43,352 nt of DNA from Thermofilum sp. (GTDB lineage Archaea > Thermoproteota > Thermoprotei > Thermofilales > Thermofilaceae), in contig JAGDWA010000005.1 in the NCBI GenBank assembly GCA_023269735.1, forward strand, positions 1-43,352, read 5' to 3'. The notes beneath the pieces were generated by a model, which was not told the origin of the DNA, did no database searches, and saw only the letters and a list, made by a program, of their open reading frames with translations. Shown one piece after another: positions 1 to 43,352 of the stretch (its first letter is position 1; each line of letters opens with the position of its first letter). The position numbers were made by a program, and so were the translations under genes.

Positions 1-20
1 GGTTTGGCAGGGTTTGGCAG
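1..20. repeat. Direct tandem repeat, 2 x 10 bp
   Basis: The unit ggtttggcag occurs twice head to tail at the very start of the window, upstream of the membrane-protein operon. The array may continue to the left of the window. No function can be assigned. Confidence 0.6.
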
Positions 21-70
21 CCGGGGAGCGGCGTGGGGGCCGGGGCGCGCGGGGCGAGGGAGAGAAGGGA

Positions 71-80
71 ATAAATAATA
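71..80 (+). promoter_or_regulatory. TATA-like promoter of the DNA-transfer operon
   Basis: The box ataaataata is an AT island in an otherwise GC-rich leader, with a purine-rich stretch just upstream that could act as BRE. It lies 18 nt (centre) before the ATG at 93 and about 24 nt before an in-frame GTG at 99, so the transcript is probably leaderless or nearly so. Confidence 0.55.
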
Positions 81-92
81 GAGCAGCGCCCA

Positions 93-326
93 ATGCCCGT
101 GGAAGCGGTCCTCACCCAGCAGGCGGCGCGCGCTAAGCTGGCGCTGGAGCTCGCCCGGGAGGCCAGGGGCGACATCCTGAGCGCGGCGAGGAAGCTCGCG
201 GCGGCGGCCGCCCTCCTCGGCTTGGACGGCGCCTCCGACGGGCTCGCGCGCGAGCTCGGGGGGCTGGCCGCCTCGCTGGAGCGCATCTCTGAGGAGCTTC
301 GCAAGGTTCAGAGGGGGGCGCCATGA
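93..326 (+). CDS. Small Ala-rich helical protein, first gene of the DNA-transfer-like operon
   Basis: This 77-aa protein is not recognised. It is rich in Ala, Leu, Arg and Glu, reads as one or two amphipathic helices, and has no hydrophobic segment long enough for a membrane span, so it is probably cytoplasmic or membrane-peripheral. Its stop overlaps the next ATG in an ATGA arrangement, which implies translational coupling with the membrane-protein genes behind it. A TATA-like box lies just upstream, making it the likely first gene of the transcript. An in-frame GTG two codons in (position 99) fits leaderless spacing slightly better than the ATG. A coiled-coil or scaffold role is possible but unsupported. 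Confidence 0.6.
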   Translation: MPVEAVLTQQAARAKLALELAREARGDILSAARKLAAAAALLGLDGASDGLARELGGLAASLERISEELRKVQRGAP

Positions 327-676
327 GGCACCTGGAGGCCGCCGCGATCGCCCTGGCGTACGCCTTCGCCGCGGTCTACATGGCGGCCCTGGCCGCGAGG
401 CAGGCAGCGCCGGTGCACCACGTGGGTGCGCAGAGGGCGCTGGCGTGGGCGCTCCTCAACGCCCAGGACCCGCGGAGGGTCTCGGGCCTGCTCGGCCTGG
501 CGCTCAGCGGCGCGCGGGCGCAGGTGCTCGCCGCGGAGGCTGGAGACCTCGCCGCGGCGGCCGGCCAAGCGCAGGCCCAGCTCTCCGGGGTCCAGCTCCC
601 GGTCTGCTACAGCGCCGCGCTCTACAACGCGACGACGGGCGGGTGGGCCCTCGTGACGGTCTGCGCCGGCCCCTGA
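323..676 (+). CDS. Small N-terminally anchored exported protein with a Cys pair
   Basis: This 117-aa protein is not recognised. Residues about 5-25 form a hydrophobic membrane anchor or signal, an Ala-rich helical stretch follows, and a short C-terminal domain holds two Cys residues and an N-glycosylation sequon (NAT). The sequon and Cys pair suggest that the C-terminal part lies outside the cell. It overlaps the preceding gene by 4 nt, with a G-rich Shine-Dalgarno-like stretch before the ATG. The layout resembles that of the next two genes, so the three may be related minor surface subunits of the same machine; that grouping is inference. Confidence 0.6.
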   Translation: MRHLEAAAIALAYAFAAVYMAALAARQAAPVHHVGAQRALAWALLNAQDPRRVSGLLGLALSGARAQVLAAEAGDLAAAAGQAQAQLSGVQLPVCYSAALYNATTGGWALVTVCAGP

Positions 677-686
677 GGTGGCTTGC

Positions 687-1400
687 ATGGGGAGGAGGGG
701 GCAGCTCGCCCTGGTCGGCGCGCTGGCGCTCCTGCTCGCGCTGGTCGCGCTCGTTTCGCTGAGGAGCCCGGAGCCCATTGTGGCCTGCGAGCGGGGCCAC
801 CTGCAGGCGGCGCAGCTCGTGCACCTGGCCAGGGCCTGCATGGCGACGAGGCGGTGCGACCTCGCGGCGCTGAGCTGGCTCGTCCAGCAGCTCTATCAAC
901 TCAACAACACCTACGGCCTCCCGCTCCGCCTCTACCCCACCCGCGTAGTGCGGGCCCCCAACCCTGGCACCATATCTCTGAGGGGGAGGGCGATTACTGT
1001 CACTAACACCACGACCTTCACGATCGCAACGCTGAGGAGCGCGGTGAGTGGGCAGCTCGACGCAGTCGAGGTCGTCGTCACCGCCGCCTCGGAGCCCACC
1101 GGCAGGACCTACCTGAAGGTGGTGGAGGGGAGGGAGTACGCCATGGTCGAGGTGAGGTTGACCTACAGTCACGAGTACCGGTCGCCGTTCTTCAATGTGA
1201 CTCTGTGCCCCTCGCTGGGCGCGCTTGACGGGGTGGCCGACATCAAGCGCGTCGGCGCCTGCGAGTGGCTGGTCGGGGTGCCGCTCCAGCTGGCCCGGCC
1301 CGCTGACATCAACGTCCAGCCGGGGCTGGGCGTGAAGGGCTACAGGTACGAGCTGGTGGACGAGTTCGGCGTCCCCGTGGTCGTGCTGTTCAGGTGGTAG
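687..1400 (+). CDS. N-terminally anchored, Cys-containing exported protein
   Basis: This 237-aa protein is not recognised. I chose the ATG at 687 over the ORF-track GTG at 678 because gaggtg, a good match to the 16S anti-SD, sits 6 nt before it. The N-terminus is basic (MGRRG) followed by about 20 hydrophobic residues, which gives a membrane anchor; the RRG/Q junction also loosely resembles an archaeal class III (PibD) pilin signal. The rest looks extracellular, with five Cys residues and sequons NNT, NTT and NVT, and its C-terminal half looks beta-rich. It is tightly packed in the operon. A pseudopilin or adhesin-like role is a guess from layout only. Confidence 0.6.
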   Translation: MGRRGQLALVGALALLLALVALVSLRSPEPIVACERGHLQAAQLVHLARACMATRRCDLAALSWLVQQLYQLNNTYGLPLRLYPTRVVRAPNPGTISLRGRAITVTNTTTFTIATLRSAVSGQLDAVEVVVTAASEPTGRTYLKVVEGREYAMVEVRLTYSHEYRSPFFNVTLCPSLGALDGVADIKRVGACEWLVGVPLQLARPADINVQPGLGVKGYRYELVDEFGVPVVVLFRW

Positions 1401-1402
1401 CC

Positions 1403-1732
1403 GTGGAGAGGCTCCTCCTCTACCTCGCGCTGGCGGCCGCGGTCGCGTTGATCCTGCTCCAGCTGCCGAGGCTGAGGCCCCAGCCGGACTACTGCGCCGA
1501 GGCGAGGCGGCTCACTGCCACCATCCTGGCCGTCTGGGCGGGCGGGGGCAGCGTCACCGACGCCTTCGACCTGAGGGGCGTGGCGGTGACGCCCACAGGA
1601 GTCAGCTGCGCTCCGTGCGGCGTGAGCGCCAGCGCCCCCATCGAGAGCAGGCTGGGCAGCGGCGAGCTGAGCGGGAGGTGGAGGCTGAGGATCCGCTACC
1701 AGGGCGGCAAGGTCGTTCTGGAGCCCGCGTAG
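1403..1732 (+). CDS. Small N-terminally anchored exported protein with a CxxC motif
   Basis: This protein of about 109 aa is not recognised. The ORF track starts it at GTG 1394, inside the previous gene; I prefer GTG 1403, which has aggtgg at SD distance and leaves a clean 2-nt gap. Residues 3-21 form one hydrophobic anchor. The outside part has a lone Cys and a CAPC pair, then a short beta-like C-terminal domain. Its layout (anchor, helix, Cys-bearing small domain) echoes the 117-aa protein upstream. A gap of about 100 nt with a fresh promoter follows, so this may be the end of the first transcription unit. Confidence 0.6.
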   Translation: MERLLLYLALAAAVALILLQLPRLRPQPDYCAEARRLTATILAVWAGGGSVTDAFDLRGVAVTPTGVSCAPCGVSASAPIESRLGSGELSGRWRLRIRYQGGKVVLEPA

Positions 1733-1794
1733 GCGGCTGGAAGCTCTGGCTGGGCCGTCCCCCTGTATTACTTTCGGCCTCCTTTCACAACCTA

Positions 1795-1804
1795 AAATAA
1801 ATAC
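1795..1804 (+). promoter_or_regulatory. Internal TATA promoter for the pilin-like gene
   Basis: aaaataaata lies in the only sizeable intergenic gap of the operon, centred about 35 nt before the ATG at 1835. A start site about 26 nt downstream would fall near 1825, after the TTG start given in the ORF track (1811). This supports ATG 1835 as the start and suggests separate, possibly stronger, expression of the downstream genes. Confidence 0.6.
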
Positions 1805-1834
1805 TAGAGGTTGAAGCAGCACCCTCGGTGGACC

Positions 1835-2221
1835 ATGGTGAGGAGGAGAGCAGCGTTGCTGCTGTGGCTCGCGACGGTCTCTCTCCCATGGAATGTGTAC
1901 GCGGAGGGCCCCACCGTAAACTGGGACAGCTTGAGGGGGTACGCTGTTCTGGCAGCAAAGCTGGCGGTGACAGCTACGGGCATCATGGTGTTCCTCGGGG
2001 CTATCGCAAGGAGTGCCATCGCCGCGCTGAAGAGGCACTTGGGGGGCGCCGCCACAGCTATGGCTCAGAGGGAGATCTATGAGGCCATCGAGGGTCCGCT
2101 CTACTGGCTGATCGCCCTGGCGCTCGCGGCTTGGCTGCCCGACATACTTGTCTCTATAGGGCTGCTGCCCAAGGGAACCCCCTTCACCGTCAGCTGGGAT
2201 GAAATCTTCGGCAGGCCCTGA
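1835..2221 (+). CDS. Candidate conjugation-type pilin (VirB2/TedC/CedA1-like)
   Basis: This is a 128-aa protein. The N-terminus is a classic cleavable signal: MVRRR, a hydrophobic core of about 14 residues, then a small-residue site (VYA/EG). The predicted mature chain of about 105 aa has two hydrophobic helices, roughly residues 42-62 and 87-107, separated by a basic Ala-rich loop. That is the plan of VirB2/TrbC pilins and of the archaeal pilins TedC and CedA1, whose basic loop lines the filament lumen. It sits directly upstream of a polytopic protein, a giant membrane protein and a HerA/VirB4 ATPase. The start is set by the promoter and signal peptide. The assignment rests on size, topology and context, not on sequence recognition. 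Confidence 0.55.
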   Translation: MVRRRAALLLWLATVSLPWNVYAEGPTVNWDSLRGYAVLAAKLAVTATGIMVFLGAIARSAIAALKRHLGGAATAMAQREIYEAIEGPLYWLIALALAAWLPDILVSIGLLPKGTPFTVSWDEIFGRP

Positions 2222-2227
2222 GGGCTT

Positions 2228-3022
2228 ATGCAGTCAATTTTATTAGAATTCTCCATAGCTGCTGCAGCCATCGTGGCGGAGTTCGCCTACGGAGCTTGGC
2301 TCCTGAACCTACCTGCACCGCAGCTCAAGGCCCGCGGGTACGAGGTGATCTACGGGGCGCTGGAATCCTGCGTGGCCGGCGCAATCCTAGCAGCCATCCT
2401 GGTGTGGGCACCCACCGCCCTCAGGGCCCTCGGTATCGGATTCGTGAGCCCTGGTGCTGCCCTCGAGAGCTACGCAGCCGCGCGCGACCGCTACGTGAAG
2501 TACGCTGTCGACCTGGCCCTCGTGGCGCGCGACCTTACGCTGACGGGAGTGCTGGCGCCCCTCGCGACGACCTGGTATGCGTCCAGCGGCCTCGCAAACC
2601 TCTTCACCGGGTACCTCGCGGCTCTCTCGAGCGCGCTGCTCGTAGCATCGCGCACCTGCCTGGTCCTCGGTCCCTCCCTCATGAGCCTCGGAATAGTGCT
2701 CGCTGGCGTCAGCAGGCTCAGAAGGCTCGGTGCCACCCTGGCCATCAGTATAGCTTGCCTCGAAGTGGTCGCCGGGGCCCTAGCGCCCTATTTCGCTGCG
2801 AACGCCGCATCGCTTAGGTTCAAGTACGCTGGGGTGCCGCTCTCCGGCATAGCGCAGTACTTCGCTGGCGCCGTCAACGACGTGCTTGAGGACGTGAAGC
2901 TGATGGGTGAGTTCTCCGCCTGGGTCAGTCTCGCGATCGGTCTGGCAGCTGCGGTCAGCGCCGGCCTCTCGCTAGCCTTGGGGGGCCTTCCGGAGACACT
3001 AGTGTCCAGGCTGAGGGCGTGA
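2228..3022 (+). CDS. Polytopic membrane protein, candidate CedA/TedA (VirB6-like) channel
   Basis: This 264-aa protein has about six hydrophobic segments (near residues 9-27, 43-63, 97-115, 127-150, 163-187 and 231-252) and no large soluble domain. Crenarchaeal CedA and TedA, the proposed DNA-import channels distantly related to VirB6, are polytopic proteins of similar size encoded beside a pilin and a HerA/VirB4 ATPase, as here. It lies 6 nt after the pilin candidate and 4 nt before the 1238-aa gene. Without a profile search the family call is provisional; a general membrane scaffold is the alternative. Confidence 0.5.
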   Translation: MQSILLEFSIAAAAIVAEFAYGAWLLNLPAPQLKARGYEVIYGALESCVAGAILAAILVWAPTALRALGIGFVSPGAALESYAAARDRYVKYAVDLALVARDLTLTGVLAPLATTWYASSGLANLFTGYLAALSSALLVASRTCLVLGPSLMSLGIVLAGVSRLRRLGATLAISIACLEVVAGALAPYFAANAASLRFKYAGVPLSGIAQYFAGAVNDVLEDVKLMGEFSAWVSLAIGLAAAVSAGLSLALGGLPETLVSRLRA

Positions 3023-3026
3023 GCCC

Positions 3027-6000
3027 ATGAGTCCTAGGCCGCTCCTGCCGCTCGTGCTGCTCGCTGAGGCCGCCGCCTCTGCAGCCCTAGCCAGGCGAAG
3101 GGGGGAGCGGCTCGCTGAGGCCGCGATCGCGCTTGTGATCGCGGCCCTCCTAACGACGCTGGACGTGGCCGAGCTGGCGTCGCTGGTGGGAGGTGTACCA
3201 TCGGGGTTCTTCTCGCCCCAGACGACGAGGGCCATCGGCCTCCAGCTAATGAAGGCGTGCGAGGCATTGGTCGCGAGAGCGGCCAGCTGGAGCTTCCGCA
3301 CCTCGATAATCTCTTCCATCGCGTTGGCCGCGCTAACCGTTGCACTGGCGGGGAAGGGGAGTGTAGTCGCCGCGTCGCTGGCCCAGGGTGGGCTGAGCTT
3401 CGTGCAGAGCCTAGCCAACGCCTACCTGACCCTTTCGCTCACGTTCAGGTTCGTTGGGCAGCTGTACCTCTCGGTCGCCTCAGCGGCGGAAAGGGCGCGG
3501 GAGGTCATGCCGGCCGTGGGCCTGCTCCTCGTTCCTCGCGCCACGCGGCGCGCTGCGGCAGCGCTACTGCTAGCGCTGGCGCTAGTGGCACTCGCGCTAC
3601 CGCTGGCCCTCAATTCGCTGGCGCTCCGATTGAGGGCCCCTCGAGAGGCGCCGGGCAACTGGACGGGAGTGGGCGTGGTCTGGCTCCGAGGCAGCATGGT
3701 GGTGCCTGTGGCCGCTCTGGAGGATGGCTCAGTGAGAGTCTACAGCGAGGCCTACCCCTTACCCCCGGGCGCCGTCGCTGTGCTGAGGGGCCCCGGTGGC
3801 AGCGTGTTTGCGCGTCCGCTGGGCGCTTGGCACCTGTTGCCGGCTGCTAGGTACCTCGTTGAGAGGCTGACCTACGCCGGCTTCGTGCTACCTCTCGCTA
3901 ACGCCACCGCCTTCAGCGTGCCAGACGTCGTCAGCACCCGCCTCGAGTGCACCGAGGAGGCCGTCTGCACGCCCCGAGCGACCAACGCGACCGCGGTGGA
4001 TCTCCGTGTGGGGGGCACCCAGGGTGCTCTCGTGCTATTCTACGATACTGTGGCACAGGGCTGGGGCTACTGGCTGGGCAGGGGCTTCTTCGTCTTGGCG
4101 GGCACCGCCAGGAGGGGATCCCCCCTCCCTTGGTACGGTGATGGGGGCTACCTCACGGACCACGAGGTCGTCGCCCCCCTCCACCCGGACTACGGCAGTA
4201 GCAGGGAGTTACGAGAGCGGATAGCCCTGAACGGCTCGGGGGGGCTCGTTGAAGTCGACGTGAGGGTCGTGGAGGTGGAGGCGTGGATAGAGGGGACTCT
4301 CGACCCCAGGTCGCTGTGCGATCAGGGCGTCCCGGCAACCGCTGAGAGGGGCCTGAGCAGGCTCGTAATCAACGGGACGGAGTACGCGCTAGAGCCGAAG
4401 CTGTCCTGCGAGGTAGCCTACGTCGATCCTTCGCTCGAAGACGCGAGGGCCGATGAGGCTCGGTGGTTCGACCAGTGGGCGCGGGTGCTCAACGCGTCTC
4501 TGCCACCAACCTACAACCACTCTTCGAGGTGCTTCTACGGGGGAAGCCTGGTGCAGGCCCTCACCTTCGAAGGCCGCCTCTACTACTCCCGAGCCCTCTG
4601 GCCACGACCCAAGGTGCCCAGGGTTCTCGTGAGGGCCAAGTACTACGGCGAGATCGCAAGGCCGGCCGTAGTCCGCGGTAGGGTCGGCGGAGTCGCTTAC
4701 ACCTTCACAGCCAAGTTGAAGTTGGTGGGCGGCACGGGTGAGTGCGAGGCAGAGCTCACGATCTCGAATTACACGATGATGAGCAGCGAGGCTGTCGCAG
4801 GCCTCCTCTACGACAGTGACTTCGAGCCCGTGCTCAACGGTAGCGTCGCCAAGCAGATAGTGGTGGAGGCCTCCGACCTCTTCAACCACGTGGGCACCCT
4901 CGCTACACTGGTGACGTATGTTTACGCGGCTGTGGTAGCCATCGGAGTGGTGGGCGGAGGGGGTCGGGCGCCGCGTCTGCTGAGGGGGCTGCTGCGGCCT
5001 TCGCGCGAGGCCTTCGAGCTGCTGGGCTCGGGGGTGACCGCGCTCGCTGGGAGCATTTTATCGATCGCCTTTGCGAAGGGTAGGGATCGCTCTCCGAGGG
5101 TGCCTCTCGTCCTGGCCGCCACCGACCTCGCGGAGGAGCTAAGGAGGGAGCAGAGGAGGCTGAGGATGGGCCTCAGAGCCCTAGTACAGGAGGGGCGGGC
5201 TAGGAGGCTGGCGAGGAAGGGGCTGGCGACGCTGGCCAGCTACGGTAGGCTGCACCCCCTGCCGGCCCTGCTGCGGGCATTCAGCGATGTTGCGCGAGAG
5301 CTGGCATTGCGCAGGGTGAGGTTGGACGTCCCCTACCTGGAGAGGCTCAGGCTGGCCCTCTGGGATCCGCTGGCCCGTCGGCTGATGGTGGCGAGCGACG
5401 TTCTGTACGCAGCCTCGTGGCTGCTGGAGTCGAGGCTCCTCTCCGCGGCGCCAGCCATGGCCTTCGCCAAGCGGCTCTGGAGGGGCTACAGGCTGATCGC
5501 TCCCGGAGGGCCCACAAGGGGAGGGTCGGAGCGCCTGAGGAGCTTGGACGAAAGTCTCATCTCCGCGGCGAGGAGGATGCTGGAGGACCGCTACTCCGCC
5601 GCCTGCTGGGGCAGAGTGGTTCAGAACCTGAGCAGGCACGTGAGCCTCAGGGGCCTTCTCGAGCGGGCGGCCGGCGGCCTAGAGGCAGGTTCGCCTCAGG
5701 AGGCCGCCTTAAAGCTGCTGATCGTGGCGGCCGCGAGGGGCCTTGAGAGGGAGGAGTTCTTCAGGCTGCTAGCCAAGTATCCCTCGGTGGCGCTAAGCCT
5801 AGCCGACCTGGCTGCGCAGGGGAGGATCCTCCTCAACCGTACGTGGAGGAGGGAGGTCGCCCTCTCCCTCTCCAGGCTTAATGTGGGGGCTAGCATCGAT
5901 CTGGGGTCGGTGTGGTTGTCATCAATCGAGCGGGGCGAGGGGTGGCGCTACTTGGCTGTTCGCTACGCGCTAGACCGAGAGCTCACGGGGGGCCAAGCTA

Positions 6001-6743
6001 CCCAGGGGGTGCCCCCCGGCGCCAAAAGCCTGCTGGACAGAGCGTTGGGGCCCCTATCGAGGGGCGAAGTCCCGGAGGATGAGATCGTGAGGTTGCTCGA
6101 GAGTGGCTTCGGGGAGTGGGAGGAGAGGTTCCTGCGGGGCTTCGCCGACGCCGCGGGGGGCGGTGGTGTGAGTGCGGCAGAGGCTGTTGAGGCGCTGCTC
6201 ATGAGTGGGGACGCGTACTGGGCTGGGTGGGTCGCGGCCCTGGCGGGGAGGGGCGAGGTGTCGCTGGACCTGCTCGAGAGGGCCGTCGGAGCTGTGGCTG
6301 AGAGCGGAAGGGCGAGGGGAGGGCCCGCTGAAGCGGCGGTGAGGAGGGTGGAGCAGTTCCTGGAGAGGAGTTACCGGGGGCTTGCCGACGCCCGTTTCGA
6401 GCTCGAGAAGGCTCTCGACGTGATGAGGCAGCAGCTCGCGCTGCCCTCGCCCGGCGCTAGCGTGGCGTTGAGGCTGGCGGAGAGGAGGGAGGCGGCGGAG
6501 CTGGCCGCGAGACTGGAGGAGGTGGGAGAGGGGGTGGAGCGGGCCGTCTCGCTCGTCAACGCCCTGCTGGCGGAGTACGAGGAGGTGAAGCGAGCTACGA
6601 TCGGTCTGCCGCACGAGTGGGCCGAAGAGCTGACCAGAGCGCTGGAGGTCTGGCGCAGCGCGGCCTACTCCACGCTGAACGACCTCTACCGAGCGCAGCT
6701 CGAAGCGGACGAGCTGCTTAAGAGGCTCAGGCCGGGTGCGTAG
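3027..6743 (+). CDS. Giant membrane protein with glycosylated-type ectodomain and helical cytoplasmic tail
   Basis: This 1238-aa protein is not recognised. About five hydrophobic segments occupy residues 1-195. Next comes a beta-rich domain of about 420 residues with several Cys residues and nine N-glycosylation sequons (such as NWT, NHS, NYT), so it is almost certainly outside. One more span lies near residues 619-645. The last 590 residues are charged, helical and rich in Arg, Glu, Leu and Ala, so probably cytoplasmic. The gene is embedded in the operon, 4 nt after the CedA-like gene and 2 nt before the ATPase. A surface-spanning core or adhesin-scaffold subunit of the transfer machine is plausible. 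I know no described Ced/Ted subunit with this architecture. Confidence 0.55.
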   Translation: MSPRPLLPLVLLAEAAASAALARRRGERLAEAAIALVIAALLTTLDVAELASLVGGVPSGFFSPQTTRAIGLQLMKACEALVARAASWSFRTSIISSIALAALTVALAGKGSVVAASLAQGGLSFVQSLANAYLTLSLTFRFVGQLYLSVASAAERAREVMPAVGLLLVPRATRRAAAALLLALALVALALPLALNSLALRLRAPREAPGNWTGVGVVWLRGSMVVPVAALEDGSVRVYSEAYPLPPGAVAVLRGPGGSVFARPLGAWHLLPAARYLVERLTYAGFVLPLANATAFSVPDVVSTRLECTEEAVCTPRATNATAVDLRVGGTQGALVLFYDTVAQGWGYWLGRGFFVLAGTARRGSPLPWYGDGGYLTDHEVVAPLHPDYGSSRELRERIALNGSGGLVEVDVRVVEVEAWIEGTLDPRSLCDQGVPATAERGLSRLVINGTEYALEPKLSCEVAYVDPSLEDARADEARWFDQWARVLNASLPPTYNHSSRCFYGGSLVQALTFEGRLYYSRALWPRPKVPRVLVRAKYYGEIARPAVVRGRVGGVAYTFTAKLKLVGGTGECEAELTISNYTMMSSEAVAGLLYDSDFEPVLNGSVAKQIVVEASDLFNHVGTLATLVTYVYAAVVAIGVVGGGGRAPRLLRGLLRPSREAFELLGSGVTALAGSILSIAFAKGRDRSPRVPLVLAATDLAEELRREQRRLRMGLRALVQEGRARRLARKGLATLASYGRLHPLPALLRAFSDVARELALRRVRLDVPYLERLRLALWDPLARRLMVASDVLYAASWLLESRLLSAAPAMAFAKRLWRGYRLIAPGGPTRGGSERLRSLDESLISAARRMLEDRYSAACWGRVVQNLSRHVSLRGLLERAAGGLEAGSPQEAALKLLIVAAARGLEREEFFRLLAKYPSVALSLADLAAQGRILLNRTWRREVALSLSRLNVGASIDLGSVWLSSIERGEGWRYLAVRYALDRELTGGQATQGVPPGAKSLLDRALGPLSRGEVPEDEIVRLLESGFGEWEERFLRGFADAAGGGGVSAAEAVEALLMSGDAYWAGWVAALAGRGEVSLDLLERAVGAVAESGRARGGPAEAAVRRVEQFLERSYRGLADARFELEKALDVMRQQLALPSPGASVALRLAERREAAELAARLEEVGEGVERAVSLVNALLAEYEEVKRATIGLPHEWAEELTRALEVWRSAAYSTLNDLYRAQLEADELLKRLRPGA

Positions 6744-6745
6744 CG

Positions 6746-8959
6746 GTGTACGTTCCGGGTCTCCACCTCTTGGTACTCTACCTCCTCTTCACGCTGGCCC
6801 TACTGGTAGCCCTAGCGGCTAAGACGCCGCTCCCCCCAACCCTCCTAGCGGCGGTGCTCGGCGGGTACTTCGCGTACCTGAAGAGGCGCGAGCTCCTGGA
6901 GGTGATCTACGGCGAGAGGTGCCTCCTCCTCCTGCGCTTGTCGGAGGTTAAAGTGAAAAAGGATTACATAGCTTTGAAAATGAAGTCTAAGGTGATCATA
7001 AGCGCATTCCTTAAAATTGAGAACGTAGATTTTCCTGAAAGTGATGCGAAGCTTGGAGAAACAACCTCACGTTTCATTTCGTCGCTCTTCCTCCCCTCCG
7101 CCACCGTCAACGTGATCTCCCTCGGTCAGGGCGGTCAGCGCAGCTACTACCTAAAAGTGAACTTTTTAGTTGATATGATTCACCTATCTAGTTTGCTAGT
7201 CAACTTGTCGGCCGTGCTAAGGGAGCTCCAACGCCGCCTCCTGTCGCTGGGTGTCCGCGCGGAGCCGGCTGACCCCTCCGAGGTCCTCCCCTCGCTCGTC
7301 GAAGTAGCCACGAGGAGGTACTCCCCCACGCCGCCCCTCGTGACCTTAGCCACGGCGGCCCTGGTGCTCCTCCTGGCTGCGGTTAACCCCCACTTACTGC
7401 CGCTGGCCCTTGTCGGGCTTCCGTTAGTGCCCCTAGAGCTGAGGTTGTCGAGGGGCGGCGAGGTGCCGCTCAGGTTCAAGCCGCTGTCCCCAGTGAGCTA
7501 CGCTATCAACGAGATCCCTGACCACTTCGGGGCGGCCTCCCAGGTTCGCAGCTTCGCCGGTGCCCTCGTTTGGAGCGACGACGTCTTCGTGGCCCTGCTG
7601 GTGCCGGAGGATCTGGCGTTGTTCAGCGCGAAAGCCCGCAAGGCCATGGAGGTGCTGGAAGCCGGTCGGGTTGGCGTCGGCAAGCTTGAGGACGAGTTCA
7701 AGGCCATGAACGTGGTCAGCATGAAGCAGGCCCTTGAGGCCGGGGCGAAGCCCTTCAGGGTGGCCTTCCTCGTGGGTGGGGAGCCGTGGCGCTACGAGCC
7801 CCTGGGGCTCGAGCGTGTCGCCTCCCTGCCCGCGCTGGTAAGAGGGTCGTCGTATCTGGCTGCAGCGGGCGTGGTGCTGGGCCTAGCGCCCAGCGCCTCC
7901 GCCGTCAAGATCAGCCCCCAGCTGGCGTGGCTGGCCCCCCACTCATTCCTGCGCCCCCGCACGCGCCGCACGCCCCGCGCCGTGTACCTGGGCCGCGGCC
8001 TCCGCAGGGACGAGGAGGTGTGGCTGGAGCTCGACCTCCTGGAGAACGTGCACGGGCTCATCGTCGGCCCGATGGGCAGCGGCAAGAGCACGACCGCGCG
8101 CACGCTGGCGCTCAGGGCGCTCGAGAGGGGGATCGTCCCCATCATCGTCGACCCGAGCGGCGAGTACAGGCCGTTCGCCCGGCGGGCTGGCTTCGAGGTG
8201 GTGGACCTGTGGGACCGCCCGTTCAACCCCCTGCGCGCGAGCCCCTTCGACATCGAGAGATCGCTGTCTCACGTGGCGCCGCTGAGCGAGTACGAGGCGC
8301 ACCTCCTCAGGTCCCACTTGGGGGAAGCGCCCCGCTCCCTTGGGGAGCTCATCGAGGCTTGCAGGGGCACCAGCCTAGCGTGGAAGCTCGAGAGGCTTCA
8401 GCCCTACTTCAGCGGCGAGGGCACCAGGGTCGATGAGCTGCTCGCGGCACGGAGGGCCTTCGTCCTCTGCATGGGCAGCACCTCATCGGGCAGGTACGTC
8501 GCCATGCCCGTGGAGGTCCAGAGGACCGCCTTCGAACTCCTCCTGGCCCAGCTGAGAGACTACGTGGTCGCGCAGGGCCTGAGCGAGCCCAGGTGGATGC
8601 TGATAGTCGACGAGGGGCATCTCTTCATGGTGCCCCCACCCGGCTTCAGCGAGCCGCTGGTTGTGACCATGGCGAGGATGCTGAGGAAGTTCGGCCTGGC
8701 CGTGGTCGTCCTCACCCACGAGTGGGGCGACGTCCCCGAGCAGTTTCGGAGGGCCGCCGGCTGGAAGCTAGCGCTGGCCCACAGCGACCCGGACTACGTC
8801 TCGATGACGAGGGTATACATGGCTCTCACGACGAGCGAGCTGGCGTGGTTCCAGGCCGGGGTCAGGGGCAGGGCCATCCTCAGGAGGGGGCACGAGCCCT
8901 ACAACATCCTGGTTGAAATAGAGCCCGCCGCGGCGGCGATTGCACCTGGGAGCGATTGA
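6746..8959 (+). CDS. HerA/VirB4-type membrane-associated ATPase (CedB/TedB-like)
   Basis: This is a 737-aa protein. Hydrophobic segments occur at the N-terminus (about residues 7-25 and 28-45) and again near 197-230. The C-terminal half is a P-loop domain: Walker A GPMGSGKST near residue 441, the HerA-like VDPSGEY segment, and Walker B MLIVDEGH near 617, followed by the arginine-rich ARMLRKFG region and an LTHEWGDVPEQF segment typical of HerA/VirB4 ATPases. An N-terminal membrane region fused to a HerA domain matches CedB and TedB, which power DNA import in crenarchaea. Its position last in the operon fits a motor. Two AT-rich patches interrupt the N-terminal half, unlike the rest of the gene. 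The ATPase fold is certain; the DNA-transfer role comes from context. Confidence 0.8.
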   Translation: MYVPGLHLLVLYLLFTLALLVALAAKTPLPPTLLAAVLGGYFAYLKRRELLEVIYGERCLLLLRLSEVKVKKDYIALKMKSKVIISAFLKIENVDFPESDAKLGETTSRFISSLFLPSATVNVISLGQGGQRSYYLKVNFLVDMIHLSSLLVNLSAVLRELQRRLLSLGVRAEPADPSEVLPSLVEVATRRYSPTPPLVTLATAALVLLLAAVNPHLLPLALVGLPLVPLELRLSRGGEVPLRFKPLSPVSYAINEIPDHFGAASQVRSFAGALVWSDDVFVALLVPEDLALFSAKARKAMEVLEAGRVGVGKLEDEFKAMNVVSMKQALEAGAKPFRVAFLVGGEPWRYEPLGLERVASLPALVRGSSYLAAAGVVLGLAPSASAVKISPQLAWLAPHSFLRPRTRRTPRAVYLGRGLRRDEEVWLELDLLENVHGLIVGPMGSGKSTTARTLALRALERGIVPIIVDPSGEYRPFARRAGFEVVDLWDRPFNPLRASPFDIERSLSHVAPLSEYEAHLLRSHLGEAPRSLGELIEACRGTSLAWKLERLQPYFSGEGTRVDELLAARRAFVLCMGSTSSGRYVAMPVEVQRTAFELLLAQLRDYVVAQGLSEPRWMLIVDEGHLFMVPPPGFSEPLVVTMARMLRKFGLAVVVLTHEWGDVPEQFRRAAGWKLALAHSDPDYVSMTRVYMALTTSELAWFQAGVRGRAILRRGHEPYNILVEIEPAAAAIAPGSD

Positions 8960-9263
8960 AGGGGCCTTAGGCACGGGGCCGCCGCACCGCCTAGCGATCG
9001 GGTCAGCCCGGCGCAGGCGTAAGAGGCTATCGGCCGGGAGCCGCGGGGTATGCTGGGGAAACGCTAATTAGCGGGATCGTGCTGCCCTCGCTGGGATGAC
9101 GCGCGTTCCCCTTACCGAGGGGTGAGGAGAGATAGGTAGGCGGACTGGCCCCGCTGGCGCACGCGCTGCGGACGCGGCGAGCGCCGGGGATGAGGGGGCG
9201 CGCCGGCAGCGGGGCCACAAATCCGCGCGCAATGCTGAAGTGCGCCAGAAGCCTCCGCGTCCC
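8960..9263. other. Gene-free stretch of about 300 nt between the ATPase gene and sua5
   Basis: No convincing ORF lies here. The ORF-track entries on the minus strand are Pro/Arg-rich shadows, and the Sua5 ORF extends in only to non-conserved codons. The stretch holds a 12-bp perfect palindrome at 9062-9073, and on the + strand an imperfect hairpin from about 9074 to 9111 (GGGA with UCCC, CGUGC with GCGCG, CCC with GGG). I found no tRNA, SRP RNA or RNase P signature. It may hold an unrecognised RNA or a long sua5 leader. Confidence 0.4.
9062..9073. repeat. Perfect 12-bp palindrome cgctaattagcg
   Basis: The palindrome has the same TAATTA core seen in other divergent promoters of this window (near 22974 and 24532). 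It could be a symmetric TATA element starting an RNA near 9093 on the + strand, or a dimeric regulator site. No start codon at leaderless distance opens a real gene. Confidence 0.5.
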
Positions 9264-10346
9264 GTGCTCAAGACCCGCGTGTGGCGCGTCGATGCGGCGC
9301 GGCCCGACCCCTCCGCGATTAGGGAGGCTGCGGAGGTGCTGAGGGGGGGCGGCCTCGTAGCGTTCCCGACGGAAACCGTTTACGGGCTGGGAGCCGACGC
9401 CTACAACGCGAGCGCCGTGCGGCGCATCTTCGAGGTTAAGGGCAGGCCCCCCGACAACCCCCTGATCGTCCACATATCCAGGCTCGAGCAGCTGGAGGAG
9501 CTCGCGAGCTCCCTTCCGCCTGCGGCGGAGGAACTCGCTAGGGCCTTCTGGCCCGGCCCCCTAACGATCGTGGTGCCGAGGTCGCCCAGGGTGCCCGATG
9601 AGGTAACAGCTTCCCTGCCCAAGGTGGCGGTGCGGATGCCGGCGCACAAGGTCGCGCTCGCGCTCATCGAGGAGCTGGGCTCGCCGATAGCGGCGCCCAG
9701 CGCGAACCTCTCGGGGCGGCCCTCCCCGACTAGCGCGGAGCACGTCCTGAGGGACCTGGGCGGGAGGGTAGAGGGAATCCTGGACGCAGGCGACACCCTC
9801 TACGGGGTAGAGTCGACGATCGTAGACCTGACGTCGGAGCCCCCCGTGCTCCTGAGGCCTGGCGCGCTGCCCCTGGAAAGGATCGAGCACGTCCTCGGAG
9901 TGAAGGTCAGCGTGCCAGAGTTCGCGCGCGGCCTCAGGGAGGCTGAGGTGGCCCTCGCGCCGGGGATGCGGTACAGGCACTACGCCCCGCGGGCTGCGAT
10001 GGTGGTGGTCGAATCGAGCGACTACGGCGACCTGGCTAGGGTTGCCCGGACTGTCGCAAGGCTGGCGCTGGAGGAGGTCCGCAGGGGCAGGAGGGTCTGC
10101 GTGCTCTGTACCGACGAAACGCTCGGCTATTACTCCGAAGCGGCGGCCGAGGGCGTGGGGCTCAAGAGCCTGGGCACCCGCGAGGACCCCTTCACGATCG
10201 CTAGGAACCTCTTCCGGAGGCTGCGCGAGGTCGACGATGAGGGCTACGAGTTCGTGGTGGCGGAGGGGGTCGAGGAGCGCGGGTTGGGCCTCGCGATAAT
10301 GAACAGGCTCCGCAAAGCCTCCGGCTTCAACATTATCAGGGTTTGA
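9264..10346 (+). CDS. sua5: Threonylcarbamoyl-AMP synthase, full-length Sua5
   Basis: The protein makes threonylcarbamoyl-AMP from threonine, bicarbonate and ATP, the first step of the universal t6A37 tRNA modification. The N-terminal YrdC/Sua5 domain shows PTETVYGLGADA, KGRPPDNPL and PSANLSGRPSPT. The linker PGMRYRHYAP and a Rossmann-like C-terminal Sua5 domain (to residue 360) follow, so this is the long Sua5 type rather than a lone YrdC. The ORF track starts at GTG 9240; GTG 9264 leaves the usual short N-terminus before the first strand, with GTG 9279 a further option. It stands alone between the transfer operon and a convergent operon. Its promoter is not obvious, although a palindrome lies about 200 nt upstream. 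Confidence 0.9.
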   Translation: MLKTRVWRVDAARPDPSAIREAAEVLRGGGLVAFPTETVYGLGADAYNASAVRRIFEVKGRPPDNPLIVHISRLEQLEELASSLPPAAEELARAFWPGPLTIVVPRSPRVPDEVTASLPKVAVRMPAHKVALALIEELGSPIAAPSANLSGRPSPTSAEHVLRDLGGRVEGILDAGDTLYGVESTIVDLTSEPPVLLRPGALPLERIEHVLGVKVSVPEFARGLREAEVALAPGMRYRHYAPRAAMVVVESSDYGDLARVARTVARLALEEVRRGRRVCVLCTDETLGYYSEAAAEGVGLKSLGTREDPFTIARNLFRRLREVDDEGYEFVVAEGVEERGLGLAIMNRLRKASGFNIIRV

Positions 10347-10411
10347 ACCGCCTGGCCTACCGACCTACTCGCGCCCACCCGGTTGCAGGGTCTATCGGTG
10401 GACCCTGACCC

Positions 10412-11470
10412 TTACGCTTCCGCTGTCGCCCGGCGGGCTTGCGCTTCCACGAGCAGCTGGCGGCAGCTGGCTCCGCAGCCGGCGATCCTGGCCGCGTGCT
10501 CGAGCACCTCCCGGCTGAGGGGCCTCCCCCTGACCTCCTCGAGCTCCCTGATCCTCGCCGCGAGGAGATCGATGCTGCAGCGTCTCGCAACCAGCATGCC
10601 GAGGTACCATGCAGCGTCCCTGTTGCTCATCGATAGCATCACTGCCCTCCTGAGCCCCTCCCCGCCTAGCATAACCCTCAGGACCACCTCCAGGATCGCG
10701 TGGAGCCGGTGGGGCACGGCTGCGGTGATGCCGTCGAGCTCTATCCTGTACCTATCCAGCTCAACGCCCACCTCTCTCGAGAGCTCCTCTGCGATCCTCT
10801 TCGTAGCCCCCCTCATGGACTTCGCCCTATCGACGATCCCTCCGATGATCACCACCGAGGAGCGCCTCAGCTCCTCCTCGCTGAGGACCTCCGGGCCCAT
10901 GGGGTCGAGCACTACGGCCCTGTCGCCCGACCTCAGGAGGTCGAGGAACTCGCCGCTGCTAAGGAACCTGACCTTAGCGCCCGCGTTAACCTCGGCGAAC
11001 TTACGCGCGAGAGCCTCGGGGGAGTTCAGCATGACCATGTTGCCGTCCCACAGCCACCTCCTCAGCGTGCTGAGTGAGAGGGAGAGCTGTAGGATCGCTT
11101 TGCGCTGATCTGGGGCGGCGAGCTCGCTGAAGAGCCTGTTCTCGAACACTATGAGGGGGCGGTCGGGAGCCCTCGCCGACAGCTCCTCGGCCGGCAGGTA
11201 GTCCGACCCCGGGTACTCCAGCTCGGCCGGCTCCTCCCCCCTTCCCGCTAGGAACCTGAGCACCCTGCCGGGGTACGCCCTCTCGGCCAAAAGGGTTCCG
11301 CGCCTCGAGCTAGCGCCGAAGCCGTGGCCCCTGAGCAGCGCGTGGACGACGAGCGCCTGGAGGGGGTTCTCCCTGAAGAGGCTCCTCCCGGCAACCCCCC
11401 TTGCCGCCACGTAGATCCGATCGTGGTGCAGCTGCCTGAGGGCCCACCTCCACAGCGGCTCGTGAGCCAT
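10412..11470 (-). CDS. trm10: Trm10-like SPOUT tRNA position-9 N1-methyltransferase
   Basis: This 352-aa protein carries a C-terminal half that matches the archaeal Trm10 SPOUT fold: a VVLDPMGPE strand, then VIIGGIVDR with a charged loop, then RIELDGITAAVPHRLH leading into a helix, which together form the knotted SAM site. Archaeal Trm10 enzymes methylate N1 of A9 and/or G9 in tRNA; which base is used here cannot be told by eye. The N-terminal 130 residues are the tRNA-binding extension and the last 90 form a helical tail. It is the third gene of an operon behind two sugar-isomerase-like genes, 9 nt after the second; the pairing looks incidental. Confidence 0.7.
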   Translation of the reverse strand: MAHEPLWRWALRQLHHDRIYVAARGVAGRSLFRENPLQALVVHALLRGHGFGASSRRGTLLAERAYPGRVLRFLAGRGEEPAELEYPGSDYLPAEELSARAPDRPLIVFENRLFSELAAPDQRKAILQLSLSLSTLRRWLWDGNMVMLNSPEALARKFAEVNAGAKVRFLSSGEFLDLLRSGDRAVVLDPMGPEVLSEEELRRSSVVIIGGIVDRAKSMRGATKRIAEELSREVGVELDRYRIELDGITAAVPHRLHAILEVVLRVMLGGEGLRRAVMLSMSNRDAAWYLGMLVARRCSIDLLAARIRELEEVRGRPLSREVLEHAARIAGCGASCRQLLVEAQARRATAEA

Positions 11471-11479
11471 CCTCGCCGC

Positions 11480-12274
11480 CTAGCGCAGCTGCATTTTCGC
11501 GAGGAGGGCCCTCAGGTAGCCCACACCCATGCCGACGCCCAGCACCTGATCCCTGCGGCCCTCGTACTCAACGGAGAGGAAGTTGCGGTACCCAACCCTG
11601 CTGAGCGCCCCGATTATCGCCTCGAAGTCGATGAGCCCCTCTCCCGGGGCGCAGGCCCTGCCCCACGCGTCCACGTCCTTCGCGTGGAAGTGCTCCACCC
11701 ACTGCCCCAGCCTACGGGCCGCCTCGAGCGGGCTGTCGCCGGCGAAGGCGAAGTTGCCCGCGTCGAACGTCAGGCGCAGGCTCCCCGAGCCCACTCGCCT
11801 GAGGATCCTCTCGACGACGTCCACCCTGCTGAAGTGCCTCCCGTGGTTCTCGAGGGCTAGGACCACGCCCTCGCTTGACGCGTAGTCGGCCGCCTCAGCG
11901 AGCCCCTCAACGGCCCACCTCTCTGCCTCCCCCGCTTCGAACCCGGGCTTCAGGTCGCCCGCGAACACCCTTACGCGCTTCGCGTCGAACTTCTTCGCGT
12001 CGAGGATTGCGGCCTTCACCTTCTCGAGCTCGACCCTCCTCTCCTCGGGGCTCGGCTTGACGAAGTCGTTGGCGGTGATGTAGATCGCGAGCTCGAGGCC
12101 GGTTGCTCTGAGAGCGCGCCTCGCCTCCGCCTTCTCGTCCTCACCCCTCCAGTAGTAGCCCAGGTCGACCCCGTCCGCCCCCAGCTTCGCTGCAAGCTCT
12201 ATGAAGCGGGGGACGTCTAGCCTCCCGCCTGCGAAGTAATCCCTCAGGCTGTACACGGTGATCGAGATCTTCAC
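11480..12274 (-). CDS. Sugar-phosphate isomerase/epimerase-type TIM barrel (AP endonuclease 2 superfamily)
   Basis: This 264-aa protein belongs to the xylose-isomerase-like TIM-barrel family, which includes sugar epimerases, inosose dehydratases and hydroxypyruvate isomerases. Expected metal ligands are visible in order: Glu in LALENHG, Asp in LTFDAGNF, His in FHAKDVD and Glu in SVEYEG. The ORF track begins 54 nt too early, inside the neighbour. GTG 12274 shares a GTGA overlap with the upstream stop and gives the typical first strand (VKISITVYSLRD), so the two isomerase-like genes are translationally coupled. The substrate cannot be read from sequence; the window's other sugar genes suggest carbohydrate catabolism. 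Confidence 0.75.
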   Translation of the reverse strand: MKISITVYSLRDYFAGGRLDVPRFIELAAKLGADGVDLGYYWRGEDEKAEARRALRATGLELAIYITANDFVKPSPEERRVELEKVKAAILDAKKFDAKRVRVFAGDLKPGFEAGEAERWAVEGLAEAADYASSEGVVLALENHGRHFSRVDVVERILRRVGSGSLRLTFDAGNFAFAGDSPLEAARRLGQWVEHFHAKDVDAWGRACAPGEGLIDFEAIIGALSRVGYRNFLSVEYEGRRDQVLGVGMGVGYLRALLAKMQLR

Positions 12275-13149
12275 CCCCGGGCACCCCTCAGCGCCGCGTC
12301 CACTATCGCCCTTAAATTCCGCGCGCAAAGGGCCGAGGCGTACTCCCCCGCCTCGGAGTAGGCCTCGCCGCCGGGCATCTCCACCAGCTCCCTGGGCAGC
12401 TGCCGCGGCCTCCAGTGCGTCTCGAGTGAGAGGTAGCCGGAGTACCCGTCCTTGATCAGCGCCCCGACCTGCCCGAGCCAGTCGACGTCCCCCTCGCCCA
12501 CGGGGACGAACTCGTGGCCCTGGGGCGTGCGCCTGCCGTCCTTGACGTGCACGTGAGCGACAAGACCCTTTACGTAGCTGTAGCCGTCCGGGAACGGGCG
12601 CTCGCCCTCGGGGTCCCAGACGTCGTTGCCGGGGTCCCAGACGGCCCTAACGACGTTGGGCTTGGACACGGCGCCGAGGAACTGCCGTAGCCTCCTGCCG
12701 TTGTTAACGTGCGTGGAGGGTTCGTTCTCGACCGCTAGCACCACCCCCTCGTCAGCCGCCACGTCCACCGCCGGCATGAAGGCCTGGAGCACGGCGCTCA
12801 GCCTCTCGTCCAGGCTCCCCGTGCGCCAGAACGTGAAGACCCTAACCACCGGCGCGTCGAGGGCCTTCGCCAGGGCGATGCAGCGCGAGAGGATGCCCAC
12901 GTGCTCGCGGACCTCGGCCTCCGAGCCCAGGTTGCACTTGAAGACGGGCGACGCTATGGCGCTGACCTCGAGCCCCTCCACCTCCAGGGCCCTCCTGATC
13001 TCGCCGGCTTTGTCCACCAGCTCGTGAGGCCTCCTGTTCCACAGCGTCCTGACCTCGACGCCCTGGAGGCGGTGCTCCCTGGCGAACTTCACGACCCTCT
13101 CGAGGTCCTGCGAAACCTCGTCGGTTATGACCGAGAGCTTCAGGCTCAC
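12271..13149 (-). CDS. Sugar-phosphate isomerase/epimerase-type TIM barrel
   Basis: This 292-aa protein is a second member of the AP endonuclease 2/xylose-isomerase-like family. Candidate metal ligands are Glu in LAVENEP, Asp in VWDPGND, His in VAHVHVKD and Glu in LSLETHW. The ORF-track ATG (13182) overlaps the TATA box itself; GTG 13149 lies exactly 26 nt beyond that box and gives the normal N-terminus SLKLSVITDE, so I take it as a leaderless start. It is the promoter-proximal gene of an operon with the next isomerase (4-nt overlap) and trm10. Two different paralogues in tandem suggest consecutive steps on one sugar or a heteromeric pair; that is inference. Confidence 0.75.
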   Translation of the reverse strand: MSLKLSVITDEVSQDLERVVKFAREHRLQGVEVRTLWNRRPHELVDKAGEIRRALEVEGLEVSAIASPVFKCNLGSEAEVREHVGILSRCIALAKALDAPVVRVFTFWRTGSLDERLSAVLQAFMPAVDVAADEGVVLAVENEPSTHVNNGRRLRQFLGAVSKPNVVRAVWDPGNDVWDPEGERPFPDGYSYVKGLVAHVHVKDGRRTPQGHEFVPVGEGDVDWLGQVGALIKDGYSGYLSLETHWRPRQLPRELVEMPGGEAYSEAGEYASALCARNLRAIVDAALRGARG

Positions 13150-13170
13150 GCGCGTCAGCTCCCGCCACCG

Positions 13171-13180
13171 GCATAAATGC
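13171..13180 (-). promoter_or_regulatory. TATA box of the isomerase-isomerase-trm10 operon
   Basis: gcatttatgc on the minus strand, centred about 26 nt before GTG 13149. It is nearly symmetric (gcataaatgc on the other strand), so it could also fire toward 13200 on the + strand, where a weak C/D sRNA-like element lies. Confidence 0.65.
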
Positions 13181-13217
13181 ATGGCGAGGGGTTGAAGAGG
13201 GCGCGGGAGCCGGGAGG

Positions 13218-13278
13218 GGGGCGATGAAGAGCCTACGGCCCCGGAGCGGTGAAGGTCATGAGCTGTTAGCTGAGCCCC
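13218..13278 (+). ncRNA. Possible C/D-box sRNA (weak)
   Basis: In the gap between two minus-strand genes, the + strand shows GCGATGA (C-like, one mismatch), GGTGAAG (C'-like, degenerate) and CTGA (D), bracketed by GGGGC and GCCCC that could form a terminal stem. Spacing of about 45 nt from C to D fits archaeal C/D sRNAs. The D' box is not canonical, the k-turn geometry is imperfect and no target was identified, so this is only a candidate. Confidence 0.2.
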
Positions 13279-13287
13279 GCGGCCGGC

Positions 13288-14136
13288 TCACAGATCACCC
13301 GGCTCCACCCCGTACAGCTCGCTCACGTTCCTGACTAGGATCCTCTCGGCGACGCTCTCCGAGATCCTCCCGCTCTTGATCAGCCTGGTGAACAGCCTCT
13401 GGATGCTCCATGGGGCCACCACCGCCCCTGGGCGCCTGGGGTCGTCAAGGAAGTCGCTCTCGACGACGAAGTCGCTCGTCCCGGAGAGGGCGGCGAGCAC
13501 CTCCGCCTCCCTGCCCGGGACCGAGGGGATCAGCCCCCTATCGCGCGCGTAGCCCGCGTAGGCGCCCTCGGCGTGGTGGAGGACGAACTTACCCCGTAGG
13601 CGGCCGAGCCTCGAGGCGAGGTCGTCGATCGTGCCCGCGCCCCCGCGCTCCACGTGGAGGTGCACCGCGCACCCTAGCTCCTCCGCCAGCGCGGCCACCC
13701 GCTCCAGCACCTCGTTGCAGGCGCGCACCACCGCCGGTGGAGCGCTCCAGTGGGGGCGCCCGACCTCCCCCAACCCGTCCGCCTCCCCCCTCCTCACGTA
13801 CTCGGCCGCCAGCTCGTACGCCCTCATGACCACGTCCCTCCCCCTCTCCGGCCTCACGCCGCTTTCGACCATCCTGGCCAGCTCAGCTGGGTGGGGGCCC
13901 AGGATCACTGCTACCGCGAGCCCCTCCTCCCTCAGCTCCCTGGCCGCGCCCAGCGTAGCTTCGTACACCCTCTCGTAGTCCGAGGGCTCGCGGGCGGTGA
14001 CCCCCAGAGACCACGAGGTCAGGTTGACCAGGCCCACGAACCACCCCCCGGCGCTCCTGAAGCGCTTAGCGAACGCCCTGACCCCCATCCCCCTGACGGG
14101 GTTGAGGTGGCAGTGGTTATCGCCGACCCTCAACAT
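13288..14136 (-). CDS. TatD-related metal-dependent hydrolase (COG1831 type)
   Basis: This 282-aa protein begins with the metal-binding strand DNHCHLNP and continues as an amidohydrolase-type TIM barrel: ILGPHP, HLHVERGG, VLHHAEG and a late Asp in VVESDFLDDP. This pattern fits the archaeal TatD-related predicted hydrolases of the urease superfamily, whose substrate is unknown. The ORF track begins at GTG 14148; ATG 14136 (or TTG 14133) is closer to the first conserved strand. Either way the start lies inside the end of thrB, so the two genes are co-translated. The link to homoserine kinase is not explained by known biochemistry. A nuclease role by analogy with bacterial TatD would be speculative. 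Confidence 0.7.
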   Translation of the reverse strand: MLRVGDNHCHLNPVRGMGVRAFAKRFRSAGGWFVGLVNLTSWSLGVTAREPSDYERVYEATLGAARELREEGLAVAVILGPHPAELARMVESGVRPERGRDVVMRAYELAAEYVRRGEADGLGEVGRPHWSAPPAVVRACNEVLERVAALAEELGCAVHLHVERGGAGTIDDLASRLGRLRGKFVLHHAEGAYAGYARDRGLIPSVPGREAEVLAALSGTSDFVVESDFLDDPRRPGAVVAPWSIQRLFTRLIKSGRISESVAERILVRNVSELYGVEPGDL

Positions 14137-15019
14137 TGTGCAGCGCACCCTTGACCGCTACGCGCGTGATGATGGGCCTGTAGTCCGGCAGGACCCGGAG
14201 GACCTCCCTTACCACATCCTCGGCCCTCTCCTCCTCAGCGAGGGCGAACAGGGAGGGACCGGCGCCCGATATGTTGAAGGCTAGGGCGCCTGCGCGCAGC
14301 GCTGCTGCCTTGGCCTCCCAGTACCCCGGGATGAAGCGGGCTCGGGCGGCCTCGACTGGCCCCCCCTCGCTGGCGAAGCTCAGGCACCGCTTGACCCCCC
14401 GCGCCAGGCCCGCTGCGAAGGCTGCGGCAGCGAAGGCCCACCGGCTGGCGTCGCCCAGCCTGACCGTCTCCGGCAGGACGCCCCTCATCGCCCGCGTCTT
14501 GGCCAGCGCTGGGGAGCTCTTGACGAAGAGCACGACGCGGAGCCACTCGGGCGGCTCGAAGAGCACGTACGTCCTGGGGTTTACTGGGTCGAGTAGCACG
14601 ACGCCGCCCAGCAGCGAGGCGGCCGCGTTGTCGTAGTGCGGCTCGCCGGCCCCCGCCGCCAGCAGCAGGTCCCCAGTGCTCGCCCCGATGCCGAGGAGCT
14701 CGTTGACCGCCGCCACCGTCGCTGCCGCGGTGGCGCCGGAGGAGCCCAGGCCCGAGCCGACCGGCACGCCCTTCCTGACCACTATCCTCAGCCCGGTCTC
14801 CCTGCCGTAGACGTTGAGGAGCAGGTGCCGCGCTGCCTCGTAGGCCACGTTCATCTTGCCGGCGGGCACGCGCCACCCCTCTGCTTTGACCTCGAGGCCG
14901 CCGGTCGCCTCCTCCACCTCCACCTCGTCCGAGAAGGCCTCCACTGCCATCGCCGCTGCGTCGAAGAGGCAGCCTAGGTTGGCTACGCTCGCGGGGGCGC
15001 GTGCTAGCGCCTTGCCCAT
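14117..15019 (-). CDS. thrB: Homoserine kinase (GHMP family)
   Basis: The enzyme phosphorylates L-homoserine with ATP to O-phosphohomoserine, the precursor for threonine and, in some archaea, for cystathionine. The 300-aa protein shows all three GHMP motifs: PASVANLG near the N-terminus, the phosphate loop GSGLGSSGA near residue 90, and NISGAGPSLFAL near residue 255. Its size is typical. A TATA box lies 28 nt upstream of the ATG. Its 3' end overlaps the COG1831 hydrolase gene. A cystathionine synthase/lyase gene lies about 2 kb away, consistent with sulfur amino acid and threonine metabolism being encoded in this neighbourhood. Confidence 0.9.
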   Translation of the reverse strand: MGKALARAPASVANLGCLFDAAAMAVEAFSDEVEVEEATGGLEVKAEGWRVPAGKMNVAYEAARHLLLNVYGRETGLRIVVRKGVPVGSGLGSSGATAAATVAAVNELLGIGASTGDLLLAAGAGEPHYDNAAASLLGGVVLLDPVNPRTYVLFEPPEWLRVVLFVKSSPALAKTRAMRGVLPETVRLGDASRWAFAAAAFAAGLARGVKRCLSFASEGGPVEAARARFIPGYWEAKAAALRAGALAFNISGAGPSLFALAEEERAEDVVREVLRVLPDYRPIITRVAVKGALHNVEGRR

Positions 15020-15042
15020 CGCCGGCCCGGTGCGCCCGGCGC

Positions 15043-15052
15043 GCTTTTTAAG
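15043..15052 (-). promoter_or_regulatory. TATA box of thrB
   Basis: cttaaaaagc on the minus strand, centred about 28 nt before the thrB ATG at 15019. Confidence 0.65.
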
Positions 15053-15066
15053 CTAGCCAGCACGCG

Positions 15067-16137
15067 TCACGCGCGCTCGAGCCACATGCCCTCCATCATC
15101 GCCTCCGCCAGGGCCGCTATGTTCTCTAGGGGGGTCGGTGGATGGACCTCGGCGTAAAGCATCAGACCACCTCTCTCCGAGCCCAGCACCCTAAACACCC
15201 TACCGATGTACGAGCGTATCTCGCCGGGCGACCCGAAGGGTATGAGGTGCTGCCTATCGATGTCCAGGTCGATGCAGACCCTCCCCCAGAGCCTCTCCCG
15301 GATGCCCTCGGGCCCCCCGTTGACCCGGTCCTGGAGGTTCAGGATGTCCACCCCCGCCTCCAGCAGCTGGTCGGCAACCTCCATGATCCCCCCGTCCGTG
15401 TGCAGCCGCACGCGCGCGCCCCGCGAGTGGGCGTAGGAGAAGAACTTGGCGTAGGCCGGGAAGATGAACTCGCGGAACGTCGCGGGGCTGATCGGCATTC
15501 CGGTTTGCGTGCCCAGGTCATCGCCGAAGCTCACAACGTCGACCCTCCCGAACTTCAGCAGCCTCCTCAGCAGCTGCATGTTGTACTCCGTCAGCGCCTC
15601 AACTAGCTCGTATATCTGGGGGGGCCTCAGGACAAAATCCCTGAGGAGGTTCCTGAAGCCCCTCAGGTAGTACAGCCTCTGGAAGAAGAAGCCGTGCGGC
15701 ATCGGCGCCACCACGAGCGACCCCGACTCCCTCGCCCTGTCCATCTGCTCGTACAGGGTCTCCCAGGGTATGAGGCTCGCGCCCCCCTCGACCGGGAGGC
15801 CCGCCTCCGGGTCGGGCAGCCTGTACTCCCTCCACCTGCTCCAATCCTCGAGCGGGTGCTTCACCACCTGGCCCTGGTACCCCTTGATGGTGAAGTGCCA
15901 CACGCAGCCGAAGGGGTCGACGCGGGTTTCGTCGGTGTACACGACGCCGGGCTCACCCTCGTACCTTATGCTCCCCCGCCTGAAGCCGGGGAAGAGCAGC
16001 GGGTAGCGCTCAGCAAGCTCCTCGAGCCTCTCCCTGTGCGTGTTCCACACGGGCCAGAAGACGCTGATGACGCAGGGCACGTACTCGGGGTACGCGAAGT
16101 CGGCTGCCCTCAGGTAGTTCTCCCGCCACGAGAGCAC
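15067..16137 (-). CDS. Uroporphyrinogen decarboxylase (URO-D) superfamily protein
   Basis: This 356-aa protein has the URO-D/methylcobalamin methyltransferase-type barrel: a late SFGDDLGTQTGM segment, YAHSRGARVRLHTDGGI, GVDILNLQDRV and a C-terminal GLMLYAEVHPP. In corrinoid methyltransferases the zinc site reads HxC; here the same place reads HTDGG, with Asp in the Cys position. It is not a typical HemE, and no haem genes are nearby. Homologues of unknown function often sit among sugar-catabolism genes, as here, where demethylation or decarboxylation of a carbohydrate-derived substrate has been imagined but not shown. GTG 16137 is the start. It lies 46 nt downstream of thrB's promoter region and is probably a separate unit. 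Confidence 0.7.
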   Translation of the reverse strand: MLSWRENYLRAADFAYPEYVPCVISVFWPVWNTHRERLEELAERYPLLFPGFRRGSIRYEGEPGVVYTDETRVDPFGCVWHFTIKGYQGQVVKHPLEDWSRWREYRLPDPEAGLPVEGGASLIPWETLYEQMDRARESGSLVVAPMPHGFFFQRLYYLRGFRNLLRDFVLRPPQIYELVEALTEYNMQLLRRLLKFGRVDVVSFGDDLGTQTGMPISPATFREFIFPAYAKFFSYAHSRGARVRLHTDGGIMEVADQLLEAGVDILNLQDRVNGGPEGIRERLWGRVCIDLDIDRQHLIPFGSPGEIRSYIGRVFRVLGSERGGLMLYAEVHPPTPLENIAALAEAMMEGMWLERA

Positions 16138-16167
16138 AGGCTCTGCCCGGTCGGGGGAGGAGGGGAG

Positions 16168-16176
16168 GGAAAAAGA
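16168..16176 (-). terminator. Oligo-T terminator after the aldo-keto reductase gene
   Basis: A run of five T on the minus strand lies about 20 nt past the aldo-keto reductase stop. Archaeal RNA polymerase ends on such U-runs without needing a hairpin. It is also just upstream of the URO-D gene, whose own promoter is unclear. Confidence 0.4.
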
Positions 16177-16195
16177 GCTTTCTTTCGTGTCGACC

Positions 16196-17170
16196 TCAGA
16201 CTTTGACCTCCCTCTCCACGTAGTAGACGGAGTACGATATGCTGACGGCCCTGCTCGCCTCGTCTATCAGGCGCCAGTCCTCGAGCCTCAGCCTCCAGCC
16301 GGCGGCGCCCGCGATCTCCTCCACTTGCTCGGGCGACTTGGCGCCAGGGATCGGCACAACCACGGGGCTCGAAGCTATGAGCCAGTTCAGCGCCACCTGC
16401 GTTGGCGTCTTACCGTACTTCTCCCCGACGGCCTTCAGCAGCTTGACCAGCTCGTAGACCTTGGCGAAGTTCGAGGGGTGGAAGACGGGGTCCGCGGCCC
16501 TTACGTCGGCGAAGCGGGGGAGGTTCTCGGGCGTGTACTTCCCGGTGAGCGCCCCCTTGGCTATCGGGCTCCACGCTTGGACGGTTATCTGGCAGCTCTC
16601 CGCGTAGGGTATGACCTCCTCCTCGGCCCACCTCTCCACGAGGTTGTACCTGTGCTGGAAGACCTCGACGTCCGCCCTGGAGAGGCTGCTCCTGAAGCTC
16701 TCGACGAGCTCTACGGGGAAGTTGCTCAGGCCTAGGTACCTCACGGCGCCGGAGTTGACGAGCTTCTCCAGCGCCCTAGCGTAGACGCGGGTCGGGTAGT
16801 TGTGCCAGGCTGGGGGCCAGTGCACCAGCAGCGCGTCGATGTAGCCCAGGCCCAGCAGCTTCAGCGACTTCTCGACAGCCCGCGGAATGTCGAGGGGGTT
16901 AAGGAAGTCGGCCGGTATCTTCGTGGTGACGACGACCTCGTCGCGCTTCACGCCGAGCTCCTTGAGGGCCTTGCCCAGCATCGCCTCGCTGAGGCCGTTC
17001 CCGTAGACCATCGCCGTGTCGAAGAAGTTGATCCCCAGCTCGAGGGCCCTGCTAACGACGGCCTTGGCCTTCTCATAATCAGTGAGGCCCCAAGCCTCGC
17101 TGAACTGCCACGCGCCCAGGCCGATCCTGGATATCTTCTCCTTGGTCTTGCCCAGGGTCGTGTGCTCCAC
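16196..17170 (-). CDS. Aldo-keto reductase
   Basis: This 324-aa protein is an NAD(P)H-dependent oxidoreductase of the AKR barrel family. The catalytic tetrad is intact: Asp and Tyr in FFDTAMVYG, Lys in TTKIP and His in LLVHWPP. GLSNFP, QHRYNL and the C-terminal VPIPGAKSPEQVEE cofactor-binding segment are also present. The best resemblance is to the general aldo/keto reductases (YajO/Tas-like) acting on sugar or small aldehydes. GTG 17170 lies 26 nt after a TATA box and is a leaderless start. It is divergent from the cystathionine synthase/lyase gene, each with its own TATA box. The substrate is unknown. Confidence 0.85.
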   Translation of the reverse strand: MEHTTLGKTKEKISRIGLGAWQFSEAWGLTDYEKAKAVVSRALELGINFFDTAMVYGNGLSEAMLGKALKELGVKRDEVVVTTKIPADFLNPLDIPRAVEKSLKLLGLGYIDALLVHWPPAWHNYPTRVYARALEKLVNSGAVRYLGLSNFPVELVESFRSSLSRADVEVFQHRYNLVERWAEEEVIPYAESCQITVQAWSPIAKGALTGKYTPENLPRFADVRAADPVFHPSNFAKVYELVKLLKAVGEKYGKTPTQVALNWLIASSPVVVPIPGAKSPEQVEEIAGAAGWRLRLEDWRLIDEASRAVSISYSVYYVEREVKV

Positions 17171-17190
17171 GCGGGGGATGCCACTGTCAC

Positions 17191-17200
17191 AATATTTAAG
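17191..17200 (-). promoter_or_regulatory. TATA box of the aldo-keto reductase gene
   Basis: cttaaatatt on the minus strand, centred 26 nt before GTG 17170. Confidence 0.7.
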
Positions 17201-17218
17201 CCTAGCGGGGCACGCAGC

Positions 17219-17228
17219 GCTTAAAAAG
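17219..17228 (+). promoter_or_regulatory. TATA box of the cystathionine synthase/lyase gene
   Basis: gcttaaaaag, centred about 27 nt before GTG 17251. The ORF-track start at GTG 17230 would lie upstream of any transcript from this box. Confidence 0.65.
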
Positions 17229-17250
17229 CGTGATCCCCCTTGGAGCCCCC

Positions 17251-18408
17251 GTGCGCCTTGCGACCAAGCTGGTGCACGGGCACGGGTACTTCGATGAGGG
17301 TACGGGCGCCTTCATACCGCCCATCTACCAGAGCGCGATGTTCGAGCAGCCGGAGAGGTCCACGGGCCAGACCCGCCTGAGCGATAGGGGCACCGAGCTC
17401 AAGTACTCGCGGGAGGAGAACCCAACCGTCAGGGCCCTCGAGAGGGCGCTCGCCGCCGTGGAGGGGGCGGAGGACGCGCTGGCCTTCTCCAGCGGGATGG
17501 GCGCGATCTCGACGACGTACTTAGCCCTCCTCAAGCAGGGGTCCCGCATCCTCGTGACGATGGAGGGCTACGGCACGACCATACAGCTCGCCACGGACCT
17601 CGAGAAGTTCGGTGTCCGGGCCGCGAAGGTGTGGCCCTCCGCGGAGGCGTTCGTCGAGGAGGTGAAGGAGGGCGACCTCGTGCTCGTCGAGACGGTGACC
17701 AACCCCACCCTCCGCGTCGTCGACGTGCCGGAGGTGGCCAAGCACTGCAGGGAGGTGGGGGCCACGCTGATCGTAGACAACACCTTCGCGACCCCGGTCA
17801 TCTTCAAGCCGGTGCGCGCGGGGGCAGCGATGGCCGTCGAGAGCCTGACGAAGTACATCGCGGGCCACAACGACGTGATCGGCGGCTGCGTGGCGGGGTC
17901 GAGGGGGACCATCGGGGACCTCTGGGAGTGGAGGAGGAAGCTGGGGACGATCATGAGCCCGTTCGAGGCTTTCCTCGTGCTGAGGGGGCTCAAGACGCTG
18001 GAGGTCAGGTTCGAGAGGCTGTCGCGGACGGCTCTTGAGCTCGCCGAGTTCCTAGAGGACCACCCGGCGGTGGAGGAGGTGCTCTACCCGGGCCTCAGCT
18101 CCAGCCCCTACAAGAGCATCGCGGACAGGATCTTCGAGAGGAGGCTGTACGGGGGCGTCCTCTCCTTCAAGGTGAAGGGCGGGCGCAGCAAGGCTCTCGA
18201 GGTGCTCAGGCGGGTGCGGATCATTAAGCCGGCGCCCAGCCTGGGCGGAACCGAGAGCCTGCTGACCTACCCAGTCATCAGCGCGGCCAAGACGATGCCG
18301 GAGGAGGACAGGCTGAAGCTGGGCATCACCGACAACCTGCTGAGGCTCTCGGTGGGCCTTGAGGACCCAGAGGACCTCAAGGAGGATCTGTCCGCAGCTC
18401 TTGCATAG
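17251..18408 (+). CDS. Cystathionine gamma-synthase/gamma-lyase (Cys/Met PLP family)
   Basis: This 385-aa PLP enzyme belongs to the gamma family. Visible landmarks are FSSGMGAIS (phosphate binding), METHIONINE-family VETVTNPTL, the cofactor Asp in LIVDNTFATP, the Schiff-base Lys in SLTKYIAGHND and the C-terminal SLGGTESLLTYP. Members interconvert homocysteine, cystathionine and cysteine, or add sulfide to an activated homoserine; these cannot be told apart by eye. With thrB nearby, O-phosphohomoserine is a possible substrate. I moved the start from GTG 17230 to GTG 17251 because of the TATA spacing and because the family begins with a short basic stretch (RLATKLVHGG-like). Confidence 0.85.
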   Translation: MRLATKLVHGHGYFDEGTGAFIPPIYQSAMFEQPERSTGQTRLSDRGTELKYSREENPTVRALERALAAVEGAEDALAFSSGMGAISTTYLALLKQGSRILVTMEGYGTTIQLATDLEKFGVRAAKVWPSAEAFVEEVKEGDLVLVETVTNPTLRVVDVPEVAKHCREVGATLIVDNTFATPVIFKPVRAGAAMAVESLTKYIAGHNDVIGGCVAGSRGTIGDLWEWRRKLGTIMSPFEAFLVLRGLKTLEVRFERLSRTALELAEFLEDHPAVEEVLYPGLSSSPYKSIADRIFERRLYGGVLSFKVKGGRSKALEVLRRVRIIKPAPSLGGTESLLTYPVISAAKTMPEEDRLKLGITDNLLRLSVGLEDPEDLKEDLSAALA

Positions 18409-18415
18409 CGTGAAA

Positions 18416-18428
18416 AAAAAGTTAAAGG
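18416..18428 (+). promoter_or_regulatory. TATA-like box of the wHTH-deoC operon
   Basis: An A-run followed by gttaaagg, centred about 28 nt before GTG 18453. Confidence 0.5.
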
Positions 18429-18452
18429 AGAGCCCGAGACGAGGTTTACCCC

Positions 18453-18662
18453 GTGAGGCCTGAGGAGGTGTTCGGGGTCAACGCCGGTAAGGTCTGGAAG
18501 GCCTTGAAGGACGCGGGGCGCCCAATGACGGCCAAGGAGATCGCCGGGTCCTCGGGGCTCAAGATCACGGACGTGTACGCGGCGCTAGGGTGGCTGGGGA
18601 GGGAGGGGAAGATAGAGATCATCAGGGAGAAGAAGAAAATACTATACAGGCTGCTCGAGTAG
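18453..18662 (+). CDS. Small winged-helix DNA-binding protein (DUF2582-like)
   Basis: This 69-aa protein is a single winged helix-turn-helix. NAGKVWKALKDAG is helix 1, MTAKEIAGSSGLK the first helix-turn, DVYAALGWLGREGKI the recognition helix, and IIREKKKILYRL the wing. It resembles the short archaeal and bacterial DUF2582 wHTH proteins. It has no effector domain. It lies 4 nt upstream of deoC under one promoter, so it may autoregulate or modulate the nucleoside-catabolic operon; that is inference from position. Confidence 0.75.
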   Translation: MRPEEVFGVNAGKVWKALKDAGRPMTAKEIAGSSGLKITDVYAALGWLGREGKIEIIREKKKILYRLLE

Positions 18663-18666
18663 CCCG

Positions 18667-19356
18667 GTGGAGCGGGGGTTGAGGAGGGGCGAGCTAGCCA
18701 AGCTCATCGATTACGCACTGGTCAAGCCGACCCACACGCTCGCCGACGTCGAGAGGGCCTGCAGAGAGGTGGTCGAGCTTAGGATCGGGGCCCTGTGCGT
18801 CCTCCCGCCCTTTGTTAGGTACGCGTCCGCCGCGCTCGCTGGGCGCGGCAGGGTCTGCGCGGTCGTGTCGTTCCCCTTCGGCGCGGACCCGACCGAGGTC
18901 AAGGTCAGGGAGGCCGAGCACGTCGTAGGAGAAGGGGCCGACGAGATCGACTTCGTCATCAACCTCCCCCTCTTCAAGTCCGGGAGGTACGAGGAGGTGC
19001 TCAGGGACATTGAGGCGGTCACGCACGCGGCCAAGAGGGCCGGGGAGAGGCTGGGCAAGGAGATCGTCGTGAAGGCGATCATCGAGACCGGCTACCTGAC
19101 CCCGGAGGAGGTGGTTACCGCGAGCAGGCTGGTCGAGGAGGGCGGGGCCGACTTCGTGAAGACCTGCACGGGCTTCGGCCCCCGGGGCGCCACGCTGGAT
19201 GACGTGAGGCTCATCTTGAGCGCCGTGAGGAGGGCCAGGGTCAAAGCGGCAGGCGGGATCTCGACGTACGAGAGGGCAGTCGAGTTCGTGAGAGCAGGGG
19301 CGAGCAGGATAGGGACGTCGCACGCCGTCGAGATCCTCAGCTCCGCCCCCCACTGA
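18667..19356 (+). CDS. deoC: Deoxyribose-phosphate aldolase
   Basis: The class I aldolase cleaves 2-deoxyribose-5-phosphate to glyceraldehyde-3-phosphate and acetaldehyde in deoxynucleoside salvage. The 229-aa protein has the normal DeoC length. Lys in VVKAIIET, the Schiff-base Lys in FVKTCTGFGPRGAT and the proton-relay Lys in VKAAGGIST are all present, and IDYALVKPT opens the barrel. GTG 18667 follows the small wHTH gene by 4 nt. Its last 20 nt overlap the 3' end of the convergent nikR gene. Confidence 0.95.
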   Translation: MERGLRRGELAKLIDYALVKPTHTLADVERACREVVELRIGALCVLPPFVRYASAALAGRGRVCAVVSFPFGADPTEVKVREAEHVVGEGADEIDFVINLPLFKSGRYEEVLRDIEAVTHAAKRAGERLGKEIVVKAIIETGYLTPEEVVTASRLVEEGGADFVKTCTGFGPRGATLDDVRLILSAVRRARVKAAGGISTYERAVEFVRAGASRIGTSHAVEILSSAPH

Positions 19357-19750
19357 GCGCCTGCGGGACGAGGAACCTCCGCACCCACGCCACGCCCCTC
19401 ACCCCGGTCAGCTCCCTGACGAGCTGCTTGACCCGCCCCCCGTCGCCCCTGACCACGAGCACCTCCATGCACTCATCCTCCCCAACGTGGACGTGGAGCG
19501 TGGAGACGATGGTATCGAGGTAGCGGTGACCCAAGCCCCTTAGCTCTTCCGCTGCGTGCCCCGAGTACCTGTAGATGATGACGCCCATGACAGGCCCCCT
19601 GGGCTCCTCCGAGTACGCCTCCAGCAGCAGCCTTACTGCTTCCGCCACTGCCTGGCTTCGGCTCCTGAAAGCGGTCGACGAGAGCTCGTCTAGAGCGGCA
19701 GCAAGGTGCTGGGGGAGGGTGACCGATATGCGGACGAGCCTCTCGCCCAC
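19337..19750 (-). CDS. nikR: Nickel-responsive regulator NikR (RHH plus ACT-like domain)
   Basis: This 137-aa protein is a ribbon-helix-helix repressor with a nickel-sensing domain. Residues about 5-45 form the RHH (RISVTLPQHL, then a helix-turn-helix with RSRSQAVAEAVR). The metal site is complete: His75, His86-x-His88 and Cys94 match E. coli His76, His87, His89 and Cys95 in both spacing and order. NikR proteins bind Ni(II) and repress nickel uptake genes. No nickel transporter or nickel enzyme gene is seen in this window, so its targets lie elsewhere. It is convergent with deoC, with 20 nt of shared 3' sequence. Its own promoter is weak or unclear. Confidence 0.9.
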   Translation of the reverse strand: MGERLVRISVTLPQHLAAALDELSSTAFRSRSQAVAEAVRLLLEAYSEEPRGPVMGVIIYRYSGHAAEELRGLGHRYLDTIVSTLHVHVGEDECMEVLVVRGDGGRVKQLVRELTGVRGVAWVRRFLVPQALSGGRS

Positions 19751-19799
19751 TTGCGGCTGGCCCCTCGGTCGGATAAGAAGGTAGCGCGTCCGCGATAGA

Positions 19800-19809
19800 G
19801 CTTAAAAGG
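19800..19809 (+). promoter_or_regulatory. TATA box of the eL33 gene
   Basis: gcttaaaagg, centred about 30 nt before ATG 19835. It also lies in the nikR upstream region. Confidence 0.6.
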
Positions 19810-19834
19810 CTGCGCCGGTGGGAGAGGGGGGCCA

Positions 19835-20107
19835 ATGAGCGCGGCGGGGCGGAGGGCCTTCATACTGTGCTACCGGCGCGGGAGCGGCTCCCAGAGCGAG
19901 CACTATGTCCTACTCGAGGTAGAGGGGGTCAGGAGTCGCGAGGAGGCCTCGCACCTCGTTGGCAGGAAGGTTGTCTGGGTCCGCCCAGACGGTAGGAGCT
20001 TCGTCGGGAGGATCGTGCGCGCCCACGGCGGGAGAGGGAGGGTCATCGCGAGGTTCAGGAGGCCTCTGCCCGGCCAAGCGCTGGGGACGCAGGCGGTGGT
20101 TCTCTGA
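19835..20107 (+). CDS. rpl35ae: 50S ribosomal protein eL33 (L35Ae)
   Basis: This 90-aa protein is a basic large-subunit protein shared by archaea and eukaryotes. The family pattern is clear: an N-terminal strand with YRRGSGSQ, then VLLEVEGV, SREEASHLVGRKVVW, GRIVRAHGGRGRVIARFRR and the C-terminal LPGQALGTQAVVL. Full length. It has its own TATA box and stands alone between nikR and a small unknown gene. Confidence 0.9.
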   Translation: MSAAGRRAFILCYRRGSGSQSEHYVLLEVEGVRSREEASHLVGRKVVWVRPDGRSFVGRIVRAHGGRGRVIARFRRPLPGQALGTQAVVL

Positions 20108-20120
20108 GCCGGCGCGGTAA

Positions 20121-20130
20121 AGCATATATC
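20121..20130 (+). promoter_or_regulatory. TATA box of the 77-aa gene
   Basis: agcatatatc, centred 26-27 nt before ATG 20153: a strong leaderless promoter. Confidence 0.7.
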
Positions 20131-20152
20131 TGAAAAAAGGGAAAGAGCTTGG

Positions 20153-20386
20153 ATGAGGTATTGGCGGGGCACGGTCGTCGAGGTCGAGGTCGATCATAGG
20201 AGGGTGACCTACGTCGAGTTCGTGAGGATAGTGGGCGAGCTCAACGGCAAGATCGTCGCGCGCGACGGCTTCTGGCCCCTCGCCAGGTACAAGGTGCTCC
20301 TCCCCAAGAAGAACGTGAGGGAGCTGCTCCGCACTATTGAGGAGGCTCAACGAAGCGGAGCCGAAGGGCAGACAGGCGCCCCATGA
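20153..20386 (+). CDS. Small protein of unknown function
   Basis: This 77-aa protein is not recognised. It reads as a small beta-alpha domain: strands around GTVVEVEV and VTYVEFVRIV, a basic YKVLLPKKN turn and a C-terminal helix. A strong TATA box 26 nt before the ATG argues that it is a real leaderless gene. Its 3' end overlaps the convergent 154-aa gene by 53 nt, the largest such overlap here, so part of the C-terminal tail may be non-conserved. It lies just behind the eL33 gene, and a translation-related role is possible but not shown. Confidence 0.6.
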   Translation: MRYWRGTVVEVEVDHRRVTYVEFVRIVGELNGKIVARDGFWPLARYKVLLPKKNVRELLRTIEEAQRSGAEGQTGAP

Positions 20387-20798
20387 CCAGGCTCACGAAC
20401 CTGTCGATCTCCGCAGCCCCTACCCCCCTCTCCTCGGCCCTCCTCTTCACTAAGCTCTCGACCACCGCGTACCGCTTATAGCGCTCGTTCAGCTCCTTCC
20501 ACGGTAGCCCGGCGAGAGCCCTCGCGATCCTCTCGTCGTAGGGGAGCAGCCCCCTCAGCATCAGCACCGCGATTATCGGGTAGCCCACGTACCCCCTGAG
20601 CCTGGTGCCGTTGTCGTCGCTGTACGCCTCACCCCTCTCGACGTCCACGTAGACCGTGTACGTGCGGTCGCCCATCGAGGACTCGACCCGCGCCCTGCGG
20701 TCGTCTAGCAGCGTGACGCGCCCATCGGCTATCGAGCCCAATGCCTCCAGGACCTTGATCCTGGGCGGCGGCTCCAGGACTCTCCCCGCGGCTGCCAC
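20334..20798 (-). CDS. Conserved-looking 154-aa protein of unknown function
   Basis: I do not recognise the family. It has an N-terminal helix (RIKVLEALGSIADGR), a beta-rich middle including TYTVYVDVERGEAYSDD, a hydrophobic GYVGYPIIAVLMLRG segment that is amphipathic rather than clearly membrane-spanning, and a charged helical C-terminus. A TATA box 25 nt upstream supports leaderless GTG 20798. The gene follows the GH36 gene's stop region but has its own promoter. The 3' end overlaps the convergent 77-aa gene. Confidence 0.65.
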   Translation of the reverse strand: MAAAGRVLEPPPRIKVLEALGSIADGRVTLLDDRRARVESSMGDRTYTVYVDVERGEAYSDDNGTRLRGYVGYPIIAVLMLRGLLPYDERIARALAGLPWKELNERYKRYAVVESLVKRRAEERGVGAAEIDRFVSLVMGRLSALRLRFVEPPQ

Positions 20799-20818
20799 GG
20801 GTGGACGGGCGCGCAGCG

Positions 20819-20828
20819 GCTAAATCCC
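20819..20828 (-). promoter_or_regulatory. TATA box of the 154-aa gene
   Basis: gatttagc-type element on the minus strand, centred 25 nt before GTG 20798. Confidence 0.55.
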
Positions 20829-20834
20829 TACCGG

Positions 20835-22949
20835 TTACCTCCTGAGGCGCACCACCCTCCCGCGGCACTTGATCTTGAGCAGCTGCCCCTCCCTCGCGCC
20901 CTCCCCTCCCTCCACCTTGACGTCTCCCTCCGCCCTCACGACCAGCGTCCCCGCCTCCCTCAGCATGAGCACCACCTCGTCCTCGAACGCGGCCGCGGCA
21001 TCGATGCCGCGCGGCATCAGGTAGATGTCCGCGAGGCCTATGGGCACTAGCCAGCTCGAGCGGGGCGCTATCACGAAAAGCTTGACGCCCATGGGCTCGA
21101 GCTCGAATTCCGCGCGCTGGCTCTTAAGCTCCCCGCTGAAGTACTCGTACAGCAAGTAGTCGCCCTCGGGGAGCAGCGCGTCGGAGGGCGAGACGCTCCC
21201 CCTGACCTTAGCGTCATCCTTGTGGATGTTGAAGGCGGCCACGATGCCGTAGGTGCCCACGCCCTCCACGCTCACCCTCGTGAAGACCTTCAGGGGCACT
21301 GGCTCGTTGTAGGGGTCCCTCATCAGCACGTCCTCGGTCGGCAGCGCCGGGTGGTCGGGCAGCGGGAGGCTCCCGTCGCTGAAGGCGAGCGGCCTAACGA
21401 CCTCCGCCACAGTCTTGCCGGGCTCGTCGGTGATGTAGACGGGGCCGCCGCTGACGGCCCTCGCCACCGCCTGCTGGAGGGCCCACGGGTCGTGGCTCTG
21501 GAACATGTCCCAGTCAGGCCAGACGACCTGCGACATGAAGAGCGCGTTGTAGGCGTTGAAGTACAGGTGCAGCTTGTCCCTCGACTTCCTGTGGGGCACG
21601 ATGTAGTCCACGCAGTTCCTCGCGACGGTCGAGCGCAGCCAGTTGAAGACGTTCTCCGGCTGCTGCGCCATGCAGTTGAGCACCTCGAGCGAGTTGACGT
21701 GGGCCGCGGCCTCGAGCCCCTCGTGGAGCCTGCGGGCCGCCTCCTCCACAGGCAGTCGGCCGGCGTACGCGTACCCGACGAAGGACTGGTTGTCGACCTT
21801 GACGAAGTCGAAGCCCCAGCCCCTCAGCGTGGCGTACCAGTCCCTGAACAGCTCGAAGGCCCTCGCCGGGTCGGGGATCCGGTAACCGTCGGCCTCCACG
21901 AGGAGGCCCCTCCAGCGCTCGTCGAGCTCGCTCCCCTTCGCCACGCCGCCCCAGTGGACGTTGAGCGTGTGCCAGAGCCCCACGTACTTGATCCCCATCC
22001 TCTTCAGCTCCCCGACGAGCGGGGCGAAGCCCGCTGGGAACTTCCGCGCGTCGGGCGCCAGCCTCCTGATCCTCTGGCCGGGCCACGGGGCTGCCTCCTC
22101 GTCCTGCCAGCCGTCGTCAATCAGGACGAAGCCCAGCCTTATGCCCTTCTCCGCTATCGACCTGCACGCCGAGAGGATTCTGTCAGCCGTCGGCTCGCGC
22201 CAGCAGGCGTTCCAGCTGCACCAGCCTAGGTAGCGGAAGGGCTCGGCGAGCTTCTTGCTCCTCCTGAGCGACCCTGCCTTCCCAATCAGCCCGAAGGCGG
22301 CTTCGTACCCCCTCTCCACCGCTGCGTAGGGGCTGGTTGAGGTCGAGAAGACGAGCAGCGAGACCCTCCTCCAGCGCCCTCCCACGCCCCTGTGCAGCAT
22401 CACGCTGAAGCCACCCCCCTCGAACCTCGAGATGTAGCCCCGGCAGCCGGCGTCCGAGACGGGCAGGAGGAACGCGTAGCCCCTCTCGTTCTTCGCCAGG
22501 AGCTGCGAGACCTTGAGGTTCCTCGGCAGCCCCTCGAGGCCGGCAGCATGGATGGGGTAGCTCCAGGGGCAGTACTCGAGCTCACCCGCCTCCCTCAGCT
22601 GGGGGTACGCGTAGGGCTCCGCGTCCCCGAAGTACTTGTCGGGGTCGTAAGTGAAGTGGTAGAGCAGGAGCCTGCCGAACCCCTCCAGCCGACCCCTCAC
22701 CTCGGCAACGACGCCGTCTGAGCTGTAACCGTCGGCCTCCGCCACGATCGCCGTGACGCCCTCGAGCGGCTCCGAGACGTGGAGCACAGCGCTCCCCTCC
22801 GCGAACCTGAGCCGGATCTCGCCGCCTACCGCCTCCATCGAAGTAGGCTCCGCAAGGGGCCCAGAGAGCGCAAGACGGGGTCTCAAGGTCAGCCTGAAGC
22901 CCAGCCCCTCGACCACTAGGTCGGTGGCCCTGACCGTCAGGCCCGCCAC
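20835..22949 (-). CDS. galS: Alpha-galactosidase, GH36 (crenarchaeal GalS / raffinose-synthase-like)
   Basis: This 704-aa glycosidase removes alpha-1,6-linked galactose, for example from raffinose or melibiose. GH36 landmarks appear in order: an N-terminal beta domain, GWCSWNACW, VLIDDGWQDE, the nucleophile Asp in FVKVDNQS and the acid/base Asp in VWPDWDMFQSHDPW, followed by a C-terminal beta domain. The layout matches the Sulfolobus-type GalS rather than bacterial AgaA. No secretion signal is seen, so it is probably intracellular. The ORF track starts at 23054, but a TATA box at 22971-22980 places a leaderless start at GTG 22949, removing 35 unlikely residues. A BadF-type kinase and two oxidoreductases follow upstream. 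Confidence 0.85.
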   Translation of the reverse strand: MAGLTVRATDLVVEGLGFRLTLRPRLALSGPLAEPTSMEAVGGEIRLRFAEGSAVLHVSEPLEGVTAIVAEADGYSSDGVVAEVRGRLEGFGRLLLYHFTYDPDKYFGDAEPYAYPQLREAGELEYCPWSYPIHAAGLEGLPRNLKVSQLLAKNERGYAFLLPVSDAGCRGYISRFEGGGFSVMLHRGVGGRWRRVSLLVFSTSTSPYAAVERGYEAAFGLIGKAGSLRRSKKLAEPFRYLGWCSWNACWREPTADRILSACRSIAEKGIRLGFVLIDDGWQDEEAAPWPGQRIRRLAPDARKFPAGFAPLVGELKRMGIKYVGLWHTLNVHWGGVAKGSELDERWRGLLVEADGYRIPDPARAFELFRDWYATLRGWGFDFVKVDNQSFVGYAYAGRLPVEEAARRLHEGLEAAAHVNSLEVLNCMAQQPENVFNWLRSTVARNCVDYIVPHRKSRDKLHLYFNAYNALFMSQVVWPDWDMFQSHDPWALQQAVARAVSGGPVYITDEPGKTVAEVVRPLAFSDGSLPLPDHPALPTEDVLMRDPYNEPVPLKVFTRVSVEGVGTYGIVAAFNIHKDDAKVRGSVSPSDALLPEGDYLLYEYFSGELKSQRAEFELEPMGVKLFVIAPRSSWLVPIGLADIYLMPRGIDAAAAFEDEVVLMLREAGTLVVRAEGDVKVEGGEGAREGQLLKIKCRGRVVRLRR

Positions 22950-22970
22950 GAGGCCGAAGGGTCGGGGGAT

Positions 22971-22980
22971 GTAATTAATG
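22971..22980. promoter_or_regulatory. Shared symmetric TATA box between galS and the 168-aa gene
   Basis: gtaattaatg contains overlapping palindromes TAATTA and ATTAAT. It lies about 25 nt from GTG 22949 on the minus strand and about 24 nt from TTG 22998 on the + strand, so one TBP site could serve both divergent leaderless genes. Confidence 0.55.
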
Positions 22981-22997
22981 TATCGTGCGCGGGGTTT

Positions 22998-23504
22998 TTG
23001 CCGCAGGGGGGAGGGGTAGAGGGGGTCGAGCTGGCCAGGGTAGTGGAGGTGCACGCAGGCAGACTGATCTTCGTCAAGGCCAGCGACCGATCCACGACGA
23101 TCTTCGCGGTACCTGTGCCCAGCAGGAAGGGCTCCGCGCTGCTTCTCTTCGCGGCCCGCTCAGGCAGCGGGGGGAGGAGGTGGTGGTCCCCAACGCTGGC
23201 GCTCGCCGGGGCGCCCCTGCGCGCGTTCGTCGAGTCGCTACTGAGGATAGCCGAGCGCGGGGGGTCGGCGGCTTACAGGTCGAGGAAGAGCGGGCTGTTC
23301 GTGGCCGTGAGGCGGAGGGGGTCGGGCTACGTACTGCTGCTGGGGGGCGCTGGCGGTGTGTTCGCCTCGCTGAGGTTGAGCCGGGGCGACCTCCGCAAGG
23401 CGGCCGAGCTCCTAGAGGGCGTCACGCGCGCGGCCCCGAACGAGCTCCCCCTCCCCCTCACGTGGAAGGTCAAGGAGGCCGTCTTCGGGCCCCACGCTAG
23501 CTGA
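22998..23504 (+). CDS. Protein of unknown function, 168 aa
   Basis: The family is not recognised. In this frame the protein has ordinary alternation of hydrophobic strands (ARVVEVHAGRLIFVKA, TTIFAVPVP, SALLLFAAR) and a helix-rich C-terminus. The competing + frame (22985-23500) is an Arg/Gly-rich shadow. TTG 22998 lies about 24 nt from the TATA box shared with galS, supporting a leaderless TTG start; GTG 23043 with a G-rich leader is the alternative and would remove 15 poorly conserved-looking residues. The gene ends 8 nt inside the convergent BadF-kinase gene. Confidence 0.55.
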   Translation: MPQGGGVEGVELARVVEVHAGRLIFVKASDRSTTIFAVPVPSRKGSALLLFAARSGSGGRRWWSPTLALAGAPLRAFVESLLRIAERGGSAAYRSRKSGLFVAVRRRGSGYVLLLGGAGGVFASLRLSRGDLRKAAELLEGVTRAAPNELPLPLTWKVKEAVFGPHAS

Positions 23505-24483
23505 CGAGCCCCAGCCTCCTCAGGCCGGCCCTGATGTTCTCCACCAGCCCTTCCCCGACCTCGACGCCCTCCAGCATGTAGGAGAGCAGCAGTGCGCCGG
23601 CGACCGGCGGGAGCTGGGGCTCGATGATCTCCACCTTGAAGTGCTCCTCCAGGAGGCTCCTGAAGGGCTCCAGGATCACGCTACCGGCCCTGAACACTCC
23701 CCCCACAACCGCCACCTTGATCGGCTGCTCGCCCTCCATCCGCAGCCTCCTGACGAGCGCCAAGACGTGGAGCGCGAGGTGCCGCGCAGCTGCCACCACT
23801 ATGCTCCTGGCCACGGCGTCGCCCCTCGCAGCGAGGCTAGTGACGAGAGGCGCCAGCCTGGCGATCTCCGTGACGCTGAGCTTCTCCACGTAGAGCTTCC
23901 TGACGAGCTCCTCGGGCGACCCGACCCCTAGGGCCCTCGTGAGCTCCTCCACCAGCGCGGTGGGCTCCCCCCTACCGTCGTATGCCCAGAGCACGGCCCT
24001 GAGGGCCTCGCAGGCTATGTAGTAGGCGCTGCCCTCGTCCCCAACCAGGTAGCCCCAGCCACCGCACCTGGCGTACTCGCCCGCCCTGTTCCTGGCGCCC
24101 GCGACCGACCCCGTGCCCGCTATCACTATCACGCCCGGCTGGCCCAGCGTGGCGCCGACCAGCGCGATCTCAGCGTCGTGTCGCACGTAGACCCTCCTGC
24201 TGGCCACGCGAGGCGCCGCCTCCCTCTCGAACAGCTCGAAGTCGTAGGAAGTGTCCATTCCCGCCAGGCCTAGCACGGCCACGTCAGCCGCCTCGGCTCC
24301 CGCGGCGGCTATCGAGCTCCTAATGGCCGCGTTGATGTTGCTAATCGCGCCCTCCAGCCCCACGATGTGGTAGTTGGAGGGGCCGCTCTCGCCGGAGCCC
24401 AGGACGAGGCCATCCTCGTCCGCCGCCACGGCGAGCGTCTTTGTGGCGCCACCGTCCACCCCTACGAATATCCTCCCCGGCAC
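23497..24483 (-). CDS. BadF/BadG-family ATPase, N-acetylglucosamine kinase-like
   Basis: This 328-aa protein has the ASKHA fold: the phosphate-1 loop VGVDGGATKTLAV, GPSNYH, LGLAGMD, the DAEIALVGAT segment, phosphate-2 IAGTGSVAGA, GWGYLVGDEGSAYYI and the adenosine motif VVGGVFRAG. Members of this family phosphorylate N-acetylglucosamine or glucosamine, as shown for human NAGK. GTG 24483 is a leaderless start, 25 nt after its TATA box. The gene is divergent from a Gfo/Idh/MocA oxidoreductase and near galS, which points to amino-sugar or galactoside catabolism. The exact sugar is unknown. Confidence 0.8.
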   Translation of the reverse strand: MPGRIFVGVDGGATKTLAVAADEDGLVLGSGESGPSNYHIVGLEGAISNINAAIRSSIAAAGAEAADVAVLGLAGMDTSYDFELFEREAAPRVASRRVYVRHDAEIALVGATLGQPGVIVIAGTGSVAGARNRAGEYARCGGWGYLVGDEGSAYYIACEALRAVLWAYDGRGEPTALVEELTRALGVGSPEELVRKLYVEKLSVTEIARLAPLVTSLAARGDAVARSIVVAAARHLALHVLALVRRLRMEGEQPIKVAVVGGVFRAGSVILEPFRSLLEEHFKVEIIEPQLPPVAGALLLSYMLEGVEVGEGLVENIRAGLRRLGLVS

Positions 24484-24503
24484 ACCGGGCCGCTCCCAGG
24501 CCG

Positions 24504-24513
24504 CCTTAATAGG
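24504..24513 (-). promoter_or_regulatory. TATA box of the BadF-kinase gene
   Basis: cctattaagg on the minus strand, centred about 25 nt before GTG 24483. Confidence 0.65.
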
Positions 24514-24527
24514 GCTTGCACCGCTAA

Positions 24528-24537
24528 GCTAATTAGT
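24528..24537 (+). promoter_or_regulatory. TATA box of the first Gfo/Idh/MocA gene
   Basis: gctaattagt, centred 26-27 nt before GTG 24559. This sets the start 64 codons downstream of the ORF-track start. Confidence 0.65.
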
Positions 24538-24558
24538 GTTTCAGGCGCCGACCTCAGC

Positions 24559-25593
24559 GTGAGGGTTGGCGTCATAGGCTGCGGCTCGATTGGGAAGGTG
24601 CACATCAAGAACCTCAAGGCCGTGGGCGCCGAGGTCGTGGCGGCCTGCGACATCGACGAGGCCGAGCTGAAGTACGTCAAGAGCAACTTCGGCGTGGAGC
24701 ACGTCTACAAGGACTACCGGGACCTGGTAGCGCGCAGCGACCTGGACGCGGTGGTGGTGGCGACCCCGAACTACCTGCACTCCCGCATGACCATCGACGC
24801 GCTTAGGGAGGGCAAGCACGTGCTCTGCGAGAAGCCGCCGGCCCTCACGGCGCGCGAGGTCAAGGAGATGTACGAGGCGAGCCGCAGGTACGGGAGGTCC
24901 CTGCTTATCGGCCTGACCCTCAGGTTCAGGGCCGACAGTCGCGCGCTGAGGAGGTACGTGGAGGAGGTCGGCATCGGGGAGCCCTACTACGCCCGCGCAT
25001 CGCTCCTGAGGAGGTCCGGCATCCCGGGCTACGGCAGCTGGTTCACGCGCAAGGCTGAGGCCGGCTCGGGGCCGCTGTACGACATCGGGGTCCACGCGCT
25101 CGACATCACGCTCTGGCTGATGAATGACTTCGGGGTCAGGGAGGCGTGGGCGTCGACGTACGCCAAGTTCGGGCCGCGGGGCAGGGGGCTTGGCACCTGG
25201 GGCAAGCCGGTTCCAGGGGGCCCCTTCGAAGTCGAGGACCTTGCGGCTGCGATGTTCAGGATGGAGAGCGGCGCCACGGTCCTCCTGGAGGTCAGCTGGG
25301 CCGGTCACATAGCGGCCGACCACTTCAGGGTGATCGTGCTGGGCGACAGGGGCGGTCTCGAGTTCCCCGGCGCGAAGGTGTACGGCGAGGAGGGCGTGCT
25401 CGTGGACAAGCAGCTGAAGTACGCCGAGGAGGACCCCTACCTGGTCGAGGCGAGGCACTTCAAGGAGGTAGTGGAGAAGGGCGTCGAGCCGGTGACGAAG
25501 CAGGAGGAGATGGTGATGCTGCAGGCCGCGCTCGAGGCGGCCCTTAGGTCGGCGGCCGAGGGTAGGGTTGTCAGGATCTCGGAGGTGCTCTAG
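24559..25593 (+). CDS. Gfo/Idh/MocA-family oxidoreductase (canonical active site)
   Basis: This 344-aa NAD(P)-dependent sugar dehydrogenase-like protein has an N-terminal Rossmann fold with GVIGCGSIGKVH, ATPNYLHSRM, the catalytic CEKPPALT motif and YDIGVHALD carrying the active-site His. The C-terminal alpha/beta half is complete. The ORF track adds 64 residues that are antisense to the neighbouring kinase gene; GTG 24559 sits at leaderless distance from its TATA box and immediately precedes the first Rossmann strand. The gene faces a second Gfo/Idh/MocA gene tail to tail. A role in myo-inositol or sugar oxidation is possible; the substrate is unknown. Confidence 0.85.
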   Translation: MRVGVIGCGSIGKVHIKNLKAVGAEVVAACDIDEAELKYVKSNFGVEHVYKDYRDLVARSDLDAVVVATPNYLHSRMTIDALREGKHVLCEKPPALTAREVKEMYEASRRYGRSLLIGLTLRFRADSRALRRYVEEVGIGEPYYARASLLRRSGIPGYGSWFTRKAEAGSGPLYDIGVHALDITLWLMNDFGVREAWASTYAKFGPRGRGLGTWGKPVPGGPFEVEDLAAAMFRMESGATVLLEVSWAGHIAADHFRVIVLGDRGGLEFPGAKVYGEEGVLVDKQLKYAEEDPYLVEARHFKEVVEKGVEPVTKQEEMVMLQAALEAALRSAAEGRVVRISEVL

Positions 25594-25606
25594 GGGTTAC
25601 GACCCA

Positions 25607-26695
25607 TCAGGGGTTGACAGCAGCCCTTTCTGCAGCTTCCCTCAGCTTCAGGAGCACGCTCGTCACTTTGAAGCCCCACTTGACGGAGGGGAGGGGCTCC
25701 TCGCCCTTAGCCACGCACTGGGCCAGGTGGTCCACCGATTCATGGTAGTAGGGCCTCACCTCGCCTATCTCGCTCCTCCCGAGGCTCCGGGTGCCGGCTC
25801 TTGTCACCAACGTTATGAGCGGTGCCCACGGCTGCACTGCCGCCGCCCCGTCCGTGCAGTAGACCTGGAAGGGGGGCATCTGGAGCCCGTGGAAGGTGGT
25901 GTAATTGGCTAGGATCGCGGCTACCCCCCCGTCGTACTCGAGCAGCCCCGCGAAGTTGTCGAACGCGTTCACCTCGACGGGCACGCTGGGCTTGAGGTCG
26001 TGGAAGTAGTACACGCCCCGCCCGTACGTCGCTTCGCTGATGGCCCTCGTGACGCTCTCGGGGTCTATGACAAGCCTCTGCCTGAGCAGCACGGTGCCGA
26101 TGGCGGCAACCCGGCGGGGCTCCCCGAAGAGCGCGAGGAGCCTGGCGACGTCGTAAACCGCCAGGTCGAAGAGGACGCCACCGCCCCTCTCCTCCCTGAA
26201 GAACGCCTCGGACCACGTGGGCCCGCTGTGCCCCGTGTGGCAGACCGCGAAGCACAGGCGGCCCAGCTGCTGCAGCTCCCTCTTCAGCGCACGGTAGACT
26301 GGCGAGAGGAGGGCTTCGGAGGGCTCTGCCACAGCTAGGACGCCGCTCTTCTCGACGCTCCTGACGACCATCTCCGCGTCCCTCAGGCTGGTCGCCATCG
26401 GCTTCTGTACGATGAAGTGCTTCCCGCTCTCAGCTGCCTGCACGGCGAGGCTGGCGTGGGTGTCGTGGGGGGTCGCGATGACCACCGCCTCCACCTCCGG
26501 GTCCGCGAGGAGCTTTGACGGCTCGCCGTACCACCTCTCTGCCTTCCAGAGCGCCGCGCTCCTCCTCGCCCTCTCCGGGTTAACGTCGGCGACCGCCACG
26601 AGCCGGTAGTTCCTGGCGATGTACGGGAGGTAGTAGTTGTTGGCTACGTTGCCGCAGCCTATAACCCCGAAACCCAGCTTCCCGCCCCTGGGCAC
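25607..26695 (-). CDS. Gfo/Idh/MocA-family protein with altered active-site residues
   Basis: This 362-aa protein has the same fold: GFGVIGCGNVANNYY, ATPHDTHASL and a full C-terminal domain. The usual EKP reads QKP (FIVQKPMAT) and the expected active-site His in the DxGxH segment reads Tyr (FDLAVYDVAR). The lysine of the motif is kept. It may therefore act on a different substrate or have altered chemistry. GTG 26695 is leaderless, and its TATA box overlaps the stop codon of the DUF431 gene upstream. It converges with the canonical Gfo/Idh gene, leaving 13 nt between the stops. Confidence 0.8.
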   Translation of the reverse strand: MPRGGKLGFGVIGCGNVANNYYLPYIARNYRLVAVADVNPERARRSAALWKAERWYGEPSKLLADPEVEAVVIATPHDTHASLAVQAAESGKHFIVQKPMATSLRDAEMVVRSVEKSGVLAVAEPSEALLSPVYRALKRELQQLGRLCFAVCHTGHSGPTWSEAFFREERGGGVLFDLAVYDVARLLALFGEPRRVAAIGTVLLRQRLVIDPESVTRAISEATYGRGVYYFHDLKPSVPVEVNAFDNFAGLLEYDGGVAAILANYTTFHGLQMPPFQVYCTDGAAAVQPWAPLITLVTRAGTRSLGRSEIGEVRPYYHESVDHLAQCVAKGEEPLPSVKWGFKVTSVLLKLREAAERAAVNP

Positions 26696-26715
26696 TCGGC
26701 GCGGGAGCCGATCTC

Positions 26716-26725
26716 GCTATAAATC
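26716..26725 (-). promoter_or_regulatory. TATA box of the second Gfo/Idh/MocA gene
   Basis: gatttatagc on the minus strand, centred 25 nt before GTG 26695. It overlaps the end of the upstream DUF431 coding sequence. Confidence 0.65.
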
Positions 26726-27427
26726 GTTTGCTGCGCTGGGCACTAAGTCGGCAAGCCTCGCGAACCCCTTGACCTCTACCTCGTAGTCCACGGGGGGGAC
26801 CTCGAGCCGGCAGCCGTAGTCCGCGATGCTCCTCGGCGAGCCGGTTCTAGCGGCGTACTCCTCATCATCTTCGAGCAGCGTGAGGATGTACGCAGCCAGC
26901 TCGCGGCTGAGCACGAGCCCCCCGCGGCCCACCGGGTAGCAGTAGGGTAGGTGCACCTCCACGAAGCCGCTCCTCAGCGCCACCCCGCGCGCGACGACCA
27001 CGTCGCCTAGCCTGATCCCGCGCGCCACTTGGGCGGCGACGTAGACCGCGCCGTCGACGCTCAGCTGGCAGGCGCCGAGGTTCCTCGCCTCAGCCCCCAG
27101 GCGGCTGGTGAGGAGCTTCTGAGTCCGACCCCTCGGCGGGTAGTCGCCCATTATCCCCCCGACCACGACGTACTCGAAGCGCTCGAAATCCTCGCTGGAC
27201 AGCGGGCGCGCGGCCCGCGGGTCGAGCACCAGGATCTCCTCCCTCTTGGCTACCTCGGCCACGCTCTCGGCCATCACGTCCACGTAGGGCTCCAGGCACG
27301 CCCTCTCCCCCTCGTTCCTCACGTTCGTGATGATCAGGCGGGGGGCCAGCTGGGCTGCGTGCTTGTACTCCAGGTAAGCCCAGGGCGTCACCACGGGCTC
27401 CAGGTGCTCGATCACGAAGGTGGCCAC
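26717..27427 (-). CDS. DUF431/Sfm1-like SPOUT-class methyltransferase
   Basis: This 236-aa protein opens with FVIEHLEPVVTPWAYLEYKHAA and IITNVRNEGE and continues with VLDPRA, VVVGGIMGDYPPRGRT and the knot region RNLGACQLSVDGA. This fits the archaeal DUF431 family (COG2428). The yeast relative Sfm1 is a SPOUT protein-arginine methyltransferase acting on ribosomal protein S3, so a similar ribosomal-protein target is possible here. GTG 27427 is a leaderless start. The gene is divergent from the CinA-like gene across a 54-nt gap with one central TATA-like run. Confidence 0.7.
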   Translation of the reverse strand: MATFVIEHLEPVVTPWAYLEYKHAAQLAPRLIITNVRNEGERACLEPYVDVMAESVAEVAKREEILVLDPRAARPLSSEDFERFEYVVVGGIMGDYPPRGRTQKLLTSRLGAEARNLGACQLSVDGAVYVAAQVARGIRLGDVVVARGVALRSGFVEVHLPYCYPVGRGGLVLSRELAAYILTLLEDDEEYAARTGSPRSIADYGCRLEVPPVDYEVEVKGFARLADLVPSAANDL

Positions 27428-27444
27428 GAGCTGCCGGCGGAGGC

Positions 27445-27456
27445 AACTTTTTTACC
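27445..27456. promoter_or_regulatory. TATA-like run between the DUF431 and CinA-like genes
   Basis: aacttttttacc is the only AT-rich element in the gap. It lies about 24 nt from GTG 27427 (as gtaaaaaagt on the minus strand) and about 31 nt from GTG 27482 on the + strand. It may serve both genes, though less symmetrically than the boxes near 22974 and 41870. Confidence 0.45.
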
Positions 27457-27481
27457 TCTGCCCCACGCGCGGCGGGGAGCC

Positions 27482-28321
27482 GTGAAGCTCGCCGCCGAAG
27501 GTGCGTTCCCCGGAATCCTCGCGCCAAAGCCCCGCGAGCGCGCCAAGGCCACAGTGATTGCGGTGGCTGACGCGCAAGAGGCCTCCCGCTGGCTCGTGCG
27601 TAGGCTGAGGGCTGTGGGCTACGAGGTTAGCGGGCCGGTCAGCGCGCCCCCAGTGCCCTCCGAGATCGAGTCGCTGCTGTTGGCCGCCCTCGGGGATTCG
27701 GACCTCGTGGTGGTGGCTGGGGGGCTAGGCCCCGGCTCAGCTCCGACGCTGCGGGCAGTGGCCTCGGCGCTGGGAAGGCAGCTCGTCGAGAACGAGGAGG
27801 CCAGGCAGCTCGTGGAGGAGTACTACTACATGCTCACGGGAGTGCCCCACAGCGTGCCGGAGGAGGCGAGGGCTCTGTACATGCTGCCCGAGCACTCGAT
27901 CGTGCTGAGGAACTCGAGGGGCCCCTCGCCCGGCGTCCTGCTCGACGAGGGCGACAAGTACGTGATCTGCCTGCCCGGCGACGCGGCTGAGGCGAGCTCC
28001 GTGGTGGAGGACGAGGCGGACCCCTACATCAGGGGGCTGCTGGGGGTGGGCCTCTCAGCTACCGTGCACCTCCTGACCAGGACGTGGGACCAGGGCCTCC
28101 TCGAGCGCGCCGCCGAGAGCATCTCGGAGGCCGACCCCTCAGTCTTCGCGGAGGTCAGGCGAATGTTCTACTCCAGGGAGGGCCTGGGTGTGACCCTTAC
28201 CGTGTTCGCCCGGGAGCCGGAGGAGCTGAGCTCCAAGCTCGCCCGCGCAGTGAGGATCGCCGAGGAGGAGCTGGCGAGGAGGGGCATCGAGTTCGTGAGG
28301 AAGGGCCTCGAGGAGCTTTGA
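27482..28321 (+). CDS. MoCF-domain protein, CinA/nucleotide-deamidase-related
   Basis: The ORF track begins at 27029 inside antisense sequence; GTG 27482 gives 279 aa and a sensible N-terminus. The MoaB/Mog/CinA-type domain is recognised from DLVVVAGGLGPGSAPTLRAVASALG and VENEEARQLVEEYY, then LPEHSIVLRNSRGPSPGVLLD and VICLPGDAAE. In molybdopterin enzymes the first motif reads TGGxGxxxxD; here the Asp-bearing position differs (GSAPT), so cofactor binding may be altered. The C-terminal 100 residues form an extra alpha/beta domain. Relatives are annotated as CinA-like or NMN-deamidase-related proteins in archaea; the true activity here is uncertain. Confidence 0.65.
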   Translation: MKLAAEGAFPGILAPKPRERAKATVIAVADAQEASRWLVRRLRAVGYEVSGPVSAPPVPSEIESLLLAALGDSDLVVVAGGLGPGSAPTLRAVASALGRQLVENEEARQLVEEYYYMLTGVPHSVPEEARALYMLPEHSIVLRNSRGPSPGVLLDEGDKYVICLPGDAAEASSVVEDEADPYIRGLLGVGLSATVHLLTRTWDQGLLERAAESISEADPSVFAEVRRMFYSREGLGVTLTVFAREPEELSSKLARAVRIAEEELARRGIEFVRKGLEEL

Positions 28322-28340
28322 GCGGCGCGGACCGGGGCAA

Positions 28341-28350
28341 GCCTTATCTG
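28341..28350 (+). promoter_or_regulatory. TATA-like box of adk
   Basis: gccttatctg, centred about 30 nt before ATG 28376. Confidence 0.45.
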
Positions 28351-28375
28351 GAGCCCGAGCGGACCCCGCGGCTGT

Positions 28376-29020
28376 ATGCGCCTGGTGTTCATGGGCCCGC
28401 CAGGCGTGGGCAAGGGCACCTACGCAAGCGCCCTCTCGCGGAGGTGCGGGATCCCTCACATCTCCACGGGCGACATGATACGCGAGGAGATAAGGAGGGG
28501 GACGGAGCTGGGCCGGCGCCTGAGGGAGTACGTTGAAAGGGGGCTCCTCGTCCCCGACGAGCTGGTGACCGAGATGCTCCGCCGGAGGCTCCAGCAGGAG
28601 GACTGCCAACGCGGCTTCATCCTCGACGGGTACCCCCGCACGCTAAGGCAAGCGGAGGAGCTGGACAGGATGACGAGGGTGGACCTCGCTCTCTACTTCA
28701 CAGCGCCGGACGAGGTGATAATCGACAGAGTGAGCGGAAGGAGGGTGTGCAGGAGCTGCGGCGCGATATACCACGTGAGGTACATGCCCCCGAGAGTGCC
28801 GGGCGTCTGCGACAGGTGCGGGGGTCCGCTTTACCAGCGCGAGGACGACAGGCCCGAGGTCGTGAAGAGGCGGCTCGAAGTATTCAGGGAGCAGTTCGCG
28901 CCTGTGCTCGATTACTACAGAGGGAAGGGCATCCTGGTGGAGATCGACGCCAGCGAGCAAGCTGAAGTGGTAGTACCCCGGGTCTTCTCGACCCTCGAAT
29001 CTCGAGGCTTTAAGTGTTAA
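28376..29020 (+). CDS. adk: Adenylate kinase with zinc LID
   Basis: The enzyme interconverts ATP + AMP and 2 ADP. The 214-aa protein shows the P-loop GPPGVGKGTYA, the AMP-binding segment STGDMIREEI, GFILDGYPRT and a LID with the four-Cys zinc site CRSCGAIYH and CDRCGG, followed by EDDRPEVVKRRL. This is the bacterial-type long adenylate kinase rather than the short trimeric archaeal AdkA. It has its own weak TATA-like box and precedes the transporter operon. Confidence 0.95.
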   Translation: MRLVFMGPPGVGKGTYASALSRRCGIPHISTGDMIREEIRRGTELGRRLREYVERGLLVPDELVTEMLRRRLQQEDCQRGFILDGYPRTLRQAEELDRMTRVDLALYFTAPDEVIIDRVSGRRVCRSCGAIYHVRYMPPRVPGVCDRCGGPLYQREDDRPEVVKRRLEVFREQFAPVLDYYRGKGILVEIDASEQAEVVVPRVFSTLESRGFKC

Positions 29021-29035
29021 AAGGTTCATAGAAAA

Positions 29036-29045
29036 GCATAAATCC
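29036..29045 (+). promoter_or_regulatory. TATA box of the OPT-like/M28-FtsX operon
   Basis: gcataaatcc, centred 26 nt before GTG 29067, fixing that codon as a leaderless start. Confidence 0.7.
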
Positions 29046-29066
29046 AATGCTGCGAGCCCTCCCCAC

Positions 29067-30992
29067 GTGGAAGGGGGCACCGAGAGGCGCACTGGCCTGA
29101 CCAAGAGGATCCTGTTCCTCCTGGTGCTCCTGATACCCCTGCTCGTCGCCGCGAACGTCTACGTTGCGCTCGCCGGTGGAGCCTTCGGAGTGCTCAGCAC
29201 CCAGACGCTGGTCCTGCTCTTCGTCTACGTCAGCAGGTACCTCGGCACGGACCTCACAAGGCAGGAGGTCTTCGTCCTGTACTACGCGCTGGCCTTCTCC
29301 TGGATCTTCTTCAGCGCCTACCCCATCCTGTACAGGGCGTACCTGAGGGTGGGTGAGGTCACGAACTCCTTCATGATCGGCGGGGAGCCCGTGGCGAAGC
29401 TGCTGCCAACCTGGTTCGCGCCCCCCGCGAACTCCCCCGTCTACAGGCTGAGGACGCTCTTCCACCCCGACATGGCGCTGCCCTTGCTGGTGCCGCTCGC
29501 CTTCTCCGTCCTCTGGCTCGTCGCCGAGTTGGCGATGCTGATGATGGCGTCCTTCCTCTTCGTGGAGGTGGAGGCCCTTCCCTTCCCCTTCGCACAGGTC
29601 GACTCCGCCTTCATCACGATGATCTCCGAGAGACCGGCCGAGTACCTGAGGGGCTTCCTGCCGATGCTGGGCCTCACCTTCATTTTCGCCTTCCTCATAT
29701 ACCTGCCGAGCGTCGGCATCATCGTTGGGCTACCGGTGCCACCCATCGGCTTCTACGACTTCACGCCGCAGATAACGGACTGGCTGCCCGGCGGCGTCCT
29801 CGGCGTGGAGTTCGTCCCGTGGAGGATCTTCCAGGGCATCATGATGCCCCTGGACGTGACGGCGGCTGCGCTCGTGACCTCAATCGTCGTCTGGACTCTC
29901 CTCAACTCCCTGTTCGTCACCAACCCCTTCCTGAGGTCCCTCTTCCCCGACTGGGCCCAGGAGTACAGGAGGGGCATGTCCTACGGGATGATCGTCGAGA
30001 GGTCCACGCTGAGGATCTGGGCCCCGATCCAGATGGGGTCCCAGCTCGCCCTCTCACTCATGCTGGTGGCCCGCTACCGCAGGGAGATCGCGCGCGCCCT
30101 CTCGGCGCTGGCTAGGGCCAGCAGCGCGCAGGCGCGCGAGTACCCGCCCCTCAAGGTTCTGCTGGGCATGTTCTTCGCTGCCACGCTCGCGGCGAGCGTG
30201 CTCTACTGGCTGCTGATGCCCGGCATCCCCCTCTACCTGATTATGCTGATGGTAGTGGGGCTCGGCCTCCTCATCCCCATAACGAACGCCTACATGACCG
30301 GGAAGGCCGGCCCCTCGCTCGGCATGCCGCCCTACGCGTGGCACTCCGTAGTCTACTCGCTGATCGGCCACATACCGCCGTCCACGCAGGTGACCGCCAT
30401 ACTCTTCGGCCCACCGATGGTGGGCGGCATGACGGGCGGCGGAGCGCAGGCGGTCAAGGTTGCGAGCCTCATCGGCGCTAGGCCCATGGATCTGATCAAG
30501 GTGATAGTAATCTCCTACGTGCTGGGCACAGTTGTCAACATCTTCGTGGTGGACTTGCTGTGGAGGCTGGCGCCGATACCCAGCATGGCCTACCCCAGCA
30601 CCCCCGGCATGAGGGACGCATCGGCGTACGACTGCGTCGTGGCATCCGGCGTGCTCCCGCTGAAGCCCAACGTGATACTGCCGGCGACTGGTATCTTCCT
30701 GCTCATCTATACGGCGATGGAGTCCCTGAACATGGCGTTCCACTGGCCCCTATCGGTGGCAGGAGTCGCGATGGGGCTGACCAACACCCCGGCCACGACG
30801 ATCATGTGGTTCATCTCGTCCGTGCTCGCCAGCATCGCCATACCCAAGCTGGTGGGCAAGGAGAGGGCCGCCCAGTGGAGCAGCCTCAAGGGAGTCTTCG
30901 TGGCAGCGGCCTTCCTCGGCGACGGGCTGGCCAGCACGATCTTCGCGCTAATGGGTTTATTAGGTAGGGCGAGCTGGACGTGGCCGTGGTGA
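29067..30992 (+). CDS. OPT-superfamily-like polytopic transporter
   Basis: This 641-aa protein is highly hydrophobic, with about 13-15 predicted spans and short loops. Repeated half-structure and segments such as SLGMPPYAWHSVVYSL, GGGAQAVKVASLIGARP followed by YVLGTVVNIFVVDLLW recall oligopeptide-transporter (OPT) superfamily proteins, in which a helix pair carries an xDLKxG/ARP-like turn. It also resembles the OPT-like proteins of unknown substrate (DUF6784/DUF6785 type); I cannot separate these by eye. A peptide or metal-chelate substrate is the general expectation. It is leaderless and its stop overlaps the next start in a GTGA pair, so it is co-translated with the M28-FtsX fusion protein. 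Confidence 0.6.
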   Translation: MEGGTERRTGLTKRILFLLVLLIPLLVAANVYVALAGGAFGVLSTQTLVLLFVYVSRYLGTDLTRQEVFVLYYALAFSWIFFSAYPILYRAYLRVGEVTNSFMIGGEPVAKLLPTWFAPPANSPVYRLRTLFHPDMALPLLVPLAFSVLWLVAELAMLMMASFLFVEVEALPFPFAQVDSAFITMISERPAEYLRGFLPMLGLTFIFAFLIYLPSVGIIVGLPVPPIGFYDFTPQITDWLPGGVLGVEFVPWRIFQGIMMPLDVTAAALVTSIVVWTLLNSLFVTNPFLRSLFPDWAQEYRRGMSYGMIVERSTLRIWAPIQMGSQLALSLMLVARYRREIARALSALARASSAQAREYPPLKVLLGMFFAATLAASVLYWLLMPGIPLYLIMLMVVGLGLLIPITNAYMTGKAGPSLGMPPYAWHSVVYSLIGHIPPSTQVTAILFGPPMVGGMTGGGAQAVKVASLIGARPMDLIKVIVISYVLGTVVNIFVVDLLWRLAPIPSMAYPSTPGMRDASAYDCVVASGVLPLKPNVILPATGIFLLIYTAMESLNMAFHWPLSVAGVAMGLTNTPATTIMWFISSVLASIAIPKLVGKERAAQWSSLKGVFVAAAFLGDGLASTIFALMGLLGRASWTWPW

Positions 30993-33900
30993 AGAGCATG
31001 AGGGCGCGCCTGATCGCTCTGCTCGCGCTCCTGCTCGCCATACCCCTGCCGCTCAGCCTGGCCCAGCGCCAGAGCGCAGCGGAGGACGCGGCGCTGAGGG
31101 CGATGCGGGGCTTCAACTACACCCGCGTCCTCGAGCTGGCCGAGCGCATCGCCTCCCTGGGCCCCCGGGCCCCAGGCTACCCCGGCTTCGAGAGGGCCTT
31201 CGAGCTGATCGTGGGGGAGGCGCGCAGGCTCAACCTGACGTACGTCGTCCAGAACTTCACGATGCTCGCGCCCGTTGAGACGGAGAGCTACGTTGAGGTG
31301 CTGGAGCCCGTGCACCTGAGGCTCAGGGCGTACAGCCTCTGGCCCAACGGGGGCCTCTTCGCCGGGTCCGGCGTCGTGGAGGGGCCGCTCGTCTACGCCG
31401 GCAGGGGCTCGCTGGAGGAGCTCGACGGGAGGCCCGTGAACGGGAGCATCGTCGCGCTGGAGTACGACGGCAGCGGGGACAGCTGGCTCAACGCGCTCCG
31501 CTTCGGCGCTAAGGCGGTCGTCTACCTGGGCGGCGGGAGGCCGCAGAGGGAGGCGCTCAGCAAGTTCGACCCGCTCGTCCCCGTCCCCTTCATGAGGCTC
31601 TACCTGCCGCCGGCGGAGGCGGGGGCCCTGAGGGGGCTGCTGAGGGGGCCCGTGAGGGTGAGGGTGGGCACGGACATGGAGCTGAGGGAGGTGGTCGGCC
31701 GCAACGTCCTCGTCGAGGTTCCGGGGGTGGAGAAGCCGGACGAGGTGATAATGCTCGTCGCCCACTTCGACTCCTGGTGCGTCGCCCCGGGCCTGGCGAA
31801 CTCGACCGAGGAGGCCCTCTCCACCGCCGCGCTCCTCGAGCTGATGAGGTACTTCGCCGCCAACAGGCCGGCCAGGACCCTCTGGCTCCTCTTCACCTCG
31901 GGCCACTGGAACGGGCTGGTGGGGCCGAGGTACTTCGTCGAGAACTTCATCCTGAGGCGCCCCGACATCGTGAGGGGCGAGAGGACGGTCTGGTGCGTGG
32001 TGGGCCTCGACATCAGCGCGGACCTGCCGGTGGCCTCCCTCACCTACGTGGGCCACTTCTACGTGGCGGCCAGGACCTTCATCACGACGAAGCTGTACTG
32101 GTTCCAGGGCCTCGCCAACACTCTCGTCCCAGTGATCGAACAGTTCCTCAACGAGTCGGGGCTGCCCCAGCACGAGGGGCTCCGAAGCGTGATAAGGAGG
32201 CTCGACGTGCTAAGGCCGATCGACCTCACCCACGGCCCTGACTGGATGTGGTCCAGCACGATGAGCAAGCCCTACGTCCTCGACACGGAGCCGTTCGTCG
32301 TTGCGGGGATGGCTGCGTTCACCCTCAGGACGAGCTACAGCTACAGGCCCTACGAGGGCGAGCCCGCCAGCGACCTGGCGTACGTGAGGGAGAACTTCAG
32401 GGACAGGGTCGTGCCGCAGCTGGCGGCTGCAGCGGCGCTGGCGGCGGCGCTACTGAACGTGCCCGAGATCGGGGTGATGAAGAGCCTGATCCTCCCCACG
32501 CGGCTCCACCCGCTGCTGTACTGGGGCTTCCTCCAGCTGAGCGTCCAGGTCCTCCAGTACAACATCACGAGGGGCTGGTACGACACCGTCCCCCACGCGA
32601 TCGTGAGGGTCGGCAGGTGGAGCAGCTACCCGTTCGCCTGGATCTTCGAGAGGGCGGACAGCAACGGGACGGCCCTCATCTACGGCGTCACCCCCCAGGG
32701 CCTGAACTCGTGGTACGTCGAGGCGTGGAAGCCCCTCAACGGGACCTGGGTCGTGGCCCCGGCCTGGGGGATGCGCAGCGGGGGGCCGCAGTGGATCAGC
32801 CTGCTCGTGCCGAGGGGCTACGTCAGCGTCTACGTGATGCCGATGCGGTACAGGATCCTCGTTGACATGTACAACCCGAGGCTGATGAGGCGCACGCTTG
32901 AGGACCCCAGGTACGGTTCGATGGACGTCTGGGCTGGAGGAGGGGCCTGGCCCACGCCCTTCGAGACATCGACCGGCATCGTCCCACTCTACCAGTTCGT
33001 CTCCGCGTTCGATAGGACCGGCGTCTACATGCAGTTCCTCTCCCGCGTCGAGAACCTGACTGTAACGCTCAGCGCGGGCATGAGGTGGCCGGTTGGCATC
33101 GCGATCGGTAAGGAGAGGGTCTACTGGGCTCTCGACTACGCCGTGGGCACCTACACGGTGGCTGAGCAGAGGTACTCGCTGCTCAGCGCGAGGGAGGTGA
33201 GGAGGCTGAGCGCCGACCTGATGCTGGACTACGCTCGCGATTACTTGAGCGAGGCGGAGAGGGCCCTCGAGAACCTGAAGTGGAGCTCCGCGTACGGGAG
33301 CGCGCTGGCGGCGTGGAGCTTCGCTTCGAGGGCCTACACCGACGAGGTGATGCCGCTGTTCGAGGAGTGCATCAGGTCCGCCACGCTCTTCGTCCCCTTC
33401 GTGGTGGTCAGCGGGTACTTCCTGGAGAGGCTCCTGACGAGGGGCGAGGGCTTCAGGATGATCCTCAACGTCTTCGCGTTCGAGATGGCGCTCTTCCTAC
33501 TATTCGCTTTCACCCACCCGGCATTCTGGGTCGTGCCCAGCACCACGCTGGCGGCCCTGGCGATAGGCATGATGATACTCATGGCGATCGTCCTGTGGAT
33601 CTTCTACAGGGAGGCCCGCGACATAGTGTCCGAGGTGGCGGCCAAGACCCTGGGCTACCACGAGGTGGTCACCGAGAGGACGGCGGCCACCCTCATGGCA
33701 ATTTCGCTATCGACGGAGCACATGAGGAAGCGCCCGCTGAGGTCGATCCTCACGCTGGTCCCCATCGCCGTCTTCGCGATGGCCGCCGTCTCGCTGGCCT
33801 CGGTATCACCGTACACCATCGTGCTGGAGAAGCAGGTAGAGGGGGCCACGCCGCTATTCTACGGCTTCACCCTGAAGAGGGGCTTCGCAACGCTGGGCGA

Positions 33901-35458
33901 CTTGCTCGATTACCCGACGGTCGACATGGTGAAGGCGATCGTCGGCAACAAGGGGTACGTGTGCCCGCGCATCGTCTACTACTCGCCGTCCGTCATCAAC
34001 CTAGGGCCCTACGGGCTGCTGATCTCTCACAACTACAGCATCCCGGTACCGGCGGTCGTCGGCCTCACGCCGGAGATGGCCGCTTACTTGATGGGGAGGG
34101 CGATGGTCAAGGGCCTGCCCAAGCCGTTCCTCAGCGAGGATCAACCGGCGATACTCCTGCCCTCCACGCTGGCCCAGCTGCTGGGCGTGGACGTGGGCGA
34201 CGAGGTGGAGCTCTACGGCATGAAGCTCACAGTGACGGGGATCTACTCGGACACCGCGATGGACGCCCTGCGCGACCCCGACGGCCTGAGAATATCCCCG
34301 ATGGACTCGGTGTACTACGCGCAGCTGCACGGCTTCGCCGTCCCGATGGGCACGGGCGTCGTCCCCCAGCCCTACGAGTGGGGTCGAATAGCGATAGTGC
34401 CCAGCGGAGTAGCCAAGATGCTGGGCGGCAAGGTCTACGTGATCGACGTGATCCTGAAGCCCAACGTGACTGAGAGCGAGTACGAGGAGATAGCGAGAAG
34501 GCTCGCCTACTCGGTCGACGCGTCTTGCTACGGGGGCAAGAGGGACGGCAGCGTCGTGGCCTACTCCAGGTTCCCGACGTACACGGCGATGGGCTGGGAG
34601 ATGATGGTAGCGCCCTTCGCCATAACCTCTCTCAGCATCGTCGTGTCGCTCCTGGGCAGCGTGAGGGAGAGGACGAGGGACATCTACGTCTACAGCAGCG
34701 TGGGGCTCTCGCCGGCGGGCGCGATGCTCATGTTCCTCACGGAGTTCGCCGTCTACGGGTTCCTGGGCGCGACCATCGGCTACTTCGCGGGCTGGGCGAT
34801 GAGCAAGGTGATGAGGGCTTTCGGCGTCCTGCCGGCGACGTTCGTCTTTAACTACGCCTCCATCGCCATCAGCAGCGTCCTGGTCCTAGTGCTGACTTCG
34901 ACGCTGGTAGCAGCCTCCTACCCAGCGTACCTCGCCTCCAAGATCATCACGCCGTCGCTGGAGAGGAAGTGGAAGATACCGAGGGCGCCCAGGGGCACCA
35001 TGTGGGACATACCGCTCCCCTTCAGGGTGCCGACGGAGAGGGAGGCGCAGGCCGTCCTGCTGTACCTGCAGGAGTACTACATGGGGGCCGGCTACGAGAA
35101 GAAGGTGTTCAAGGTCTCTAGCGACCCCAGGGTGGACGTGGGGGAGAAGCGGCTGACGCTGAACGTCATGCTCTACCCGTTCGACGCAGGGACCGAGCAG
35201 GAGGTCACGATCTACTTCGTGAGGGAGAGGGCCGGCGGCTGGAGGGCAGCTGCGAGCCTCAGGCTGCTGAAGGGCCTGGGCTCTGTGTGGACGGGGCCCT
35301 CGCAGTACGGCTTCATAGACGACCTGAGGAAGCAGATGCTGCTGTGGGGCACGCTGCCCTCAGCCGAGAGGGCGAAGTACATAAGGAGGGTCTACGAGCT
35401 CCTGAGCGAAGTGATGAAACCCGAGCAGGAGAGCGGTGAACGCGAGCCTAAAGGCTGA
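30989..35458 (+). CDS. Fusion of degenerate M28 peptidase-like domain with FtsX/MacB-type permease
   Basis: This 1489-aa protein begins with a signal peptide (VKSMRARLIALLALLLAIP). Residues about 30-480 form an M28-like domain with the first metal His/Asp in LVAHFDSW near 257, but the next positions look changed: NSTEE instead of an NDNAS-type segment, and TSGHWNGL instead of the catalytic Glu-Glu segment. A beta-rich region with several sequons follows. Spans occur from about 790; RPLRSILTLVPIAVF (about 915) is an FtsX-type first helix, then a MacB-like extracellular domain, then SVRERTRDIYVYSSVGLSPAG (about 1225) with three more spans, and a 150-residue soluble tail. The GTG at 30989 overlaps the transporter stop. 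No ABC ATPase gene is adjacent. Confidence 0.7.
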   Translation: MKSMRARLIALLALLLAIPLPLSLAQRQSAAEDAALRAMRGFNYTRVLELAERIASLGPRAPGYPGFERAFELIVGEARRLNLTYVVQNFTMLAPVETESYVEVLEPVHLRLRAYSLWPNGGLFAGSGVVEGPLVYAGRGSLEELDGRPVNGSIVALEYDGSGDSWLNALRFGAKAVVYLGGGRPQREALSKFDPLVPVPFMRLYLPPAEAGALRGLLRGPVRVRVGTDMELREVVGRNVLVEVPGVEKPDEVIMLVAHFDSWCVAPGLANSTEEALSTAALLELMRYFAANRPARTLWLLFTSGHWNGLVGPRYFVENFILRRPDIVRGERTVWCVVGLDISADLPVASLTYVGHFYVAARTFITTKLYWFQGLANTLVPVIEQFLNESGLPQHEGLRSVIRRLDVLRPIDLTHGPDWMWSSTMSKPYVLDTEPFVVAGMAAFTLRTSYSYRPYEGEPASDLAYVRENFRDRVVPQLAAAAALAAALLNVPEIGVMKSLILPTRLHPLLYWGFLQLSVQVLQYNITRGWYDTVPHAIVRVGRWSSYPFAWIFERADSNGTALIYGVTPQGLNSWYVEAWKPLNGTWVVAPAWGMRSGGPQWISLLVPRGYVSVYVMPMRYRILVDMYNPRLMRRTLEDPRYGSMDVWAGGGAWPTPFETSTGIVPLYQFVSAFDRTGVYMQFLSRVENLTVTLSAGMRWPVGIAIGKERVYWALDYAVGTYTVAEQRYSLLSAREVRRLSADLMLDYARDYLSEAERALENLKWSSAYGSALAAWSFASRAYTDEVMPLFEECIRSATLFVPFVVVSGYFLERLLTRGEGFRMILNVFAFEMALFLLFAFTHPAFWVVPSTTLAALAIGMMILMAIVLWIFYREARDIVSEVAAKTLGYHEVVTERTAATLMAISLSTEHMRKRPLRSILTLVPIAVFAMAAVSLASVSPYTIVLEKQVEGATPLFYGFTLKRGFATLGDLLDYPTVDMVKAIVGNKGYVCPRIVYYSPSVINLGPYGLLISHNYSIPVPAVVGLTPEMAAYLMGRAMVKGLPKPFLSEDQPAILLPSTLAQLLGVDVGDEVELYGMKLTVTGIYSDTAMDALRDPDGLRISPMDSVYYAQLHGFAVPMGTGVVPQPYEWGRIAIVPSGVAKMLGGKVYVIDVILKPNVTESEYEEIARRLAYSVDASCYGGKRDGSVVAYSRFPTYTAMGWEMMVAPFAITSLSIVVSLLGSVRERTRDIYVYSSVGLSPAGAMLMFLTEFAVYGFLGATIGYFAGWAMSKVMRAFGVLPATFVFNYASIAISSVLVLVLTSTLVAASYPAYLASKIITPSLERKWKIPRAPRGTMWDIPLPFRVPTEREAQAVLLYLQEYYMGAGYEKKVFKVSSDPRVDVGEKRLTLNVMLYPFDAGTEQEVTIYFVRERAGGWRAAASLRLLKGLGSVWTGPSQYGFIDDLRKQMLLWGTLPSAERAKYIRRVYELLSEVMKPEQESGEREPKG

Positions 35459-35469
35459 AGCTCTTACCG

Positions 35470-36876
35470 TCAACTCCCCCTCTTCTTTCTGACAACCGCG
35501 CTAGAGGGATCCAGCGAGGTCCACTCCACAGTGTACCCGAGGCTCTCCAGAACCTTCACCGCCCGATCCTCCTCCACCCCCCTGGCCTTCAGCACCTTCA
35601 GCGCCTCGCTGAGGGGCTTACCGTCGAGGTCGGGCAGGTCCAGCGGCGCCACGCCCCCCTCCTCGGCCCCCTCCCTCGCGGGCCCCCCCAGCAGGCGCTT
35701 GAGGACCGGGTAGACGTCCGCCCCCCTCAGCCTCCGCTTGAACACCACCACCTCGTGCGGCAGCTCCTTCAGCGAGGAGCAGGCGAGCTCCTCGTTCACC
35801 GCCACGACGACCTTGACGCCCCTGAGCTCGCGTAGCTTCTCCAGCTTCCTCTCCAGGTACTCCCTGGTCCAGAAGCCCAGTATCTCGATGTATACGGTCT
35901 GGTCCCCCCGCGACACGGAGAAGTCGGGGATCAGGATGCGGCCGCCTGCCACCAGCGGCTCGGGCTCGCGCCTGACCGTCCACCCGGGCGCGAGAGCCGA
36001 GAGGCTCCTGTAGAACTCCCGCTCCAGCTCGCTGTCGAAGAGCGGCTCGAGCTCCGGCTCGAGCTTCGGGAAGAGGCCGGACGAGCTGTCGTCGAGCTCG
36101 AACGTGAGCGTGCGCCCCCTCCCCTCGATGTCGGCCCTGATGCTCCACTCCTCGGCCTGCATCACGTAGGGCACGAGCTTGGCCAGGCGGGTCCCGTACC
36201 TCCTCGTCTGCCTGAGCAGCGACGCCGGCCCGTCGATGGCGATGCTAACCCCCCTCCCAGCCCGCTCCGCCATGTAGAGGAGCCCCAGGAGCTTCACGGC
36301 GCGCAGCAGGCGCTTGACCGTGGCCCCGTCGGCCACCACCGCCGCCTCGAGCCGGAGGGCCCTGAAGAGGAGGGTCTGCACGGCCGACAGGTTGTACCTT
36401 CTCACCAGCTCCTCGGCCGAGATGCTGGGGGGCTCCGCGAGCACCTCGTCCGCTTGCGAGGAGATGAGCTCCTCCAGCACTTGAGCGCTACACCCGAGCC
36501 TCGCTGCAACCCTCTCGAGGACGGCTTCCCTCTCCCCCTCCGTCACAGCTACGCCGTACATGCTCGCCGCTGCCTCGTACACCTCCAGCCGGGCCCTGAC
36601 GGGGTCCAGCGGGAGCCTCGGCCTCTCGAAGCGGGAGGCCCTCAGCGCCAGCGTGAGCATCGCCTTGACCACGCGCAGGTCCATCCCGGCCTCTAGGGCG
36701 AGCTCCATCAGGTCCTCCGCCTCGGCGAGCAGCGTGCCCCTGCTCTTACCGACGCCGCCCCGGATCCGCTCGAGAACCTCGCTGGCGATGGCCAGCGGGA
36801 TGCCCTCGGGCTTCAGCAGGAGGGGCTCCACCCTGCCGCCGCGAACCCTGGCCACCAGGAGGTTTGAGGGCAGCAC
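35470..36876 (-). CDS. bax1: Bax1 (DUF790), nuclease partner of archaeal XPB
   Basis: Bax1 binds the XPB helicase and incises DNA next to bubbles, giving archaea an XPB-Bax1 excision-repair module. The 468-aa protein matches DUF790: an N-terminal helical part (LPSNLLVARVRGGRVEPLLL), SAVQTLLFRALRLEA, a central region with VKLLGLLYMAER, then the RecB-like nuclease region IPDFSVSRGDQTVYIEILGFWT with Asp, Glu and a following Lys-rich helix. It lies 17 nt downstream of xpb and is clearly in its operon. GTG 36876 follows a G-rich SD-like sequence. Confidence 0.9.
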   Translation of the reverse strand: MLPSNLLVARVRGGRVEPLLLKPEGIPLAIASEVLERIRGGVGKSRGTLLAEAEDLMELALEAGMDLRVVKAMLTLALRASRFERPRLPLDPVRARLEVYEAAASMYGVAVTEGEREAVLERVAARLGCSAQVLEELISSQADEVLAEPPSISAEELVRRYNLSAVQTLLFRALRLEAAVVADGATVKRLLRAVKLLGLLYMAERAGRGVSIAIDGPASLLRQTRRYGTRLAKLVPYVMQAEEWSIRADIEGRGRTLTFELDDSSSGLFPKLEPELEPLFDSELEREFYRSLSALAPGWTVRREPEPLVAGGRILIPDFSVSRGDQTVYIEILGFWTREYLERKLEKLRELRGVKVVVAVNEELACSSLKELPHEVVVFKRRLRGADVYPVLKRLLGGPAREGAEEGGVAPLDLPDLDGKPLSEALKVLKARGVEEDRAVKVLESLGYTVEWTSLDPSSAVVRKKRGS

Positions 36877-36893
36877 GCCCCCTCCACCCGCGC

Positions 36894-38252
36894 TTAGGGC
36901 TCTGACGGACCTATCGCGCTCCTGCGCTTGCGCGAGATCGCGACCTCCTTCGTGCCCGCCGTCACCACCTCGTAGAGGATCGCTCGCTTGCCCCCCTTGG
37001 GCCTCAGGACGCGGCCGAGCCTCTGCAGGAACTCCCGCCTGCTGCCGGTGCCGCTGAGCACGATGGCCACGTTCGCCTCCGGCACGTCGACGCCCTCCTC
37101 GAGCACCTTGCTCGTCACCACCGCGCGCACCCTCCCCTCCTTGAACGCCGCCAGCACGGCCCTGCGCTCCACCTCGGGGGTCTTGTACGTGATCATCGGT
37201 ATCAGGAAGCGCGAGGAGATGGCCCTCACTACGTCGGTGTGCTCGACGAACACGAGGACCCTGTCGTTGCGGTGCCTCGCCAGCAGCTCGCCCAGGATCT
37301 CCAGCTTGGATTGCGCGTGGAGCGCGATCCTCCTGGCCCTGTACCAGGCCAGCAGGGCCTCGCGCGCCTCGGCGTCCCTGACGCTGAGCGCCACCAGCCT
37401 CTCGAAGGCCCTCGGGTCGCCGGGCCTGATACCCCTCTTCCTAAAGAACTCCCTGTAGACCCTCGTCAGCCTCCTGTACTCTTCCCTCTCCTCATCCCCC
37501 ATGCGCGCGTAGACTCGCACTATGTCGAACTCCGCCAGCCACCTTCCCGCCATCTCCCTCACGTACCGCCTGTACACGACGGGCCCCACCAGGTACGGCA
37601 GGTCGACGTGCAGCCCGTCCTCGCGCTCGGGCGTCGCGGTCAGCCCCATCCGCCAGGGGGCCGCTGAGAGCTCCGCAATCTGGCGGTAGCCGGGGCTCGG
37701 GAGGTGGTGGACCTCGTCGAAGACGATGAGCAGGAACTTGTCGCCCAGCTGCTCGACGTTGAGGTAGGCTGAGTCGTACGTCGCCACGGTCACGCAAGCC
37801 ACCTCCTTGTCCCCCCCGCCGTAGCGCCCCGGCCTCACCCCGAGCAGCTGCCTGATGCTCGCCTCCCACTGGCTCATGAGCTCCAGCGTGGGCACGACGA
37901 CGAGCGTGGGGCAGGCGAGCCTCGCGATGGCGGCCAGCGCCACCCTCGTCTTCCCGGCTCCCGTGGGGAGCACGATCACGCCCCTGCGGTCCCTCATCCA
38001 GGCTTCGAGGGCCTCGCGCTGGTAGTCCCTGAGCTCCAGCTCCCTGGGCTCGATGCTGCAGGGCAGGGGGTGGAGGACGTCGTCCTCGTAGGGCTCGCCC
38101 AGGTCCCTCAGGCGCTCAACGACCCACCGGTACTGGATCGCTAAGCTCCTGTAGCACCTGACGCGGGGGTCGTACCTGAAGAAGGGCGCGAGGGCCGGGG
38201 GCAGGTCCCCCTTAGCCACGATAGTCCCCGCGCTCCACTCCAGCCTCAGCAT
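36894..38252 (-). CDS. xpb: XPB-type DNA helicase
   Basis: This 452-aa superfamily 2 helicase has the normal archaeal XPB length. An N-terminal damage-recognition domain is followed by ELRDYQREALEAW, Walker A LPTGAGKT, DEVHH in motif II, LTATPERED where the RED motif of XPB is visible, and the C-terminal motor with VFVEHTDV, EGVDVPEANVAI and QRLGRVLRPKGGK (motif VI). It unwinds or distorts DNA around lesions together with Bax1, the next gene. ATG 38252 is leaderless, about 27 nt after a TATA-like box, and divergent from trxB-like. Confidence 0.95.
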   Translation of the reverse strand: MLRLEWSAGTIVAKGDLPPALAPFFRYDPRVRCYRSLAIQYRWVVERLRDLGEPYEDDVLHPLPCSIEPRELELRDYQREALEAWMRDRRGVIVLPTGAGKTRVALAAIARLACPTLVVVPTLELMSQWEASIRQLLGVRPGRYGGGDKEVACVTVATYDSAYLNVEQLGDKFLLIVFDEVHHLPSPGYRQIAELSAAPWRMGLTATPEREDGLHVDLPYLVGPVVYRRYVREMAGRWLAEFDIVRVYARMGDEEREEYRRLTRVYREFFRKRGIRPGDPRAFERLVALSVRDAEAREALLAWYRARRIALHAQSKLEILGELLARHRNDRVLVFVEHTDVVRAISSRFLIPMITYKTPEVERRAVLAAFKEGRVRAVVTSKVLEEGVDVPEANVAIVLSGTGSRREFLQRLGRVLRPKGGKRAILYEVVTAGTKEVAISRKRRSAIGPSEP

Positions 38253-38274
38253 CCGAGCTGGAGGGTCCCTGGGG

Positions 38275-38284
38275 GTGATAAGCG
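38275..38284 (-). promoter_or_regulatory. TATA-like box of xpb-bax1
   Basis: cgcttatcac on the minus strand, centred about 27 nt before ATG 38252. Confidence 0.55.
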
Positions 38285-38314
38285 TTGCACGGACAGGTGG
38301 GCGAAGGTGACAAC

Positions 38315-38324
38315 GCTTAATTGC
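38315..38324 (+). promoter_or_regulatory. TATA box of the thioredoxin-reductase-like gene
   Basis: gcttaattgc, centred about 25 nt before GTG 38344. Confidence 0.65.
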
Positions 38325-38343
38325 GCTGGGGCGCCGGGGGCCC

Positions 38344-39342
38344 GTGGAGGAGGTTTACGACGTGCTCGTGGTGGGGGCAGGCATCGCCGGTATGACGGCC
38401 GCGCTCTACAGCGCGCGGCAGGGCCTGAAGACCCTCGTGGTGAGCGCAGACGTGGGCGGCCAGCTCCTGCTGGCCCCCGTCATAGAGAACTACCCCGGCC
38501 TCGAGAGCGTGAGGGGCTTCGAGCTGGCCCAGCGGGCTGAGGCCCAGGCCAGGGCTTACGGCGCTGAGGTGGTCTTCGACGAGGTCCAGGAAGTCAGGAG
38601 GGAGGGCCAGCTGTTCGTTGCGAGGGGCCTCTACGGCGAGTACAGGGCGCTCGCCCTCATACTGGCCTGCGGCAAGGCGCCCAAGGAGCTGGGCGTGCCG
38701 GGCGAGAGGGAGCTGAAGGGGAGGGGCGTGTCCTACTGCGTGGTCTGCGACGCCCCGCTCTACAGGGGCAGGACTGCCGCGCTGGTGAGCTGGGGCTACC
38801 ACGGCTGGGAGAGCGCGGGGGTCCTGGCGAGCCACGCGAAGAAGGTCTACTGGGTCTTCCCGGGCGAGAGGCCGTACGAGGACGAGGAGGCGGTCGGGTC
38901 CCTGCTGGCCAGGGGCAACGTTGAGCTCGTCCCCCACGCCCAGCCGGTCGAGATCAGGGGCTCGGGGCGCGTCGAGGCGCTGGTGGTCAGGGACCGGAGG
39001 AGCGGCGAAGAGAAAGTGCTCCAGGTGGACGGGGTGTTCATCGAGGTGGGCTACGAGCCGAAGACGGGGTTCCTGAGGGGGTTCGTGGAGCTGAACGAGA
39101 GGGGCGAGGTGGTCGTCGACAAGGAGTGCAGGACCTCGCAGCCGGGGGTCTTCGCGGCTGGCGACGTGACGGACCTACCCTACAAGCAGGCCGTCATCTC
39201 TGCTGGGATGGGCGCTGTAGCCGCCCTCTCGGCCTACAGGTACGTGATGGAGCTGAAGGGCAGGAGGGTCGCTGCGGTGAGCGACTGGCGCCACATCAGG
39301 CCGAAGAGGGAGGGCGCCGGCCTCAAGCTGAGCCTAACCTAG
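38344..39342 (+). CDS. trxB: Thioredoxin-reductase-like FAD protein with atypical NAD(P)H site
   Basis: This 332-aa flavoprotein shows the FAD-binding GAGIAGMTAALYSARQG, ENYPGL, the redox dithiol YCVVCDAP (near residue 131) and the C-terminal FAD motif GVFAAGDVTD, all typical of thioredoxin reductase. The second Rossmann site is not typical: where TrxB has GGGNSA the sequence reads SWGYHGWESA, and the NADPH-binding HRR segment after the next strand reads FPGERPYEDE. The protein may use another electron donor, as reported for some archaeal and ferredoxin- or unknown-donor TrxR-like enzymes. GTG 38344 is leaderless. Its last 20 nt overlap the end of the FGGY kinase gene. Confidence 0.85.
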   Translation: MEEVYDVLVVGAGIAGMTAALYSARQGLKTLVVSADVGGQLLLAPVIENYPGLESVRGFELAQRAEAQARAYGAEVVFDEVQEVRREGQLFVARGLYGEYRALALILACGKAPKELGVPGERELKGRGVSYCVVCDAPLYRGRTAALVSWGYHGWESAGVLASHAKKVYWVFPGERPYEDEEAVGSLLARGNVELVPHAQPVEIRGSGRVEALVVRDRRSGEEKVLQVDGVFIEVGYEPKTGFLRGFVELNERGEVVVDKECRTSQPGVFAAGDVTDLPYKQAVISAGMGAVAALSAYRYVMELKGRRVAAVSDWRHIRPKREGAGLKLSLT

Positions 39343-40837
39343 GGGCCGAGTACCACCTGCTGAACAGGGGGGCCAGCAGCTCGTAAGCCTCGAGGAACCT
39401 CCGGTACAGCTCGCGGTACACCTCGACCAGCCTCTCGTCGGGCTCGACCACGTCGACGTCCCCCCTCGACCAGCCCAGCCCCTCGAGGTCGCTCGCCGCG
39501 CCAATCGCGAGGTAGGCCAGGGCAGCGGCCCCCACGCTCGACGCGTGCTCGCCGCCCGCGACCCTCACGACCGGTACCTCCGTGGCGCTCGCGATGATCG
39601 AGGCCCACAGCCTGGACCGCAGACCTCCCCCGCCCCCCACTAGCCTTGAGGGCCTCCGGTGGGCGTCGGCTAGCGCGTCGACGATGGCCCTCAGCGTCAT
39701 CGCCACGCCCTCCATGAACGCCCTCGCCAAGTGCCCCCTCCCGTGATCGTAGCGCAGCCCGATGAGGACGCCGCGGGCGTAGGGGTCGCGGAACGGGAAC
39801 CTCTCCCCGGCCAGGAAGGGCAAGCAGATCAGCCCGGAGGCCCCCGGCTCCACCCCCTCGGCCTCCGAGCTCAGCAGGCTGTAGGGGTCGGGGCCCGGCT
39901 CCCCGGCGGGGGGCTGCAGCAGCACGCCCCTGAGCCACCTCAGCACCGAGCCGCCGTTGTTCGTGCTCCCCCCGAACGCCCAGTAGCCCCTTGCGGCGTA
40001 GTAGCAGAAGAGCCGCATGCCTCGGGGGTCCAGGAGGGGCTCCCGCGCGAGAGCCCTCACCACGGCCGTCGTCCCCAGGTTCAGGGCGGCCTCGTCACCG
40101 GCCACGACCCCCAGGCCGAAGTTCTGGGCGGCCCCGTCGAAGGTCCCGAGGACCAGGGGGGTGCCCGGCTCTACCCCGAAGGTGGAGGCCCCTCTGCCCC
40201 CCAGCTCGCAGAGCACCCCTGAGCCCTCGGCAGGCTCCGCCAGCTGCTCCTCCCCGATCCCCGCCACGCTGAGCGCAAGCTCGTCCCACCTGAGCTCCCT
40301 TATGTTGAAGAGCTGGGAGCCCGACGCGTTGCCGTAGTCCACGTACGGCTCCCCCACGGCCCTCGCGACCACGTAGTCCTTGACCAGGAGGAAGCGCGAG
40401 GCCCTGCTGACCACGCCGGGTCGCTCGTGCTTCAGCCAGAGGATCTTGGGCAGGGCGTACACGAAGAGGGGAGGGCAGCCGGTCCTCCTGTAGAGCTCCA
40501 GGGGGTCGCACTCGCGCTCCACCACCTTGACGAAGGGCGCCGAGCGGCAGTCCATGTGCGTGATGATCCCGGTCAGCGGCTCCAGGTTCCTGTCGACTGC
40601 GAGGAGCCCGTGCTGGTAGCACGAGAGGGCGACGGCCTCGACCCTGAGCCCCTTGGCGGCGAGCCTCGAGGTCTCCTGCACGGCGGCCATCAGCTCCTCG
40701 GGCGAGTGCTCAGCGGCCCCCGGCTCCGGGAAGAGGAGGGTCAGCTCGCGAGAGGCTGCCCTCAGCACGCGCCCCCTCTCGTCGACCGCGGCCGCCTTGA
40801 CGTTCGTCGTCCCGATGTCTACGGCCAGGACGGCCAC
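39323..40837 (-). CDS. FGGY-family carbohydrate kinase (xylulokinase-like)
   Basis: This 504-aa kinase has the N-terminal phosphate loop LAVDIGTTNVKAAAVD, the substrate-site region ITHMDCRS, LGTFDGAAQN, phosphate-2 NLGTTAVV, STNNGGSVLRW and the C-terminal adenosine segment VGGGGGLRSRLWASI. Overall it is closest to xylulokinase/gluconokinase-type FGGY proteins. The ORF track adds 29 residues; GTG 40837 opens directly on the first strand and lies 4 nt after the dehydrogenase stop, so the two genes form an operon. Together with the dehydrogenase and the divergent HpcH/HpaI aldolase it may process a sugar acid. The substrate cannot be named. Confidence 0.85.
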   Translation of the reverse strand: MAVLAVDIGTTNVKAAAVDERGRVLRAASRELTLLFPEPGAAEHSPEELMAAVQETSRLAAKGLRVEAVALSCYQHGLLAVDRNLEPLTGIITHMDCRSAPFVKVVERECDPLELYRRTGCPPLFVYALPKILWLKHERPGVVSRASRFLLVKDYVVARAVGEPYVDYGNASGSQLFNIRELRWDELALSVAGIGEEQLAEPAEGSGVLCELGGRGASTFGVEPGTPLVLGTFDGAAQNFGLGVVAGDEAALNLGTTAVVRALAREPLLDPRGMRLFCYYAARGYWAFGGSTNNGGSVLRWLRGVLLQPPAGEPGPDPYSLLSSEAEGVEPGASGLICLPFLAGERFPFRDPYARGVLIGLRYDHGRGHLARAFMEGVAMTLRAIVDALADAHRRPSRLVGGGGGLRSRLWASIIASATEVPVVRVAGGEHASSVGAAALAYLAIGAASDLEGLGWSRGDVDVVEPDERLVEVYRELYRRFLEAYELLAPLFSRWYSAPRLGSA

Positions 40838-40841
40838 GCCC

Positions 40842-41846
40842 TCAACCCCTGAAGCGCAGCCCCCTCTCGTAGACCTCGGGGTTGGCCAGGCGGAGCGGCC
40901 TCTCGCCCCTGAAGAAGCGGACAAGGTCCTCGGCGTTCGCCATGTCCATCCTGTGCAGGGCCTCCCTCGTGAACGCGGCCACGTGGGGAGTGAGGACGAC
41001 GTTGGGCAGCTCCAGCAGGGGGCTGCCGGCGGGCGGCTCCCGCTCGAACACGTCCAGCCCCGCGTAGAGCACCCTTCCCTCTCTGAGCGCCTCGCAGAGC
41101 GCGGCCTCGTCCACGACCGCCCCCCTCGAAGTGTTCACGACGATCGCGCCGGGCTTGAGCCTCCTGATGCGCTCGGCGCTCAGCAGGCCCCTCGTCTCGC
41201 GCGTGAGCGGCACGTGGACCGTGACCACGTCGCTCTCCCCCAGCAGGGTGTCGAGGTCGACCCTCTCGACGCCAAGCTGCCTGAAGACCTCGTCCGGCAC
41301 GTAGGGGTCGTAGGCCAGCACCCGCATGCCGAACCCGTTGCGCATGATCCTGGCGACCTCCCTGCCTATGGCCCCCAGACCCACGACCCCCAGCGTCTTC
41401 CCCCTGAGCTCGAGCCCCACCAGCCGGACCCTATCGTGCCAGCGGCCCTCGCGAACCGCCCTATCGGCCTCCGGCAGCCTGCGCGCGCAGGCCAGTATCA
41501 GCGCGACGGTGTGCTCGGCGACGCTGACCTCCTCCCCCGTGTGCCTGCAGTAGGTCACCGGGATCCCCAGGTCGGTGGCCGCCTCCAGGTCGACGTTGTC
41601 GAGGCCGATGCCGTGCCTCGCCACGATCTTGAGGTTCGCTGCCGCCTCCATGACCCTCCGCGTCAGGGGCCCCCCGGCGCCCAGGATGAGGGCGTCCGCG
41701 TCCCCGACCTTGGCGATCATGGAGTCCTCCGGCTCGCCCACCCTGACGTCGGCTCTCTCGATCCTGTCGAACACCTGCGCCAGCAGCCGCAGGGCCTCGG
41801 GGGCGTGCACGCCGTAGGATGAGGAGGCGATCACGAGCTTCGGCAC
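40842..41846 (-). CDS. D-isomer-specific 2-hydroxyacid dehydrogenase
   Basis: This 334-aa NAD(P)-dependent dehydrogenase shows the Rossmann motif GVVGLGAIGREVA and the catalytic Arg (NTSRGAVVDE), Glu (DVFEREPP) and His (VLTPHVAAFTREA) of the family. It could be a glyoxylate/hydroxypyruvate reductase, 2-ketogluconate reductase or phosphoglycerate dehydrogenase without the ACT domain. The ORF track includes 109 antisense residues; GTG 41846 is at leaderless distance from a TATA box shared with the aldolase gene. The neighbouring FGGY kinase and aldolase suggest sugar-acid catabolism. Confidence 0.9.
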   Translation of the reverse strand: MPKLVIASSSYGVHAPEALRLLAQVFDRIERADVRVGEPEDSMIAKVGDADALILGAGGPLTRRVMEAAANLKIVARHGIGLDNVDLEAATDLGIPVTYCRHTGEEVSVAEHTVALILACARRLPEADRAVREGRWHDRVRLVGLELRGKTLGVVGLGAIGREVARIMRNGFGMRVLAYDPYVPDEVFRQLGVERVDLDTLLGESDVVTVHVPLTRETRGLLSAERIRRLKPGAIVVNTSRGAVVDEAALCEALREGRVLYAGLDVFEREPPAGSPLLELPNVVLTPHVAAFTREALHRMDMANAEDLVRFFRGERPLRLANPEVYERGLRFRG

Positions 41847-41865
41847 GGGATCCCGGCGAGAGGCG

Positions 41866-41875
41866 GATATATACT
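41866..41875. promoter_or_regulatory. Shared bidirectional TATA box
   Basis: gatatatact is symmetric (ATATATA core centred near 41870). It lies 24 nt from GTG 41846 on the minus strand and 25 nt from GTG 41895 on the + strand. It is the only AT-rich element between the two genes, so one box probably drives both leaderless transcripts. Confidence 0.7.
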
Positions 41876-41894
41876 CTCGCCGGGGCGGCGGGGC

Positions 41895-42722
41895 GTGCTC
41901 GGGAGGCTCCCCGAGCTCCTGAGGAGGGGGGAGGTCGCCCTGGGGACGTGGGTCACCATACCGGACCCCGAGGTCGTCGAGATGCTGTCCCTGCTGGGCT
42001 TCGACTGGCTCCTGCTCGACATGGAGCACGCCCCCATCGACGTGAGGGAGCTGGAGCACATGCTGATGGCCGTCAGGGGGGACGCGACCCCGCTCGTGCG
42101 CGTTCCCGCCAACGACCCGGTCTACGCGAAGAGGGTCCTCGACCTGGGGGCGGCGGGCCTGCTCATCCCCCACGTCAGCACGGCCGAGGACGCCAAGCTG
42201 GCCGTTAGGTCGGCCAGGTACCCGCCTCGCGGCATCAGGGGCGTGGGGCCGCGGAGGGCGGCGCGGTACGGGCTGGCGGCGGCCGAGTACTTCGAGAGGG
42301 CGGACGAGGTCCTGGTGGTGGTCCAGCTGGAGACGAGGGAGGCGGTCGAGAACGCGGAGTCGATACTGGCGGTGGAGGGCGTGAGCGCCTTCTTCGTGGG
42401 GCCCAACGACCTCTCGTTCTCCCTCGGATGCAGGTCCTGGAGGGAGGAGCCGGTCAGGAGGGCGATCGAGAGGCTGGCCGAGGCCTCCCGCGCCACGGGG
42501 GTCCCAGGCGGCATGTACTGCGCCGACGACGACGCCCTGGCCTTCGCGCTAAAGCTCGGGTTCAAGCTGATCGCGCTGGGCAGCGACTACCGGTACCTGA
42601 TCGCGGGGGCCAGGTCCCGGCTCGAGGCGGCGCGAAGGCTGCTGAAGGCGGAAGGGGGAGAGAAAAAGGGGGAGGGGTCTGGTACGGCCGCCGTCACTTG
42701 CGCTCGGAGAGGGCCTCTATGA
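41895..42722 (+). CDS. HpcH/HpaI-family aldolase
   Basis: This 275-aa class II (metal-dependent) aldolase cleaves 2-keto-3-deoxy acids to pyruvate plus an aldehyde. Family landmarks are LGTWVTIPDPEV, FDWLLLDMEHAP (metal/pyruvate region), VRVPANDP, the GAAGLLIPHVSTAEDA segment, PPRGIRGVGP with the catalytic Arg, QLETREAVEN with the metal-binding Glu, and VGPNDLSFSLG with the second metal Asp. 2-keto-3-deoxy-rhamnonate-type or related aldolases are the closest in layout. GTG 41895 is leaderless. Its last 29 nt overlap the convergent PfpI gene, so the final Lys/Gly-rich tail may be a non-conserved extension. Confidence 0.85.
   Translation: MLGRLPELLRRGEVALGTWVTIPDPEVVEMLSLLGFDWLLLDMEHAPIDVRELEHMLMAVRGDATPLVRVPANDPVYAKRVLDLGAAGLLIPHVSTAEDAKLAVRSARYPPRGIRGVGPRRAARYGLAAAEYFERADEVLVVVQLETREAVENAESILAVEGVSAFFVGPNDLSFSLGCRSWREEPVRRAIERLAEASRATGVPGGMYCADDDALAFALKLGFKLIALGSDYRYLIAGARSRLEAARRLLKAEGGEKKGEGSGTAAVTCARRGPL
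42662..42668 (-). terminator. Oligo-T terminator candidate after the PfpI gene
   Basis: A T5 run on the minus strand about 27 nt past the PfpI stop, inside the 3' part of the convergent aldolase gene. Confidence 0.35.
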
Positions 42723-43296
42723 TGAGCGCGCAGAACTCCGGCAGATCGTCGGGTACCCTCCCGGTGATTATGTTGCCGTCCCGGACGGCGGGCTCGTCGA
42801 CGAAGATGGCGCCGGCGTTCACGAGGTCATCCCTTATGGCCCTGTAGGCGGTGACCCTCCTACCCCTCACGAGCCCGGCCGAGATGAGGACCTGGGGCCC
42901 GTGGCATATCGCAGCGATGACCCTCCCCGCGGCGTAAGCGCGCCTGACGAACTCAAGGACCCTCTCCTCCACCCTCAGGTGGTCGGGTGAGAAGCCGCCG
43001 GGTATCACTATGGCATCGAAGTCCTCGGGCCTCACCTGCTCCAGCTCCCTTACCACGTACCTCACGCCCTCGCCAAAGACCTCGAGCGGCACGGGCGTGC
43101 CGTACCTGCCGGTGACGGGCTTGCCGGGGATCGCTGGGCGGGGGGGCAGGCCGACCCTCACGGGTATGATCGTAACTTCAGCCCCCTCCTCGCTGAGCCT
43201 CAGGAACGGGTAGAGGAGCTCCACGTCCTCGAACTCATGGGATACGATGAAGGCCACCCTCTTGCCCTTCAGGCGCGTACTAGGGCCCGTCCTCAC
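42694..43296 (-). CDS. DJ-1/PfpI-family protein
   Basis: This 200-aa protein has the DJ-1/PfpI fold: RVAFIVSHEFEDVELLYPF carrying the conserved Glu, VIPGGFSPDHL, the nucleophile-elbow Cys in AAICHGPQVLISA with the adjacent His, and VNAGAIFVDEPAVRDGNIITGRVPDDLP. PfpI-type proteins are described as intracellular proteases or glyoxalases/deglycases in hyperthermophiles; which activity applies is unknown. The length is slightly above the 166-residue core because of an N-terminal extension and an insert. GTG 43296 is leaderless. Confidence 0.9.
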   Translation of the reverse strand: MRTGPSTRLKGKRVAFIVSHEFEDVELLYPFLRLSEEGAEVTIIPVRVGLPPRPAIPGKPVTGRYGTPVPLEVFGEGVRYVVRELEQVRPEDFDAIVIPGGFSPDHLRVEERVLEFVRRAYAAGRVIAAICHGPQVLISAGLVRGRRVTAYRAIRDDLVNAGAIFVDEPAVRDGNIITGRVPDDLPEFCALIIEALSERK

Positions 43297-43317
43297 ACTC
43301 CGATGGCGATCCTTCGC

Positions 43318-43326
43318 CTTAATATC
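43318..43326 (-). promoter_or_regulatory. TATA box of the PfpI gene
   Basis: gatattaag on the minus strand, centred 26 nt before GTG 43296. Confidence 0.7.
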
Positions 43327-43352
43327 CCTGCTGCCGCGAGTGGGGGGTAAAG

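Follow-up and report, generated by a model that had tools for sequence, protein, structure and literature searches.

What does a protein that joins an M28 peptidase-like domain to an FtsX-type permease do when its gene overlaps that of an OPT-like transporter, and what supplies it with energy? Such a pair occurs on the forward strand of the 43,352-nucleotide stretch of Thermofilum DNA analyzed here (the window). The first-pass annotation described a GTGA-coupled gene pair, and both reading frames are open with the overlap present in the sequence.

29067..30992, + strand: OPT-A, OPT-superfamily polytopic transporter of 641 amino acids (open reading frame)
30989..35458, + strand: pseudo-M28/FtsX fusion protein of 1489 amino acids (open reading frame, Pfam, AlphaFold2, and fold matches)
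30989..30992, + strand: GTGA stop/start overlap between the OPT-A and fusion genes (sequence)

The fusion gene starts with a GTG overlapping the TGA of the OPT-A gene, with in-frame GTG codons at 30980 and 30986 as alternative possible starts. Most co-directional relatives of the pair lie no more than about 20 bp apart. On the opposite strand (35470-38252, -) a gene for a DUF790 protein (PF05626, also found in the nuclease Bax1) adjoins that of an XPB-type helicase with a DRD domain, and the two look like the known archaeal XPB-Bax1 pair.

Architecture of the fusion protein

The M28-like domain and FtsX/MacB permease first read from the translation, behind a signal peptide, agree with the Pfam matches, the AlphaFold2 models, and the fold matches. 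Pfam identifies FtsX (E 1.7e-11; the PF02687 match exceeds the cut-off), Peptidase_M28 (PF04389, E 8e-11), and weakly MacB_PCD (E 2.4e-4). The AlphaFold2 models, run separately for each half of the protein with 50-sequence alignments, have pLDDT values of 91.5 for the N-terminal and 87.2 for the C-terminal half. From the N to the C terminus the protein is composed of a predicted signal peptide, the M28 fold, a β-rich region, a helical stalk, three helices, a complete FtsX/LolC/MacB module, and a cytosolic C-terminal domain.

30989..31063, + strand: predicted signal peptide, residues 1-25 (VKSMRARLIALLALLLAIPLPLSLA; translation judged by eye)
31070..32467, + strand: pseudo-M28 domain, residues about 28-493 (structural match and Foldseek)
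33452..33652, + strand: helices preceding the FtsX module, residues about 822-888 (AlphaFold2 secondary structure and hydrophobic sequence)
33677..34948, + strand: FtsX/MacB-type module, residues about 897-1320 (Pfam, conservation, AlphaFold2, and fold matches)
34994..35416, + strand: conserved C-terminal domain on the cytosolic side, residues about 1336-1476 (borderline match to a helix-grip, Bet v 1-like fold)

The best fold matches of the N-terminal half are Vibrio aminopeptidase, PaAP, GCPII, and the transferrin receptor. Model residues 9-474 superpose on the Vibrio enzyme with a Z score of 27.7 (271 aligned residues, rmsd 2.6), and Foldseek matches the domain to the Aneurinibacillus aminopeptidase 2ek8 with an E value of 2.3e-20. 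Following the stalk, a helix at about 799-818 and the helices at about 822-888 make up three transmembrane helices, predicted from AlphaFold2 secondary structure and hydrophobicity.

The FtsX module is ordered as a coupling helix, TM1, an extracellular domain, TM2, a second coupling helix with the motif ERxREI, TM3, and TM4. Its half of the protein matches HrtB, YtrF, MacB, and LolC with Z scores of 14-16, sharing the four-helix FtsX fold with the extracellular domain placed after TM1, and further matches include LolE, YbbP, and BceAB. On the predicted models the protein belongs to the FtsX fold family, and it is proposed to work like a type VII ABC (mechanotransmission) subunit. The coupling segments ENMRRRPLRT and ERxREI are strongly conserved in the 50 sequences; together with the C-terminal domain, which is rich in invariant columns, the coupling-helix segments hold many of the most conserved columns of the fusion. 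For the C-terminal domain the helix-grip match is only marginally significant (Z 8.3 over 122 residues, rmsd 3.2), and the argument does not lean on it; the modelled domain is possibly a ligand-binding or regulatory one.

The altered M28 active site

The active-site region was aligned to known M28 enzymes and to stand-alone M28 proteins of the sampled genomes, and its residues were followed through 78 relatives of the fusion.

31763..31771, + strand: HxD segment, H259-F-D261 (the Asp is kept by all 78 relatives, the His by 46)
31808..31813, + strand: E274-E275 at the site of the bridging-Asp segment (one of the two residues is acidic in 77 of 78)
31904..31912, + strand: H306-W307-N308 in place of the catalytic Glu-Glu (alignment; family consensus His-Trp-Gln)
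32009..32011, + strand: D341, equivalent of the fourth M28 ligand, an Asp (kept in 54 of 78)
32357..32359, + strand: G457 at the position of the last M28 His ligand, the register of GTPxDT against HTxxDT being set by hand (the segment contains a His in just 8 of 78)

A Glu is absent from both catalytic Glu-Glu positions in all 78 relatives, which bears out the earlier reading of a pseudo-peptidase and rules out a local accident in the window copy, the loss being family-wide. The second Glu, a metal ligand, is replaced by Trp or another residue in every fusion (78/78), and the first His is lost in 32; in contrast, the 13 stand-alone M28 proteins keep the first Glu in 10 cases and the second in all 13. 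The annotation had picked out the motifs NSTEE and TSGHWNG by eye as replaced segments. The letters are correct, but NSTEE retains acidic residues on or beside the bridging Asp position, and the clear losses are the Glu-Glu, replaced by His-Trp, and the last His, replaced by Gly. It had also named preservation of all five metal ligands and the base elsewhere in the domain as grounds for refutation; no fusion relative (0/78) has the five ligands together.

As judged by motif, the ectodomain lies outside the active M28 peptidases, having the fold without the Glu-Glu pair or the five ligands. By its sequence the site is changed rather than decayed, because several equivalent residues stay highly conserved: among 600 positions the Asp of HxD ranks second and E437 (in the 1492-amino acid numbering) 21st. 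A structure of Vibrio aminopeptidase with Glu-to-His at the general-base position (Glu-151; PDB code 2anp) is titled "functional," so loss of the general-base Glu alone is no proof of inactivity.

Separately, stand-alone M28-like proteins of about 600 amino acids (loci L211, L212, and L213) carry GHE in place of the usual EE segment.

Pairing with the transporter and a candidate ATPase

Pfam gives no match of its own for the window transporter (29067-30992). Its aligned homologue L159:1007-2959 matches the OPT family PF03169 with 39.1 bits, above the cut-off of 25.8. A second OPT-like gene (PF20581, DUF6785) often joins the pair loci; in close relatives the window's own orthologous group consists of the pair without it. 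Of 41 relatives, 33 carry a match to the fusion (E 1e-3, a count that takes in weak hits to only FtsX or only M28) and 18 carry the transporter; one scan of contigs gave a single named relative, the Thermofilales isolate RSNS8. Neighboring OPT and fusion genes form 53 pairs in 16 genomes, with the fusion first in 24, the OPT gene first in 20, 9 divergent, and none convergent. With 78 relatives and 53 pairs, a chance or one-off fusion is ruled out.

The protein distances of the OPT and fusion partners correlate with r = 0.87 overall and 0.79 within genomes, whereas 1000 shuffles of partners within genomes average 0.22 and never exceed 0.54. In 308 of 487 cases, against 119 expected, the top matches of the two proteins come from one and the same locus. 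The gene pair proposed for a search in other archaeal genomes is strongly conserved and shows pairwise coevolution, and the OPT and fusion proteins very likely act together. An M28 fusion lacks an adjacent OPT gene in family f40 and at one other locus. Of the 300 genomes in a phylum sample, 40 have an M28 fusion, and a single genome of about 2 Mb holds up to 14 matches to the FtsX half.

The same genomes also encode sister FtsX fusions with a GH2 domain or a carboxypeptidase-regulatory-like domain. The GH2 glycosidase-FtsX proteins, of about 1800 amino acids (L101:2904-8291 and relatives in L100, L103, L105, and L106), keep the motifs HNEPPW and TEFGAQS, and their ectodomain may therefore be active.

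None of the loci examined has an ABC ATPase gene adjoining the pair. The sole candidate ATPase flagged beside a pair, a 645-amino acid protein in L053, is HerA-like and not ABC. The partner ATPase missing in the first-pass annotation is absent only locally: a LolD/MacB-type clade of candidates, encoded elsewhere, co-occurs with the FtsX fusions almost one-to-one in the phylum. Relatives carry two related ATPases of this type, about 70% identical. One is an orphan gene beside ABCE1/RLI, an arrangement conserved in several families (for example L119:6096-6833 and L119:7279-9108), and the other usually adjoins a four-helix mini-FtsX of about 210 residues. The clade was delimited by a gap in identity to the orphan form, with values of at least 62% above it and at most 56% below it in the phylum sample, and the upper group was taken.

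Both the fusion and the ATPase clade are present in 49 of the 300 genomes, the fusion alone in 3 (G274, G300, and G142), the ATPase alone in 4 (G017, G108, G294, and G299), and neither in 244, which gives a phi of 0.92. The totals are 52 genomes with a fusion and 53 with the clade, and the ATPase is found in 4 of the 248 fusion-negative genomes. Only one of the 84 genomes having just the more distant LolD-type ATPases is fusion-positive. The two traits also vary together inside families f1 and f40; in f1, genera g1, g4, and g6 have both and g7 has neither. In two complete genomes (G119 and G213) a run of mini-FtsX, ATPase, and ATPase genes is about 4 kb from a cluster of OPT, OPT, and fusion genes, and in family f40 some 13 kb, with an OPT gene in the interval, separate the ATPase from another FtsX fusion.

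The window's genome has both ATPase types, the alpha form as a partial match. A LolD-type ATPase on contig C39 of G000 was considered as the alpha form and rejected, being 49% identical and closer to the ATPases beside ordinary FtsX permeases. At L186:5771-7830 and L187:5506-7570 a mini-FtsX and two different LolD-type ATPases stand in a row close to the OPT/fusion cluster, with a gene for a GH57 protein on either side.

From this genomic distribution the co-occurring ATPase is probably the motor of the FtsX fusions, encoded elsewhere, and the link is graded no higher because shared ancestry can inflate the co-occurrence numbers and Fisher's p counts related genomes as independent. The form that has its own mini-FtsX might serve that mini-FtsX alone. 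The clade is nevertheless a concrete partner candidate for FtsX proteins that seem orphaned when judged by neighboring genes alone.

Proposed mechanism and alternatives

The best explanation overall, which we regard as evenly poised, is a dead-M28 receptor-FtsX protein that serves a dedicated OPT transporter and is driven by an ATPase in trans. We infer a physical complex, contact with the ATPase, a peptide ligand, and an inward direction of transport. The fusion would be a type VII ABC subunit of the FtsX superfamily with the dead peptidase at its outer end as the receptor, partnered by the OPT transporter encoded beside it and often by the second OPT-like protein as well. ATP hydrolysis would be provided in trans by the common LolD/MacB-type ATPase; the FtsX module, thereby set in motion, would shift or open the ectodomain and hand the captured ligand to the OPT protein for import. 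That the ectodomain is a non-catalytic receptor is likely, and action of the ATPase on the fusion in trans, held a shade less firmly, is also on the probable side; peptides are the most likely ligand, at a confidence just short of even. An extension is tentative: one small common module, two LolD-type ATPases and perhaps the mini-FtsX, may drive a dozen interchangeable receptor-FtsX proteins in each cell, many with their own OPT protein, in an ABC/secondary-transport hybrid with sharing like that of group II ECF transporters.

Retained features of the M28 site leave some room for a remodelled hydrolase, with altered ligands and His as the general base, that trims peptides for the OPT protein. 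The window copy retains HxD, an acidic bridging residue, a His at the base position, and D341, the Glu-151-to-His Vibrio structure sets a precedent, and the sister GH2 fusion has kept its glycosidase motifs. However, the invariable replacement of the second Glu, the usual loss of the last His, and the frequent loss of the first make such an enzyme distinctly unlikely. The invariant columns and borderline helix-grip fold of the C-terminal domain could instead belong to a sensor that detects extracellular peptides or the state of the envelope and signals inward through this domain, as in BceAB, the OPT protein being a regulated transporter. One of the fold matches is BceAB, and a sensor kinase is the partner of BceAB-like systems (PMC12646458), whereas no kinase or regulator is recognized as a constant neighbor of the pairs among the partly annotated neighboring genes; a sensor is considered unlikely.

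The lack of an adjacent ABC ATPase gene in the loci examined would fit an ATP-independent protein, anchored statically by its FtsX module, with the correlation to the ATPase a product of lineage history. Against this stand the motor-contact segments, which are among the most conserved, and the phi of 0.92 with concordant presence and absence inside families, and we give a static anchor little credence. It is very unlikely that the fusion works on lipids or surface proteins in the manner of LolCDE or YbbAP with its OPT pairing due to co-regulation only: LolC/E, MacB, and YbbP are among the closest folds and in YbbAP-TesA a type VII ABC protein has a hydrolase partner (PMC12646458), but each fusion coevolves specifically with its own OPT paralogue and the pair is conserved in both gene orders.

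The receptor-FtsX proposal differs from each described system. Type VII ABC proteins (FtsX/MacB/LolCE/HrtB/YtrF) share the complete FtsX module, the coupling helices, and the MacB-type extracellular domain, whereas the fusion has in addition an N-terminal pseudo-M28 ectodomain, a stalk, three more helices, and a cytosolic domain, with an OPT partner and an ATPase gene that is not adjacent. Among described systems, YbbAP-TesA (PMC12646458) comes closest in joining a type VII ABC protein to a hydrolase fold outside the membrane; there YbbA is the ATPase and TesA a separate active esterase, whereas the peptidase fold here is fused and apparently dead, and a secondary transporter is the partner. 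The M28-fold proteins with an apical domain (2ek8, PaAP, GCPII, and the transferrin receptor) have the same fold, whereas the ectodomain is fused to FtsX and has His-Trp in place of the catalytic Glu-Glu; like the transferrin receptor, it is probably a non-catalytic receptor of the M28 type. In group II ECF transporters one energizing module is common to many separately encoded substrate components. The likeness is an analogy only, the membrane folds being unrelated and the sharing of a motor here a proposal.

The open-access literature searched yielded no paper on M28-FtsX fusions or DUF6785 and no description of the pseudo-M28/FtsX and OPT system. The system is larger than first described: genomes hold many paralogous pairs, a second OPT-like protein is frequent, and sister fusions and the mini-FtsX belong to it as well. 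The fusion pairs are a large membrane-protein investment of these genomes. The findings suggest an undescribed mode of feeding a secondary transporter in heat-loving archaea. If the proposal is true, a secondary transporter is helped by an ATP motor of the FtsX type, and many receptors depend on a single motor; the literature searched showed neither arrangement.

The transporters themselves resemble known families, an OPT-A homologue passing PF03169 and the third gene being PF20581; what sets them apart is the genetic link to an FtsX fusion. The Staphylothermus marinus genome paper notes an OPT peptide transporter, Smar_1400, and its passages on this transporter mention no such fusion (PMC2678158). 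The OPT gene at L187:379, which has a fusion two genes before it, appears to be Smar_1400.
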